From positions 4,036,001 to 4,100,000 of the forward strand of contig NZ_CP012661.1 of NCBI RefSeq assembly GCF_001620265.1: 64,000 nt of DNA, given 5' to 3'. Each line of letters starts with the position of its first letter. Position 1 is the first letter of the stretch. Below the pieces are notes generated by a model. That model saw nothing but the letters and a program-made list of their open reading frames with translations. It was not told the DNA's origin and searched no databases. Made by a program: the position numbers and the translations under genes. The DNA comes from Frigidibacter mobilis. GTDB lineage: Bacteria > Pseudomonadota > Alphaproteobacteria > Rhodobacterales > Rhodobacteraceae. This document shows, one piece after another, positions 1-64,000 of the stretch.

Positions 1-1653
1 AAGAGCGATGCCCTTGTGTTCCACGATCAGATCCAGCCCCTTGCGCATGCAGGTCAGCATCCCCAGCGCCAGCACATCCACCTTCATGAAGCGCAAGGCG
101 TCGATGTCGTCCTTGTCCCATTCGATGATCTGGCGATCCGCCATGGCCGCGGGTTCGATCGGCACCAGATCGTCCAGCCGGTCATGGGTCAGGACAAAGC
201 CGCCGGGATGCTGCGACAGGTGCCGCGGTGCCCCGCGAAGCTGGGCGGCCAGCTCAAGGGTCAGGCGCAGGCGGCGGTCATCGGGGTTCAGCCCCGCCGC
301 CCGCAGATCCCCATCCGACAGCCCGCCACGCGACCAGCGGCCAAGCTGCCCGGACAGGGTCGCGATCAGGTCCTCGGGCAGGCCCATGGCCTTGCCGACA
401 TCGCGCAATGCGCCCTTGGAACGATAGCGGGTCACGGTGGCGGTCAGCGCGGCCCGATCACGGCCATAGTTTTCATAGACCCATTGGATGACTTCCTCGC
501 GGCGTTCATGCTCGAAATCCACGTCGATGTCGGGCGGCTCGCGGCGCTCTTCGCTGATGAAGCGCTCGAACAGCAGGTCGTTGCGGCCGGGGTCGATGGC
601 GGTGATGCCGAGAACATAGCAGACGGCGCTGTTCGCCGCCGACCCGCGCCCCTGACAGAGAATGCCGCGGGACCGGGCAAAGCGGACGATGCTGTTCACG
701 GTCAGGAAATAGGGGGCGTAGCCAAGCTTGCCGATCAGGGTCAACTCGTGGTGCAGGGTCGCCGTCACCTCGTCGGGCACGCCCTCGGGATAGCGGCTCG
801 CCGCGCCCGCCCATGTCAGCCGGTCCAGTGTTTCCTGCGGGGTCAGGGTCGGATCGTCGCGTTCCTCGGGATATTGATAACGCAGCTCATCCAGGCTGAA
901 GCCGCAACGGTCGGCGATCTCGATGGTGCGGGCCAGCGCCTCGGGCCAGCGGGCGAACAGCCGGTGCATCTCGGCCGGGGGCTTGAGATAGCGGTCGGCA
1001 TGACGTTCCCGGCGAAAGCCGAGATTGTCGATGGTGGTGTTGTGCCGGATGGCCGTGACCACATCCTGCAACATCCTCCGGCCTGGCTCGTGGAACAGCA
1101 CGTCATTGGTCACGACGGTCGGCACGCCGAACCGCTGCGCCAGTTGCGACAATTCCCAGAGACGCATCTGGTCGTTGGGTCTGCGGCGCAGGGCCAGCGC
1201 CAGATAGGCCCGATCACCAAAGGCATCGCGCAGGCGGCGCAGCCGGAACCCGCAGTCTTCATCGGCACCATCCGGCACCAGCACCGCGATCAGCCCTTCG
1301 CCATACGCAGCCAGGTCAACCCATTCGAGATGGCATCTGCCCTTGCCGGCCCGCCCCTTGCCAAGCGTCAGCAACCGGCACAGCCGGGCATAAGCCGCGC
1401 GGTCAGTCGGATAGACCAGCACCGACATGCCGCAGGCGAGATCGAGGCGGCAGCCGACGATCAGCCGGATGCCGGTTGCCTTCGCCGCCTCATGGGCGCG
1501 AACGATACCCGCCAGGGAATTGCGATCCACCACCGCCAGCGCCTCGATGCCCATGGCTGCTGCCGTGGCGAACAACTCCTCGGCCGAGGAGGCCCCGCGC
1601 AGAAAGGAAAACTGCGTAGTGACCTGCAATTCAGCATAGCGAGCGTCGCTCAT
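1..1653 (-). CDS. dnaE2: Error-prone DNA polymerase DnaE2, N-terminal part (runs off left edge)
   Basis: Alternative C-family DNA polymerase alpha subunit, the catalytic member of the ImuA-ImuB-DnaE2 SOS translesion mutasome. Reading leftward from the ATG at 1653, 551 codons are open to the window edge, about half of the usual length of roughly 1,050 residues. The PHP-like domain starts at once ([14 protein letters not shown]). The polymerase palm follows, with [10 protein letters not shown] and the metal-binding PDIDVDF at about residues 374-379. The start overlaps the imuB stop by 4 bp (ATGA), which implies translational coupling. No LexA box lies directly upstream, so expression should depend on the imuA promoter. 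The gene is open throughout; only its 3' half is missing from the window. Confidence 0.95.
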
Positions 1654-3173
1654 CCGAAGACCCCGTGCAGGAACCAGCGATGCGATCCGGTGGCGCCGTC
1701 CTCGCCATCGCCGGCGCGGAAGATCCAGAAGCGCTGGCCGGCGTCATCCTCGATGCAGAAATAATCCCGCACCGCGACCAGCTCGGCATCGCGTTTCCAC
1801 CATTCCCCGAAGACCCGCTCGGGGCCATCGGCCCGGCGCACCCGCCGCCGCACGCCGCGCCATGAGATCCAGTTCGGCGGGTGGTCCGGCAGCAGCGCCA
1901 TGGTCTCGATCGGCTCGGGACGGGGCAACAGCCGCGAGGGGCGCGGCCAGTGATCGGGCCAGCCCGCGCCGGTGTCCTCGGCCAGGGCCGGAATGCGGCA
2001 AACAGATCGCTCGGGCACATCGCTGGCCACCGGCGCGAAGCGATAGATCGCGCGTGCGCCGACCCGGTTGGCGAGCGTGTCGATCAGGCCGGACAAGTCC
2101 GTCTCGGGCGCCTCGATCAGACTGCTGGCTGCCTGGCGTTCGGTCATGGGTTCCGCCAGCGTGGCCGTCAGCGTCATGACCTCGATGCCGAGACCGGGGT
2201 CGATGGTCTCGATCTTGTCGCAGAGCAGCCGGGTCAGGCGCTGAGGGTCGCGCACCGGCTGGGCCAGACCGATGCGGACGGTCTCGATCCGGTTGTCGAT
2301 CCGGTGGCAAAGCAGGTCGAGGCGGCGCGCGCCAAGGCCGCGGGATGCCAGCGCCTCGCAGAGCGTTGCGACCAGTTTGCCGATGTAGCGGGCGATGGTT
2401 TCAGCGGCGGCGATGGGTTCGGCAAAGCTGCGCCGGGCCTCGATCATGTCCTCGGGGCGCAGCGGATCAACGGGTTCGGCGCTAGTGCCCAGGGCCTGAT
2501 CCAGCCGACGGCACAGTTCCGGCCCGAAGCGCAGCGTCAGGGGCGCGCGGGGCTGGCCGATCAGATCGCCGATCCGGGCGAAGCCCAGATCGCGCAGGCC
2601 AGCCGGGATCGCGGGCGATAGCCGCAGGGCCTCCAGCGGCAACGGCGCGAGCATGTCGCTGCTGTCCCCCGGCATGGCGATCAGCACCGGATCGGCCCTA
2701 TAACGCGCCAGCGCATGGGCCGCGCCCCAGGTATCGGCAATGGCGGCCCGTGCAGACACACCCGACAAGGTGAGCCGCCCGATCAGCGCATCGAGCATCG
2801 CCGCTTCACCGCGATGCAGATGATCCGCGCCGGTCGAGTCGATCACGATCCCGTCCGGCGGATCGACCGCCGCAATCGGCGCGATCCGTTGCAAGACCCA
2901 GAGCGCGAGGCGTTCAAGGCTTTCGGCATCTGCCTTCGGATCGGCGGGTTCAATCACCAGTCCCGGCACCAGCGCCTGCGCCTTGGTGACGGGCATGCCG
3001 ACCCGCAGGCCGAGCGCCTGTGCAGTCGCGTCGGCCGCCGTCACGATGCGGCGGTTGCGATCACGTCCTGCAATGACGAGCGGCGCCTCAACCGGCGGCG
3101 CTGTGTCGCCGGCCTTCCGCCGTAGCCGGTCTGTCGGCCATGTCGGCAGGAAGACCGAGATGACCCGAGCCAT
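1650..3173 (-). CDS. imuB: ImuB, Y-family polymerase-like mutasome subunit
   Basis: This 507-residue protein has Y-family polymerase architecture but lacks the DMDAFF-type catalytic aspartates of true polymerases: the N-terminus reads [12 protein letters not shown] where DinB has DMDAFYA. ImuB proteins are known as non-catalytic hubs that bind the beta clamp and recruit DnaE2 and ImuA during SOS mutagenesis. Palm, little-finger and C-terminal regions are all present in one frame. The stop overlaps dnaE2 by 4 bp. The start lies 86 nt inside the imuA reading frame; the ImuB-like N-terminus (RVISVFLP) supports that start despite the long overlap. Confidence 0.93.
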
Positions 3174-3849
3174 CGCACGCCTCCAGTTGGATATCGAGGG
3201 ATTCTCCCGCCCGCGCCCGGATCAGTTCAACCAGCCAGCGCGCGCGACCGACGCCGGGCACTGGCAAGGGCCGGGACGGCAGAGCCGAGATCCGCCAGCG
3301 GGTCATCGCTGCCGTCGGCTGGCCGAAGTCGCTGGCCTCGGCCTGGCGCCGCCAGCGGCGCAGGGCGAGGCCGATGGTGCCGCTTTCCTTGGCGGCCAGG
3401 TGCAGCCGCCGCGAGGCGGTCATCGGCAGCCGGGCAATATCGGCGACCACCGCGCCCAGCCCACCGTGCCGCAAGCCCTCCTCCATGCAGGCGAGAGTCG
3501 ACTTGTCATCGCCGGCCTCGACATGGATGACGCGATCGGGCGGCAGGCCGGCCTGTTCCAGGCCCGGCGCGAACAGATCCTGCTGCGCGACGCACCACAG
3601 TACCTTGCCTTGGGTCCGCGCGGCGATCCCGGCCACGAAACAGGCCGCCGCCGCGCCGTCCACCGCGCCGTTGCCGCCGCCCGCAACCTCATGCAGGCAG
3701 CCAAGAGCCAGTCCACCACCGGGCAATTTGCGGTCCAGAGACGGAACGCCGAAGGGCAGCACTTCCCTCGCGCGAGCGCCATCACCTTCAAGCTGCGCGA
3801 TTCGCGCACGAAGGGCCGCAATGGCTGGACTGATGGCGCGCTCGTGCAT
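3088..3849 (-). CDS. imuA: ImuA, RecA/SulA-like mutasome subunit
   Basis: This 253-residue protein is of the ImuA family, which resembles the RecA core and acts with ImuB and DnaE2. The N-terminal helical segment (IAALRARIAQLE) is followed by the family pattern LPFGVPSLDRKLPGGGLALG and HEVAGGG near residues 30-60. The C-terminus ends with the usual VADRPA-like sequence ([10 protein letters not shown]). It is the first gene of the leftward imuA-imuB-dnaE2 operon, and its promoter region carries a perfect alphaproteobacterial LexA box. Overlap with imuB is 86 nt. Damage-inducible expression is inferred from the box. Confidence 0.92.
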   Translation of the reverse strand: MHERAISPAIAALRARIAQLEGDGARAREVLPFGVPSLDRKLPGGGLALGCLHEVAGGGNGAVDGAAAACFVAGIAARTQGKVLWCVAQQDLFAPGLEQAGLPPDRVIHVEAGDDKSTLACMEEGLRHGGLGAVVADIARLPMTASRRLHLAAKESGTIGLALRRWRRQAEASDFGQPTAAMTRWRISALPSRPLPVPGVGRARWLVELIRARAGESLDIQLEACDGSGHLGLPADMADRPATAEGRRHSAAG

Positions 3850-3896
3850 CTGGAAGGCAGGCTCCGGGTCTTCTCAAGGGCAAATCCTGTCGCTAT

Positions 3897-3911
3897 GTTC
3901 TTTATTTGTTC
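3897..3911. promoter_or_regulatory. LexA (SOS) box GTTC-N7-GTTC
   Basis: The sequence is GTTCtttatttGTTC, a perfect match to the direct-repeat LexA box known from alphaproteobacteria. It lies 48 bp upstream of the imuA start (read on the other strand as GAAC-N7-GAAC) and about 100 bp upstream of the divergent SRAP gene. One operator could therefore control both the imuA-imuB-dnaE2 operon and the SRAP-dinB pair. Confidence 0.88.
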
Positions 3912-4009
3912 CGATGCGCAGCGGGAGTCAATCTGAGTCCCGAAAGATGTGATCGTGAGCCTTGCCGGAACTTCTGGCGTATGATGGCCGCAAAATCGGA
4001 GAAGCGGGT

Positions 4010-4678
4010 TTGTGCAATCTCTACAATCTGACCACCAACCAGCAGGCGATCCGGGATTTCGTGGCGCCCACCCACGACAGTATCGGCAATCTGGAACCGA
4101 TCCTCGACGTCTATCCCGACCGGCCCGCGCCGGTCGTGCGCAAAACCGATGGCGGGTTGGAGCTTGCTCGCCTTACATGGGGAATGCCAACGCCGGTCGA
4201 GCATCTGAAGACCCCGGACGCGCCCGACACCGGCGTGACCAATGTTCGCAAGACCTGGATACGGCACTGGCAGCAGTGGCTCGGGGTTGAGCACCGTTGC
4301 GTGGTCCCGGCGACGGCCTTCTCGGAATACGGGCAGGCGCCTGATCCGGTAACAAAGCGCAAGCCGCTCTACTGGTTTGCGCTCGGCCAAACGCAACCGC
4401 TGTTCTTCTTCGCCGGGATCTGGATCCGATGGGAAGGGACGCGCGGCTCGAACCGTACGCCCAGACCGGGCAAACATGAGCTCTTCGCCTTCCTCACCAC
4501 CGGTGCCAACGAGGTGGTGAAGCCGATCCATCCGAAAGCCATGCCTGTGATCCTGACCAGATCCGACGAGGTGGAGGTCTGGCTGACGGCCGACTGGCGC
4601 GAGGCGAAGGCCCTGCAACGACCTTTGCCCGCCGACCTGCTTGAAGGCATCGAAAAACCGGCAGCTCCGACAGGTTGA
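4010..4678 (+). CDS. SRAP-family (YedK/HMCES-like) SOS-associated abasic-site protein, TTG start
   Basis: SRAP proteins shield abasic sites in single-stranded DNA by covalent attachment through an N-terminal cysteine. I chose the TTG at 4010 rather than the upstream in-frame TTG at 3962, because the catalytic Cys must become residue 1 after Met removal; from 4010 the protein begins MCNLYNL. A GGAG ribosome-binding site (3998-4001) sits 8 nt before it. Other active-site residues are visible: N78 in TNVRKTW, E106 in ATAFSEY and H174 in KPIHPKAMPV. Length is 222 residues, typical for the family. The gene diverges from imuA and is followed 9 bp later by dinB, so a shared SOS-controlled transcript is likely. 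Confidence 0.92.
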   Translation: MCNLYNLTTNQQAIRDFVAPTHDSIGNLEPILDVYPDRPAPVVRKTDGGLELARLTWGMPTPVEHLKTPDAPDTGVTNVRKTWIRHWQQWLGVEHRCVVPATAFSEYGQAPDPVTKRKPLYWFALGQTQPLFFFAGIWIRWEGTRGSNRTPRPGKHELFAFLTTGANEVVKPIHPKAMPVILTRSDEVEVWLTADWREAKALQRPLPADLLEGIEKPAAPTG

Positions 4679-4687
4679 CGACGAAGC

Positions 4688-5815
4688 ATGTCGGGATCGG
4701 GAGAGCAGATCAGGGAGGCAGGCGAGCCGCGCGGAAAGATCCGCAAGATCATCCATGTCGATATGGATGCGTTCTATGCCTCAGTCGAGCAGCGCGACAA
4801 TCCCGAATTGCGGGGCAAGCCGGTCGCGGTCGGCGGATCCGCCGCGCGCGGCGTGGTGGCCGCCGCCAGCTATGAGGCCCGAGTCTACGGCGTCCGGTCG
4901 GCCATGCCCTCGGTCACGGCGAAGCGCCGCTGTCCCGAATTGATCTTCGTGAAACCGCGCTTCGAGGTCTATCGGGCGGTGTCGGCACAGATCCGGGAGG
5001 TCTTTGCCGAGCATACCGATCTGATCGAGCCCCTTTCGCTTGACGAGGCCTATCTCGACGTGACCGAGAACAAGCAGGGCATCGCCATCGCGACGGAGGC
5101 GGCGGAGATCATTCGTCGCCGGATCAAGGAGGTCACCGGGCTCAATGCCTCGGCCGGGATCAGCTATTGCAAGTTCCTCGCCAAGATGGCGAGTGATCTG
5201 AAGAAACCCAACGGGCAGGCGGTCATTACCCCGTCGCGGGGGCCTGAGTTCGTGGCCGCGCTGCCGGTGAAGAAGTTTCACGGCGTCGGACCCGCGACGG
5301 CGGCGAAGATGGAGCGGCTGGGCATCCTGACCGGGGCTGACCTGCGCGACAAATCACCTGAGTTCCTGCACGCGCATTTCGGGAAGTCGGGCGACTGGTA
5401 CTACCACATTTCGCGCGGGATCGACCATCGCCCGGTGGAGCCGCATCGGGAACGGAAGTCGATCGGCGCGGAGGACACCTTCTCCGAGGATATTTTCGAC
5501 GTGGAACCCGCAAGACGAGAGATCGACGCACTGGCGTCCAAGGTCTGGCGAAGCTGCGAAGCCAAGGCGCTGACCGGACGTACGGTTACGATCAAGGTCA
5601 AATACGCCGATTTCCAGCAAATCACCCGCGGCCGAACGGTCGAGCGCGGCATGCGCGGAGCCGGGGAACTCTCGGCGATTGCGAACGCGCTACTGGAACC
5701 GCTGTTCCCGGTCGAAAAGGGTGTGCGGCTTCTTGGCGTGACGCTCTCCTCGCTGGAAGCGGACAAGGACGATGATGCTGCCCGGCAACTCAGCCTCGGC
5801 CTGCCGGACCTGTGA
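4688..5815 (+). CDS. dinB: DNA polymerase IV (DinB)
   Basis: This 375-residue Y-family polymerase carries out translesion synthesis. Catalytic acidic residues are intact: DMDAFYASVEQ at residues 25-35 and SLDEAYLD with D119 and E120. Thumb helix-hairpin-helix (KKFHGVGPATAAKMERLGI) and little-finger sequences follow. It lies 9 bp after the SRAP gene and is probably co-transcribed. The C-terminal LSLGLPDL resembles a beta-clamp binding motif (QLSLGL). With imuB and dnaE2 nearby, two separate lesion-bypass systems sit within 6 kb. Confidence 0.95.
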   Translation: MSGSGEQIREAGEPRGKIRKIIHVDMDAFYASVEQRDNPELRGKPVAVGGSAARGVVAAASYEARVYGVRSAMPSVTAKRRCPELIFVKPRFEVYRAVSAQIREVFAEHTDLIEPLSLDEAYLDVTENKQGIAIATEAAEIIRRRIKEVTGLNASAGISYCKFLAKMASDLKKPNGQAVITPSRGPEFVAALPVKKFHGVGPATAAKMERLGILTGADLRDKSPEFLHAHFGKSGDWYYHISRGIDHRPVEPHRERKSIGAEDTFSEDIFDVEPARREIDALASKVWRSCEAKALTGRTVTIKVKYADFQQITRGRTVERGMRGAGELSAIANALLEPLFPVEKGVRLLGVTLSSLEADKDDDAARQLSLGLPDL

Positions 5816-6149
5816 GGAACGGAGTGGGCTGAGGGGGGCACCGTCGGAACCGGCGGCCACCATCGGCGCGGCCAATTTTCTCGCATTGCCATGCGCGGCG
5901 TCTCCGCGTTAGACTGACCTCAGGACATGGCTGGAACGTCGCGCTGTGCGAGCAGATGTTCAAATCTCTTGGCGAGCCGCAAATTCGCACATCGTCGCGC
6001 CAGTATTTTTGCGACGCCATGCTGCTCAGGACTGCGCCAATGCCCGACCCCGCCCTCCATTCCCCGCCAAACGCCGCCGGGTGCTTCTCTGTAACACACT
6101 GGAATTGCAGTGCAGTCTTTGTGCGGGACCGTCATGGATCGGCGCAGGA
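5816..6149. other. Intergenic stretch between dinB and the recombinase module
   Basis: There are 334 bp with no supported gene. Several short overlapping frames exist on both strands, but none has recognisable similarity or a convincing ribosome-binding site. The junction between the SOS block and the recombinase module probably lies here. Confidence 0.5.
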
Positions 6150-6350
6150 ATGGCACGGCAACGACAAACCACAGCATCGAAGCTTCGGCTGGTCACGGAG
6201 ACCACGGATGAAGCCGTGGCGCGCATTGCTGGCACCCACAAGCCCGACCCCCGCCTCGCCGATCTCGTCCGGCAACTCGCCCGACAGGCAGCGCGCGATT
6301 TCGTCCAACAGGAGACGGCCCGATTGGCGGGCGACCGCCTCCCCGACTGA
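6150..6350 (+). CDS. Small conserved-looking protein preceding the serine recombinase
   Basis: This 66-residue protein (starts MARQRQTTASKL) is basic and helical, with no recognised domain. It ends 9 bp before the recombinase start and shares its strand, so the two are probably one transcript. The longer frame beginning at 5946 is less likely, because its upstream part has unusual composition. It could be an accessory or directionality factor for the recombinase, but that is only inference from position. Confidence 0.6.
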   Translation: MARQRQTTASKLRLVTETTDEAVARIAGTHKPDPRLADLVRQLARQAARDFVQQETARLAGDRLPD

Positions 6351-6359
6351 GGTGTCCGC

Positions 6360-8021
6360 ATGAAGGTCGCGCTCTACGCCCGCTACTCCTCCGACAACCA
6401 GCGCGACGCGTCGATCGCCGATCAACTGCGTATGTGTCGCCTGCGCGCCGAAAAGGAAGGCTGGACCGTCGTCGAGGAATACACCGATCACGCCATCTCC
6501 GGCGCCAGCATGATCCTTCGACCGGGCGTCCAGGCCCTGATCTCCGATTCCCTGCGCGGCCGTTTCGACATGATCATGGCCGAGGCCATGGACCGGCTAT
6601 CGCGCGACCAGGAGGATATCGCCGGCATCTTCAAGCGCATGACCTATGCCGATGTGAAGATGTTCACCCTGTCCGAGGGCGAGATCACCCATCTGCATGT
6701 CGGGTTGAAGGGCACGATGAACGCGCTGTTCCTGAAGGATCTGGCCGACAAGACCCGTCGTGGGCTGCGCGGCCGCGTCGAGGATGGCAAATCCGGCGGC
6801 GGTCTCTGCTACGGTTATGACGTGGTGAAGAAGTTCGATGATCGTGGGGAAGCCATCCGGGGCGATCGGACCATCAACGAGACCGAGGCCGGGATCGTGC
6901 GACGCATCTTCGCCGGTTATCTTGACGGAAAGTCCTCGCGCACGATCGCCATGTCGCTGAACCACGAAGGCGTGGCAGGGCCGCAGGGCAGTGAATGGGG
7001 GCCATCGACGATTCACGGCAACCCGAAGCGCGGCACCGGCATCCTGAACAACGAGCTTTACATCGGAAAGCTTGTGTGGAACCGGCTACGCTATATCAAG
7101 GATCCCGACACTGGCCGGCGCGTATCCCGCCTGAACCCGGAAAGCGAATGGGTCGTCCATGAGGTGCCCGAGTTGCGGCTCATAGACCAAAACATCTGGG
7201 ATGCGGTCAAGGCGAGGCAGAGCCGCCTTGCCTACGATGTGGTCGAAACCAGTCCAAACCCCCTGAATGACCGGCGTCGTCCGAAGCACCTCTTTGCCGG
7301 CCTCGTCAAATGCGGCTGCTGCGGTGGCGGCTATACGATGATCTCGAAGGATCTGCTCGGCTGCGCGACGGCGCGCAACAAGGGCACCTGCAACAACCGG
7401 CTCAACATCCGGCGCGACGCGCTGGAAGCCTCGATCCTCAACGGGCTACGCAAGCACCTGATGGATCCCGCGCTGTTCAAGGAGTTCTGTACCGAGTTCA
7501 CCAGGGAGGTGAATCGACTGCGCATCGAGCGCGGCGCCGATCTGGAGGGTTGGAAACGGGAACTGGAACGCACAGACCGGGAACTCGACAAAATCGTGGA
7601 CGCTATCCTCGAAGGCTTCCCTCCAGCAAAGCTGAAGGACAAGGCCGAGAAGCTGGAAGCCCGGAAGGCTGAACTGGCTGAGAAGCTGGCCAATGCCGAT
7701 GAGCCCCCTCCGCTGCTGCATCCGAACATGGCGGCACTCTATGCGCAGCGGATCGGGCAGCTCTATGAGAATCTGCAAGACGTAGACGGCCGCGGCCGCG
7801 CGGCTGAAACCTTCCGCTCGCTGGTCGATCAGATCACGCTCATGCCGGATAATGGCGAGTTGGCGATTGTGCTGCGCGGCGACCTCGGCGCGATCCTGCG
7901 CTTTGCGGCGGGCAAGAAAAATCCCGACTTCCTTGCGGAGGCCGAGGCTTTGGACAACCTGCTATCGCCGGGATCGTTGGTTGCGGGAGTAGGATTTGAA
8001 CCTACGACCTTCAGGTTATGA
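6360..8021 (+). CDS. Large serine recombinase; C-terminus encoded by tRNA att sequence
   Basis: This 553-residue large serine recombinase catalyses site-specific integration or excision. The N-terminal resolvase domain carries catalytic S10 (ALYARYSSDNQ) and the arginine motif MDRLSRD. A recombinase domain follows (GYLDGKSSRTIAMSLN), then a zinc ribbon with paired cysteines (KCGCCGGG, near residue 320) and a coiled-coil (about residues 390-450). The final residues, AGVGFEPTTFRL, are simply the translated 3' part of the initiator tRNA gene, identical over 48 bp to 62645-62692. The gene is thus fused to an attachment site and probably gained its present stop codon through integration. Confidence 0.93.
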   Translation: MKVALYARYSSDNQRDASIADQLRMCRLRAEKEGWTVVEEYTDHAISGASMILRPGVQALISDSLRGRFDMIMAEAMDRLSRDQEDIAGIFKRMTYADVKMFTLSEGEITHLHVGLKGTMNALFLKDLADKTRRGLRGRVEDGKSGGGLCYGYDVVKKFDDRGEAIRGDRTINETEAGIVRRIFAGYLDGKSSRTIAMSLNHEGVAGPQGSEWGPSTIHGNPKRGTGILNNELYIGKLVWNRLRYIKDPDTGRRVSRLNPESEWVVHEVPELRLIDQNIWDAVKARQSRLAYDVVETSPNPLNDRRRPKHLFAGLVKCGCCGGGYTMISKDLLGCATARNKGTCNNRLNIRRDALEASILNGLRKHLMDPALFKEFCTEFTREVNRLRIERGADLEGWKRELERTDRELDKIVDAILEGFPPAKLKDKAEKLEARKAELAEKLANADEPPPLLHPNMAALYAQRIGQLYENLQDVDGRGRAAETFRSLVDQITLMPDNGELAIVLRGDLGAILRFAAGKKNPDFLAEAEALDNLLSPGSLVAGVGFEPTTFRL

Positions 8022-8024
8022 GCC
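7977..8024 (-). repeat. Attachment-site fragment: 48-bp copy of the 3' part of tRNA-fMet
   Basis: These 48 bp match 62645-62692 perfectly and cover the anticodon region, T arm, acceptor 3' strand and CCA of the initiator tRNA. Beyond 8024 the sequence diverges, so no full tRNA is present. The orientation equals that of the intact tRNA, making this a direct repeat. Such 3' tRNA fragments are classic att footprints of integrated elements. It forms the left boundary of the segment ending at the intact tRNA and the right end of the recombinase-bearing element. Confidence 0.92.
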
Positions 8025-8346
8025 CACCCGGGCATCAGCCCGAAATTCAGCAAACTCAACAGCTTAGGCCGCAAGCGTCTGATATCGCGAAACTACATGC
8101 AGGCGTTGGGCGGCTTTCGCCGCGCTTCGACCGCACCATCCGCTCGAAAACGGCGTACGCGGGTTGAGGTGGCGTTGAGGTGCCTCACACACGATTACGC
8201 CCGAGGCTCATCCGATAGCTCATCAAACGCTGCCTCGGGATCTTTCGCCCCTAAGTCGCCGTTCAGCCATCTCCAAGCCGACATCTGCTTCAAGCACTCC
8301 AGCACATCCGTTACGAAGCTGCGCACTGATCCGGAAGCTGCCGTCC
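8025..8346. other. Non-coding stretch between the att fragment and gajB
   Basis: These 322 bp follow the att core and precede the end of gajB. I see no supported gene. A 68-codon leftward frame (8223-8429) overlaps the end of gajB and has no recognisable content. Element-end functions such as recombinase binding sites could lie here, but I cannot point to one. Confidence 0.45.
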
Positions 8347-10214
8347 TTACCTGTCAGCAACAATATTGGCTCCGTCGATTTGCTCCACGCCTGCAGGCAG
8401 TAGAAGTTGTTCCAGCCAGTCGACAGCATTACCCCGCTCGGAGCAGTAAGCGAAGAACGCCCGCTGCATCGCTCGGGTAAAGGCGACGAAGAAAGAATTT
8501 AGCTCTTCACCGCGATCCGGCGACAGGCTCCACCATGTCTGGGCATCGAGACCGAAGAATATCATGGTGTGAAATTCGAGGCCCTTGCTCTTATGGATGG
8601 TCATGAGTGGGACCTGATCCTTGCCTTCGAAGTGGTCAAGAACGCCGCGCCAGTCTGCTGCATTCTCAACGCATTCTCGTAAAAGAATCTGAAAGCCGTC
8701 ACGCACGCGCTGAAAATCAGCGTCACGGCGATATTCGGGGTAGGCCTGACGCAGTCGCTGCACCCCGGCGAAGTCGAGAGCCTGCGTGAACAGCCGGTCC
8801 GCCACTACCAGATCAGGTGGCTCGTCACGCATCGACTGTCGAAGGTTCCTGGAGAACTCTCCGATCTCGCGCTGAACGCGCTCTTGCCCGACCTCATCTT
8901 CGGAATTAGTGCCCGTCAACGTTTGCAGGCGTTCCTGCGTCGCGTTCCAGGCAACGGGGTCGCGCCCGCCTGCCCCTAGCCGCAAGAGAGGAAGGAGAAC
9001 TTCGGTCAGGGGCTCCGCTAACAAGTCCTGGATGGCGATTTCGCCGACGTTTCTGGCAAGATTTCGCAGCGTCAGGCCGTTATCACGGAACACAGGCGCA
9101 AGTTCGTCTTCAACGTTGTTTGCCCGCATGCGCACAAGGATGGCAACGTCGTGTGGTGCAATGCGTCCCTCATCGACTTCGCTCCGGATCCATCGCGCTA
9201 TCTGCTCGGCTTCCTGCTCGCGGCTGTCGAACCGCCAGATGGCCGCTGTATCGCCTTCGACCGCCAAATGGCCACGCGCTTCAACCTCCTCGACATCGGG
9301 GTCGATCTGCTGTGCGATGACGTGCTGAACGGCAACAAGCGCCTCGTGAGATCTCCAATTCCTAAGAAGCGCATGGCGAACGGCGTTGAAGTCCTCAGTA
9401 AATTCGTCGAACGCATTATCCATTGCGCCGGCCCAACCATAATCTTCTGCTTGTCGTCTCCGACTGCGGTGAAGACAGAACCGCTTTCTCTGAACGCAGC
9501 ATTTACGAGACTATATTGCGCATAGGTCGTGTCCTGGAACTCATCGAGAAAAACAAATGGATAGGTTAGACGCAGAGCGCGCTTGATCCTTGGATTGGTG
9601 CGAAGCATGTACTCGACGAGCCGGTTGATCATCGCAAAGGAAACCAGTGCGCCGTCAGGCATGGCGTACTGGTCATCCCAGTACGCCCGAAGCAGCGCTC
9701 TTACGCGTTGATTTTCAACCGTTTCTTCAAGCGGCAGCGGTGTGCGGGCGAGCGCGCGCTCAAACCGGTCCGCGCTGACGTCCTGGCGGCCGTGCCTGCG
9801 CAGAAATAACTCCAAGTCTCGGCGTGACGGGAAGGCTATGCTGTAGTCAGCAGGCGGTCGGTAGGCATCTGGTATCGCAAGGCGGAAATGATCCAGCATT
9901 TGCTTCGTGAATGCATCGAACGTCATCGAATGAAATCTGCGGGCCTGGTCCGCTGGGCAGCGCTGGCGAACCCGCCCGGCAAGGTTTTGAGCGGCATCGC
10001 GCTTAAAACTGATCGCCAGAATGCGCTTCGGCTCGGGACAGAAACCTGTCTGCAGGAGATAGGCGGCCTTCTGTGCCAGAAACTCAGTCTTGCCCGCTCC
10101 GGCTCCAGCGGTCACGCATACGCTCTGTGCGGTTTCTCGAAGAGCGTGCCATGCTCGCGGCTCAAGGTCATCAACGCCCTTTGGCCGCCAGTCTACCGGC
10201 AAGACTGGCATCAT
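8347..10214 (-). pseudogene. gajB: GajB-like UvrD/Rep helicase of a Gabija-type system, single frameshift
   Basis: Superfamily 1 helicase, partner of the OLD-family nuclease upstream; in Gabija systems GajB works with GajA in anti-phage DNA degradation. The first frame (9420-10214) holds Walker A TAGAGAGKT near residue 36, LDEFQDT (motif II) and GDDKQ (motif III). The second frame (8347 to about 9430) holds TIHKSKGLEF and VAFTRA (motifs V and VI). The join lies at about 9436, where ATGGTTGGGCC should read ATGGTTTGGGCC; restoring one T gives 622 residues in one frame. Whether this is real decay or a sequencing error is open. The start overlaps the end of gajA by 44 nt. Confidence 0.82.
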
Positions 10215-11757
10215 TCTTCATCCGGCTCGGGAAACAGAACCCCTTTGACATGATCGATGAGGGCGCACAGTTCAGGGGGGCGCGGCGGGCGAGGTTTCGA
10301 CGAGTGATCCTGCTCAGTGCGGCGAGATGGGTTTCCGGTTTGCTGCGGCTGAGAAAAAGATAGGGATACCAAGCGAAGCTATTGTCCCAGCCATCGCCGT
10401 CGTAGATGTCGGGGTTCCCGTTGGTCTTGAGAACGACCCTCTTTTTCTCTGCAATCGCCTCCGGTGTCATCCTGGGGCCGCGGCCACCCGGATTTGGGCG
10501 CTGGTATGCGGCCGGGAACGCCTTCAACATCGCGAAATCTAGGTCAATAGGGTCGGAAAAGTAGACAGCTTCATGGCTGAGGGCCTGAAGCCAGTCATTT
10601 TCCTCCCAGGCCTCCAATACATCATGATCGGCTAGATCTTCGAGATCATCGAGACTGATCGTGCCATCAACGACGAGGGGATTTGCAGTTAGGTCGCGGT
10701 CTACGTCTTCGAGAGCCGCGAACGCCGTTCGGATCATGTTGGCTCCGCCATGGGCGCGGCCAAGATCGAAATCCAGCAGCGTGGCGTGGGGAATGCCGAG
10801 ATCGGTGAGCAATCGCCAGAAGTGTGAGACATAGCGCCCGCCCAAGGGAACGACCGGCACAAAGGACGGATCAAGCGGCACGCCCCTTGCTTCGGCCAGC
10901 CTGGGCAGAACGATCCGCTCGGAGTCCCCCTCAGCCAAAATCACGAATCGCGCGAAATAGAGCTCCGGGTAAGAGCGGACAGCAAGGCGCACATATGCAC
11001 TGGCTGCGCCGTCGTCTTCAGGCAAAGTCAGCATCCTGACGCATGCGCGGCGCGTATGCCGGTCGAGCCGGAAGTAGCGGACTTCGTCTGCTTCGATGCG
11101 GGAGAGGATGCTTGCGCTATGGCTTGAAATAATTGCCTGCGCCGTACTCATTTGGCCGATCTCCCGCGCCTGTGTCACGATCCGGGATAGGAAGAACGGG
11201 GAAAGGCTGTTCTCAGGTTCCTCAATTGCGAGAATGGTTAGATGCGTGCGCCGCAGCTTTTCCTGATCGAATGGGCTTTCTGCCGCAACGAGTTCAAGTG
11301 CATCCTGCTCAGTTTCCAGCGTCGCAGCTGTCAGAGCGATGTGAAAGAGCGAGCGCTGACCGTCGCTGAGGTCGGAAAGGGCTCGACTTCGACCAGCCTC
11401 GTCTGGGTAGAATACGAACTCCGCCCGCCGCACAAGCTCTTCGATCCTGCTCTCGATGAGACGCAGATTGGGGAGCGTGTCCGTGTCGCCTTCGTAGACC
11501 TGCTGCCACCTGTGCGTCAGACGCTCAATGATAAAGCTTGCAGGGGCCTCTTGGTCGAACTGGTTCTGGATAAGCTCGGCCCCTTCGATAGCACGGGCGC
11601 CAAGATCAGCCGACCAGAGCGCCGCTCGCCACAGTCGGCCCTTCAGAAGCTCGGTGACACGGTCAGCGGCGTTGCGAAGGGCAGGAACGTAGACAACCTG
11701 AATACTCGCACGATCCACAGCGGAGACTTTCGGAAGCGCCTCCCATTCAAATTCGTT
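10171..11757 (-). pseudogene. gajA: GajA-like OLD-family ATP-dependent nuclease, C-terminal part (cut by IS66)
   Basis: This is the C-terminal three quarters of an OLD-type protein. It carries the ABC ATPase signature (LSDGQRSLFHIAL), Walker B (ILAIEEPENSLSP), the H-loop (ISSHSASIL) and a TOPRIM nuclease domain with the acidic residues LAEGDSERIV and LLDFDLG. Reading continues out of the IS end, giving a frame from 11814. Removing the IS66 element and one 8-bp target copy joins it in frame to 14293-14733, giving 675 residues, a normal GajA length. OLD nuclease plus a UvrD helicase directly downstream is the Gabija gene order. As it stands, the gene is disrupted. Confidence 0.85.
11750..11757. 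repeat. 8-bp target-site duplication, left side of IS66 copy 1
   Basis: The sequence aattcgtt occurs here and again at 14285-14292, directly flanking the element. Eight-base duplications are characteristic of IS66-family transposition. Confidence 0.93.
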
Positions 11758-11777
11758 GTAAGCGCGACGACGTTGCC

Positions 11778-13331
11778 CTATGCGGCGAGGCTTGACGGTT
11801 GCTTGTATCGCCATGGCATGAGGTCTTCGATGCCGCTTTGCGGGTGGCCGTCGAGGATCGCGCGGAGGGTGGCCGCGATATAGTCGATCGGGTTGACGCC
11901 GGACATCTTGCAGGTGGCGACCAGCGAGGCGAGCATGGCCCAGTTCTCGGCTCCGACCTCGTTGCCTGCGAAGAGCGCGTTTTTCCGCGTCAGGGCAATC
12001 GGTCTGATTTGATTTTCGACGGGGTTGGTGTCGAGCTCGAGGGTGCCGTCGTCAAGGAAGCGGATCAGGCCGGGCCAGTGCGCGAGGGTGTAGCGGATGT
12101 CCTCGGCCAGCTGGGATTTCTGCGGGATGCGCGAGAGCTGGGCTTCCAGCCACGGCTTGAGCGCGGCGATGATCGGGGCTGCGTTTTCGCGCCGGGCGGC
12201 CAGACGGACGGCTGCATCCTGGCCACGCACGGTTTTCTCGATCTGATAGAGCAGCGCGATCTGGCGCAGCATCTCCTCGGCGATGGGGAGCGGTCGCTCT
12301 CGAAGCGTTTCACGAAGCGGCGGCGGACGTGGGTCCAGCAGTAGACCAGCCGCCATGGGCCACCGTCACGCTCGATTTCCGTCAGCGCGTTGTAGGACTG
12401 GTAGGCGTCGCATTGCAGGAACCGGCCGCGGTATCCGACGAGGAACTTCAGCGGATGTTCTTTGCCCCGGCCGGGGCGTAGTGGAACAACACGATGGGCG
12501 GATCGGCACCGCCATGGCCGCGATCGTCGGACACGACGGCCAGAAGAAGCCGCTCTTGGTGGCCTTGCGGCCTGGGTCCAGCACCGGCGCGCGGGTTTCA
12601 TCGACAAAGATGCGGTCCGCTCCGCGCAGATGGGCTTTCATGTGATTGATGATCGGCATCAGGTGGAAACAGGCGCGCCCGACCCAGTTGCCGAGCGTGC
12701 CGCGATCGAGGTCTATCCCTGCCGCTTGAAGATCTCCGCCTGGCGGTAGAACGGAAGGTGGTCCCGAACTTCGAGACGATGATCCAAGCAATGAACAGCT
12801 CCGTGGGCAGCCCGCCGGGCACGACATGCTCGGGGCGTGCGCCTGCGCCACGGCTTGCGAGCAGCGGCGGCAGGCGTATCTGGGCCGCCGCGTGACCAGC
12901 ACCCGGAACTGCGCGGGATCACGTCCAGCCGCTCGGAAACGTCCTCGCCGATCCTTGCCATCTCGCCGCAGCCGCAGGGACAGAGCGTGCTGGCGGGCTC
13001 GATCACCCGCTCGACCGGGGCAGATGCGGGGGAGATGCCCGCGGTTGCGTGCCGGCTTGCGGGCGTCTCCCCCGGGCCCTTTGCAGTGCCGCCTCTGCCT
13101 TTTCCTGTGCGGCCTCAAGCACGCCCTGGGCCAGTTCGGCATCCTCGAGCGGCAGGTTGAACTGGTCCGGCGACAGCTTCTCCGAACGCTTGCCGAACTT
13201 CTCGCGCTGCGCCGCGTGCAGGATATCCTGCAGCCGCCGGTTGGCCTCTTGCGTCTCGGCCAGCGTCGCCTCCACCTCGGCGAGGCGGCCTTCAGCAGAG
13301 CGTTTTCACGCGCAAGATCAGCGGTTTCCAT
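11778..13331 (-). pseudogene. tnpC: IS66 transposase TnpC, multiply frameshifted (copy 1)
   Basis: This is the DDE transposase of the IS66 element. The start (METADLARENALL), zinc-finger-like cysteines and C-terminal LMPWRYKQPSS are recognisable across several frames. Compared with the copy at 57581-59142, it lacks eight single bases, all within G or C runs (for example near 12285, 12535, 12718, 12760 and 12830). It also shares one further frameshift near 12470. It cannot encode a full transposase as written. Confidence 0.85.
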
Positions 13332-13343
13332 GAGGGAAGTGAA

Positions 13344-13752
13344 TCACGGGATTCCCTTGCAGGCCAGCAAAAAAAGGCTTTTCAGCGCATTTTGCCAGTC
13401 ATCCAGCCACCAGCGGACGCCGCGCGCGTTCCGACCGGACCAGCCGCCAGTCCAGCCCTCGAACAGGGCCGCCAGTTGCGCCGACGACATCCGCATCACC
13501 CCGCCCTGCACCTGCGGCCAGACGAACCTGGCATCCTCCAATCGCTTGTGAACCAGCACCATGCCGGTCTGATCCCAGACCAGAAGCTTGATCCTGTCTG
13601 CCCGTTTCGAACGGAACACGAAGACAGCCCGCAGAACGGGTCGAGGCCGAACATCTCCTGAACGGCCAGCGCCAGGCCATCGATCCCTTGCGGAAATCCA
13701 CCGGCCGTGTCGCGACATAGACCTTCACCGGCCCGCCGTGGCTGAACATCAC
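13344..13752 (-). pseudogene. tnpB: IS66 accessory protein TnpB, frameshifted (copy 1)
   Basis: This is the IS66 Orf2 protein. The N-terminus KVYVATRPVDFRKG matches the family, after which the frame breaks where GGG appears in place of an expected GGGG (near 13686). The remaining LDPFCGAVFVFRSKR portion is in another frame, with one more missing base near 13629 relative to copy 2. It shares an ATGA-type overlap with the upstream tnpA-like gene. Confidence 0.82.
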
Positions 13753-14225
13753 GATGCCGCAGCCCGTGCCGCCCGGATCGCTCGCGTCAACTGGCCCTCA
13801 TCGGCACCAGCGCCAGCACGGATCACGACATCACCGACGACAATTTCGAGATCGGGCCCCGTTTCGAGATCGGGCCCCGTGACAGCCGCCGGTGCCTCGG
13901 CCGAATTGTCATCGACCACCAATTCCGCGAAGACCGGCAAGACTGCCACGTTCCCGGGCACCACGAGATTGCCTTTGCGAAGCTGCTTGCGCCAATCGTA
14001 GATCTGCCAGCGGGTCGTGCCGTGCCGGCGCGCAACCTCGGCGACCGTCACCCCGGGCATCATGCTCTCCGCCGCGATCCGCGCCCGCTCCGCCTTGTTG
14101 CGCCGACGCCGCCCGCTCGGACCCTCGATCACGTCCAGCCGGGAAACCTCAAAAACCGTCGAGCCGTCCAAATGGACGCCCATTTTGCCGTCTCTTGCCA
14201 AATCCAAACCCTCCGCCACGCACAT
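13749..14225 (-). CDS. tnpA: IS66 accessory protein TnpA-like (copy 1)
   Basis: This 158-residue protein contains a transposase-type helix-turn-helix (VTVAEVARRHGTTRWQIYDWR) and a C-terminal IVVGDVVIRAGAG segment typical of IS66 Orf1. A short internal duplication, TGPDLETGPDLE, is visible. It is the first gene of the element and identical in sequence to the frame at 59561-60037. The first codons are uncertain: a start at the internal Met of MGVHLDGS is equally possible. Confidence 0.85.
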   Translation of the reverse strand: MCVAEGLDLARDGKMGVHLDGSTVFEVSRLDVIEGPSGRRRRNKAERARIAAESMMPGVTVAEVARRHGTTRWQIYDWRKQLRKGNLVVPGNVAVLPVFAELVVDDNSAEAPAAVTGPDLETGPDLEIVVGDVVIRAGAGADEGQLTRAIRAARAAAS

Positions 14226-14284
14226 GTGCGCAGAATGGCCCGATCAGGTCAGCAATGGCAGGAGGTGGTCGGCGTGGCGCTTAC

Positions 14285-14292
14285 AATTCGTT
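14285..14292. repeat. 8-bp target-site duplication, right side of IS66 copy 1
   Basis: aattcgtt, identical to 11750-11757, immediately follows the right end of the element. Confidence 0.93.
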
Positions 14293-14733
14293 ACCGAGGG
14301 TCGTGATCCATCTGATGTCCTCTTCGACGGTTCCGTCCGGCGTGCCGTCTTCGATCCACCTGGCTACGAGCCGCATGCGCACCTTTAGCGGTTCATCAGG
14401 GCCAGAGGCAGCCATGTGATTGAAAAAGTCGGGGATGGCAGAAGCGTCTTCGTCCTCTTCTTCGTCGAGTTCTGGGAAGCCGAGCAGACACTCGATCTCC
14501 AGAGCCCGCCCGTTCGGCAGCTCCTCTTCATCCTGCGCGATATGGAAGTCTTTTTTTGTGACAGACCTGTCGGCCCTCGTCACTCCAAAGAGACGGGAAA
14601 GCGCTTGAAAGAGCGCCGTCTTGCCTGAGCCGTTCCCTCCGACGAAGGCCGTGACCTGCTCTTGCAGGCTGATTTCCATCCATTCGGCACCGAAGCAGCG
14701 AAAATTGCGAACGGCAATACTCTCTATCTTCAT
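14285..14733 (-). pseudogene. gajA: GajA-like OLD-family nuclease, N-terminal part (cut by IS66)
   Basis: This is the N-terminal ATPase segment of the interrupted gene. It begins MKIESIAVRNFRCFG, the standard opening of OLD and RecF-like ATPases, followed by Walker A GGNGSGKT near residue 32. A GGAG motif 8 nt before the ATG at 14733 supports this start over the longer frame to 15072. The reading ends at the IS with GNEL-stop. Across the target duplication the frame would continue GNEFEWEALP, matching the frame at 11757. An uninterrupted gene would span both pieces. Confidence 0.87.
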
Positions 14734-15129
14734 GGGCAGGCTCCACTGCAAAGAATCTTTCGGCACGGTCAAGGTCGGTTGTGAAAAACAGGCTATACCA
14801 CAAGTTTTTGTCGCCACGCGGAATTCTCCACGTATCGCCGTATGGTTGCAACCGGAACGCCGCGCCCTGCACAAATCAGTCGGTCGCCCAATTTTTCGGT
14901 GGCCAACGGTGAATATTGAACACCTGCCTGCAAGGTTTTGAGCATTGAATCGGCCGCAAATCGTCTTCGCAGCGACCGACCGCTCTCCGCCCTTTGCGCC
15001 CTCCCCAGGGTGGCGCGGTTCCGCCAACTGACCGCCACCCTGCGCCACCCCGCCACCCCTTGCTTCATGCATGGCTTGCCTATGGCGCGAACCTACGCGT
15101 CATGGGATGGCGATTGGAGGGTGAGTTTC
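14734..15129. other. Divergent intergenic region between gajA and the integrase
   Basis: These 396 bp hold the 5' regions of leftward gajA and rightward int. The gajA-proximal half is relatively AT-rich. The int-proximal half contains GCGCCACCC repeats (see 15007-15060). No gene is supported; the upstream extension of the integrase frame to 14938 is probably not translated. Confidence 0.5.
15007..15060 (+). repeat. Repeat block A: GCGCCACCC-type short repeats upstream of int
   Basis: This block closely matches 17384-17447: both read GGGTGGCGCGG, then CAACTGAC, then a run of GCCACCC units ending CGCCACCCCT. Block A has one decamer unit fewer. The 5' GGGTGGCGC is the inverse of GCGCCACCC, so each block has dyad character. 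The blocks lie just before int and just before the small HTH gene. They may be binding sites for integrase, excisionase or a repressor. Confidence 0.65.
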
Positions 15130-16389
15130 ATGGCCAACAGACTGCGTTTGAACGAAAAATCCGTCCGCGAGGCCGAGCCGGTGACGGGGCGGGACTATCA
15201 GATCTTCGACACAGAGGTGCGGGGCTTTGCCATCTGCATCTATCGATCCGGCAGCCGGGCCTTCACCATCGACTACCGCCACGCCGGGCGGCAGCGGCGG
15301 ATGACGATCGGGCGCTGGCCTGAATGGTCGACGACGGCGGCGCGGGAGCGGGCGAAGGAGCTGCGGCGTGAGATCGATGCCGGGGGCGATCCACTCGGCC
15401 AGAAGGAAACCAGCCGCGATGCGCCGCGGGTCAAGGATCTGATCGAGCGCTACACCGAGGTGCATTTGCCGCACCTCTCCGCTCACAACTCCTCGGACCA
15501 GAAGTCGATGCTGGCGAAGATGGTGGCGCCGGACTGGGGCAACAAGCTGGTGACCGAGATCACCCCCTACGACGTGGAGAAGCTGCTGAACAAGGTGGCG
15601 GCGGGAAGGGCCCGGCCCTCCAAGGCCAAGCCGAACAACCGGGCGCGCAAGCTGCAGGGGCCAAAGCCGACGCCAGTGCGCGCCAACCGCACTGGCGAGG
15701 TGCTGCGCAAGATGTTCACCTATGCCGTCAGCTGGGGCTGGCGCGAGGACAATCCGGCCTCGGGCTTCCGGCGCCGGATCGAGAACCCGCGCGAGCGGTT
15801 CCTGTCCCAGGAGGAGATCCGCAAGCTGGCCGAGGCACTGGACGCGGCCGAGGATCGGCGGGCGGCGGACATCATCCGGCTCTGCATGCTGACCGGAGCC
15901 CGGGTGGGCGAGGTGCGCCAGGCGCGGTTCGAGCACTTCAACCTTGAGCACCTTACTTGGTCAAAGCCCGCCAGCATGACCAAGCAGCGCAAGGTCCATC
16001 GCCTGCCGATCTCCGACGAGGCGGCGGCGATCGTGCGCCAGCGCCAGCTGCTGGTGCCGCGCGGCTGCCCGCTGCTGTTTCCCGGGGATGTGCCTGGCCA
16101 GCCGGTGAAGGAGATCCGTAGGTTCTGGGCGGGGATCCAGAAGACGGTCGGCATTCCGGACGTGCGGATCCACGACCTGCGTCACACCTTCGCCTCGCTG
16201 CTGGTCAGCGGCGGCGCCTCGCTGGAGATGATCGGCAAACTGCTCGGCCACAGCCAGATGCAGACCACGCAGCGCTATGCGCATCTCATGGACTCGCCGC
16301 TGCGCGCCGGCGTCGATGCGGTGGCCAGCGCCTTCCGGCCGCGGCCGAAGCTGGTGCATGATGCCGAGGAGGTGCGGTCGTCGGCCTGA
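15130..16389 (+). CDS. int: Tyrosine recombinase / integrase (phage P4-like type)
   Basis: This 419-residue integrase has the N-terminal DUF4102-like arm-binding domain (LRLNEKSVREAEP...RGFAICIYRSG), a SAM-like core-binding domain and the catalytic domain. The catalytic residues are visible: Arg in LTGARVGEVRQ, HDLRHTFASLL (H-x-x-R), LLGHSQMQTTQ and the nucleophile in RYAHL. GGAGG at 15116-15120 is spaced 9 nt before the ATG at 15130, which decides the start. It may have mobilised the tRNA-flanked segment, although it lies about 7 kb inside the left repeat. It heads a phage- or ICE-like module. Confidence 0.93.
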   Translation: MANRLRLNEKSVREAEPVTGRDYQIFDTEVRGFAICIYRSGSRAFTIDYRHAGRQRRMTIGRWPEWSTTAARERAKELRREIDAGGDPLGQKETSRDAPRVKDLIERYTEVHLPHLSAHNSSDQKSMLAKMVAPDWGNKLVTEITPYDVEKLLNKVAAGRARPSKAKPNNRARKLQGPKPTPVRANRTGEVLRKMFTYAVSWGWREDNPASGFRRRIENPRERFLSQEEIRKLAEALDAAEDRRAADIIRLCMLTGARVGEVRQARFEHFNLEHLTWSKPASMTKQRKVHRLPISDEAAAIVRQRQLLVPRGCPLLFPGDVPGQPVKEIRRFWAGIQKTVGIPDVRIHDLRHTFASLLVSGGASLEMIGKLLGHSQMQTTQRYAHLMDSPLRAGVDAVASAFRPRPKLVHDAEEVRSSA

Positions 16390-16463
16390 TCTTCCGCGCC
16401 CGCTGATCGCGATCTGCCTGCCCGTTGCGGGCGCCGTGCCGCTCGCGTCCGCCCTGCCCGTAA

Positions 16464-17060
16464 TCAGCAGGAGGCGCGCAGCGCCTTCCAGATCGGCGTG
16501 AGCCTGCGGCGAATGGTGCGTTCATCGGGTACCTCGCCGCTCTCGCTGTTGGCGACGAACCAGTCCTGCACCTCGCCCAACCATTCGGCCTGCGTCGCCG
16601 GCAGGCCCTGATCGTAGATCCGCACCATCAGCGCGATGTACATCCCGTCCCAATCATAGCGGGCGGTTGATCCGCTATAGGCTCCTGGGCGCCGCGCCAG
16701 ATCGAAAGCGGCCTCGAACCGGCGCACATCCTCGGCCATGATGAGCAGATCGGCGAGAGTGACCTCGATCCAGTCCTGCTGATCCGCAATCACGATCCAC
16801 TCCTCCTGGTCTCTCGGTCGCACGCGCCGCAGAAAGCACTTGGTGGGTCCGGTGCCGCAGCGGCGGAACATTGGCAGGATCTCTGTCACCGACACCGCGA
16901 CAAACCCTGTCACGACCTGCGAGCCAACTGCGAACGTGGCGACGCCAGTGACGATTTCGAACCGCCCGACTGAGGCCCAGCCAGCGATATCGGCAAGGGT
17001 GCAGTCCCAGCGGATGGCGACCTCCTGAAGGGTGAAATACACACGGGGCGGCAGTGCCAT
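16464..17060 (-). CDS. Hypothetical protein of the integrase module
   Basis: This 198-residue protein begins MALPPRVYFTLQEVAIRWDC, which looks like a winged or MerR-like helix-turn-helix opening (TLQEVAIRWDCTLADIAGWA). I recognise no domain with certainty. The C-terminal half is helical and acidic (RRFEAAFDLARR; VPDERTIRRRLTPIWKAL), suggesting a second DNA-interacting region. It is transcribed convergently to int and divergently from the small HTH gene at 17512. A regulator of the element is plausible but unproven. Confidence 0.6.
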   Translation of the reverse strand: MALPPRVYFTLQEVAIRWDCTLADIAGWASVGRFEIVTGVATFAVGSQVVTGFVAVSVTEILPMFRRCGTGPTKCFLRRVRPRDQEEWIVIADQQDWIEVTLADLLIMAEDVRRFEAAFDLARRPGAYSGSTARYDWDGMYIALMVRIYDQGLPATQAEWLGEVQDWFVANSESGEVPDERTIRRRLTPIWKALRASC

Positions 17061-17511
17061 GCCTCAGCTCCTTTTCTTGTTGTTCGGCAACAGGGTTCCG
17101 CGCCGCGCTCCGAAGGGAGACAGCTTGGACCTGGCGGTCAGGGTTATTGGGATCAGTCGCGCGGCGAACCGGCGACAGGCGTTCGGCGGACGGTCAACCG
17201 CAGCTCAGGACAGGTTCGGTCATCCCTGCGCCCTCTCGCCTGCCGGTCCCGCCACCGACTCGCGCCCCAGATGAAAGCGAGAACAAAGCACGAACGAAAT
17301 CGAACTCCGTTCTTGACAAGAGGGAACCCCAACCGACTCGGCGCCCCCAGATGGCCGCCTTGCAGAAATCCCAATAAAACAAGGGGTGGCGCGGGTCCGG
17401 CAACTGACTGCCACCCAGCGCCACCCTGCGCCACCCCGCCACCCCTGCCGATCTGCTCTCGCTTCCCGGCGACGGTCGCCCATCCCGGGCGGCGATCAGG
17501 AGGCAGAGACA
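17061..17511. other. Intergenic regulatory region with repeat block B
   Basis: These 451 bp separate two divergent genes. No gene is supported: overlapping frames on both strands have no recognisable content. The segment contains repeat block B (17384-17447) and the ribosome-binding site of the next gene (AGGAGG, 17498-17503). Promoters for both flanking genes must lie here, but I cannot identify them. Confidence 0.5.
17384..17447 (+). repeat. Repeat block B: GCGCCACCC-type short repeats upstream of the HTH gene
   Basis: This is a near copy of block A (15007-15060) with an additional AGCGCCACCC unit: successive GCCACCC, AGCGCCACCC, TGCGCCACCC and CGCCACCCC units in tandem. A GGGGTGGCGC element at the 5' end is inverse to the units. 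It lies about 65 bp before the start of the small HTH gene. Confidence 0.65.
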
Positions 17512-17754
17512 ATGCAACCACAGACGGAACAGGACCCGGCCAGCCTCGCGCTGCTCTCCGGCTGGATTACCCGCAAGGATCTGGCCCAGGCGCTGCGCGT
17601 CACGGTCGACACGCTCGGGCGCTGGGAGGCGCGGCGGGTTGGGCCGCCCTGCGTGCGCGCGGGGCGCATGGTGCTCTATCGGCGCCGGGCGGTGCAGGAC
17701 TGGCTCGCCGCCCAGGAGATGCCCCGGGCCAAGGTGGCGGGAGGTCGGACATGA
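17512..17754 (+). CDS. Small helix-turn-helix protein (excisionase / AlpA-like)
   Basis: This 80-residue protein is dominated by one MerR-superfamily type HTH (WITRKDLAQALRVTVDTLGRWE), followed by the wing-like VGPPCVRAGRMVLYRRRAVQDWL. This is the usual form of phage and ICE excisionases and AlpA-like activators. AGGAGG at 17498-17503 lies 8 nt before the ATG and decides the start over an upstream frame. The stop overlaps the next gene (ATGA). As excisionase it would act with the integrase upstream; that is inference from family and position. Confidence 0.8.
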   Translation: MQPQTEQDPASLALLSGWITRKDLAQALRVTVDTLGRWEARRVGPPCVRAGRMVLYRRRAVQDWLAAQEMPRAKVAGGRT

Positions 17755-18023
17755 CCGGCGCACGCCTCACCCCGCTTGGTGACACGCCACACGCGAGAAC
17801 CCTCGGTGACTGGCGAGCCGACCGCCTTGCCGAGGCGCGTGCCGTCATCGCCGACATTGCCCATCACAGCGATCACCTGATCCGGCTCGCCTGCAATGTC
17901 CTCGTTGCCCATGGCGAGACTGCGGCTGAGCGCGAGGAGGCCCGCGTGCTGCTGGTCATCGTCGATGCCCGGCGGCCCGTGCGCCGCGCCCAGCGCGAGA
18001 ACAGCGGGAGGGACGCCGAATGA
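17751..18023 (+). CDS. Small hypothetical protein between the HTH and nuclease genes
   Basis: This 90-residue protein (MTGARLTPLGDTPHARTLGD) is predicted helical, with no recognised domain. It overlaps the HTH gene by 4 bp at its start and the VRR-NUC gene by 4 bp at its end, so translation of the three genes is probably coupled. The tight packing makes it a real gene, but its function is unknown. Confidence 0.7.
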   Translation: MTGARLTPLGDTPHARTLGDWRADRLAEARAVIADIAHHSDHLIRLACNVLVAHGETAAEREEARVLLVIVDARRPVRRAQRENSGRDAE

Positions 18024-18427
18024 CCCGCCGCGGCGCACCCGAGGCCGATCTGCAGCGCGCAGTGGTGCGCGCCTTGCGCATCGCCCTGCCCCGCACCGCC
18101 ATCATCCATCATTGCGCCAATGAGGTCACCGAGGCCGGCCCCCGTGGCGCCAAGCGCCAGGCGATCCTCGTCGGCATGGGAGTCCATGCCGGCTTCGCCG
18201 ATTTGCTCGTGCTTTGCGAAGGACGCGTGCTGTTCCTGGAGCTGAAGGCGCCCAAGGGCCGGTTGCGCCCGGCGCAGGAGGCGTTCCGGGATGCGGTGCT
18301 GGACCAAGGCTTTGGCTGGGCGCTGGTGCGCAGCCTCGACGATGCGCTGGGCGCCTTGGCCGACAACGGCCTCACCACGCGCATCATCAGTCCCAGCCCG
18401 AGCGGGAGGCCCAGCCATGAGCCATGA
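18020..18427 (+). CDS. VRR-NUC domain nuclease (PD-(D/E)XK superfamily)
   Basis: This 135-residue stand-alone VRR-NUC protein has the family core: a helical start (PEADLQRAVVRALR), GMGVHAGFADLLVL supplying the catalytic Asp, and LFLELKAPKGRLRPAQ supplying the E-x-K pair. Single-domain VRR-NUC proteins are common in phage replication and recombination modules, where they are thought to cut branched or single-strand-containing DNA. It overlaps its neighbours by 4 and 11 bp in a compact operon just before the replication initiator-like gene. Confidence 0.85.
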   Translation: MTRRGAPEADLQRAVVRALRIALPRTAIIHHCANEVTEAGPRGAKRQAILVGMGVHAGFADLLVLCEGRVLFLELKAPKGRLRPAQEAFRDAVLDQGFGWALVRSLDDALGALADNGLTTRIISPSPSGRPSHEP

Positions 18428-19448
18428 CGCCACCAACTGGGCGATCAAGCAGCGCGGTCTGAAGCCCACCACCAAGATCGTGCTCTGGCATCTCTGTGAC
18501 CGGTTCAACCCGGACTATGGCTGCTTCCCGTCGCAGGACCGGCTCGCGCATGACTGCGAGATCAGCAGGTCCACCTTGAACGATCATCTCGGTCAGCTGG
18601 AGGCGGTGGGCCTGCTGCGGCGGGTGTCCCGCATCGATCCGGTGACCAAGCGCCAGCTGCCGACGCGCTACATCCTGGGCTTCGAGCCGGGCTTCACGCC
18701 GGCCAAACCCACCCCGTGTCCGGAATCCGGACATGGCCATGACGCGGCCAGGAAATGCTCCGATGCAGCATTGGATTTGGCCATCAATGCACCCGCGGGC
18801 GCCCTGCCGTGTCCAGAATCCGGACACGGGTCTGGCGCCAGAGCCGTGTCCGATTTTTGCCCCGAGCCGTGTCCGGAAAATGGCCAAAGCCGTGTCCGAA
18901 ATCCGGACACTAACCTTGTAAGAGAACCACTAAGTAAACCAGTAAAGGAGGAGGAGGGCGCGCAGGCGCGCGAGGCGGAGTTCGATCGCTTCTTCGCAGA
19001 GCTGCTCGGCGCGCTGGGCCTCGACCCGGCCGCCCTGCCCGGCTGGTGGCAAGGCTGGCCGGCACGGCTGCATGTGCGCCGCTGGATCGACGTTCTCGGG
19101 CTGACCGAGGACCGGGTGATCGCGGTCGCCACGGCAAGCCGGCGCGATCATCCCGAGCCGCCCGACGGGCCCAAGGCGCTGGACCGGTCGATGGCACGCG
19201 CCGCCCAGCGCGAGGCGCGGGCAAAGGCACCGGCTGGTGCAGGCGCGCAGCACCCTGACGCCCAGCGCCGGCGCAAGCGCGACCCGTCGCCCCGGCCCAG
19301 CGGCGACGAGCTGGCGGCCTTCTACGCCGAGCTGGTGAACTCCGACCGCTACCTGCCCGCCAACACCATCAGCAACACGCTGCGGGATGCGATGCTGTCG
19401 CGCGGCCTTGTCACGCCGGAGCGCCTGCGGATGCGGGGTGTGCGATGA
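18417..19448 (+). CDS. Probable phage/ICE replication initiator with internal iterons
   Basis: This 343-residue protein has an N-terminal winged-helix domain (TTKIVLWHLCDRFN...CEISRSTLNDHLGQLEAVGLLRR), as in phage O-like replisome organisers, and a C-terminal domain (DELAAFYAELVNSDRYLP) of unknown type. Between them lies a low-complexity linker with repeated CPESGHG or CPEPCPENG peptides; these are the translation of five GTGTCCGGA-type DNA repeats. Initiators with their origin inside the coding linker are well known from lambda O. The gene starts 11 bp inside the VRR-NUC gene and overlaps the next gene by 4 bp. The role as initiator is inferred from domain order and iterons. Confidence 0.72.
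   Translation: MSHDATNWAIKQRGLKPTTKIVLWHLCDRFNPDYGCFPSQDRLAHDCEISRSTLNDHLGQLEAVGLLRRVSRIDPVTKRQLPTRYILGFEPGFTPAKPTPCPESGHGHDAARKCSDAALDLAINAPAGALPCPESGHGSGARAVSDFCPEPCPENGQSRVRNPDTNLVREPLSKPVKEEEGAQAREAEFDRFFAELLGALGLDPAALPGWWQGWPARLHVRRWIDVLGLTEDRVIAVATASRRDHPEPPDGPKALDRSMARAAQREARAKAPAGAGAQHPDAQRRRKRDPSPRPSGDELAAFYAELVNSDRYLPANTISNTLRDAMLSRGLVTPERLRMRGVR
18716..18955. repeat. Iteron array and AT-rich segment: candidate replication origin
   Basis: Three 19-bp near-perfect palindromes, consensus GTGTCCGGA-A-TCCGGACAC, lie at 18716-18734, 18809-18827 and 18892-18910. Two half sites, GTGTCCG(A/G)(T/A), start at 18846 and 18869. The last four units begin at intervals of 37, 23 and 23 bp. Directly after the last unit, 18911-18955 is notably AT-rich for this genome (taaccttgtaagagaacc, then aagtaaaccagtaaagg). 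The arrangement resembles a lambda-type origin: iterons in the initiator gene followed by an unwinding region. Confidence 0.7.
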
Positions 19449-20098
19449 CCATGCACAGACCCATCATCGCTCGCAGTACCCGGACCAGGCGTGCGCTGGG
19501 CGTGCAGGCGGTCCTGGAATGGGCCTTCCGCATCGAGAAGGCCCGGCTGGAGCTGCCGCCCCCGAAGGACGCCTCCGGCGAGAGCTTCGGCTTCGGCCTG
19601 GAATACGTCCTGCTGCAGCGCGCGGCGCTGGGCTGCAGGGTTGACGGCGGACAGCACAAGATCGGGAGCTACACCCATCCCGATGCCGAGGTGATTGCCG
19701 CTACGTTGGCCGGCATGCCCGACAGCCTCGGCGGCAAGCGCATGGCGATCCACGTCGCCGAACTGGCACGCGCCGGGCTGACGCCGGACTGGATGCCGGG
19801 GGAAGTGCCGCGCTGCGTGCCGGTGGAGACCAAGCGCAATCAGCATGGCGAGCGGGCGACGACCGTCGTCGTTGGCACCGAACGCGTGCTAACCCGCGGG
19901 AAGTGGCGGACGGTCGAGGTGCTGGCCTGCCCCGTGACCTGGCGGCCGCATCCGGAGCAGATCGCAGCGGCGCGGCGGGGATATGAGCAGTGGTGGCAGG
20001 CGCTGGACTGGGTGCGGGAGGGGCTGGTGGCCGGCAGCATGCTGCGAGAGGTGGAGGTGACGGGGGTTATGCCGGGGAGGAAACCGTGGGATAGATAG
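19445..20098 (+). CDS. Hypothetical protein, last gene of the phage-like operon
   Basis: This 217-residue protein is coupled to the initiator-like gene by a 4-bp overlap. The N-terminal half contains VQAVLEWAFRIEKARLELP, and the C-terminal half TWRPHPEQIAAARRGYEQWW followed by LDWVREGL. It has no membrane segments and no family I can name. Position at the end of the replication operon suggests a phage-type accessory role; nothing in the sequence shows which. Confidence 0.68.
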   Translation: MTMHRPIIARSTRTRRALGVQAVLEWAFRIEKARLELPPPKDASGESFGFGLEYVLLQRAALGCRVDGGQHKIGSYTHPDAEVIAATLAGMPDSLGGKRMAIHVAELARAGLTPDWMPGEVPRCVPVETKRNQHGERATTVVVGTERVLTRGKWRTVEVLACPVTWRPHPEQIAAARRGYEQWWQALDWVREGLVAGSMLREVEVTGVMPGRKPWDR

Positions 20099-20228
20099 GC
20101 GTCTCGGGCGTAAAGCACACCTTCACGAAAACTCCGAGTGCTTCTCCAGCGTCCCTATACAGCCAGTGGAAGTGTGAGTGGCTTCCTATCTGCGCTTCTC
20201 ACTCGGTGCAGCAAACAACGAGCGATAC

Positions 20229-20912
20229 CTACCCCATGAACCGATAGCCGATCCCTGGCTCAGTCATGATGAAGCGGGGATTGGCGGCGTCGTCGCCCAG
20301 CTTCTGGCGCAACTGGCGCACATAGACACGCAAATACTGGCTGTCCTCGGCATGCGCCGGGCCCCAGAGCGTTTTCAGGATCATGGCCTGGGTGACCAAG
20401 CGGCCCGCGTTGCTGGCAAGCAGCCACAACAGATCGAACTCGCGGCGGGTAAGGTGAAGGGCACCGCCAGCCTTGGTGACGGTATGGTTGGCCGGGTCGA
20501 TCCGCAGATCGGCGATCTCCAGCACCGTCGGCGACGCGGGTCCGCCCCTGTCGCGCAGCACGCCGCGGATACGGGCCAAAAGTTCCTTGATCCCGAACGG
20601 CTTGACGACGTAATCCTGCGCCCCGGCATCCAGGGCGGCCACCTTGCCCGCCTCATCGGCGCGCACCGACAACACCAAGACGGGAACTTTGCTCCAGGTC
20701 CGAACCTCGCGCAGTACGGTCAGACCGTCGGCATCGGGCAGGCCAAGGTCGAGGATGATCAGCCCGGGCGTCTCTCGCGCGGCGGCAAGGATGCCCTCGC
20801 GCGCGGTCGCGGCCTCGATCACGGCATGGCCCTCCGCCTCCAGAGGCACGCGCAGAAAGCGGCGGATTGGGGCCTCGTCGTCGATCACGAGGATGCGCGT
20901 CGGTTCGGTCAT
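20229..20912 (-). CDS. kdpE: Response regulator KdpE
   Basis: This 227-residue OmpR-family regulator has receiver residues DDE (11-13), phospho-acceptor D55 (LIILDLGLPD) and the switch lysine in VVKPFG. The C-terminal winged helix carries LTRREFDLLWLL and YLRVYVRQLRQKLG. It is the partner of KdpD and activates kdpFABC under potassium limitation. Its start overlaps the kdpD stop by 4 bp. It is the last gene of the leftward kdp cluster. Confidence 0.95.
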   Translation of the reverse strand: MTEPTRILVIDDEAPIRRFLRVPLEAEGHAVIEAATAREGILAAARETPGLIILDLGLPDADGLTVLREVRTWSKVPVLVLSVRADEAGKVAALDAGAQDYVVKPFGIKELLARIRGVLRDRGGPASPTVLEIADLRIDPANHTVTKAGGALHLTRREFDLLWLLASNAGRLVTQAMILKTLWGPAHAEDSQYLRVYVRQLRQKLGDDAANPRFIMTEPGIGYRFMG

Positions 20913-23590
20913 GCGGGGTTCTCGGGGTTGAAGAGGGGAATGCCGATCACGATACGGGTGCCGCCGCCGTCTGGCGATGCGGACTCTGCGCGGATGGTGC
21001 CGCCCATTGCCTCGATCAGCCCCTTGCAGATCGCCAGGCCCAGGCCCGTGCCGGCGCGCTGCCGGTCACCTTCGGCGACGCGGTAGAACATGTCGAACAC
21101 GCGGGCCCGTTCATCGGACGGGATGCCGGGGCCGGTATCGGCGACCGTCAGTTCAACCTGCAAGGCCACCCTGCGCGCCGCGATCGCAATGGTGGATCCT
21201 GCCGGCGCATATTTCGCAGCATTGTCCAGCACGTTGACCAGCACCTGTTCCAGCAGCATCCCGTCGGCCAGCACCAGCGGCAGCAAATCCGGCACATCGG
21301 TTTCCAGAACATGTCCCCGCAGCGGCGCGCGCAGGCGGTGGCGCGCGGTGCCGACCAGTTCGGCCACGTCCACCGGCCCCACCTGCGGCTTGAGCGCGCC
21401 ATGCCCCAGCCGGGTCATGTCCAGCAGGTTCTGCACATAGCGGTCCAGGCGCTCCCCCTCCTCGCGGATATTCTCGGCCAAGTCCTGCCGAGCATCGGCC
21501 GGCAGGTCGGGGGAATGGGCCAGGCTTCCCGCCGCGCCGATGATCGTCACCAGCGGTGTGCGCAGGTCATGGCTGACCGACGACAGCAGGGCCGTGCGCA
21601 GCCGGTCGGTTTCCGATGCCAGCCGGGTTTCGGACAGCTCTTCGGTCAAGCGCAGGCGCTCCAGCGCAAGGGCGATCTGATCCACCAGCGCGTCCAGCAG
21701 CCGCCGGTCGGTGCGGGCAAACGGCCGCTCGTCCGCATGGGCAATGCCGAGGACGCCGAGCCGCCGCTCGCCGGCGGTCAGCGGCAGGAAGAACCAACGC
21801 GCCGTCGGCAGAGTGTCGGAGCCGCGCCCTGCAGCTTCGCCCTTGTCCCACGAGAACTGGGCGGCAGACTGGTCACGGATATCCAGCTGGTCCTCGGGCG
21901 GAAAGCCCCCCACGACCTGCAGCTCGCCCGCAGGCGAGGGCTTCAGCAGAACCGCTTCGCACCGCAGGGTCGTGGCGACGTGGCTGACCGAGGCCCAGAT
22001 CACATCATCCGCCGTGGCCGCAGCGGCGACGCGCCGGCTGAAGTCGTAAAGCTTGTTGGTGCGGTCGGCGATGGTGGCCTGTGCGTCCACCCGCGCGCGC
22101 AACCGCGCGGCAAGATTGCCGGTGATCAGCGAGGCCGCCAGAAACAGCCCGAGCGTCAGCAATTCGCCCTGACGCGAGACGTGGAAGGTGTAGCGGGGAT
22201 GCGTGAACAGGAAGTTGTAGGCCAGAAAGCCGATCACCGCCGCCCCGATGGCCGGGGCAATCCCGCGGCGGCTGGCCACCACCACGACCGCCGTCATGTA
22301 GATCACCGACAGGCTGGCCACCGGGAACAACCGCTCTGCTGCAAAGGCGCAGGCCGAGGCCAGCGCGACAGCCAGCACCGCCTCGCCCCAGGCGCGGGGC
22401 TCCGCGCCAAGCTGCGGCAGATGCCAGCCGGGCCTCGCGGCGGGTTCATCGGGTTGCGCCGCCACGGTGATTTCAAAGCGGCCCGACAGGCGCAGCAGGT
22501 GAGTGGCCACATCCTCGGTGGTCAGGCGGGCCCAGAATGGCCGCCGGCGCGGGCGACCGATGACAATGCGGCGCACGTTCCGATCCGCGGCATAGGACAG
22601 GATCGCCTGCGCCACGTCGCGTTCTGCCTCCAGCGTGGCCAGTTCGGCGCCCAGCCGTTCGGCCAGCCGCAGGGTGCCTGCGAGGCGGTCCTTCTCGGCC
22701 TCGGGAAGCGTTTCCATCCGCGCTTGCGTGACGTTCAGCGCGATCCATTCCGCCCGCGCCCGGTCCGCGGACCGCTTGGCGACCCGGATCGCCTCGCGCG
22801 CCGCAGGGCTTTCATTGATGCAGACAAGGATGCGTTCCTGCGTGGGCCACGGCCCCGCAATCGCATTGGCCGCCATGTGCTCGCGCAGTTGCGCGTCCAC
22901 CCGGTCGGCGGCGGCGCGCAGGGCCAGTTCGCGCAAGGCGGTCAGGTTGCCCTTGGCGAAGAACGAGGTCAGCGCCCGGGCTGCCTGATCCTGCGGGTAG
23001 ATCTTGCCCTGCTTCAGGCGCGCCATCAGGTCATCGGGCGGCAGGTCGATCAGCTCGATCTCGTCGGCCATTTCCAGCACGCGGTCGGGCACGGTCTCGC
23101 GCACCCTGACGCCGGTGATGCGGGCGACGGTCTCGTTCAGCGTCTCGATATGCTGGACGTTCAGCGTGGTGAACACGTCGATGCCCGCCGCCAGCACCTC
23201 CTCGACATCCTGCCAGCGTTTTTCGTGTCGCCCGGTGTCGGCATTGGTGTGGGCCAGCTCGTCGATCAGTGCCAGCGCCGGGCGGCGGGCCAGAAGGCCG
23301 TCCAGATCCATCTCGGTCAGCGCGCGGCCCTTGTAGATCACCGGCTTGCGCGGCAGCTGCGGCAGGCCCGCCAGCTTCGCCTGCGTCTCGGCCCGGCCGT
23401 GGGTTTCGATCAGGGCGGCAAGCACATCCACGCCCTCGGCGCGCCTGCGGTGCGCATCGTCCAGCATCGCCCAGGTCTTGCCGACCCCGGGCGCCGCCCC
23501 GATGAAGATCTTCAGCCGCCCCCGCCCCTCGCGCGCGGCATGGGCCAGCAGCGCGTCCGGCGAGGGGCGAAGGGCGGCATCAGGTGTCAT
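20909..23590 (-). CDS. kdpD: Potassium-responsive sensor kinase KdpD
   Basis: This 893-residue membrane histidine kinase is of full family length. The N-terminal KdpD domain has a Walker-like GAAPGVGKTWAML near residue 35. A universal-stress-like domain follows (RILVCINESPAAREA), then four transmembrane helices in the middle (VLAVALASACAFAAE through LGLFLAASLITG), a GAF-type region, the HisKA box SSVSHDLRTPLVT and an HATPase domain (DTGPGIPSDERARVF; GTGLGLAICKGL). Coupled by ATGA overlaps to kdpC and kdpE. Unlike many genes elsewhere in the window, it is free of frameshifts. Confidence 0.96.
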   Translation of the reverse strand: MTPDAALRPSPDALLAHAAREGRGRLKIFIGAAPGVGKTWAMLDDAHRRRAEGVDVLAALIETHGRAETQAKLAGLPQLPRKPVIYKGRALTEMDLDGLLARRPALALIDELAHTNADTGRHEKRWQDVEEVLAAGIDVFTTLNVQHIETLNETVARITGVRVRETVPDRVLEMADEIELIDLPPDDLMARLKQGKIYPQDQAARALTSFFAKGNLTALRELALRAAADRVDAQLREHMAANAIAGPWPTQERILVCINESPAAREAIRVAKRSADRARAEWIALNVTQARMETLPEAEKDRLAGTLRLAERLGAELATLEAERDVAQAILSYAADRNVRRIVIGRPRRRPFWARLTTEDVATHLLRLSGRFEITVAAQPDEPAARPGWHLPQLGAEPRAWGEAVLAVALASACAFAAERLFPVASLSVIYMTAVVVVASRRGIAPAIGAAVIGFLAYNFLFTHPRYTFHVSRQGELLTLGLFLAASLITGNLAARLRARVDAQATIADRTNKLYDFSRRVAAAATADDVIWASVSHVATTLRCEAVLLKPSPAGELQVVGGFPPEDQLDIRDQSAAQFSWDKGEAAGRGSDTLPTARWFFLPLTAGERRLGVLGIAHADERPFARTDRRLLDALVDQIALALERLRLTEELSETRLASETDRLRTALLSSVSHDLRTPLVTIIGAAGSLAHSPDLPADARQDLAENIREEGERLDRYVQNLLDMTRLGHGALKPQVGPVDVAELVGTARHRLRAPLRGHVLETDVPDLLPLVLADGMLLEQVLVNVLDNAAKYAPAGSTIAIAARRVALQVELTVADTGPGIPSDERARVFDMFYRVAEGDRQRAGTGLGLAICKGLIEAMGGTIRAESASPDGGGTRIVIGIPLFNPENPA

Positions 23591-24180
23591 TCGGCTGCGG
23601 TGTCATCTGTGCGGGGCATCGGCATCGGAAAGCCTTCATCAAGGGCGATGTTCGCCTGCAGCACATTCACCCGCGGCTCACCATAAAGCCAGAGGGCGCG
23701 CCCCTCGACCCGGCCCGCGATCAGCGCGCGCACGGCGGCGGGGTCGGCGCCCCGCGCCGCGGCGACGCGGTCCGCCTGCGCCAGCGCGGTTTGCGGGCTG
23801 ACATGCGGGTCAAGGCCGGAGCCCGAGGCGGTGACGGCATCGATGGGAGCGGCCGCACCAGTCTCCGCCTCCCACGCGGCGCGGCGTTCGGCGACGGTGG
23901 CGACCAGAAGCGCCGAGGTTGGCCCCAGGTTCGATGCCCCGGTGCCGGCTGCGTTCCAGTCGCTGGCAGAGGGGCGGGGGTGAAGATAGGCGGCTTCTGC
24001 GAAAGGCTGCGCCACAAGGCTGGAGCCGATCACCCTGTCGCCCTGCGTGATCAGGCTGCCGTCGGCTGCAGCGGGGAACAGCGTCTGGGCAAGGCCGGTC
24101 ATCGCAAGCGGGTAGGCAAGGCCGGTCAGCAGCGTGAAGCCAAGCATCAGGGTGATGGCGGGGCGAAGATGGGTCAGCAT
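23587..24180 (-). CDS. kdpC: Potassium-transporting ATPase subunit KdpC
   Basis: This 197-residue KdpC has a single N-terminal membrane helix (AITLMLGFTLLTGLAYPLAM) and a periplasmic domain with the family motif SASDWNAAGTGASNLGPTS. I place the start at the ATG ending at 24180, preceded by AAGGA, rather than at the longer frame to 24219. The C-terminal VNVLQANIALD is typical. It forms the high-affinity K+ pump with KdpA and KdpB and lies 11 bp after kdpB. Confidence 0.94.
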   Translation of the reverse strand: MLTHLRPAITLMLGFTLLTGLAYPLAMTGLAQTLFPAAADGSLITQGDRVIGSSLVAQPFAEAAYLHPRPSASDWNAAGTGASNLGPTSALLVATVAERRAAWEAETGAAAPIDAVTASGSGLDPHVSPQTALAQADRVAAARGADPAAVRALIAGRVEGRALWLYGEPRVNVLQANIALDEGFPMPMPRTDDTAAE

Positions 24181-24191
24181 GGGATGTCCTT

Positions 24192-26228
24192 TCAGGCCAG
24201 GTTCAGGGCGACAAGGCACAGGTCGATGGCCTTGATCCCGACGAAGGGCACGATCAGCCCGCCCAGCCCGTAGACAAGCAGGTTGCGGCGCAGCAATTGG
24301 GCGGCGCTGGCGGGGCGATAGGCGACCCCGCGCAGGGCCAGCGGCACCAGCGCGATCAGCACCAGCGCGTTGAAGATCACCGCCGACAGGATGGCAGAGG
24401 TGGGCGAGGCCAGCCCCATGATGTTCAGCACCGCCAGCCCCGGATAGGCCGCGACAAAGATCGCGGGCAACACCGCGAAATATTTCGCCACGTCATTGGC
24501 GATGCTGAAGGTGGTCAGCGCGCCGCGGCTGATCAGCAGCTGTTTGCCCACCATCACCACCTCGATCAGCTTGGTCGGGTCGCTGTCGAGGTCGATCAGG
24601 TTCGCGGCCTCTTTCGCCGCCGGAGTGCCGGCGTTCATCGCCACCCCCACATCGGCCTGCGCCAGCGCGGGTGCGTCGTTGGACCCGTCGCCGCACATCG
24701 CGACCAGCCGCCCACCCGCCTGTTCGCGGCGGATCAGGTCCAGCTTCATCTCGGGCGTGGCTTCAGCGAGGAAATCATCCACCCCCGCCTCGGCGGCAAT
24801 GGCGGCGGCGGTCAGGGGGTTGTCGCCGGTGATCATCACGGTGCGGATGCCCATGGCGCGCAGTTCGGCAAAGCGCTCGCGCACGCCGGGTTTAACGATG
24901 TCCTTCAAGTGCACCACGCCCAGGATCTGCGTGCCCTCGGCCACCAGCAGCGGCGTGCCGCCGGACCGGGCAATGGCATCCACCTGCGCCGCCAGCGCGC
25001 CGGGCGGGGTCTGCCCCGTCAGCCGGATCACCGCGTCGATAGCACCCTTGCGGAAGCTGCGCCCGTCGGTCAGATCCAGCCCCGAAAGCCGGGTTTGCGC
25101 GGTGAAGGCGACCGGCGTCGCGCCCTGGGGCATCGCAGGAACGCTGCCCAGCATCTCGCGGGCCTTTTCGACGATGGATTTCCCCTCGGGCGTCTCGTCG
25201 GCAAGGGAAGCCAGTGCCGCCGCCTCGGCGAGGCGCCGCGCCTCCACACCCGGCGCCGGGATCAGCGCATCGGCCATCCGGTTGCCGAAGGTGATGGTGC
25301 CGGTCTTGTCCAGCAGCAGCGTGTCCACATCCCCCGCCGCCTCGACCGCGCGGCCCGATTTGGCGATGACATTGGCCTTCACCAGCCGGTCCATCCCGGC
25401 GATGCCTATGGCCGACAGCAACCCGCCGATGGTGGTGGGGATCAGCGTGACGAACAGCGCCCCCAGCACGACCACCGGAATGGCGGTGCCAGAATAGCTG
25501 GCAAAGGCGGGCAGCGTGACGACCACGAACAGGAAGATCAGCGTCAGCCCGACCAGCAGGATGTTCAGCGCGATCTCGTTCGGGGTCTTCTGCCGCTCGG
25601 CGCCTTCGACCAGTGCGATCATGCGGTCAAGGAAGCTCTTGCCCGGCTCTGCCGTGACCTTCATCACGATCCAGTCCGACGCGATGGTTGTACCGCCGGT
25701 GACGGAGGATCGGTCGCCCCCCGCCTCGCGGATCACCGGGGCGGATTCCCCGGTGATGGCGCTTTCGTTGACCGAGGCGATGCCGCGCACCGCTTCGCCG
25801 TCGGTCGGGATGATGTCGCCTGCCGCCAGATAGACGAACTGGTCCGCGCGCAGGGCAGTGGAGGCGACCTCGGTCGCCGTGGCCGGTGCCGCGTCAGCAT
25901 CGACCAGCACCCGCACCCGGGTTTCCGATTTCGTGGCGCGCAGCGTGTCGGCGCGGGCGCGGCCGCGGCCCTCGGCCAGCGCCTCGGCAAAGTTGGCGAA
26001 CAGCACGCACAGCCACAGCCAGAAGGCGATGTGCAGCGCGACCCCTGCCCCCGCCGTGCCCGACACAAGGTCGCGCAGGCAAAGAAGCGTTGTCATCACC
26101 GCCACGATGGCCGTGACGAACATCACCGGGCTGTGCCACAGCTGGCGGGGATCAAGCTTGATAACGCTTTGCCGGATCGCGGCCGGATAGAGCCCCGACA
26201 TGTCGGCGATTTTTGCAGGATTTGCCAT
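24192..26228 (-). CDS. kdpB: Potassium-transporting ATPase catalytic subunit KdpB
   Basis: This 678-residue P-type ATPase energises K+ import through KdpA. It has the phosphorylation loop [10 protein letters not shown], the actuator motif [10 protein letters not shown], the nucleotide domain and the hinge [20 protein letters not shown]. The membrane segments fit the P1A class, and no metal-binding CPC motif is present. It starts 8 bp downstream of the kdpA stop and is in one uninterrupted frame. Confidence 0.96.
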
Positions 26229-26236
26229 GAGATGCC

Positions 26237-27904
26237 TCAGAAAGTCTGCCCGGCCACCCGCGCGGTTTCTTCCGCGATGGGGCCAAGGGCGAGGACGGGA
26301 AAGAAGGTGAGCGCGCCAAGGATCAGCACGGTCAGCACCAGCAGGGTCACGAACAGCAGGCCGTGGGTCGGGAAGGTGCCGGCGGTCACGGGGGCGCGGG
26401 TCTTGCGGATCATCGAGCCGGCAATGGCCAGCAGCGGGATGATGATCGCATAGCGCCCCAGCAGCATGATCAGCCCAAGCGCGGTGGTGTGCCAGGGCAG
26501 CGCCGCACCAAAGCCGCCGAAGGCCGAGCCGTTGTTGCCCGTGGCGGAGGAGTAGGCGTAGAGGATCTCGCTCAACCCATGCGGGCCCGCGTCCTGCACC
26601 GCCGCCAGTGCCTGCGGGACGGTTGCCGCCACCGCGCCGCCCACCAGAATGCCAAGCGGCATCGACAGGAAGGCCAGCACCGCCAGCGTCACCTCGCGCG
26701 CCTCGACCTTGCGGCCAAGGTATTCCGGCGTGCGCCCCACCATCAGCCCGGCCAGGAACACCGCCAGCACGACATAGAGCAGCATGCCGTAAAGCCCTGC
26801 ACCGACGCCGCCAAAGATCACCTCACCGATCTGCATGAAGACCAGCATCACTAGGCCAGACAGCGGCATGAAGCTGTCATGCATGGCGTTGACCGACCCG
26901 TTCGACGCGGCCGTGGTGGAAGTCGCCCAAAGCGCGGACAGCATCGCCCCGAACCGCTGTTCCTTGCCCTCCATGTTGGCACCCTGCCCCAGCAGCGGAT
27001 TGCCGGCGACCTCGGCCCAATGGATGACCGCGAGGCCTGCCACGAACATCACTGCCATTGCGGCAAAGATCGCCCATCCCTGCCGGCGATCCCCGGACAT
27101 GCGGCCGAAGAGGAAGCAAAAGGCGACCGGGATCAGCAGGATCGACAGGCTTTGCGCCAGGTTCGAGGCAATCGTCGGGTTCTCGAACGGATGGGCCGAG
27201 TTGACGCCGAAGAACCCGCCGCCATTGGTGCCAAGCTGCTTGATGGCGATCTGTGCCGCTGCGGGGCCGCGGGCGATGATCTGCTCCGCCCCTTCCATCC
27301 CCGTGACGGTAACCGCCCCCTGCAGGGTCTGGGGCACGCCTTGCCACGCCAGAAACAGCGCCAAAACCACTGACAGCGGCAGCAAGACCCACAGCACCGA
27401 GCGCGTAATGTCTACCCAGAAGTTGCCAAGCGTCGTGCCCTTGGGCGCAGTGAAACCGCGGATCACCGCGACCGCCACCGCCATCCCGGTGCCCGCGCTG
27501 ACAAAGTTCTGCACCGTCAGCCCGGCCATCTGCGACAGGTAGGACAGCTGCGCCTCGCCCGAATAGGCCTGCCAGTTGGTGTTGGTCACGAAGCTGATGG
27601 CGGTGTTGAAGGCCAGATCCGGGGCCATGCCGCCGATGCCATCTGGGTTCAGCGGCAGCGCACCCTGCAGCCGCAGCAGCGCATAGAGCAGCGCAAAGCC
27701 AGCAAGGTTGAATGCCAGCACTGCCAAGGCATAGGCTCCCCACGCCATGTCGCGGCCGGGATTGATACCAGCACCGCGCAACAATCGCCGCTCGATGCCC
27801 GCAAGCGCCGGTATCCCGGAATAGACACGGGCCATCCAGGCGGCGAGCGCCACGGCCGCGCCGATGAGCCCGGCAAAATAGAGTGCATAAGCAAGCATGG
27901 TCAT
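26237..27904 (-). CDS. kdpA: Potassium-transporting ATPase channel-like subunit KdpA
   Basis: This 555-residue multi-spanning subunit is descended from the superfamily of K+ transporters. Family motifs are visible: [11 protein letters not shown] (first selectivity loop), [20 protein letters not shown] (second), [15 protein letters not shown] (third) and [15 protein letters not shown] (fourth). It lies between kdpF and kdpB in a tight operon and is intact. Confidence 0.96.
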
Positions 27905-27915
27905 CTTGCGCCCCT

Positions 27916-28008
27916 TCAGAACCGGCCCGGCCGCAGCAGTGCCGCGCCGAGATAGAGGAACAGGCCTAAGGCCACCGCCGCCCCGACGATCAGGTCAAAC
28001 AGGGGCAT
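27916..28008 (-). CDS. kdpF: KdpF, 30-residue regulatory peptide of the Kdp ATPase
   Basis: This single-helix peptide ([20 protein letters not shown], then a short basic tail) of 30 residues lies 11 bp upstream of kdpA. KdpF is a lipid-like stabiliser of KdpABC in bacteria. Its size, hydrophobic helix and position are all as expected. Its start lies 2 bp beyond the stop codon of the 27-codon gene upstream. Confidence 0.88.
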
Positions 28009-28009
28009 G

Positions 28010-28093
28010 TCACATCCGCTCCAGGCGGTGCACCGCCAGGGCGAAGAGGGCAAAGCCCCCGGCGCCGAGGCCGAAGTAAAGGACATCAAGCAT
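28010..28093 (-). CDS. 27-residue membrane peptide directly upstream of kdpF
   Basis: The frame begins MLDVLYFGLGAGGFALFALA and ends VHRLERM: one hydrophobic helix with a short charged tail, 27 residues. The stop codon is separated from the kdpF start by a single base, so the two must share a message. Similar tiny helical peptides occur before kdpF in other genomes as far as I recall, usually unannotated. Function is unknown; a second stabilising helix of the Kdp complex is a reasonable guess. Confidence 0.65.
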   Translation of the reverse strand: MLDVLYFGLGAGGFALFALAVHRLERM

Positions 28094-28805
28094 CGCAGTC
28101 TCCTCATGTCGGATGGCGCGACACTGGAGCCGGGACGCGTAAAGGCGCTATGTCGGATCGGCCTCGGGCGCGTAAAGGACGCGTAAATGGTCCGCGAATG
28201 CCGAAGCGGAGGCGAGCGTCGCCAGCCTTCGGCTTCGATCACTTGCGTCGCCAGGCGGCTGAAACACGGCAGCTGACGATGCCTGCCAGACAGGTGCGGC
28301 GAGGGGCATGAACTGCCGATGTTCGATTTCCGCTTGGAGGTTGGACAACGCTTCTGGTGCGAAACCTGAGATGCCCCCTCCTCTGGTTCCTCCCCGGCCC
28401 CAAACCTATGCGGGGGGGCGCAGCGCAGCATTTCGCTAGCGACAGGCACTTTCACCGGGGAATCCACCCGGAATCCACCTGCGGCTTCACGGGCGGAAAA
28501 GCGACTCATTATCAAAGACTTGCGGAATCACGATTTCGTCGTGCTGGATTCTTTTGCGGAATCCAGGGAAGCCACCTTGTGGAAGCCACCCAAGCCGGAA
28601 TCCACCCTGTGGAAGCCAGGGCCTGCGGGCGTCTGGCGTGCCTTTGGAAGAGCCACGCGGCTGCGGGACCCGCCCAACAATCTGGGTTCAGGAGCTTGCC
28701 AGACGCGCATCGAAACCTTCCGCCTTGACCCCCCCCGCCGCCGCCAATGTCATCTTCGTCTACAAGATGGACGCAACACGTCCCGGCCAGAAGAGGAACC
28801 AGAAC
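28094..28805. other. Long intergenic region: kdp promoter side and degenerate repeats
   Basis: These 712 bp have no supported gene. The left part must hold the kdp promoter. The right part (about 28455-28640) contains short scattered repeats: GGAATCCACC three times, TGTGGAAGCCA twice and TTGCGGAATC twice. A 123-codon frame at 28357-28728 crosses these repeats and lacks recognisable content. The segment before the next gene (28780-28800) supplies the ribosome-binding region AAGAGGAACC. Confidence 0.5.
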
Positions 28806-29408
28806 ATGATGACAGACCTTCACGTTGTCCCCGCTCGACGTGGCCGGGCAGTACGGTTGGCCAAGGGCCAGGCGATCCAGATCATCAACACGCATGGTCA
28901 GCAGGTTGTCGATACGTGGTGCTTCAATGCCGATGACATGTCAGAGTTCATGTCGATGGAGCACCTGCATGCCACGCTTCAGGGGATCTTTCCCGCCACG
29001 GGTGACGGGCTCACGACAAACCGGCGTCGGCCCATCCTGATCCTGGAAGAAGACACCTCACCTGGGCGCCATGATACGGTGATCGCCGCCTGCGACGTGC
29101 ACCGCTATGCCGCGCTGGGCTGCACGCAGTACCATGACAACTGCACCGACAACCTCCGGGCCGCGCTGGGGCACCTCGATCTGCGGACGGCGGACTGTCC
29201 GGCCCCCCTGAACCTGTGGATGAACATCCCGGTCAGCCCTGACGGGAAGATCACGTGGGGAGAGCCGCTCAGCAAGCCCGGGGACCATGTGACACTGCGC
29301 GCGGCCCTCGATTGCATCGTGGTCATGTCCACATGCCCTCAGGACATGATCCCGATCAACGGCGCCGCCTGCACACCGACCGAGGTTCATTACCGTCTGA
29401 TTGCCTGA
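28806..29408 (+). CDS. DUF1989 (urea carboxylase-associated) family protein
   Basis: This 200-residue protein starts MMTDLHVVPARRGRAVRLAKGQ. Characteristic DUF1989 features are QVVDTWCFNADD, EFMSMEHLHATL and the cysteine-rich MSTCPQDMIPINGAACTPTE. Members occur near urea or allophanate and amino-acid degradation genes, and some act as uncharacterised deaminase partners. No such genes surround it here, so it appears to be an isolated cargo gene. The upstream in-frame extension to 28554 runs through the repeat region and is not believed. Confidence 0.85.
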   Translation: MMTDLHVVPARRGRAVRLAKGQAIQIINTHGQQVVDTWCFNADDMSEFMSMEHLHATLQGIFPATGDGLTTNRRRPILILEEDTSPGRHDTVIAACDVHRYAALGCTQYHDNCTDNLRAALGHLDLRTADCPAPLNLWMNIPVSPDGKITWGEPLSKPGDHVTLRAALDCIVVMSTCPQDMIPINGAACTPTEVHYRLIA

Positions 29409-29440
29409 CCGGCCGCCAAGCCACGCCAGGGCACTGGCTG

Positions 29441-29818
29441 CTACTCGATCCGGTACACCCGGCCCCTGTCCGCCTCCTTCGCCGAGGTCACGACCAGCCC
29501 CAGCGTCTTTCCCAGCGCCCCCGACATTGCGCCCCGGGCGCTGTGCGCCTGCCACCCCGTCGCCGCGACGATCTCTTCCATCGTCACGCCGGTGGGGGCC
29601 TGCAGCATCTTGATCAGCAAGGCCTGCTTCGTACCCTCGCCGGGGTGGGTGCCTTCGGCCTCGGCTTCGGCGTCTCGGGCGCGTCGTTGGGGAATGCAGC
29701 AATCGTCCGCTCCGTCACTGCCTCAATCCCAATGGCCAGCAACCCCGCGTCAGTGACCGCCAGTGGTCCCATGTCCATTGCCGGTTTCGCGCCAGAGCTG
29801 ATCGCTGGCCACGGTCGC
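29441..29818 (-). pseudogene. Truncated, frameshifted DUF3489 gene
   Basis: On the minus strand, the last 65 codons (KQALLIKMLQAPTGVTMEE, GWQAHSARGAMSGALG, GRVYRIE then stop) match the C-terminal DUF3489 domain of the intact gene at 30775-31311. A second frame upstream gives LAVTDAGLLAIGIEAVTERT, matching LMVTEAGLLAIGIEPVVVQT there. The frames are joined by a shift near 29645. The first 60-odd residues are missing, so this is a remnant of a paralogue. Confidence 0.78.
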
Positions 29819-29856
29819 ATGCTGGCAGCCGCCCAATTGGGCTGAACGAGATCCCA

Positions 29857-30512
29857 GTGATCATGCTGGGTCTGCGCGCCTGGGAGATGGCGACGGGGCA
29901 GAAGGTCGTCAGACCAAAGGCTAGTAGCTTCCATCGGACGAGAGGTTGGCCCATAAAGCCCCTAAACGCAAAGGAACTCGAGACCTTACCTGACATGCAG
30001 GATGAAACCGCCATCAATCCCGTCACCTTCGTGGAAATGCAGGCGAGTGTCGGCTCGATCCTGTTCCTGTGGTCGTCCATAGAACGTGAGATCACCAAGC
30101 GTGTCGAAGAGCTGGACGATGGGAAGAGCCGCAACGGGGCCCACACCTTGGCCCAGAAGATCGCGCGTTGGGAAAGCCTACAGGCGTCAATCTGCGCAGA
30201 ACGCCCCGAACACCAGGATTTGCTCAAGGAAGTGCACACCCGCCTCGTGATGGCGCTGGAGCTCAGGAATCGCATCACCCACGGCTTAATCGGCATAACG
30301 GCCGATCCCTTTGGCAATCGCGGGACGCACATCTGGAGACGGAACTGAATGGTGAGAAGCGCAAGCACGCGCATTCCGACTTGGAGCACGTGATGCGCAT
30401 TCTCTCCCATATGGCCTGGGCCATTGGCAGCTTGAGCGATGCTACAAGGCAGAAGGATCCCCGAAAGGCTGAAAGCGCCTATGTCGGGGTCCGGTTGAAT
30501 CATCTGCCCTGA
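29857..30512 (+). pseudogene. HEPN-like protein, one frameshift near 30340
   Basis: The first frame (to 30348) is mostly helical and includes LFLWSSIEREITKRVEEL and LRNRITHGLIG; the R-N-R-I-T-H segment fits the R-x4-H motif of HEPN ribonuclease-like domains. A second frame from about 30330 to 30512 continues with GEKRKHAHSDLEHVMRILSHM. Adding one base joins them into 218 codons. The start (GTG 29857 or ATG 29863) is uncertain. HEPN proteins are often toxins or defence effectors; no antitoxin partner is evident, unless it is the small gene at 30530. Confidence 0.55.
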
Positions 30513-30529
30513 CCCAATAGCCTCAGCCC

Positions 30530-30727
30530 GTGACCGAAGGCTGGCAACATATTGAAATCAACGGCCACGGGACCATTGTTGTTCTGCGTCTGATCTCGGA
30601 CGAGGGACGTTCGTGGTTCGAGGACAATGTCGGTGATCCGGTTCCGCGCGGGCTCTACACTTGTGAGCCGCGCATTGCGCAGGACATCCTGCAGGCTGCG
30701 GCACGCGATCTTCTGTCGTGGCAATGA
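30530..30727 (+). CDS. Small hypothetical protein, GTG start
   Basis: This 65-residue frame starts with GTG at 30530 (GWQHIEINGHGTIVVLRLIS) and has a balanced soluble composition. It lies 17 bp after the end of the HEPN-like gene on the same strand, which would suit an operon partner. I recognise no family. An inverted repeat (GACCGCCGC / GCGGCGGTC, 30730-30759) follows and may end transcription from both sides, although it lacks a T tract. Confidence 0.5.
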   Translation: MTEGWQHIEINGHGTIVVLRLISDEGRSWFEDNVGDPVPRGLYTCEPRIAQDILQAAARDLLSWQ

Positions 30728-30774
30728 ACGACCGCCGCGCAGTCGGAGGGGCGGCGGTCAGCAGTTCACAATGA

Positions 30775-31311
30775 TCAGCCGGGCAGCTTGTAGACTGTCC
30801 CGCTGCCCTCGACCTTCTTGGCGCTAATCGGAAGGCCCAGCTTCTTCTTCAACACTCCAGACATCGCGCCACGCACGGTGTGGGCCTGCCAGCCGGTCGC
30901 TGCGGCAAGCTCGGCGATGGTGGCGCCCTCGGGCTTCTGAAGCATCGCTATCAGTATCGCCTGCTTTGTCCCGGCGCGCTGGGCAGGCTGCTTCTGCGCC
31001 GGCGTCTCCACCTGACGTCTGCGAACGGCGACCATCGTCTGCACCACCACTGGCTCGATCCCTATGGCCAGTAAGCCCGCCTCGGTGACCATCAGCGTCG
31101 TGCCGCGCCCATCGCCCGTCTCCCGCCAGAGGGGCTCGCCACAGCGCGGGTCCGCATCGACCTCATGCAGCAACCCTTGATCGATCATCCTGGTGACCGT
31201 CATCTTCGCAGCCGCGCCCGCCAGCCCCTTCGGCAGCGGCAGGGCGATGTTGGCGGGGCGCTTGGCGCCGGCCGCGAGAATGATGGACTGGGTTTCGGTA
31301 AGATTGGTCAT
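30775..31311 (-). CDS. DUF3489 domain protein
   Basis: This 178-residue protein has an N-terminal winged-helix-like portion (TETQSIILAAGAKRP; KMTVTRMIDQGLLHEV) and a C-terminal DUF3489 domain (TKQAILIAMLQKPEGATIAE, GWQAHTVRGAMSGVLKKKLG). The domain is common in alphaproteobacteria and likely DNA-binding. It lies downstream of the DUF6900 gene on the same strand; a perfect hairpin (31326-31350) sits between them. A broken paralogue lies at 29441-29818. Confidence 0.85.
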   Translation of the reverse strand: MTNLTETQSIILAAGAKRPANIALPLPKGLAGAAAKMTVTRMIDQGLLHEVDADPRCGEPLWRETGDGRGTTLMVTEAGLLAIGIEPVVVQTMVAVRRRQVETPAQKQPAQRAGTKQAILIAMLQKPEGATIAELAAATGWQAHTVRGAMSGVLKKKLGLPISAKKVEGSGTVYKLPG

Positions 31312-31325
31312 GGCAGGCTCCGGTT

Positions 31326-31350
31326 CAGGGGGCGCAGGATGCGCCCCCTG
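31326..31350. other. Perfect 10-bp hairpin between the DUF6900 and DUF3489 genes
   Basis: CAGGGGGCGC, five bases, then GCGCCCCCTG. It sits in the leader of the DUF3489 gene. There is no following T run on either strand, so it may be a processing or attenuation structure rather than a classical terminator. Confidence 0.5.
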
Positions 31351-31408
31351 TCACGAGGCCGACCCCCGCCATCGCGGGGCTGGTCCCAGTTCCGGTGCCG
31401 CGGAGCCT

Positions 31409-31603
31409 TCAGCGCTTGGCAGCAGCAAATCCGGCGGCATAGGCCTCATGCAGCGCAGCGCGCAGCGCCCAGACCGCGACTTCGTGGAAATCCAGCCCGT
31501 CACTGTTCCGGGTTTCCAGCGTCTCGACAAAGAAGTGCCTCTTCGCAATGCCGAGGACCAGCGCCTCGGGCATTGCGGGCAGGGTTTCGGTCGCTCGCGT
31601 CAT
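31409..31603 (-). CDS. DUF6900 domain protein
   Basis: This 64-residue protein starts MTRATETLPAMPEAL. The core IAKRHFFVETLETRNSDGLD, followed by FHEVAVWALRAALHEAY, matches the small DUF6900 family, which occurs on plasmids, ICEs and phages. I prefer the ATG at 31603 (preceded by GGAG) over the frame start at 31702, because the upstream residues are not family-like. Function unknown. Confidence 0.75.
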   Translation of the reverse strand: MTRATETLPAMPEALVLGIAKRHFFVETLETRNSDGLDFHEVAVWALRAALHEAYAAGFAAAKR

Positions 31604-31789
31604 GATTTGGCTCCGATCGGGGCGTGTCCTGATCGCAGAGTCGCTCTTGTCGGGCACGCGATCAACCGGAACCAGCCGCCTTTCTGCATTATCATCAGCC
31701 ACTTGAGGTCAAGGCTAGCATCATGGAGGTCATGAGAGAAAGCGAGTATTGCGCCCAATCCGGCCTATCTCGGTGCCGACATAGAAGGC

Positions 31790-32119
31790 GCACAGGACCG
31801 GGCGGCTGGCGATCGAGAAGAAGAAGGGCACGCTGGTAAACCGGGCCCTGGCGGAGACGCTGGTGTTCCGCTTGGCTCGGCGGGAACGGGATATCTGGGT
31901 CACTTGGCCTGCCCGCGTGGCAGCACTGATGGCGGCCGAGATAGCAGCGGAGGTGGAGCAGCAGTCCGGCAAGCCGGTGACGATCGAGGCTGCAGTCGTG
32001 CAGAGGGTGCTGGAACCAATGTCAGAGAGCAGCTGGGCGCCCTCGCCGCCTCCACGTCTCCCTCAGATGACGGAGACGATGCGACTGATCGGCAAACGAT
32101 CTGGTTGCGGACGATCTGA
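31790..32119 (+). pseudogene. Phage terminase small subunit-like remnant
   Basis: A frame ending at 32119 gives REQLGALAAST at its C-terminus, and another gives ALAETLVFRLARRERDIWVT followed by WPARVAALMAAEIAAE. The pattern of a tyrosine/tryptophan-rich WPARVAALMAAE with a following helical tail resembles Nu1-type small terminase subunits. The two frames join by a shift near 32025. The N-terminus is lost, so this is a remnant. It directly precedes the large-subunit remnant in packaging-gene order. Confidence 0.5.
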
Positions 32120-32355
32120 CGGAGGGCCTCGACCCCGGCTTCGACGGCGCCGAAGCCTTGCTGTGCGCCTGGCGCCGGGGGAGGCGGCCGGATCCGGATC
32201 TGACGGTCTCGGAATGGGCGGACCAGCACCGCAAGCTGTTCTCACGCGCCTCGGCCGAGCCGGGGCAGTATCGAACCGCGCGCACGCCCTATCTGCGCGA
32301 GATCATGGATACACTGTCGTCGCGGCATCCGGCGCAGCGCATCAGTTTTCACGGC
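32105..32355 (+). pseudogene. Phage terminase large subunit (GpA-type), N-terminal remnant
   Basis: About 80 codons read DLTEGLDPGFDGAEALLCAW, then PDLTVSEWADQHRKL, SAEPGQYRTARTPYLREIMD and HPAQRISF. This is the conserved opening of GpA-like large terminase subunits. After about 32350 the similarity stops and the sequence enters the 3' flank of the leftward MFS gene, so the rest was lost by recombination. It is evidence of a former prophage or gene transfer agent-like packaging module. Confidence 0.68.
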
Positions 32356-32435
32356 ACGCGAAAAATATCGAGACCGGCATGCCAAAGAATGAGGTGGCGA
32401 TGCCACGGTAGACAGGGGCATCGCCAAGACTGTGA

Positions 32436-33851
32436 TCAACCAACCGGAATATCTGTTGCAGCGGTCTGTCCACGGATCAGAAGTAGCGATGCAAGTGCTG
32501 CAATGGCTGCGACACCTGCCCCACCGAGGAACGCGGTCTGGTACCCGGCGAGAAGCGGCGCAGCTTCATTGCCCCCACCCTGCCCCGCCGAGGCGGCTAG
32601 CGACACCATCACAGCAAGCCCCAGTGCTGATCCGACCTGATAAGTCGTGTTGATCAGGCCCGAGGCGAGGCCGGTATCCTTGGGTTCGGCTCCGCCCATA
32701 CCCGTCATTGTCACAGGAATATAAGCCAGGGACATCCCGACGGCCGCCAGCAGCGAGACCGGCAGCACGTTGGCAAGGAATTTGCCATCCGAGGGAAGCC
32801 CTGAAAACAGCACCAGTGACACCGAAAGAGCGATCAGGCCGGTTACCAGAACCGGCTTTACGCCGAACCGCCCGACCAGCGGGCCAGTGAGGCGCACCAT
32901 CATCAGCATAATCATCAGCGTCATCGGCAGCAGCGCGAGGCCAGAACCGAGAGCGGACAGGTTCAACACGCTTTGCAGGTACAGGTTGAGGAAGAACCAC
33001 AGCGGAATCCATGCCGCCCCCAGCAATGCCATCACCAGATTGCCCGCCGCCAGTCCGGGTGCACCGAAGATGCGCAGCGGCAGAAGTGGGGTTTTGGAAG
33101 TGGCTTGCAGGGTCAGAAATGCGATCATCAGAACAGCCGCGAGGCCAAGTAGCCCAAGCGTCTGTGGCACGAACCAACCGACGTGTTCACCGGTCACAAT
33201 GGCATACACCGCCGCAACCACGGACCCTGTGATCAGCGCCGAGTCGATCAGGCCGATCTTTCCCCGGTTGCCCGGAATGGCCCGCAGAACGGCGGGGCCT
33301 GCAAACAAAACCGCCAAGCCAAGTGGCAGGTTGATCAGGAAGGTCCAGGACCAGCTCATCCATTTGGTGATGACGCCGCCAAGGAACACGCCAGCCGTGC
33401 CTCCCGCAGCTGCGGAAGCGCCCCAGAAACCAAAGGCTTTGCCAAGTTCCGCAGGCCGCCCGCCGAACAGCCGCATCAGGATCGTCAGGGCGGCCGGTGC
33501 AATCAGCGCCGCGCCGACCCCTTGCAGGGAGCGCCCGGCCAGCAGCACAGTCTGGCTTTGTGCCAGACCGGCAAGCACCGAAGCCGCCGTCAGGATCGCA
33601 AAGCCGGACAGAAAGATGCGCCGGGCGCCAAAGACGTCGGCCAGCTTGCCGCCCAGCAACAGAAGGCCGCCAAAGGCGATGACATAGGCGTTGAATATCC
33701 AGCTCAGCCCCTCATCCGAAAAGCCGAGGTCAGACTGGATGGCGGGCAGGGCCACGCCGATGATGGAGGTATCGAGGATCACGATGAACTGCGCTGCGCA
33801 CAACAGTGCCAGCGCCTTCCACCGCTTTGGATCGAGGGTTGGGAGTGCCAT
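32436..33851 (-). CDS. DHA2-family MFS efflux transporter, probable CueR target
   Basis: This 471-residue transporter has about 14 transmembrane helices, as in the EmrB/QacA group. Motifs include LDTSIIGVALPAIQSDLGFS in helix 1, GGKLADVFGARRIFLSG (motif A) and the family motif GVGAALIAPAALTIL. The gene is transcribed leftward from a region that has a CueR-like promoter (33905-33935) divergent from the copZ promoter. I therefore infer copper induction and a role in exporting copper or a copper-linked toxic compound. The substrate cannot be read from sequence. Confidence 0.87.
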   Translation of the reverse strand: MALPTLDPKRWKALALLCAAQFIVILDTSIIGVALPAIQSDLGFSDEGLSWIFNAYVIAFGGLLLLGGKLADVFGARRIFLSGFAILTAASVLAGLAQSQTVLLAGRSLQGVGAALIAPAALTILMRLFGGRPAELGKAFGFWGASAAAGGTAGVFLGGVITKWMSWSWTFLINLPLGLAVLFAGPAVLRAIPGNRGKIGLIDSALITGSVVAAVYAIVTGEHVGWFVPQTLGLLGLAAVLMIAFLTLQATSKTPLLPLRIFGAPGLAAGNLVMALLGAAWIPLWFFLNLYLQSVLNLSALGSGLALLPMTLMIMLMMVRLTGPLVGRFGVKPVLVTGLIALSVSLVLFSGLPSDGKFLANVLPVSLLAAVGMSLAYIPVTMTGMGGAEPKDTGLASGLINTTYQVGSALGLAVMVSLAASAGQGGGNEAAPLLAGYQTAFLGGAGVAAIAALASLLLIRGQTAATDIPVG

Positions 33852-33904
33852 GGGGATGTTCCTTCAGACAGGGTTGTGCCGCGGCGAATCGCCCGGTCCT
33901 GTTT

Positions 33905-33935
33905 GTCGTCAGGCCTCCAAGGCTGTCAGGGTCAA
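33905..33935 (-). promoter_or_regulatory. CueR-type promoter reading leftward into the MFS gene
   Basis: Read on the minus strand it begins TTGACCCTGACAGCCTTGGA and has a GACGAC element 19 bp beyond the -35. It matches the copA promoter at 34337 in the first 12 bases and the following TTGGA. An over-long 19-bp spacer with a dyad between -35 and -10 is the hallmark of MerR-family promoters. Confidence 0.68.
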
Positions 33936-33969
33936 GCAGCAGTTCTGCAAAATTTCTGATGCAGCCCTC

Positions 33970-34000
33970 TTGACCCTGCCACGCTGGGAAACCCCAGATC
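33970..34000 (+). promoter_or_regulatory. CueR-type promoter of copZ
   Basis: TTGACCCTGCCACGCTGGGA with a CAGATC element after a 19-bp spacer and a CCCTGCCACGCTGGG-type dyad. It lies 44 bp upstream of copZ and is divergent from the MFS promoter 35 bp away. Confidence 0.72.
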
Positions 34001-34043
34001 AGGCAAACGGCACTTCCGCCGACCCTTCTGAAAGGATCTCAAG

Positions 34044-34235
34044 ATGATCGAACTGACCCTGCCCGGCATGACCTGCGGCGGCTGCGCACGGGGCGTCACC
34101 GCTGCCATCAAGGCAGTCGACCCGACCGCCGAAGTCGTCACTGACGTGGCCGCGCGCAAGGTGCGGGTCACCACCAAGGCCGATACCGAGACGGTGAAGG
34201 ACGCCGTCAAGAATGCGGGCTATTTGCCTGCATGA
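34044..34235 (+). CDS. copZ: CopZ-like copper chaperone
   Basis: This 63-residue single HMA-domain protein has the copper-binding site PGMTCGGCARGV at residues 7-18. It carries Cu(I) to CopA. It stands between two CueR-type promoters, with copA starting 170 bp downstream. Size and fold pattern are those of free-standing CopZ. Confidence 0.92.
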   Translation: MIELTLPGMTCGGCARGVTAAIKAVDPTAEVVTDVAARKVRVTTKADTETVKDAVKNAGYLPA

Positions 34236-34336
34236 CCTGAAGGCGCCGTGTGTCGCCGTGACCGGGCCGGGGGAAACCCCGGCCTTTGGCAATTCAACCG
34301 CGCAATTTCCTTTCCCGGCGGCTAGTCAGAAAACCC

Positions 34337-34367
34337 TTGACCCTGACATCGTTGGAACCCGGACAAC
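34337..34367 (+). promoter_or_regulatory. CueR-type promoter of copA
   Basis: TTGACCCTGACATCGTTGGA with a GACAAC element after a 19-bp spacer, 39 bp before the copA start codon. It shares its layout with the promoters at 33905, 33970 and 37235. Confidence 0.75.
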
Positions 34368-34405
34368 GTGATTCGAAGCGCCATACATCTGAGGGGACTC
34401 GCATC

Positions 34406-36940
<2,535 letters not shown>

Positions 36941-36956
36941 GCAGGGACCCCAAATC

Positions 36957-37214
36957 ATGTCGCACAACCACATTGAACTCTTCACGACGCCGACGTGCCC
37001 AGACTGCGTAATCCTCAAGCGATGGCTGGAGGCGCAGGGACTGGTTTATATCGAGCGGGACCTTCGCAACCCGGGGATCGCCGAAGAGGCCCGCCGCCGA
37101 ACTGGCCTGCGTATTGCCCCGATCACGATCATTGACGGGAAGGCGCTGTGGGGGCCAGCGGCAGACCAGATCGCCCGTCTGCGGCCGCTGATCGGCGTCG
37201 CCCACGCGGATTGA
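36957..37214 (+). CDS. Glutaredoxin-family protein
   Basis: This 85-residue protein has a thioredoxin fold with the active site CPDC (residues 14-17) and the cis-Pro segment IAPITIIDGK. It lies 16 bp downstream of copA on the same strand, so it is probably co-induced by copper. It may reduce thiols damaged by Cu(I) or help hand over copper. Confidence 0.87.
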   Translation: MSHNHIELFTTPTCPDCVILKRWLEAQGLVYIERDLRNPGIAEEARRRTGLRIAPITIIDGKALWGPAADQIARLRPLIGVAHAD

Positions 37215-37234
37215 AGCCGACCGGCAAAAGGCGC

Positions 37235-37265
37235 TTGACCTTCCAACGATGGAAAGGTTCACGAT
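37235..37265 (+). promoter_or_regulatory. CueR-type promoter of cueR (autoregulation)
   Basis: TTGACCTTCCAACGATGGAA, including the dyad CCTTCC-AACGAT-GGAAAGG, with a CACGAT element after a 19-bp spacer. This is the clearest MerR-type operator in the window. It lies 45 bp before the regulator gene. Confidence 0.82.
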
Positions 37266-37309
37266 GTCCTCAATCAGGTCACGCCATCCAGACCTAAGGG
37301 AGAACCACC

Positions 37310-37762
37310 ATGAACATCGGTGACGTTGCCAAGGCCACGGGTATTTCGGCCAAGATGATCCGCTATTACGAAGACACCGGTCTGATCCGCGCCGCCTTGC
37401 GCACCTATTCGGGCTATCGTGTCTATACCGAGAATGACATCCAGACGCTGCGCTTTGTCCGTCGTGCCCGCGATCTGGGCTTCACCGTCAAGCAGATCAA
37501 CGACCTGCTGACCCTGTGGCGTGATCGCGACCGCGCCAGCGCCGATGTAAAGCAGATCGCGATGGGCCACGTCGCAGAACTTGAGAAGAAGATGAGGGAA
37601 CTGAAGGAGATGACGGGAACCCTGCGTCACTTGGCATCAAACTGTCAGGGCGACAACAGGCCGGATTGCCCGATCCTGATGTCACTCGGCAATGCCGCCC
37701 CGGATGCTCCTGCCCCCCCGCTGCGTGACCGCAAGAAGACCCGCGGTTTCGAGCGGGTGTGA
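37310..37762 (+). CDS. cueR: MerR-family copper regulator CueR/HmrR
   Basis: This 150-residue MerR protein has the N-terminal HTH (MNIGDVAKATGISAKMIRYYE) and a dimerisation helix. The metal loop carries C112 and C120, spaced C-x7-C (CQGDNRPDC), the signature of Cu(I)-sensing CueR rather than zinc or mercury sensors. It is expected to activate the four TTGACC promoters with 19-bp spacers around it, including its own. Confidence 0.93.
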   Translation: MNIGDVAKATGISAKMIRYYEDTGLIRAALRTYSGYRVYTENDIQTLRFVRRARDLGFTVKQINDLLTLWRDRDRASADVKQIAMGHVAELEKKMRELKEMTGTLRHLASNCQGDNRPDCPILMSLGNAAPDAPAPPLRDRKKTRGFERV

Positions 37763-37849
37763 CAGGCCAACTGGTTCGCTCGCAGCGCAGACGCCCTCTC
37801 GGGGTGACAACCACCCTTCAAGATTTCCACAGGAGTTTTTCACATGACC

Positions 37850-38085
37850 CCTGTGCCGGCCACACATGGCACCATGCTGATGCTATGCTGACCGATTGCA
37901 TCACTCGGGGTGGGCAAGCCGTTCTGGAGGATATGAGGGTCGACTTCACCTCGGGGACGCCGGGTTTCGCGAAGGTGTTGGAAGTGGAGGAAATCGAGGC
38001 GATCCTCGGTTACATCAAATCGACGTGGCCTGAACCCATTCGCAGGGCTCAGGCCGAAGGGTCCCAAGGGATGCCCGTCAACTGA
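37850..38085 (+). pseudogene. Cytochrome c C-terminal remnant
   Basis: The readable frame gives GHTWHHADAML, then GTPGFAKVLEVEEIEAILGY and IKSTWPEPIRR. It matches the C-terminal half of the complete cytochrome c at 44567-45037 (GHTWHHPDETL, MPGFGDVLSDAEIGAVLAYI, KSTWPER). The haem-binding CxxCH half is absent, so this is a truncated paralogue. DNA identity is also visible at CCACACATGGCACCAT. Confidence 0.75.
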
Positions 38086-38366
38086 CGGGCGACCTTGCCT
38101 GGTCGGGCTGACAGCAGCCCCTCGTCATAGCGGAGAACCGCAACACCATTGCATGACGGCGGGCCGTATAGTGCGACGTGCCAATATCATCCGCTCCCAC
38201 GGCAGCAGCGCTTGGTCCACAACCTGCAGATAGTCGTCCAGATCGGCAGCTTTGCGCAGCAAATGGAACGCAGCCCGTCTATCTACCGCATTGGCGCCCC
38301 CAACCAAGCCGTCACCGTCAGAGGCGATTGTCTGTTCTCCACTAGGTCGTGGTTCATCTGACTCAT
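38086..38366. other. Short gap with possible degraded leftward frame
   Basis: About 280 bp separate the cytochrome remnant from the beta-propeller gene. A 60-codon leftward frame (38125-38307) contains AAFHLLRKAADLDDYLQVVD, which looks protein-like, but it has no start context and no family I know. I treat it as a possible gene fragment. Confidence 0.35.
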
Positions 38367-39455
38367 TTACTGCTTGAGGTAGGTGACCCCATTCGGGCCA
38401 AACCCCACAGCATGCGTTGCCAAGACTTGGTGCGTTTCCGTGTCGATCGTGGACATGCTTCCATCATTTGAATTTGTCACGAATGCCATTGTGCCATCGG
38501 TACTGATTGCGACGCCGTGGGCACCCATGCCCACCGTCACGGTGGCGATAGCGGAACCACTGGTCACCGCGATTACCGACACCTCGTCACTTGGCTTGGT
38601 GTCCGTTCCCTGATTGGCCACAAAAATCTTGGTTCCGTCCGGCGTCACATAAAGCTGGATTGGCGCATCGCCCACCGGGATGCGGTCAATGACTTTCAAA
38701 GACGTCATATCGATCACTGCCACTGCGTCGTCATCTCGCAGCGAGACATAGGCACGGCTGCCGTCGGGAAGGAAGGCAACCTGAACCGGGGCTGATCCGA
38801 CAGCGATGCGGCTGACCTCGCCAAGCGTATGGGCGTCTATGAGCGAGACGGTGCCATCCTGGACATTCGCCACCAGCAGGTGCTGTCCGTTCGGGGACAG
38901 CCGCAGCCCGTGTGGATAGTCACCGGTCGGGACGGTCGCGACTACGATACCTGCCTGCAGATCGACAACTGACAGCGTGTCATCCCCGGCATTGGTCACA
39001 AAGGCCCGGCGCCCTTCCTGATCTGTCACCACATGTGCGGGGTGGTCACCGACCTCGATCTCAGTTGCGGCTTCTTCGAGGGCAAGAGGGTCCATGATCA
39101 GCAATCGTCCGCTGCCGCCAGCATGGCCATGGCCTTCGCCATGAGCCGCATCGGCAGGCGCGCCGACGACCAGCAGGCGTCGCCCATCTGCACCGATCTG
39201 AATGTTGTGCGGGGCGACTCCGACAGCCACCTTCATGACGGTTCCCGCTGATAGATCGACCCGGCTGACCGTATTGCCGCGTTCGTCTGCCGTGAAGACA
39301 AAGTCGGTTCCTGCAGCGGTCTCAGCCATACCCAGGGCGGGAAGGGACAGGAGGACGAGCAGCGCGATGCCTGGCAGGATCCGACGTGGATGATGCACCA
39401 GCGCCATGGAGGGAGTCAGGGTCGAAAGGGATGGCGACATTTCAGTTTTCCTCAT
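38367..39455 (-). CDS. Secreted YVTN-type beta-propeller protein
   Basis: This 362-residue protein has an N-terminal signal-like helix (ILPGIALLVLLSLPALGMAE) and repeated propeller blades of the type PDGTKIFVANQGTD, GRRAFVTNAGDDTLSVVDL and GTMAFVTNSNDGSMSTID, about six or seven units. A His-rich insert (AAHGEGHGHAGG) could bind metal. It is the last gene of the leftward copper operon, 33 bp after the DUF411 gene. Its role in the periplasm is unknown; the context suggests copper binding. Confidence 0.85.
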   Translation of the reverse strand: MRKTEMSPSLSTLTPSMALVHHPRRILPGIALLVLLSLPALGMAETAAGTDFVFTADERGNTVSRVDLSAGTVMKVAVGVAPHNIQIGADGRRLLVVGAPADAAHGEGHGHAGGSGRLLIMDPLALEEAATEIEVGDHPAHVVTDQEGRRAFVTNAGDDTLSVVDLQAGIVVATVPTGDYPHGLRLSPNGQHLLVANVQDGTVSLIDAHTLGEVSRIAVGSAPVQVAFLPDGSRAYVSLRDDDAVAVIDMTSLKVIDRIPVGDAPIQLYVTPDGTKIFVANQGTDTKPSDEVSVIAVTSGSAIATVTVGMGAHGVAISTDGTMAFVTNSNDGSMSTIDTETHQVLATHAVGFGPNGVTYLKQ

Positions 39456-39488
39456 GGTTTCTGCAGTAACGTAGCCAATTGAAGAAGG

Positions 39489-39968
39489 TCATGCGGCAGC
39501 ATGGTGGCTAAAGACCGTCGTGCTGCCGTCCCGGTTGATCAAGAACACGTCGTAGGCATCACGCTCGGTTTCCGCGCCCATTCCAGGCGATCCGAACGGC
39601 ATACCGGGCACAGCAAGGCCGATGGCGTCGGGGCGTTCCTCGATCAGACGACGAATGTCGGCCGGGGGAACGTGGCCTTCGACCATATATCCATCGACCC
39701 GCGCCGTATGGCACGAGGCCATCTTCGTGGGGACACCGTTATCGGACTTGTAGCGCATGAGCAGGGTACCTGCGCTTGGCTCGGTCGTGACCGCGAAGCC
39801 ATCGGTTTCGAGAATCTCGATCCAGGCGGAACAGCAGCCGCAACTGGGGTCTTTCAAGACGTGGATCGCCGGTTCGGCACCTTGTGCCAAGGAGCGCAAT
39901 GGCGATGCTGCCAATAGAGCCGTTGCGCCGATCAGGACCGCGCGTCGAGGCAGAGTGTTCATTGTCAT
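39489..39968 (-). CDS. DUF411 periplasmic metal-binding protein
   Basis: This 159-residue protein has a Tat-like signal (LPRRAVLIGATALLAASPLR). The DUF411 core shows KDPSCGCCSAWIEILE, a Cys cluster, then MASCHTARVDGYMVEGHVP and AVPGMPFGSPGM, all likely copper ligands. I use the ATG at 39968 (spaced after GGAAAACC) rather than the longer frame. DUF411 proteins commonly travel with copper-resistance genes, as here between a copper ATPase and a beta-propeller. Confidence 0.86.
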   Translation of the reverse strand: MTMNTLPRRAVLIGATALLAASPLRSLAQGAEPAIHVLKDPSCGCCSAWIEILETDGFAVTTEPSAGTLLMRYKSDNGVPTKMASCHTARVDGYMVEGHVPPADIRRLIEERPDAIGLAVPGMPFGSPGMGAETERDAYDVFLINRDGSTTVFSHHAAA

Positions 39969-40033
39969 CAGGTTTTCCATTTTATTCGAGAATTTGACAG
40001 TGTTTGACGAACCGCAATTGCAACTCACCACAG

Positions 40034-42367
<2,334 letters not shown>

Positions 42368-42488
42368 CTGTGCGGATCTCTCTGGTTCTGTTGATGTTGC
42401 ATGGCCGGGATGTCCCTGGCCATGCATCGGGTGGCGGCGTTGGACTGAGCCACGGCAAGGCGTGGACCGAGCCAAGCGCCTTGCCAGA

Positions 42489-44021
42489 TCAGGCCGACGC
42501 CGTGACCGCGAACTCGGTCATCATCCCCGAGGCGAGGTGCGGCATGTGGTGACAGTGTAGCATCCAGCGCGCCGCCTCGCCCGCATCGAGAGCGACGTCG
42601 ACCATCGACATCGGCGGCACATGAACCGTGTCGCGCAGCGCGCCGGCGACGCGCCGCCCGTTCAGGCCGACGACTTGGAACGCATGTCCGTGCAGATGCA
42701 TCGGGTGGGCCATCATCGACATGTTGTGGAACGACAGCACGACCCGCTCGCCGCTGCGTGCGGTGATCGGCTGGTGCTGGCCCCAGGCTGCCCCGTTGAT
42801 TGTCCAGGCATAGGGCTGCATCGAGCCCCCCAGCATCAGCATGTGACTGCGATCCACCGCCCGATCCGGCAGGGCGTCCAGGGCGATCAGGCGTCCCTCC
42901 TGCGCAAGATCGGTGTCGAAGGCAGGCGCTTGAGACTCCGCCACGGCATCGAGGCGCCGAACCTCGGCCCCCTGCGTGGCAAGGATCAGGCCGGTGCGCT
43001 CGCGCGCGCCTTCCCTCAAGGCCAGGATCGGCCAGGCGCCTCCTTCGTTCGGCAGGTCGATCTCCAGGTCCAGCCGCTGGCCCATCGCCAGCCCGAACCG
43101 CGTGCCCGAGAGAGGCTGGACGGCATTCCCGTCCACGGCGACAAGCCGCGCCCCGACCGCCCCGGTCTCGATCCAGAACACCGTCGCCGCGGCAGCGTTG
43201 ATCACCCGCAAGCGGATGCGCCCGCCGCGTTCGACCCGCACCACCTCGGGATCCGAAAGGGTCCGGTCGTTGGCGAGGTAGGCGTCCCATTCATGGTCGT
43301 TCAGATCCATGGCCATGCCGCCCATGCCCATCATCCCGCCCATTCCCGACATGTTGCCCATGCCGCCCGTGGCGCCGTGGCCCATCGCGCCATGATCCAT
43401 GCCCCGCATCGCGCCCATGCCTTCCATGGGCATGGGTGGCACACCGGAACCGGCACCATGGCCTGCGCCGTGCCCGCCACTGTGGCCACCGCTGATCTGG
43501 GCGAGAACTTCCTCGGGCGACTTGAAGGAGAAATCATGCAGGAACATCACGACCTCCTGCCGGTCGGCAGCGAGATCAGCTTCCGACCGCACGATCAGCG
43601 GCGCCGCCAGCAGCTGCATCTCCTGGATCGGCACATGGCTGTGCATCCAGTGCGTGCCCGGCCTTGCCTGGAAATCGTAGGACCGCGTCTCCTTCGGCGC
43701 CAGAACCGGCATCGGCATGTCCGGCACGCCGTCCTGCGCGTTGGGAGGGGTCTGCCCGTGCCAGTGGATGATCGTGCCGACGTCAAGATCGTTGGTCAGG
43801 TCGAGCCGGAACCTCTGGCCGGGGTCGAGCACCAGGCCTTGGCCGCCGGGACCGGCAAGGCCGAAGACGGTTGCTGCACGCCCGTCGATGTCGAGCGTGC
43901 GGTTCGTGGCAGACAGGCTGATGCGAGCCGCCGTCTGCGCGAAGGCAAGACGGGGCACCTGTGCAGCGGCAATAGCGGCAGCACCTGCGGCAAGAAAGCC
44001 GCGTCGCGAAAGGGTGTTCAT
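42489..44021 (-). CDS. Multicopper oxidase (CopA/CueO-type), Tat-exported
   Basis: This 510-residue oxidase is predicted to oxidise periplasmic Cu(I). It has a Tat signal ([18 protein letters not shown]). Copper-site motifs are all present: [26 protein letters not shown] and [14 protein letters not shown], covering the T1 and trinuclear centres. A Met/His-rich insert at about residues 178-235 ([13 protein letters not shown]; repeated MGGM) resembles copper-loading regions of CueO or PcoA. Part of the leftward copper operon. Confidence 0.95.
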
Positions 44022-44094
44022 GGTCGTCTCCTCGGGACATCACGTCCCGTTCCTCAAGGGCGGTGGAACGCCGCGGGAAATGGCCCGGGCGGGC

Positions 44095-44457
44095 TCAGAG
44101 GAGGCGGAGCTTGGGAGGGCGTTCGTTCAGACCGGGCACGCGGCTGACGTGGCTTGCCTCCTGCGGGACGCGATGACCGGCAGTCCCGTGGGCGTGTTCA
44201 TAGTCCGCGCCCGGCGAGATCAGGAAGGCCGAAAGACCCGCGCAGACGAACTCGCACATCCCGGCATCGGCCGGTCCACAGGGACGTTCGCCCTCACAGG
44301 CGGCTTCGGCCACATCGGGAGAAGGCATCATTTCACCCAGATGCGCCGCGTGATCGTGGCTGGAGCTCATGCTCATGCGGGCAGCATGTCCAGATGTCAC
44401 CGTCGTCACCACGGTGATCGCGAGGATGGCAAGCAGGGTGATGACACGTGCAACCAT
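44095..44457 (-). CDS. Small exported His/Cys-containing protein, first gene of the copper operon
   Basis: This 120-residue protein has an N-terminal hydrophobic signal (VARVITLLAILAITVVTTVT). His and Met residues cluster in MSMSSSHDHAAHLGEMMP, with four cysteines further on (CEGERPCGP, MCEFVC). No named family is evident; the profile fits a periplasmic or membrane-attached metal-binding protein. It precedes the oxidase by 73 bp. Confidence 0.72.
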   Translation of the reverse strand: MVARVITLLAILAITVVTTVTSGHAARMSMSSSHDHAAHLGEMMPSPDVAEAACEGERPCGPADAGMCEFVCAGLSAFLISPGADYEHAHGTAGHRVPQEASHVSRVPGLNERPPKLRLL

Positions 44458-44566
44458 GCCGCAAAAGATAGGCAGGACTCACGCGAATGTCCATTGCCGT
44501 GGATGACGCAGCTCGGGCAGACGGTCCTCTGGGCGGAAAGCCGATCAAACCCTGCCATGACTGGGG

Positions 44567-45037
44567 ATGGAAACCTTGAGAAAACTCCTTCGAAATCCTG
44601 TCGCGAGCGGTCTGCTCCTCGGAGGCCTGAGCCTCGCGATGCTGGCTGCTTGGCATTATGGCGGCATTGCCTCCGCCGAGGTGGAGTCGGTGGCGGCCCC
44701 GTCGCAAGGACGGCAGGTCTACGTGGACCACTGCGCCTCGTGCCACGGCGCGGATCTGGAGGGCCAACCGGATTGGCGCTCGCCGCTTCCCTCAGGCCGA
44801 GTGCCTGCACCGCCGCATGACGCCAGCGGCCACACATGGCACCATCCTGACGAGACCTTGTTCCGCATCGTGAAAGTGGGCACCGCAGCCATTGTCGGGG
44901 GAGGCTACGAGAGCGACATGCCGGGATTTGGTGACGTTTTGAGCGATGCGGAGATCGGCGCCGTTCTTGCTTACATCAAGAGCACCTGGCCAGAGCGCGA
45001 GCGGAGTTTCCAGGAGAAAGTATCAGCGGCGAACTGA
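44567..45037 (+). CDS. Membrane-anchored c-type cytochrome
   Basis: This 156-residue protein has an N-terminal membrane helix (ASGLLLGGLSLAMLAAWHY) and a mono-haem site CASCH (C56, C59, H60). Likely axial methionine lies in ESDMPGFGD. It may take electrons from the periplasmic copper oxidase system. It is transcribed divergently from the copper operon. A truncated paralogue lies at 37850-38085. Confidence 0.9.
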   Translation: METLRKLLRNPVASGLLLGGLSLAMLAAWHYGGIASAEVESVAAPSQGRQVYVDHCASCHGADLEGQPDWRSPLPSGRVPAPPHDASGHTWHHPDETLFRIVKVGTAAIVGGGYESDMPGFGDVLSDAEIGAVLAYIKSTWPERERSFQEKVSAAN

Positions 45038-45039
45038 CT

Positions 45040-45228
45040 GTGCCCTTTACCCGAACGCGAATGATCGAGGAAGGGCGGCCTTGCGTCGATCTGGCCACGC
45101 AGCTGAATGCCGGCGAACGCGCTGTGGCCGAGGCAAAGCGGGTGATCTATGATCATATCGACCCCTGCAGGACCGCCGAGGGCGGTCCTGCAGGGGTAGA
45201 GATCAAATCCGTGACAAAGCTCTTGTGA
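45040..45228 (+). pseudogene. 5'-truncated CsoR/RcnR/FrmR-family metal repressor
   Basis: The 62-codon frame reads MIEEGRPCVDLATQLNAGER, then AKRVIYDHIDPC and, at the end, VEIKSVTKLL. This fits the second and third helices of CsoR/RcnR/FrmR repressors, including a sensing Cys and the DHIDxC ligands. The first helix (about 20-30 residues) is missing: the 5' end joins directly to the cytochrome gene. A perfect 17-bp inverted repeat lies inside the reading frame. The intact form probably controlled the exporter downstream. Confidence 0.62.
45161..45197. repeat. Perfect 17-bp inverted repeat with 3-base loop
   Basis: ACCCCTGCAGGACCGCC, loop GAG, then GGCGGTCCTGCAGGGGT. It lies within the truncated repressor frame, 28 bp before the exporter gene. 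No T tract follows, so it may be an operator, a strong RNA hairpin in the leader or a recombination scar. Confidence 0.75.
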
Positions 45229-46535
45229 TGCTGAACACCCTGCGCAACCCCGCCTTCCGCCACCTGTTTGCCGCGCAGATCGTGGCGCTTCTGGGCACGG
45301 GTCTGGCGACGGTGGCGCTTGGGCTGCTCGCCTGGCAGTTGGCGGGCGACAATGCCGGTGCCGTTCTGGGGACGGCGCTGGCGATCAAGATGGTGGCCTA
45401 TGTCGCGCTGGCCCCCATCGCGGCCGCCATCGCCGAACGCCTGCCGCGCCGGGCATTCCTTGTGGTGCTGGACCTGATCCGCGCATGCGTGATTGCCTGC
45501 CTCCCCTTCGTGGATCAGGTCTGGCAGATCTATGTGCTGATCTTCTTGCTTCAGGCTGCATCCGCAGGCTTTACCCCGGCCTTTCAGGCAGTGATCCCCG
45601 ATGTGCTGAAGGAGGAGGACGACTACACCAACGCCTTGTCCCTGCTTCGGCTGGCCGAGGATCTGGAGCAACTTGCCTCGCCGATGATCGCAGCGCTGCT
45701 GCTGACCGTGGTCGGCTTTCCGGTCCTGTTCGCGGGCACGGTCGTGGGGTTCGTAGCCTCCGCGCTGTTGGTGATGACGGCCTGCCTGCCGGATCGCGCG
45801 CGGGCCAAAGACAGTCATTTCTGGGCCGATGTGACCAAGGGCATCCGCATCTACACCAGAACGCCTCGCCTGCGCGGGCTGATGGTAATGGAAGCCTCCG
45901 TCGCCGCTGCCGGGGCTATGGTTTACGTCAACACGGTTGTTCTGGTGCAGGCCCGTTTGGGCCTGGGCGACGAATCCGTGGCACTGGCCTTCGCGGGCTT
46001 TGGCGCGGGGTCGATGTTGGCGGCCCTCCTGCTGCCGCGCATACTTGAGCGGTTCGAGGATCGTCCGGTGATGTTCGGCGGAGCCGCACTGATGGTGGCG
46101 GGCGTGGCGCTGGTGCCGCTGGTGGGCGGGCTGGCCAGCCTGATCACCCTCTGGGCGCTGATCGGCCTCGGCTTTTCTCTGACGCAGACGCCCATCGGCC
46201 GCATCATCAACCGCTCGGCGCGCAAAGCCGACCGGGGTGCGGTCTTTGCCGCGCAGTTTGCATTGAGCCATGCTTGCTGGCTCGTAACCTATCCCCTCGC
46301 AGGGTGGATCGGCGCTGGCGCCGGGCTTTCGGTTGCTGCGCTGGTCTTGGCCGCGATCGGCACTCTCGGCTTGATTGCCGTCCTGCGCGTCTGGCCTGCC
46401 GAAGATAAAGGCGTCCTGTCGCATGACCACCCGGACCTACCACCCGATCATCCGCACCTGTCATATCATGGCCCACATCATTCCCATGCCTACGTGATCG
46501 ATGATCTGCACCGCAGGTGGCCCAAGGCGACCTGA
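45228..46535 (+). CDS. NreB-like MFS metal exporter with His-rich tail
   Basis: This 435-residue MFS protein has 12 membrane helices. The opening LRNPAFRHLFAAQIVALLGT and ASPMIAALLLTVVGF are typical of the EntS/NreB branch. The C-terminal tail has His clusters (SHDHPDLPPDHPHLSYHGPH), as in NreB/NrsD nickel exporters. The preceding fragment of a metal-sensing repressor supports a metal role, most likely Ni or Co. GTG at 45225 in the same frame is an alternative start. Confidence 0.83.
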   Translation: MLNTLRNPAFRHLFAAQIVALLGTGLATVALGLLAWQLAGDNAGAVLGTALAIKMVAYVALAPIAAAIAERLPRRAFLVVLDLIRACVIACLPFVDQVWQIYVLIFLLQAASAGFTPAFQAVIPDVLKEEDDYTNALSLLRLAEDLEQLASPMIAALLLTVVGFPVLFAGTVVGFVASALLVMTACLPDRARAKDSHFWADVTKGIRIYTRTPRLRGLMVMEASVAAAGAMVYVNTVVLVQARLGLGDESVALAFAGFGAGSMLAALLLPRILERFEDRPVMFGGAALMVAGVALVPLVGGLASLITLWALIGLGFSLTQTPIGRIINRSARKADRGAVFAAQFALSHACWLVTYPLAGWIGAGAGLSVAALVLAAIGTLGLIAVLRVWPAEDKGVLSHDHPDLPPDHPHLSYHGPHHSHAYVIDDLHRRWPKAT

Positions 46536-46602
46536 CGACACTTCTGCGGAGTGAGACCATGACAAGTAGCACTGGTTGCTGTCCTGCGCTTCGCGCTGTT
46601 GC

Positions 46603-47970
46603 TCAGCGTGCGGGAATACCTGACCGCGTGGCAACGGTGGCATCGCCTACCGGCAACCTGACGGATGCCTCGAACCCCGACAAAGCGCCGGGACGCGGGG
46701 ATCTCAGAACCAGCGGGCTATCGATCCGATCCGCGATGGCGGCGACAATGGCGAGCCCAAGCCCGCTGCCATCGGTGCGGGCATCCGCGCGCTCGAAGCG
46801 GGCGGTTAGGCGAGTGAGAAGCTCAGGCGGCAGCACGGGCCCGTCATTGGCGACGATCAACCGCCCGTCCGGCGTCAGGGTCACATCGACCGGGGCGGCC
46901 CTGGCGCCGTGCCGCACGGCGTTGTCCACGAGGTTGCGGCACAAGATGCCGAAGGCGTCGGGGTCGAGGTCCGACATCACCGGCGATGACGGCAGCGTCA
47001 GGGTGATGCGGCCCGGCGCGGCGGTGCGGGTGATATCCTCCACCACGATGCGCGCGACGGGGCGCAGGTCGGCGCTGCGGTCCAGCCGCAGCTGGCCGCC
47101 CTCGGCCCGGGCCAGCTGCATCAGGCGTTCGGAAAGCCGGGTAAGCCGCTTGAGCGTGGCCTCGATCTCGGCCGCGCGGGCGGCGGCGGCGGAGTCCGGG
47201 GTTTCCGTCTGCAGGCGCTGGGCTTGCGCGATGGCGCCGGCCAGCGGCGTGCGCAGCTCATGCGCGGCGTTTGCGGCAAAGCTGCGTTCCGCCTCGAAGG
47301 TGGCCTTCAGCCGGGCCAGCAGCGCGTTCAGGGTAACGGCAACCGGCGCAATCTCGGACGGAATGCCCCCGCCGGGGACGGGCGAGAGGTCGCGGGCGGT
47401 GCGCGCCTCCAGCTGGCCGCGAAAGCGCCGCAGCGGGGCAAGGCTGGCGCGGACGGCCAGCACGATGCACAGCAGCGCCAAGGGCACCACCACCAGCAAC
47501 GGCAGGCCAAGGCCCATCTGGATTTCGCGCGCGACGTCGGCACGGTGGTCCAGCGGCTCGGCAACCGTGATGCGGATGGTTCCCTGCAAAGCTTCATCGC
47601 TGAACAGCCGGTGGCTCGCGGTCAGCCGGAAGCCGGGTCCGTCATAGGCCGGGAACACCGCGGGGTCGGCTGCGTGGGATTGCAGCAGGATCCGCCCCTC
47701 GGCATCGCGCACGATATAGGTGAAGAACTCGTCATGCGTGCGGATCGCACCAAGGCGCTGCGTCACGCCATCCTCCTCGCGCCCGACGATATCGACAACG
47801 GCCAGCGGCAACAGGCGCTGCGCGGTTTCCTGCAGGGCGGAGTCGAAGACCTCGTCCATCTCGTGTCGCAGCAGCAGCGCCGTGACAGAGGCGGCGGCGA
47901 TCCACAGCACCGTCAGGAGCGCACCCAGCGACATCGCCAGCCGGGCCTGCAGGCTGCGCGGCAGCGTCAT
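46603..47970 (-). CDS. Sensor histidine kinase (QseC/PmrB-like)
   Basis: This 455-residue kinase has two membrane helices (SLGALLTVLWIAAASVTALL near the start and GLPLLVVVPLALLCIVLAV near residue 170) flanking a periplasmic sensor, then HAMP, HisKA with FAANAAHELRTPLAG, and HATPase (RNLVDNAVRHG; GSGLGLAIVAAIADR). I begin at the ATG at 47970 (MTLPRSLQ), which overlaps the regulator stop by 4 bp. Its signal is unknown; the divergent PepSY and iron-redox genes suggest metal or redox control. Confidence 0.9.
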   Translation of the reverse strand: MTLPRSLQARLAMSLGALLTVLWIAAASVTALLLRHEMDEVFDSALQETAQRLLPLAVVDIVGREEDGVTQRLGAIRTHDEFFTYIVRDAEGRILLQSHAADPAVFPAYDGPGFRLTASHRLFSDEALQGTIRITVAEPLDHRADVAREIQMGLGLPLLVVVPLALLCIVLAVRASLAPLRRFRGQLEARTARDLSPVPGGGIPSEIAPVAVTLNALLARLKATFEAERSFAANAAHELRTPLAGAIAQAQRLQTETPDSAAAARAAEIEATLKRLTRLSERLMQLARAEGGQLRLDRSADLRPVARIVVEDITRTAAPGRITLTLPSSPVMSDLDPDAFGILCRNLVDNAVRHGARAAPVDVTLTPDGRLIVANDGPVLPPELLTRLTARFERADARTDGSGLGLAIVAAIADRIDSPLVLRSPRPGALSGFEASVRLPVGDATVATRSGIPAR

Positions 47971-48626
47971 GGTTTCCCCAGCCGATAGCCCATGCCGCGT
48001 TCGGTCTCGATGACCTGCGGCCCCAACTTCTTGCGCAGGCGACTGACATGCACCTCGATGGTGTTGCTCTCCACCTCGGTGTCGAAGGCATAGAGCTTCT
48101 CCTCCAGCTGCGCCTTGGACAGCAGCTGGCCGGGGCGCGACAGGAAGGCCTCGAAGAGGGCCCATTCGCGCGCGGTCAGCGGCACCGGCTTGCCCTGCAC
48201 CCGGATGCTGCGCGCGGCAAGGTCGATGTCCAGCGGGCCGTGGCTGATGATCGGGTTGGGGTTGCCCGAATAGCGCCGGGCGACCGATCCGATGCGGGCC
48301 GACAGCTCCGACAGGTCGAACGGCTTCACGAGGTAATCGTCGGCGCCGGCGTTCAGCCCCTCGATCCGGTCCGACACCTGATCGAGCGCGGTGAGGATGA
48401 TCACCGGCGTCACGTCGCCGCGCGCGCGCAGGGCTTTCAGGAAGCCGATGCCGCGGCCATCGGGCAGCATCAGGTCCAGCAGCAGCAGGTCATAGGCGGC
48501 CCCCGCCATCGCATCGCCCGCCGCATCCAGCCGCGTGACCCAGTCCACCGACTGCCCGTCGCCCGCGATCTGGTCGCGCACGGCGGCGCCCAGAACCGTG
48601 TCGTCCTCGATAAGCAGGATGCGCAT
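47967..48626 (-). CDS. OmpR-family response regulator
   Basis: This 219-residue regulator has acidic residues E8, D9 and the phosphorylation site D51 (LLLLDLMLPDG), the switch lysine in LVKPFD and a winged-helix output domain (LTAREWALFEAFLSR; SNTIEVHVSRLRKKLG). Coupled to the kinase by ATGA overlap. I start at MRILLIEDD, 48626. It is divergent from the PepSY-reductase operon, its likely target. Confidence 0.92.
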   Translation of the reverse strand: MRILLIEDDTVLGAAVRDQIAGDGQSVDWVTRLDAAGDAMAGAAYDLLLLDLMLPDGRGIGFLKALRARGDVTPVIILTALDQVSDRIEGLNAGADDYLVKPFDLSELSARIGSVARRYSGNPNPIISHGPLDIDLAARSIRVQGKPVPLTAREWALFEAFLSRPGQLLSKAQLEEKLYAFDTEVESNTIEVHVSRLRKKLGPQVIETERGMGYRLGKP

Positions 48627-48764
48627 GTGTGTGTCCTTTTCGCTGACCTTTCCTGACTGACCGGGCTGACGCAAGGCTGACGGCGCGGTGGCCTGCGCTT
48701 CAGGCTGCCGTCAGCTTCGCCGCGCATAGGAGTGGCGACGGGCCCGCATCGTGGAGTTTGGCTG

Positions 48765-49076
48765 ATGAAGAAGACATTGACAGTTCTCGGCTTTCTCGCG
48801 GTTTTCCCGGCCGGGGTGGCGTATGCCGATGACGATTGCTTCGTGCCGATGGCGGATTGGCAGCCGCGGGATGCGGTGGCGCGGCTGGCCGAGGAGAACG
48901 GCTGGTCGGTGCGGCGGATCAAGATCGACGATGGCTGCTACGAGATCGACGGCACCGATGCCACGGGCCGCCGGATCGAGGTGACGGTCGATCCCGCGAC
49001 GCTGCAGGTGCTCGAGTTCGAATATGAGGATGACAGTCACCGCCGCCGGGACCGGGGCGCGCCCAGCCATGACTGA
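48765..49076 (+). CDS. Secreted PepSY-domain protein
   Basis: This 103-residue protein has a signal peptide (KKTLTVLGFLAVFPAGVAYA) and one PepSY-type domain (DAVARLAEENGWSVRRIKID, then YEIDGTDATGRRIEVTVDP). Such proteins are commonly the first target of an adjacent two-component system. The ATG at 48765 has a GGAG motif about 10 nt before it. It overlaps the start of the reductase gene by 8 bp. Confidence 0.85.
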   Translation: MKKTLTVLGFLAVFPAGVAYADDDCFVPMADWQPRDAVARLAEENGWSVRRIKIDDGCYEIDGTDATGRRIEVTVDPATLQVLEFEYEDDSHRRRDRGAPSHD

Positions 49077-50401
49077 ACGGGTCGATGTCGCGCCGGGCCT
49101 GTCCATCCCCCGCGTCCCGGCCCTCGGCAGCGCGCTGATCTGGACCGGCCCCGCGCTCGTCGTCCTTCTCTGCTGCGCGGCGGCGGTGCTCGGCTTCACC
49201 ACCTACGCGCCCTACGGGTCCGAGGCCGCCTTTGGCATCGCCGTCGGCGCCGCGGCCGTCGTTGCCATGGCCCAGACGTTGATCCTCGCGGCGCGCCCGC
49301 GGCTGCTGGAGCCGCTGTTCGGCGGGCTCGACCGCATGTACCGGGTGCATAAATGGCTGGGGATCTCGGCGCTGGCGCTGATGATCCTGCACAGCCAGAT
49401 CGAGCCCGACTTTGAGCGGGTGGTGCGCGAGACCGATCTGGGCGAGCTTGCAAGCGAGGTGGGAGAGCTGGCCTTCAACGCGCTGCTGGCGCTGATCGCG
49501 GTCAGCTGGTTCCGGCGGTTGCCCTTCGTGGGGCTGGAGATCCCCTATCAGATCTGGCGCTTCAGCCATCGGTTCATGGGGCTGCTGTTCGCCGTCATCG
49601 TGTTCCACCAGTTGTTCGTCGATCTCCCCACCGGCGTCGATCCGTCGCTGTCGGTGATGCTCAACGGCTTCGGCCTCGCCGGGATCGCTGCGTGGGTGCA
49701 GACCGAATTCCTTGCCCCGCGGCTGCGGCGGCGCGAATTCACTGTCAGCGCTGTTACCCCGCAGGGCGACACCACTCTGGTGACACTGGCGCCCATGGGC
49801 CGGCCAATGCGCTGGCGGCCGGGGCAGTTCGCCTTTCTCCGCGCGCCCGAGGCGGGGCTGGCCGAGCCGCATCCCTTCACCATCGCCAGCGCCCCGCGCG
49901 CCGACGCTTCGCTCAGCATGTCGATCCGGGCGCGGGCGACTGGACCCGGCGGCTGCCGGGTGCGCTGCGCGCAGGGATGGCCGTGCAGGTCGAGGGCCCT
50001 ATGGCCGCTTCAACTTCCGCAGGGGCAGCGCGCGGCAGGTTTGGCTGGCGGGCGGCGTCGGGATCACCCCCTTCCTGGCCTGGGCCGAGAGTCTGACTGC
50101 CGCAGACCGGCGCGACATCCACCTTGTCTATGCGCTTCGCACACCGGAGGAGGCGGTCGGGGTCGACACGCTGGCCGCCGCGGCGGCGCGCAACCCGCGC
50201 TTCAGCTATCGGGTGGTGGCCTCGGCGCGCGATGGAAGGCTGACGGCCGAGGGGTTGATCGGCTCGGCGCCCTTCCCGGTGGGCAAGGCCGACCTGTGGT
50301 TCTGCGGCCCGGCGGGCCTGAAGGACGGCATCCTTGCGGGGCTGAGGGCGCAGGGCCAATCCCCGCGGCGGGTGCGGTTCGAGCATTTCGAGTTTGCCTG
50401 A
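49069..50401 (+). pseudogene. Ferric-reductase-like flavocytochrome, two frameshifts
   Basis: The membrane part has about six helices and haem-ligand histidines (YRVHKWLGISALALMILHSQ; FSHRFMGLLFAVIVFHQLF), as in ferric reductases and NADPH oxidases. An FAD domain follows (WRPGQFAFLRAPEAG; PHPFTIASAPR) and an NAD(P)-binding domain (LAGGVGITPFLAWAE; WFCGPAGLKDG). The frame breaks at about 49940, where a G seems to be missing, and at about 50001, where GGGCCCTATGG likely lacks a C. Restoring both gives 444 codons. I suspect sequence errors. It would move electrons from NAD(P)H across the membrane. Confidence 0.82.
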
Positions 50402-50413
50402 GGGCCTCGCCAG

Positions 50414-50440
50414 ACGCCCCGCCCCCGGCGGGGCGTTTTT
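50414..50440 (+). terminator. Rho-independent terminator after the reductase gene
   Basis: ACGCCCCGCC, loop CCC, GGCGGGGCGT, then a run of five T. The 10-bp GC-rich stem with T tract, 12 bp after the stop codon, is a textbook terminator on the plus strand. Confidence 0.9.
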
Positions 50441-50536
50441 CCTGACGACAAGCTGAAGCGGGAATCGCCGCGCTGTCAGCAAGCTTTCAGGCCCAGTCCC
50501 CAGATTGGACCCAGCAACCGAACAGGAGTTCCTGCC

Positions 50537-50881
50537 ATGAGAAAGACCCTTGCCCTGCTTGTCGCCTCCACGGCGCTGACCGCCACCCTTGGCTTTGCTG
50601 CCTGGAGCGCGACGCGCGAAAGCCCCCGGCCCGTTGCCGCGCTGTCCGAGGATGGGACACCGGCGCTGCCGTTGATCCTGATCAGCGACGATGACGACGA
50701 TGATGACCGCAAAGGGCTTTGGGGGCACGACGATGACGACTGCGGCGACGATGACGACGACGATGATGATGACGGCGGCTGCCGCGGCGGTGCCCGCAAT
50801 CCCGCGCCCGCCGGTAGCAAGCTGCCGCCGCAGAACGGCCTCTTCGGAACCGGCGCCCCGCCGCAGGTTCAGGTGAACTGA
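50537..50881 (+). CDS. Secreted aspartate-rich protein
   Basis: This 114-residue protein has a signal peptide (RKTLALLVASTALTATLGFA). Two poly-acidic runs (SDDDDDDDRKG; CGDDDDDDDDDGGC) are flanked by a His-Asp (WGHDDDDC) and two Cys. No family is recognised. Such acidic stretches bind divalent cations, so a periplasmic metal buffer is plausible. It lies between the terminator and the DUF2271 gene and has its own promoter region. Confidence 0.75.
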   Translation: MRKTLALLVASTALTATLGFAAWSATRESPRPVAALSEDGTPALPLILISDDDDDDDRKGLWGHDDDDCGDDDDDDDDDGGCRGGARNPAPAGSKLPPQNGLFGTGAPPQVQVN

Positions 50882-50951
50882 GCCAAGCCGCGGCGCGGCG
50901 GAACCCGCTGCGCCGCGCGTTCGACCCTGACCCAACCCCGGAGATCCCTCG

Positions 50952-51422
50952 ATGAAATCGCTTCTCGCCACCCTCGCGCTGACCACGGCGCTGACCCTTC
51001 CCGGCCTTGCCGTGGCACGCCCCGTCACGCTGACCACCACGCTGAGCAGCTATGGCGGCGATGGCGCCTATCTCGCGCTCTATGTCACCGACCCGTCGGG
51101 CGCCTATGCGGGCAGCCTGTGGATGGCGGGCGGCAAGTCGAAATATTACGAGCATCTGACCGACTGGTACCGCGCTACCGGGGGGGACACCGCGCAGGTC
51201 GATGGCATCACCGGCGCCAGTGTGGGTGCGGGCCGGACGCTGGAGATCACGCTCGACCTTGCCGATGCTCTGTTCGACGCGGGCTACACCCTGCATATCG
51301 ACGCCGCGGTCGAGGACATGCGCGACAGTCCGAACGAGGTTGCGGTGCCGCTCACGACAAAGGGCGCGGGCACGCCCGTGAAGGGCCGCCGCTACGTCGC
51401 CAGCTTCGCCTACGACATGTAA
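50952..51422 (+). CDS. Secreted DUF2271 protein with a flavinylation motif
   Basis: This 156-residue protein has a signal peptide (KSLLATLALTTALTLPGLAVA) and the DUF2271 domain (GAYLALYVTDPSGAYAGSLW; KYYEHLTDWYR). Residues 84-90 read DGITGAS, matching the Dgx(S/T)GA(T/S) motif that ApbE enzymes modify with FMN, with S90 as the likely attachment residue. The apbE gene is two genes downstream, with the electron-feeding reductase in between. I infer a periplasmic flavoprotein electron carrier. Confidence 0.86.
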   Translation: MKSLLATLALTTALTLPGLAVARPVTLTTTLSSYGGDGAYLALYVTDPSGAYAGSLWMAGGKSKYYEHLTDWYRATGGDTAQVDGITGASVGAGRTLEITLDLADALFDAGYTLHIDAAVEDMRDSPNEVAVPLTTKGAGTPVKGRRYVASFAYDM

Positions 51423-51434
51423 GGGCAAAGGGCC

Positions 51435-53637
51435 ATGATCCGCGCGTTCCATCGTTGGCCGGGTCTTCTGGCTCTGGCCCTAGTCACTCTGCTGGCGCTC
51501 AGCGGCGCGGCGCTGTCGGTGTTTCCGGCCGCCGAGCGGCTGGCCGCGCCGCAGGCCGAGGCAGGGCTGACCGTGGCCACGCTGGCGGAGCGTATTCGGG
51601 CGGTGTATCCGGGGGTGGAGCAGATCCGCCGCGCGCCCTCGGGCCAAATCACCGCCTATTGGTTCGATCAGGGCACACCCGGCGCGGCCGTGATCGACCC
51701 GGCCACGGGTGCGGGCGCGGGCTCTGCCGACCCCAACCAGACCGAGCGCTGGCTGACCAATCTCCACCGCTCGCTGTTCCTCGACGACACCGGCCGCCTT
51801 GTGATGGCGGCGGGCGCTGCGGCGATGCTGGTGCTGGCCCTGTCTGGCGCGGCGCTGGTGCTGCGGCGCATGGGCGGCTGGCGGCGCTGGTTCGCGCGCC
51901 TGCGCGGCCCGCTGGCGGGGAGGCTGCATGTGCAGATTGCGCGGGTTGCGGTGCTGGGGCTGCTGCTTTCTTCTGCCACGGCCCTGTGGATGACCGCCTC
52001 GACCTTCGGGCTGCTGCCGGACGGGGCCGCCGCTTTGGCGATGCCCGAGGTGAGCGGCCAGACGGGGGCGGGGTTTGCGCAGATGCCGACGCTGGAGGCG
52101 ACGCCGGTGGCAGAGCTGCGCGAACTGAGCTTCCCCTATTCCGGCGACGCGACGGATGTGTTCACGCTGAAGACCGATCAGGGCACCGGCACTCTGGATC
52201 AGGGCACCGGGGCGCTGCTGGGATGGGCCGATTTGGGCGCCTGGGAGCGTGTTTCGGAAACCATCTACATGCTGCACACGGGTCAGGGCGCCGTCGCGCT
52301 TGGGCTGCTGCTGGGGCTGATGGCGCTTGGCGTGCCGGTGATGGGCACCACGGGCGTGCTGGTCTTACTGGCCGGTCGGCGTCGGCGGCCGCGGATCCGT
52401 GGCAACCAGCCGGCGGGGCGTGCCGAGACGATCCTGCTGGTCGGCAGCGAGGGCGGCGGCACCTGGGGCTTTGCCGCGACGCTGCATGCCGCGCTGACGG
52501 CGGCCGGGCAGAGCGTTCATGCCGCGCCGATGTCGGCTTTCGCACCGGAGAGCTATGCGCGCGCCAAGCGCGTCATCGTGCTGACCGCGACCTATGGCGA
52601 GGGTGATGCCCCGCTTCGGCCAAGGGGTTCCTGGACCGGCTGGCGGCGCTGGACCGCGCGCCGGAGATGCCGCTGGCCGTGCTTGGGTTCGGTGACCGCA
52701 GCTTTACCGAATACTGCGCCTATGCGCAGGCGGTGGCGACGGCAGCGCAGGCGAAGGGTTGGGCGGAGCTGCTGCCCTTGGACACGGTGGATCGCCAGTC
52801 GCCGCAGGACTTCGCCCGCTGGGGCCGCGCCCTTGGGCAGGTGCTGGGGACGCCTCTGGAACTGGCGCACCAGCCGGTCACGCCCGCGACACAGGCCCTC
52901 ACCCTGATCTCGCGCCGCGACTATGGCGCCGAGGTGCAGGCCCCGACGGCGATCCTGCGCTTCGCCCTGCCGAAGAGGACCCTGTGGCAGCGGCTGACCG
53001 GGCGGGGTTTGCGCGCTTCAATGCCGGCGACCTGATCGGCATCCTGCCCGAGGGATCACCGGTGCCGCGCCTCTACTCGCTGGCCTCGGCGCGCCGCGAC
53101 GGGTTCGTCGAGATCGTGGTGAAGCGGCAGCCGGGCGGCCTGTGCTCCACCCAGCTGACCGCGCTGGAGCCGCACGGCACCGTCACCGCCTTCCTGCGCC
53201 GCAATCCGGGGTTTCAGCCGGGCAAGGGCCGCGCGCCGCTGATCCTCATTGGCGCGGGTACCGGCATCGGCCCCTTGGCGGGCTTCGTGCGCGGCAATGC
53301 GCGGCACCGGCCGATCCATCTGGTCTTCGGGATGCGGCACCCTGACAGCGATTTCCTGTATGGCGAGGAGATCGCGGGCTGGCAGCGTGATGGCCGGCTG
53401 ATCCGGCTGGTCACCGCCGTCTCTCGCGGCAAGCGCCCTCTCTACGTGCAGGACGCGCTGCGCGCCGAGGCGACCGAAGTTGCCGGGCTGATCCGGGACG
53501 GCGCGCGCGTCATGGTTTGCGGCGGACGGGGCATGGCGTCGGGTGTGGCGGAGGCGCTGGCCGAGATCCTGGCGCCGCTGGGGCTGACGCCCGCGGCGCT
53601 GAAGGCAGAGGGGCGGTATGTCGAAGATGTTTACTGA
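51435..53637 (+). pseudogene. PepSY-TM / flavodoxin / FNR reductase fusion, two frameshifts
   Basis: The N-terminal PepSY-type membrane module (AFHRWPGLLALALVTLLALSG; SLFLDDTGRLVM; WRRWFARLRG) spans the first 330 residues. A flavodoxin domain follows (VLTATYGEGDAP; AVLGFGDRSFTEYCAYAQAV), then a ferredoxin-NADP reductase-like domain (LYSLASARRDGFVEIVVKRQ; GAGTGIGPLAGFVRGN; DALRAEATEVAGLIRDGARV). Breaks lie near 52608 (CCCC for CCCCC) and 53005 (GGGG for GGGGG); restoring two bases gives 734 codons. It is predicted to pass NADPH electrons via FAD and FMN across the membrane to periplasmic acceptors such as the DUF2271 protein. Confidence 0.85.
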
Positions 53638-54600
53638 CCTGCGGCGCCACGCGCTGAATGGCCCGACGATGGGCACCCGCTGGTCGGCGCTGTTCTTCGC
53701 GCCGCAAGGGTGCGATCCGGAGCCTGTCCGCATGGCGCTACAGGCGGCGGTCGATGAGATCGACGCCCAGATGTCCAGCTGGAATCCCGGCAGCGACCTG
53801 ATGCGCCTGAACGCGGCGCCGGTGGGGCGTGGGTCGCGGTGCCGGACCGGCTGCGGCAGGTGCTGGCGATAGGGCTGCAGATCGGCCGCGCTTCGGGCGG
53901 GACGTTCGACATCGGCATGGGCGACGCGGCCCGGGCCTGGGGCTTCGGGCCGGAGGCGGCGGCGCCAGAGCGGATCCGGGAGGCGATGCGCGCGAGCCGG
54001 ATGCCCGCGCATGAGGCGCTGGAGATGGGCGCGGGCCTTGTGCGGAAACGGGCGCCACTGACGCTCGACCTCAACGGCATCGCCAAGGGCTACGGCGTGG
54101 ACCGGCTGGCCGAAACGCTGGTGCGGCATGGTCTGCACGCGGGACTTGTCGGCATTGACGGCGAGATGCGGGCGCTTGGCCTGCGACCGGGCGGCGAGCC
54201 CTGGACCGTTGCGGTCGAGGCGCCGGACCCGGAACGCCGCGCGCCCCATTCCATCCTGGCGCTGCAGGACGCGGCCGTGGCGACCTCGGGCGATTACCGG
54301 CATTGGGTGGAGGTGCAGGGCCGCCTGCTGTCGCATACGATGGACCCGGCCCGCGGCGCGCCGCTGCTGACGTCGCCCGCCTCGGTGACGGTGGTCCATG
54401 CCAGCTGCATGCAGGCGGACGCCTGGGCGACGGCGCTGATGGTCATGGGAAGCTTGGAGGGCGCGGCAATGGCGCGTAAGCAGGGGCTGGACGCGCTGTT
54501 CATCGACCGGATCGGCGATGGCTTCCGCGAGACCCGGGTGGGGCGGCTGTTCGAGGCCGGGGATGGAAGCGGGGGAGATGCAGATGACTCCGGTACGTGA
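53618..54600 (+). pseudogene. apbE: ApbE-type FAD:protein FMN transferase, one frameshift
   Basis: This enzyme attaches FMN covalently to Ser/Thr of exported flavoproteins. The N-terminal MGTRWSALFF and DAQMSSWNPGSDLMRLN, then GGTFDIGMGDAARAWGFG, LDLNGIAKGYGVDRLAE, LVGIDGEMRALG and HTMDPARGAPLL, are ApbE hallmarks. The frame breaks near 53826 (GTGGGGCGTGG should have one more G), giving 327 codons when restored. It lacks an obvious signal peptide, so it may act in the cytoplasm or be anchored by another route. The DUF2271 protein upstream is the probable substrate. Confidence 0.87.
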
Positions 54601-56484
54601 TCGTCTGAACATCGCCCTTCTGGGGCTGGCGCTGCTGGGGCTGGTGGGCGGCCTTGGCCTCTGGCTCGCTGGGCAGCCGGCGCTGGCGGGGCCGGTCTGG
54701 GCGGCGGGCGTCGTGCCGGTGCTGGCGGCGCTGTGTGTCGAGATCCTGCGGAGCCTATGGAAGGGCGAGGTCGGGCTCGACATCGTTGCCGCGCTGTCGA
54801 TGTCGGCGGCGCTGCTGGTCGGCGAGACGCTGGCGGCGGCGGTGGTCGCGCTGATGTATTCGGGCGGCACCTTTCTGGAGAGCTTCGCGCAAGGCCGGGC
54901 GCGGCGCGAGATGAGCGACCTGCTGTCCCGCGTGCCGCGCACCGCCACCCGGCACCGGAACGGTGCGCTGGAGGAGGTGGCGCTGGACGTTCTCGCGCCG
55001 GGCGATCTGCTGCTGATCCGGCAAGGCGATGTGGCCCCCGTGGATGGCACGGTGGAGAGCGCGGGCGCGATGCTGGACCAGTCGGCGCTGACCGGCGAGT
55101 CGATGCCCATGCAGTTTGCGCAGGGGCGGAGGTGATGAGCGGCTCGACCAATGCTGGCGAGGCCTTTGACCTGCGCGCCACGCGGGCGGCGGCCGACAGC
55201 ACCTATGCCGGGATCGTGCGGCTGGTCGAGGCGGCGCAAGCCTCCAAGGCGCCGATGGCCCGGCTGGCGGACCGCTATTCGCTGCTGTTCCTGGCGGTGA
55301 CGGTCGCGCTGGCGATAGCCGCCTGGTGGTTCACCGGCGATCCGATCCGCGCGGTTGCGGTGCTGGTGGTGGCGACCCCCTGTCCGCTGATCCTGGCGGT
55401 GCCGGTGGCCTTGGTGGCCGGGCTGTCACGGGCGGCGCATTTCGGGGTGCTGATCAAGGGCGCGAAGCCGCTGGAGGCGCTGGCGCGGATCAAGACCCTG
55501 ATCCTCGACAAGACCGGCACGCTGACTGACGGGCGCCCGCAGATCGTGCGGATCGACCGGCTGGGCGAGATGGCCGAGGACGAGATCCTGCACTTCGCCG
55601 CGGCGCTGGATCAGGCGTCGAAACACCCGGTCGCGCAGGCCATCGTCGCAGCGGCGCAGGCGCAGGGCATCGCCTTGCCGGTGCCGGGAGGCGTGGTGGA
55701 AACCCCCGGTGAGGGCGTCGCTGGAACCATCGATGGGCGGCAGGTCATCATCGGGGGGGCAGGGTTCGTGGCGGCGCAGGCCGGGATTGCGGTTCCCGAG
55801 GCCGCCGTCATCGCGGCGGGGGCGGTGGTGGTGTCGGTGGCGGTGGATGGCAAGCTGGCGGGGCATCTGGTGATGGCCGACGCGCTGCGCGCCGGTACGG
55901 CCGATCTGCTGGCGGGGCTGCGCAAGCTGGGGGTCGCGCGCATCGTGCTGGCCACCGGCGATCGCCGCGCCGTGGCCGAGGCGGTGACGGAAGGGCTGGG
56001 CCTCGACGCGGTGCACGCCGATCTGGCGCCGGGCCAGAAGGTGGCGCTGGTGCTGGCAGAGCGGGCGGGCGGCCCGGTGATGATGGTCGGCGACGGCGTC
56101 AACGATGCGCCCGCGCTGGCGGCGGCCGATATCGGCGTGGCGATGGGGGCGCGCGGGGCGGCGGCCTCGGCCGAGGCGGCGGATGTGGTGCTGCTGGTCG
56201 ATCATCTGGATCGCCTCTTGCCGGGGATCGAGATCGCGCAACGCTCTCGCCGCATCGCGATGGAGAGCGTGGTGGCCGGGATCGGCCTGTCGGTGCTGGG
56301 CATGATCGTCGCCGCCTTCGGCTACCTGACCCCGGTGCAGGGGGCGCTGCTGCAAGAACTGATCGACGTCGCGGTGATCCTGAACGCGCTGCGGGCGCTG
56401 CGGATCCAGCCGGGGCGAACCGCTGCGGGGCCGGACGATGCCGCGTCCGGAGCCCCGCACCGGGCGACATCCACCCCCGCATAA
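54584..56484 (+). pseudogene. Heavy-metal P1B-type ATPase with TPCP motif, one frameshift
   Basis: The metal site is ATPCPLILAVPVALVAGLS, a TPCP rather than CPC motif, the pattern assigned to the P1B-5 group (linked to Ni or Fe). No N-terminal HMA domain is present. Other motifs: SALTGESMPMQF, DKTGTLTDGRPQ and [20 protein letters not shown]. The frame breaks near 55127 (CAGGGGCGGAGG should have one more G); restored length is 633 codons. The start at 54584 follows GGGGGAG. A C-terminal hemerythrin domain, seen in some P1B-5 members, is absent. Its neighbour is a VIT transporter. Confidence 0.84.
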
Positions 56485-56500
56485 CCCGGAAGGCGCCCCG

Positions 56501-57202
56501 ATGAGCAGACTGTCCCATTCCGAAATCCACATGGTTCACCGCATCGGCTGGCTGCGCGCGGCGGTTCTGGGGGCGAATGACGGCCTCGTCTCCACCGCGA
56601 GCCTTGTGGTCGGGGTCGCTGCGGCAGGATCCGGGCGGCCCGAGATCCTGATCGCCGGTCTGGCCGGCCTTGTCGCAGGGTCTATGTCGATGGCGGCCGG
56701 AGAATATGTCTCGGTCAGCTCGCAGACCGACGCGGAACAGGCCGACATCGCCCGCGAGACCCGCGAGCTGCAGGACGCGCCCGGGGCAGAGCTGGAAGAG
56801 CTGACGCAGATCTATGTTGCGCGCGGGCTTGACGAAGCCCTCGCCCGGCAGGTTGCGATCCGGCTGACCGAGACAGACGCGCTTGGCGCCCATGCGCGGG
56901 ACGAGCTTGGCATTTCGGAGACGGCGACTGCCCATCCAATCCAGGCAGCCATAGTATCGGCGGCGACCTTCGCTGTCGGGGCGGCCATCCCGCTCATCAT
57001 CGCAGCGCTCGTGCCTGTTGCACAGATCACTCTCATTGTCGCGGCCACGACTCTCTTCGCACTTTCCGTTCTCGGCGGGCTTGGGGCGTCAGTCGGCGGT
57101 GCGGGAATCGTCAAGGGCGCGGTCCGCGTTACCTTCTGGGGAGCGCTTGCCATGGCTGCGACCGCAGCAGTGGGTATGCTCTTCGGTGTAACTGTCGGCT
57201 AA
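56501..57202 (+). CDS. VIT1/CCC1-family Fe2+/Mn2+ transporter
   Basis: This 233-residue membrane protein begins SHSEIHMVHRIGWLRAAVLG, followed by ANDGLVSTASLVVGVAAAG and AGLVAGSMSMAAGEYVSVSS, the classical VIT motifs. A cytosolic helical segment (DAEQADIARETRELQ) and three further helices follow. Family members export or sequester ferrous iron or manganese. It lies 16 bp after the TPCP ATPase and likely belongs to the same operon, which points to iron as substrate of the whole block. Confidence 0.92.
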   Translation: MSRLSHSEIHMVHRIGWLRAAVLGANDGLVSTASLVVGVAAAGSGRPEILIAGLAGLVAGSMSMAAGEYVSVSSQTDAEQADIARETRELQDAPGAELEELTQIYVARGLDEALARQVAIRLTETDALGAHARDELGISETATAHPIQAAIVSAATFAVGAAIPLIIAALVPVAQITLIVAATTLFALSVLGGLGASVGGAGIVKGAVRVTFWGALAMAATAAVGMLFGVTVG

Positions 57203-57359
57203 GTGAGGTGGTGTAAATTGGATGCCATGCCAAACGGATGGCACTGATAGCATCATCTGACAAGTCAGCCTTGGAGCGGTCACTCTCGAGAGATCGCGCG
57301 ACACTTTGCAGATGGTCCAGGCTTCGACGAACTCGTGCGGAAAATTTAACGACCTCTGA

Positions 57360-57368
57360 ACATTTTCC
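57360..57368. repeat. Target-site duplication (8-9 bp), left side of outer IS66
   Basis: acattttcc here and at 62401-62409. Nine bases match; IS66 normally duplicates eight, so one base may be chance. Confidence 0.85.
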
Positions 57369-57390
57369 GTAAGCGGGCAGCCGAGACCGT

Positions 57391-57552
57391 TCAGGCCTTG
57401 TAGTTCCAAGGCATGAGAGCGGCGATCTCTGCGCTCAGCCACTGGTTGGCGATGCGCTCCAATGTCTGGGTCAGCCACGCGACGGGGTCGACGTTGTTCA
57501 TCTTGCAGGTCTGCAAGAGCGTGGCGATGGTCGCCCATGTCCGACCGCCACC
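57391..57552 (-). pseudogene. tnpC: Outer IS66 TnpC, C-terminal piece
   Basis: The reading frame, interrupted by the inner element, ends WATIATLLQTCKMNNVDPVA, then NQWLSAEIAALMPWNYKA and a stop at 57391. It continues the frame found at 60105 and beyond. The motif TCKMNNVDP matches TCKMSGVNP at the same place in the inner element, confirming homology. Confidence 0.8.
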
Positions 57553-57560
57553 ATCCGAAC
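57553..57560. repeat. 8-bp target-site duplication, left side of inner IS66
   Basis: atccgaac, repeated at 60097-60104. Confidence 0.93.
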
Positions 57561-57580
57561 GTAAGCGCGACGACGTTGCC

Positions 57581-59142
57581 CTATGCGGCGAGGCTTGACG
57601 GTTGCTTGTATCGCCATGGCATGAGGTCTTCGATGCCGCTTTGCGGGTGGCCGTCGAGGATCGCGCGGAGGGTGGCCGCGATATAGTCGATCGGGTTGAC
57701 GCCGGACATCTTGCAGGTGGCGACCAGCGAGGCGAGCATGGCCCAGTTCTCGGCTCCGACCTCGTTGCCTGCGAAGAGCGCGTTTTTCCGCGTCAGGGCA
57801 ATCGGTCTGATTTGATTTTCGACGGGGTTGGTGTCGAGCTCGAGGGTGCCGTCGTCAAGGAAGCGGATCAGGCCGGGCCAGTGCGCGAGGGTGTAGCGGA
57901 TGTCCTCGGCCAGCTGGGATTTCTGCGGGATGCGCGAGAGCTGGGCTTCCAGCCACGGCTTGAGCGCGGCGATGATCGGGGCTGCGTTTTCGCGCCGGGC
58001 GGCCAGACGGACGGCTGCATCCTGGCCACGCACGGTTTTCTCGATCTGATAGAGCAGCGCGATCTGGCGCAGCATCTCCTCGGCGATGGGGGAGCGGTCG
58101 CTCTCGAAGCGTTTCACGAAGCGGCGGCGGACGTGGGTCCAGCAGTAGACCAGCCGCCATGGGCCACCGTCACGCTCGATTTCCGTCAGCGCGTTGTAGG
58201 ACTGGTAGGCGTCGCATTGCAGGAACCGGCCGCGGTATCCGACGAGGAACTTCAGCGGATGTTCTTTGCCCCGGCCGGGGCGTAGTGGAACAACACGATG
58301 GGCGGATCGGCACCGCCATGGCCGCGATCGTCGGACACGACGGCCCAGAAGAAGCCGCTCTTGGTGGCCTTGCGGCCTGGGTCCAGCACCGGCGCGCGGG
58401 TTTCATCGACAAAGATGCGGTCCGCTCCGCGCAGATGGGCTTTCATGTGATTGATGATCGGCATCAGGTGGAAACAGGCGCGCCCGACCCAGTTGCCGAG
58501 CGTGCCGCGATCGAGGTCTATCCCCTGCCGCTTGAAGATCTCCGCCTGGCGGTAGAACGGAAGGTGGTCCCCGAACTTCGAGACGATGATCCAAGCAATG
58601 AACAGCTCCGTGGGCAGCCCGCCGGGCACGACATGCTCGGGGGCGTGCGCCTGCGCCACGGCTTGCGAGCAGCGGCGGCAGGCGTATCTGGGCCGCCGCG
58701 TGACCAGCACCCGGAACTGCGCGGGGATCACGTCCAGCCGCTCGGAAACGTCCTCGCCGATCCTTGCCATCTCGCCGCAGCCGCAGGGACAGAGCGTGCT
58801 GGCGGGCTCGATCACCCGCTCGACCCGGGGCAGATGCGGGGGAGATGCCCGCGGTTGCGTGCCGGCTTGCGGGCGTCTCCCCCGGGCCCTTTGCAGTGCC
58901 GCCTCTGCCTTTTCCTGTGCGGCCTCAAGCACGCCCTGGGCCAGTTCGGCATCCTCGAGCGGCAGGTTGAACTGGTCCGGCGACAGCTTCTCCGAACGCT
59001 TGCCGAACTTCTCGCGCTGCGCCGCGTGCAGGATATCCTGCAGCCGCCGGTTGGCCTCTTGCGTCTCGGCCAGCGTCGCCTCCACCTCGGCGAGGCGGGC
59101 CTTCAGCAGAGCGTTTTCACGCGCAAGATCAGCGGTTTCCAT
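57581..59142 (-). pseudogene. tnpC: IS66 transposase TnpC, one frameshift (copy 2)
   Basis: The first frame (58252-59142) has the N-terminal coiled region (LAEVEATLAETQEANRRLQD), the zinc-binding CPCGCGEM and the DDE segment starting ADRIFVDETRAPVLDPGRK. The second frame (57581 to about 58265) covers LQCDAYQSYNALTEIER, LIRFLDDGTLELDTNPVE and the end LMPWRYKQPSSLAA. They join where TACGCCCCGGCC should have one more C (near 58277). Restored, it has 520 residues. Confidence 0.85.
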
Positions 59143-59154
59143 GAGGGAAGTGAA

Positions 59155-59564
59155 TCACGGGATTCCCTTGCAGGCCAGCAAAAAAAGGCTTTTCAGCGCA
59201 TTTTGCCAGTCATCCAGCCACCAGCGGACGCCGCGCGCGTTCCGACCGGACCAGCCGCCAGTCCAGCCCTCGAACAGGGCCGCCAGTTGCGCCGACGACA
59301 TCCGCATCACCCCGCCCTGCACCTGCGGCCAGACGAACCTGGCATCCTCCAATCGCTTGTGAACCAGCACCATGCCGGTCTGATCCCAGACCAGAAGCTT
59401 GATCCTGTCTGCCCGTTTCGAACGGAACACGAAGACAGCCCCGCAGAACGGGTCGAGGCCGAACATCTCCTGAACGGCCAGCGCCAGGCCATCGATCCCT
59501 TGCGGAAATCCACCGGCCGTGTCGCGACATAGACCTTCACCGGCCCGCCGTGGCTGAACATCAC
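59155..59564 (-). pseudogene. tnpB: IS66 accessory protein TnpB, one frameshift (copy 2)
   Basis: The N-terminus VKVYVATRPVDFRKG is followed by a break where AAGGGATCGATGG should have one more G (near 59498). The other frame holds MFGLDPFCGAVFVFRSKRAD, LVWDQTGMVLVHKRLED and WPQVQGGVMRMSSAQLAALF, typical for IS66 Orf2. Restored length is 136 residues. The same break exists in copy 1. Confidence 0.84.
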
Positions 59565-60037
59565 GATGCCGCAGCCCGTGCCGCCCGGATCGCTCGCGTC
59601 AACTGGCCCTCATCGGCACCAGCGCCAGCACGGATCACGACATCACCGACGACAATTTCGAGATCGGGCCCCGTTTCGAGATCGGGCCCCGTGACAGCCG
59701 CCGGTGCCTCGGCCGAATTGTCATCGACCACCAATTCCGCGAAGACCGGCAAGACTGCCACGTTCCCGGGCACCACGAGATTGCCTTTGCGAAGCTGCTT
59801 GCGCCAATCGTAGATCTGCCAGCGGGTCGTGCCGTGCCGGCGCGCAACCTCGGCGACCGTCACCCCGGGCATCATGCTCTCCGCCGCGATCCGCGCCCGC
59901 TCCGCCTTGTTGCGCCGACGCCGCCCGCTCGGACCCTCGATCACGTCCAGCCGGGAAACCTCAAAAACCGTCGAGCCGTCCAAATGGACGCCCATTTTGC
60001 CGTCTCTTGCCAAATCCAAACCCTCCGCCACGCACAT
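59561..60037 (-). CDS. tnpA: IS66 accessory protein TnpA-like (copy 2)
   Basis: This 158-residue HTH protein is identical to 13749-14225: VTVAEVARRHGTTRWQIYDW, internal duplication TGPDLETGPDLE, and C-terminal VVGDVVIRAGAG. It is the intact first gene of the element and overlaps tnpB by 4 bp. Confidence 0.86.
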   Translation of the reverse strand: MCVAEGLDLARDGKMGVHLDGSTVFEVSRLDVIEGPSGRRRRNKAERARIAAESMMPGVTVAEVARRHGTTRWQIYDWRKQLRKGNLVVPGNVAVLPVFAELVVDDNSAEAPAAVTGPDLETGPDLEIVVGDVVIRAGAGADEGQLTRAIRAARAAAS

Positions 60038-60096
60038 GTGCGCAGAATGGCCCGATCAGGTCAGCAATGGCAGGAGGTGGTCGGCGTGGCGCTTAC

Positions 60097-60104
60097 ATCC
60101 GAAC
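60097..60104. repeat. 8-bp target-site duplication, right side of inner IS66
   Basis: atccgaac, identical to 57553-57560. Confidence 0.93.
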
Positions 60105-61521
60105 CGGCGAACAGGCTGTTCTTTCTCGTGATTGTCTGGGGCCTGATGGCGCGCTCGACAATGTTGGAGTCGAGCTCGACGAGGCCGTCGGTCAGGAAGC
60201 GCTCGAAGATCTCGCGCCGGGTGATGGCATAGCGCAGGGCCTCGGCCAGCTTCGATTTCCCCGAGATGCGGGGCAAGGTCTGCTGCCAGAGTGTGAACAG
60301 ATCGGCGACGATCGGCGCCGAGACAGCCTGGCGCGCGGCAGCGCGCGCCTCGGGGCTTTGGCCGCGAACCTCTGCCTCGAGCTTCCAGAGCTCGGTCATC
60401 CGCTCGACCGTGGCGGTGGCGATCTCCGAGGCGCCGGCAGCGTGGAGCTCGAAGAAGCGGCGCCGGGAGTGGGCCCAGCATCCCGCCAGGCGCGGGCCGT
60501 CGTTGCCCCCGTCCTTGCGTATCAGCTTGTTGTAAGCGGCATAGCCGTCCACCTGCACAATACCGCGGTAGTTGCCGAGGTGCCGGCGCACGCAGTCGCC
60601 GGACCGGCTGTCTTCGAAGCGATAGGCCACCATGGGCGGACCACTTCCGCCGAAGGTGCTGTCATCGCGGGCATAGGCCCAGAGCCAGGCTTTCTTTGTG
60701 GTGCCTGTGCCGGGGCGAGGGTCGGCAGGCTGGTTTCGTCCGCGAAGACCCGGGCGCCCTTCAGGATCTCACCCAGGACGTGGTCTGCAAGGATATCCAG
60801 CTCGAAGCCGACCCGGCCCATCCACTGCGCCATCAGCCGCCGGTCGAGGTCGACCAGATCGCGGGCATAAATCCCTTCCTGGCGATAGAGCGGCAGGCCG
60901 TCGGCGTATTTGGAGACCGCGATCTGCGCCAGCAGCGCCTCGGTCGGCAGGCCACTTTCGATGATGTGCGCCGGGGCCAGGGCCTGGATGACGCCGTCCC
61001 AGCCCTTGAACGCGTATTTTGGGCGGCGGGTGACGATCACCCGGAACTTCGCCGGGATCACATCCAGCCGCTCGGAGACGTCTTCCCCGATCAGCACCTT
61101 CTGCTTGCCCGCGTGCTCCGGCAGGTCCTCGGGCTCGATCACCACCTCAACCCGCTCCAGATGCGGCGGGAAGCCCTTGCGCGCCCGGGCGGTCGCTTCT
61201 CATCCGAGGACCGGCCCTTGCCGACCTGCGCCCTGAGGGCAGAGATGCCGGTCTCGATCTCTTCAAAGACAAAGGCCTGCTGCGCATCCTCGTCCCACTC
61301 GGCTCTCCGGTGCCAAGCTTCTCCGAGCGGCGCCCGAACCGGGCCCGGTCATAGGCCTTCAGGATCTGCATCAGTCGCTTGATCCGCTCGTCGGCATCCG
61401 AGCTGCGGGCTTTCAAAGCCGCATTCTCGTCCTCCAGGGCCGCCGTCTTCTGCGCCATCGCGCGGACCATGGACTTCAGCAGGTCCATGTCATCGGGAAG
61501 GGAGAGATCGCCGCCGCTCAT
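60105..61521 (-). pseudogene. tnpC: Outer IS66 TnpC, N-terminal and central piece, frameshifted
   Basis: It begins MSGGDLSLPDDMDLLKSMVR at the ATG at 61521, then ARFGRRSEKLGTGEPSG. After breaks near 61300 and 61185 it continues VVIEPEDLPEHAGKQKVLIG and ESGLPTEALLAQIAVSKYAD. After another near 60715 it reads VQVDGYAAYNKLIRKDGGND, then TDGLVELDSNIVERAIRPQ. The frame runs into the inner element and resumes at 57552. Thus it is both frameshifted and physically interrupted. Confidence 0.8.
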
Positions 61522-61604
61522 GGCATCAAGGATAGCATATCCCGGCGAGGCATTCCGCAGGTATCGGCGCCCAAGGGCAGATGATTCACTTTGCCGCAGC
61601 CGGG

Positions 61605-61949
61605 TTATCCAGCAAATACAGGGGCTTTGACTGCCACGGGACGAACCCGCTTCCAGTCCAGACCGTCGAGCAACGCCATGAGCTGGGCATGGTTGAGCTG
61701 CACCCGGACATGCCCGATCCGCGGCCAGCAGAACGTGGATTTCTCGAGGCGTTTCGCAAAGAGGCAGACGCCGCTGCCATCCCACCAGACGATTTTCACC
61801 CGGTCCGCCCGCTTCGCCCGGAACACATAAAGCGCGCCGCTGAACGGGTCGCTGCCAGCATCGCGCACCAGGGACAGCAGGCTGTCCGGTCCTTTGCGGA
61901 AGTCGACCGGATGGCTCGCGAGAAAGACCCGCACACCGGACGGGATCAT
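61605..61949 (-). CDS. tnpB: Outer IS66 accessory protein TnpB
   Basis: This 114-residue IS66 Orf2 (MIPSGVRVFLASHPVDFRKG, PFSGALYVFRAKRADRVKIV, WWDGSGVCLFAKRLEKSTF) is in one intact frame, unlike the inner copies. Here the FRKG motif is followed directly by PDSLLSLVRDAG. It overlaps the tnpA-like gene by 4 bp. Confidence 0.9.
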   Translation of the reverse strand: MIPSGVRVFLASHPVDFRKGPDSLLSLVRDAGSDPFSGALYVFRAKRADRVKIVWWDGSGVCLFAKRLEKSTFCWPRIGHVRVQLNHAQLMALLDGLDWKRVRPVAVKAPVFAG

Positions 61950-62317
61950 GCCGAGCGCACCGCGCTGATGAGACGGCGCAACGCGGCCTCGCCAAGATCG
62001 GGCGCGACGCGGATGAGGACATCGCCCACAACGATTTCCACCAGCGGCACCGGGGCGCCTGGGGGAACATCCTCCTTCTGCTTGTTCAGGAAAGCCTTGC
62101 GCCAGCCGAACAGCTGCGGCGGGGAAATCCCCAGACGGCGGGCCAGCGCGGAAACATTGATGCCAGGCTCCAGCGCCGCTGTGACAGCCTGCGCCTTGAA
62201 CTCATCCGACCAACGGCGCCGCTCGCCGACCGGCGCACCGTCCAGCCGCTCAACGAACGCCTCGACCAACTGCAAGCTACCAGTCGCAGGCATAGGCGTA
62301 GAACTGGTCGTAGACAT
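61946..62317 (-). CDS. tnpA: Outer IS66 accessory protein TnpA-like
   Basis: This 123-residue protein has a transposase-type HTH (WSDEFKAQAVTAALEPGINV, SALARRLGISPPQLFGWRKA) and the C-terminal VEIVVGDVLIRVAPD segment of IS66 Orf1. It is the first gene of the outer element, 83 bp inside its right end. Confidence 0.9.
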   Translation of the reverse strand: MSTTSSTPMPATGSLQLVEAFVERLDGAPVGERRRWSDEFKAQAVTAALEPGINVSALARRLGISPPQLFGWRKAFLNKQKEDVPPGAPVPLVEIVVGDVLIRVAPDLGEAALRRLISAVRSA

Positions 62318-62400
62318 GGATCCTCGGCGATCAGGGCAACGCCGGAAGCCTACCCCAGACCGGACATGCCATTAACCCACGGGGTTCTCTTCCCGCTTAC

Positions 62401-62409
62401 ACATTTTCC
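62401..62409. repeat. Target-site duplication (8-9 bp), right side of outer IS66
   Basis: acattttcc, identical to 57360-57368. Confidence 0.85.
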
Positions 62410-62530
62410 CGCGTGGAAGTTGAATCAAGAAAGCCACCCCATGGGGGCTGACCTGCCACGGGTTTTTCATCCAGCCGAGCTCAGCGGCGACCAAACCTCA
62501 GCCTCTGCGGCCGTCAGACCGGACGCGTAC

Positions 62531-62554
62531 AAAGAGCCCCCCGCATGGGGGCCT
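62531..62554 (-). terminator. Possible second terminator of the rRNA operon
   Basis: On the minus strand AGGCCCCC, ATGC, GGGGGGCTC, then TTTG. The GC stem and short T run suggest a backup terminator. Confidence 0.5.
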
Positions 62555-62595
62555 CGTCCAACGTTGACTCAGCGTTGACTCGTTTTGGACGCGCG

Positions 62596-62618
62596 AAAGC
62601 CCCGCTGTTTGGCGGGCT
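62596..62618 (-). terminator. Terminator downstream of tRNA-fMet
   Basis: On the minus strand AGCCCGC, CAAACA, GCGGGGCT, then TTC. It is a compact stem-loop 28 bp after the tRNA 3' end and probably ends the rRNA operon transcript. Confidence 0.6.
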
Positions 62619-62645
62619 GCATGTCTTTGATATTGTTTGGTAATT

Positions 62646-62722
<77 letters not shown>

Positions 62723-62797
62723 GCCATTCCCGCGGGCATTGTTTGCTGGCGGGGTTTTGTTATTGACATCGTATATTGAGAGTTGTGCTTCTTTCTA

Positions 62798-62915
62798 GGT
62801 TTGGCGGTGACCTACTCTCCCACGTCTTGAGACGCAGTACCATCGGCGCGGCGGCACTTAACTGCCGAGTTCGGAAAGGGATCGGGTGTTTTGCTCGCGC
62901 TATGACCACCAAACC
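62798..62915 (-). rRNA. rrf: 5S ribosomal RNA
   Basis: The minus strand reads TTTGGTGGTCATAGCG at the 5' side, contains CCGAACTCGGCAGTTAAG and ends GTAGGTCACCGCCAAAC. The terminal stem pairs GTTTGGTGGT with ACCGCCAAAC. Ends are accurate to a few bases. Confidence 0.93.
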
Positions 62916-63021
62916 GAGGAAGAAGCACAATCAGCGTATCGCTTTCGCGATTTCGTTGTCCATTTGCATGTTGTTTGCATGCGATCCAGGTCTCATGGTC
63001 GTATTGCCATGCTATTACTGG

Positions 63022-64000
<979 letters not shown>

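Follow-up and report, generated by a model that had tools for sequence, protein, structure and literature searches.

The window, that is, the whole 64,000-nucleotide stretch of Frigidibacter mobilis DNA analysed here, carries between positions 46603 and 57202 a conserved, modular and mobile unit that is of a published kind, the PepSY-like flavinylation cluster (PMC8238504). We consider it somewhat more probable than its negation (roughly 0.55) that this is a two-component-regulated operon that reduces and handles, outside the cytoplasm, a metal that is most likely iron; the identity of the metal and the direction are what we infer from sequence. A chance arrangement is excluded, since 80 loci, retained from 319 found, have this gene order too. 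An earlier note on this DNA had described a flavin electron chain at 48765-54600; the features that it named are all there, but its limits were too narrow, and it missed the two-component regulator, an Asp-run protein inside its own range, a P1B ATPase, a VIT1 transporter, the mobility of the unit and the frame breaks. The features of the unit follow in order; loci that end too early were left out of conserved-gene counts, which therefore use 76 or 68 of the 80.

46603..47970, minus strand: sensor histidine kinase (2CSK_N, HisKA and HATPase_c by Pfam; start inferred by alignment), in 74 of 76 loci
47967..48626, minus strand: OmpR-family response regulator, nearest the PmrA/QseB models (Pfam; NCBIfam below cut-offs; start inferred), in 74 of 76 loci
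48663..48683, no strand assigned: candidate response-regulator box, a direct repeat of the 7 bases GGCTGAC with an 11-base period (repeat scan)
48765..49076, plus strand: secreted PepSY_2 protein (PF13670, 93.7 bits), in 74 of 76 loci
49024..50403, plus strand: ferric-reductase-like flavocytochrome (Ferric_reduct and FAD_binding_8 by domain search; start near 49024), frame-broken here
50420..50440, plus strand: terminator-like hairpin and T-run downstream of the ferric reductase gene (one site against 0.5 expected in shuffles; weak alone)
50537..50881, plus strand: Asp-run secreted protein with a leader, 21 Asp, 2 Cys and the conserved C-terminal tail NPAPAGSKLPPQNGLFGTGAPPQVQVN (no Pfam domain)
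50952..51422, plus strand: DUF2271 protein with a Sec-type leader and DGITGAS (PF10029, 121.6 bits, cut-off 27.3)
51435..53637, plus strand: PepSY_TM-flavodoxin-FNR membrane reductase (domain search, invariant His), frame-broken here
53618..54600, plus strand: ApbE, FAD:protein FMN transferase (PF02424), without export signal, frame-broken here
54585..56484, plus strand: P1B heavy-metal ATPase with TM4 motif TPCPL (domain search; start approximate), frame-broken here
56501..57202, plus strand: VIT1/CCC1-family transporter (PF01988, 220.7 bits), in 37 of 68 loci

The unit is found on conjugative RepABC plasmids and is 99.9% identical between Mesorhizobium and Labrenzia; 38 of the 97 plasmid records are from Pseudosulfitobacter, so that related plasmids inflate this count. 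Such a spread suggests a trait under selection in marine Rhodobacterales. A phage origin was set aside, no match being found in 50,697 phage records. Heavy-metal annotations have been reported for a 102-kb RepABC plasmid of Dinoroseobacter, among which, in the text of PMC9426580 consulted, this operon was not found.

In the window, the genes for the ferric reductase, the PepSY-flavodoxin-FNR reductase, ApbE and the P1B ATPase are each broken into pieces that lie in two or three reading frames, which counts against the main reading and would suit an operon that is decaying and inactive in the F. mobilis genome. In Frigidibacter albus (locus L032), however, the same four genes stand in single open frames of 459, 839, 327 and 655 codons, counted from the earliest start available, and relative to that locus single bases are missing from the window near 49937, 49997, 52614, 53003, 53830 and 55127. 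All six breaks are one-base losses adjoining runs of 3-4 equal bases, and the histidine kinase, response regulator, PepSY_2, Asp-run, DUF2271 and VIT1 genes are open. Since losses of this kind beside otherwise open genes look like assembly error, the breaks are probably sequencing losses or faults of assembly, and decay of the operon appears doubtful.

The DUF2271 protein is secreted, as the earlier note held, and the serine of its DGITGAS is residue 90 (codon 51219-51221). [DN]GITGAS is present in the DUF2271 of 80/80 loci, the [ST]GA[ST] site is likewise kept in 80/80, and leader hydrophobicity is at least 1.85 in all 80 and at least 2.0 in 74. In a phylum sample, DUF2271 proteins of clusters without the two-component type score at most 23 bits with the profile of this branch. 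Other operon proteins were considered as carriers of the flavinylation motif and set aside after a motif scan: [DNE]xx[ST]GA[ST] occurs in 1/79 reductases and 3/55 P1B proteins and is thus conserved in no other protein scanned, with none in ApbE, the first PepSY_2, VIT, FRE, b561 or histidine kinase (the response regulator was left out) and none in the 79 proteins encoded just before DUF2271.

The predicted ApbE gene is also where the earlier note had put it, and ApbE is present in 75 of 76 loci with enough flank. Its proposal that this enzyme modifies the secreted DUF2271 protein finds the required sequence pattern in place, but is not straightforward, because the substrate is exported and the operon ApbE is leaderless in 76/76 loci, the sequence ahead of the catalytic domain (median 16 residues) having neither a leader nor an RRxF motif nor a hydrophobic stretch; extracytosolic forms, with leader or lipobox, number 0/76. 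Enzyme and exported substrate seem to be separated by the membrane. A leader is likewise lacking from the ApbE of 19/19 further loci of this type, whereas ApbEs unlinked to DUF2271 in the same genomes carry export signals in 45 of 46, these calls being made from hydrophobicity and twin-arginine patterns rather than a trained predictor. One control (L252) falls just below the 1.6 hydrophobicity line yet has a twin-arginine leader; the single exception among the 46 (L281, genome G202) has no leader, an observation that weighs against the main reading. That leaderless ApbE is a peculiarity of this branch was considered and rejected: the other 34 DUF2271 loci of the phylum sample include 20 ApbEs, 19 of them leaderless by inspection, and the exception is an ApbE-DUF2271 fusion (L231) that carries a leader.

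A DUF2271 match was found in 62 genomes, 51 of which entered the ApbE search, and in 11 of these 51 no full-length ApbE exists besides the leaderless one (a count excluding G060, whose ApbE is partial), so that the flavin may be attached before export. In two of these 11 genomes (G003 and G095) the leading D/N of the motif is replaced by R or A, and the enterobacterial plasmid version shows no ApbE within the 18.4-kb stretch examined; both observations tell against the main reading. How extracytoplasmic flavoproteins acquire the flavin is not a settled matter for most bacteria. The known periplasmic ApbE route depends on extracytoplasmic FAD, and Sec is generally regarded as a route for unfolded chains that are free of cofactor. 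From leaders and genome content it can be proposed, tentatively and at somewhat less than even odds, that DUF2271 receives covalent FMN in the cytoplasm from the leaderless ApbE and then passes Sec with the flavin attached, a rule that may extend to DUF2271 clusters generally. If true, a redox cofactor would be delivered to the periplasm without FAD export or Tat; with a leaderless enzyme and an exported substrate, the question of flavin export becomes directly testable with two genes.

The compartment puzzle would vanish if the leaderless ApbE worked in the periplasm after all, by non-classical export or carriage by a partner. An apbE from A. ursilacus, used together with DUF2271, was described as signal-peptide-truncated (PMC8238504), the leader-bearing fusion L231 points the same way, and Alteromonas too has a DUF2271-COG1477 fusion (PMC7190382); given that none of the 76 operon enzymes shows any export feature and that a review of ApbE calls leaderless forms cytosolic, this seems quite unlikely. 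It is very unlikely that the operon ApbE instead modifies a cytosolic protein and leaves DUF2271 without covalent flavin: the substrates of known leaderless ApbEs do lie inside the cell, Klebsiella fumarate reductase being an example, but the motif is conserved in DUF2271 and in none of the other operon proteins scanned, and flavinylation of a DUF2271 protein by ApbE has been demonstrated (PMC8238504).

As to the membrane reductases, a PepSY_TM (PF03929) protein is encoded beside ApbE and DUF2271, and the domains that the earlier note assigned to it were recovered, the flavodoxin part below its cut-off (PF00258, 21.9 bits against 25) and the NAD_binding_1 piece nearest to CysJ-type proteins; neither this gene nor that of the ferric-reductase-like flavocytochrome, whose two domains were likewise found, is a single open frame in the window. 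Four histidines of the membrane domain (H6, H111, H165 and H282) are invariant in 61/61 aligned relatives of 700-800 residues. The slot for electron input is occupied by ferric reductase in 34 of 76 loci and by cytochrome b561 in 30, neither being found in 12. The PepSY protein noted earlier is the PepSY_2 product, and a head of this type or an Asp-run head is carried by one conserved tail. The Asp-run protein has 310 homologues, with no Pfam domain in any among the 120 matches listed. Tails on different heads are 84% identical, against 24% just upstream, and the codon-position entropies of the tail are 0.27, 0.23 and 1.02, which together indicate conservation at the protein level. In its own genome, further tail copies amounted to three weak matches (E at least 0.6), each with a stop. 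The exchange of heads points to a common, putative metal-holding job.

For regulation, 57 of the 76 homologous regions between genes contain some 7-base repeat with an 11-base period, against 8.7 expected after shuffling, although these regions are related rather than independent and a 9-base period scores 38/76 as well. A second box before the Asp-run gene was rejected, the 11-base period being found in 9/77 against 11.1 expected, while a 12-base period scored 62. A candidate ExxE at positions 37-40 of the kinase has E37 in 75/77 and E40 in 72/77 sequences; the loss of the second Glu in five, both Cupriavidus sequences included, speaks against the main reading. So does the V. cholerae PepSY/kinase module DbfRS, which gave no response to iron (PMC12714742).

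Of the 68 loci whose flanks are long enough, 43 have a P1B homologue close by (only about 35% identical in L055, L074 and L081), ATPCPL is present in 47/55 P1B proteins, and the larger piece in the window passes the cut-off of the NCBIfam cadmium-family model. A TPC-type TM4 motif we take to mark P1B-5 (Nia, Ni/Fe) ATPases; this motif was not found in the main text of PMC4932525. The absence of the ATPase from 25 of 68 loci, and of VIT1 from 31, is a further point against the main reading.

The metal-handling operon would work as follows. The histidine kinase would sense a periplasmic cation and switch the operon on, and the PepSY_2 protein encoded beside it may adjust its response. Electrons from NAD(P)H would be taken up by the FNR domain, which is CysJ-like, and the flavodoxin domain, pass through the membrane via two b-type haems on the four invariant histidines and reduce FMN on Ser90 of DUF2271, loaded by a presumably cytosolic ApbE before Sec export; the second, interchangeable membrane cytochrome may feed the same or a parallel path. 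The acidic secreted partner, with either head on its tail, would hold metal for reduction or buffering, and loci that have the P1B ATPase and VIT1 would use them to export metal from the cytoplasm. The anatomy agrees with the NADPH-to-periplasmic-flavoprotein chain of the earlier note and with the published reading, the electron flow itself being what we infer.

In an assimilatory version, the flavin chain would reduce ferric iron and VIT1 or another carrier would import the ferrous form, as has been suggested for PepSY-like/MsrQ-like clusters with VIT1 (PMC8238504); the DUF2271 loci of Caulobacter and Alteromonas are indeed iron-limitation genes (PMC11870441, PMC7190382). However, a divergent two-component system is tied to the present branch in 74/76 loci, and a profile search of the window's own genome found no DUF4198 (PF10670), frequent in published clusters. 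P1B ATPases and VIT1/CCC1 proteins, moreover, are generally exporters. Assimilation is rather unlikely as the role of the operon.

The earlier remark that such loci are known from comparative genomics was correct (PMC8238504). With the PepSY-like systems of Meheust et al. 2021 (PMC8238504) the unit shares ApbE, a DUF2271 protein with [S/T]GA[S/T], a PepSY_TM reductase with a NAD-binding domain and, sometimes, VIT1 or an MsrQ-like protein (167 and 108 cases in the published clusters). The cluster rule given there needs a leader in at least one target gene only, so membership stands despite the leaderless ApbE, whose mismatch with the exported DUF2271 was not found discussed in the text consulted. 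The two-component regulator, the Asp-run/PepSY_2 tail protein and the P1B ATPase are found only here in that comparison, which also sets apart the lack of DUF4198. The Caulobacter locus CCNA_03155-03159, a Fur target that matters under EDTA (PMC11870441), and its Alteromonas counterpart (PMC7190382) share DUF2271, a PepSY membrane protein and the link to iron, but are set apart, by their descriptions, by other partners and another regulator. DbfQRS (PMC12714742) and the Fe(II) sensor BqsRS (PMC12666569) likewise place a small secreted PepSY protein beside a two-component system with acidic residues in the periplasmic sensor; unlike them, the module here adjoins a predicted flavin electron chain and conserves the ExxE iron motif only in part. 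The dihaem reductase FoxB (PMC11334425) likewise has a PepSY_TM domain with four invariant histidines, consistent with two haems; here that domain is fused to flavodoxin and FNR and paired with DUF2271. Relative to the published descriptions consulted, the leaderless ApbE, the two heads on one tail and the exchange of ferric reductase for cytochrome b561 go beyond what these systems offer.

Export signals differ between the two proteins of the presumed flavin transfer. Among the best 80 of 319 loci kept from a scan of genome contigs, DUF2271 has a Sec-type leader in all 80, and an RR pair is found within its first 25 residues in none of them, whereas the operon ApbE (76 loci of this set) has a median of only 16 residues ahead of the catalytic domain and shows neither a hydrophobic stretch (highest 11-residue mean 0.92) nor an RRxF motif in 76/76. 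The ApbE is likewise leaderless in 19 further loci of the operon type, and one ApbE at a contig end (genome G108, locus L149) is of operon type, without a leader. As a control, 46 ApbEs not adjoining DUF2271 were taken from the genomes searched, and export signals are present in 45 of them: the first 40 all carry a twin-arginine pattern, with a hydrophobic mean of at least 1.6 in 39; three others each have a leader or lipobox; and two of the final three have a twin-arginine leader, the ApbE of locus L281 having none.

A search for ApbE in 51 of the 62 DUF2271 genomes found 11 (completeness 95-100%) in which the sole full-length ApbE adjoins DUF2271. Their ApbE N-termini lack leaders, and their DUF2271 proteins retain GITGAS or GATGAS, the leading residue being R or A in two. 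DUF2271 in these genomes is unflavinylated unless the leaderless enzyme flavinylates it; in the latter case flavin loading would be cytosolic. ApbE is also present in 20 of 34 other DUF2271 loci in a phylum sample, 19 being leaderless by inspection and one a leader-bearing ApbE-DUF2271 fusion protein (locus L231, genome G507); a bare threshold of 2.0 is passed by two of the 20, this fusion and an ApbE whose start is long because it was misread.

In the window, drawn from a 4.99-Mb genome, Pfam places PepSY_2, Ferric_reduct/FAD_binding_8, DUF2271, PepSY_TM, NAD_binding_1 and ApbE in the block described by the earlier note; the DGITGAS motif of DUF2271 with Ser90 is as that note states, and haem-type histidines are observed. 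Beyond this block, Pfam also identifies a minus-strand two-component system and, downstream, genes for a P1B ATPase and VIT1. The nearest NCBIfam models to the FNR part of the reductase are CysJ-type flavoproteins, with scores far under the cut-offs; electron flow through the reductase is putative. Four genes (ferric reductase, reductase, ApbE and P1B ATPase) are split across frames in the window, where six single bases are missing within them by comparison with Frigidibacter albus (L032), whose DUF2271 protein is 97% identical and in which each of the four occupies a single open frame. The breaks seem more likely to reflect assembly error than decay. A terminator-like hairpin with a T-run lies 3' of the ferric reductase gene at 50420-50440 (one site against 0.5 expected) and hints at a separate transcription unit for DUF2271 and the aspartate-run protein before it. 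The divergent promoter region contains a direct repeat, GGCTGAC, with an 11-base period (48663-48683), and 57 of 76 homologous regions have 11-base-period repeats in other sequence variants.

Gene content was counted in 76 of the best 80 of 319 loci, those with enough flank, and in the 68 with enough downstream DNA. The kinase, the regulator, the PepSY_2 gene and the reductase (as scored) are each present in 74/76 and ApbE in 75/76. The slot 3' of PepSY_2 holds a ferric-reductase-like gene in 34/76, a cytochrome b561 (assigned by Pfam on one representative) in 30/76 and neither in 12/76. P1B ATPase is found in 43/68, VIT1 in 37/68 and both in 35/68, the ATPase being about 35% identical to that of the window in three of the 43; the metal they would carry, and its direction, are putative. 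In the sensor kinase, D43, E48, E81 and E138, with E/D at 60 and 65, are conserved in 77/77 sequences, a pattern that does not identify the ligand of the putative sensing step. One Tropicibacter alexandrii genome carries the operon core three times (L040, L053 and L071).

Immediately 5' of DUF2271, the window encodes a secreted protein of 114 residues with an aspartate run and no domain in a Pfam search. Across the best 80 of 319 loci this position holds an aspartate-run protein in 45 (longest run: median 9, maximum 21) and a PepSY_2 protein in 33; neither was found in two, one of which (L109) lies at a contig end. Both kinds share a C-terminal tail, NPAPAGTvAPPqNGLFGnGapPqVqVN. Variation among 52 distinct tail DNAs falls mostly at third codon positions (entropies 0.27, 0.23, 1.02), and tails from the two head types share 84% protein identity, against 24% for the preceding 40 residues; the peptide itself is therefore under selection, and the heads have been swapped. 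PepSY_2 forms of Cupriavidus and an enterobacterial plasmid have different, related-looking tails ending in TKPQVQIR, ATKPQVEIR and GRPTVTVE. The aspartate-run form has 310 homologues in a protein search; the 120 matches listed contain no Pfam domain, and names among the matches listed are 'hypothetical', 'uncharacterized' and, once, 'small secreted hydrophilic protein'. Both heads may hold a metal cation, with the tail as a docking element for a shared partner; passages of PMC12714742 mention metal-binding PepSY proteins. Upstream of the tail gene, 7-base repeats occur with a 12-base period in 62/77 and a 9-base period in 38/77 regions (best 80 of 319 loci), for which conserved sequence of any kind could be the source.

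The operon is also mobile. Plasmid records with a DUF2271 relative number 97 among 72,556; of the 97, 71 are typed conjugative and 38 are from Pseudosulfitobacter. On both plasmid stretches inspected the operon lies within a few kilobases of repABC. From DUF2271 to ApbE, Mesorhizobium (L079) and Labrenzia (L082) are 99.92% identical over 3651 bases. More distant versions are carried by Cupriavidus replicons and one enterobacterial plasmid, the latter with VIT1 and, within the stretch inspected, no ApbE. Locus L115, on Salmonella Cubana plasmid NC_021819.1, has a DUF2271/PepSY/ferric reductase/VIT1 version with a two-component system and IS elements close by, and DUF2271 genes of the same identity occur on Klebsiella and Citrobacter plasmids. 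A near-identical Rhodobacterales-type operon lies in a record titled Enemella evansiae (L069), an assembly likely to be mislabelled or contaminated.

In the portions of the literature covered, on cytosolic ApbE, on ApbE with signal peptides or Sec, and on DUF2271 with two-component or aspartate-rich features, neither the leader mismatch nor this operon was found described, although ApbE leaders may be indicated in one of the figures of PMC8238504. According to sections of a review (PMC12052999), ApbEs seem to be mostly secreted, and leaderless examples acting inside the cell are named. Flavinylation of a DUF2271 protein has been shown, according to parts of PMC8238504, where PepSY-like clusters are reported with DUF2271 (2833), VIT1 (167), MsrQ-like proteins (108) and NAD-binding domains (1077).
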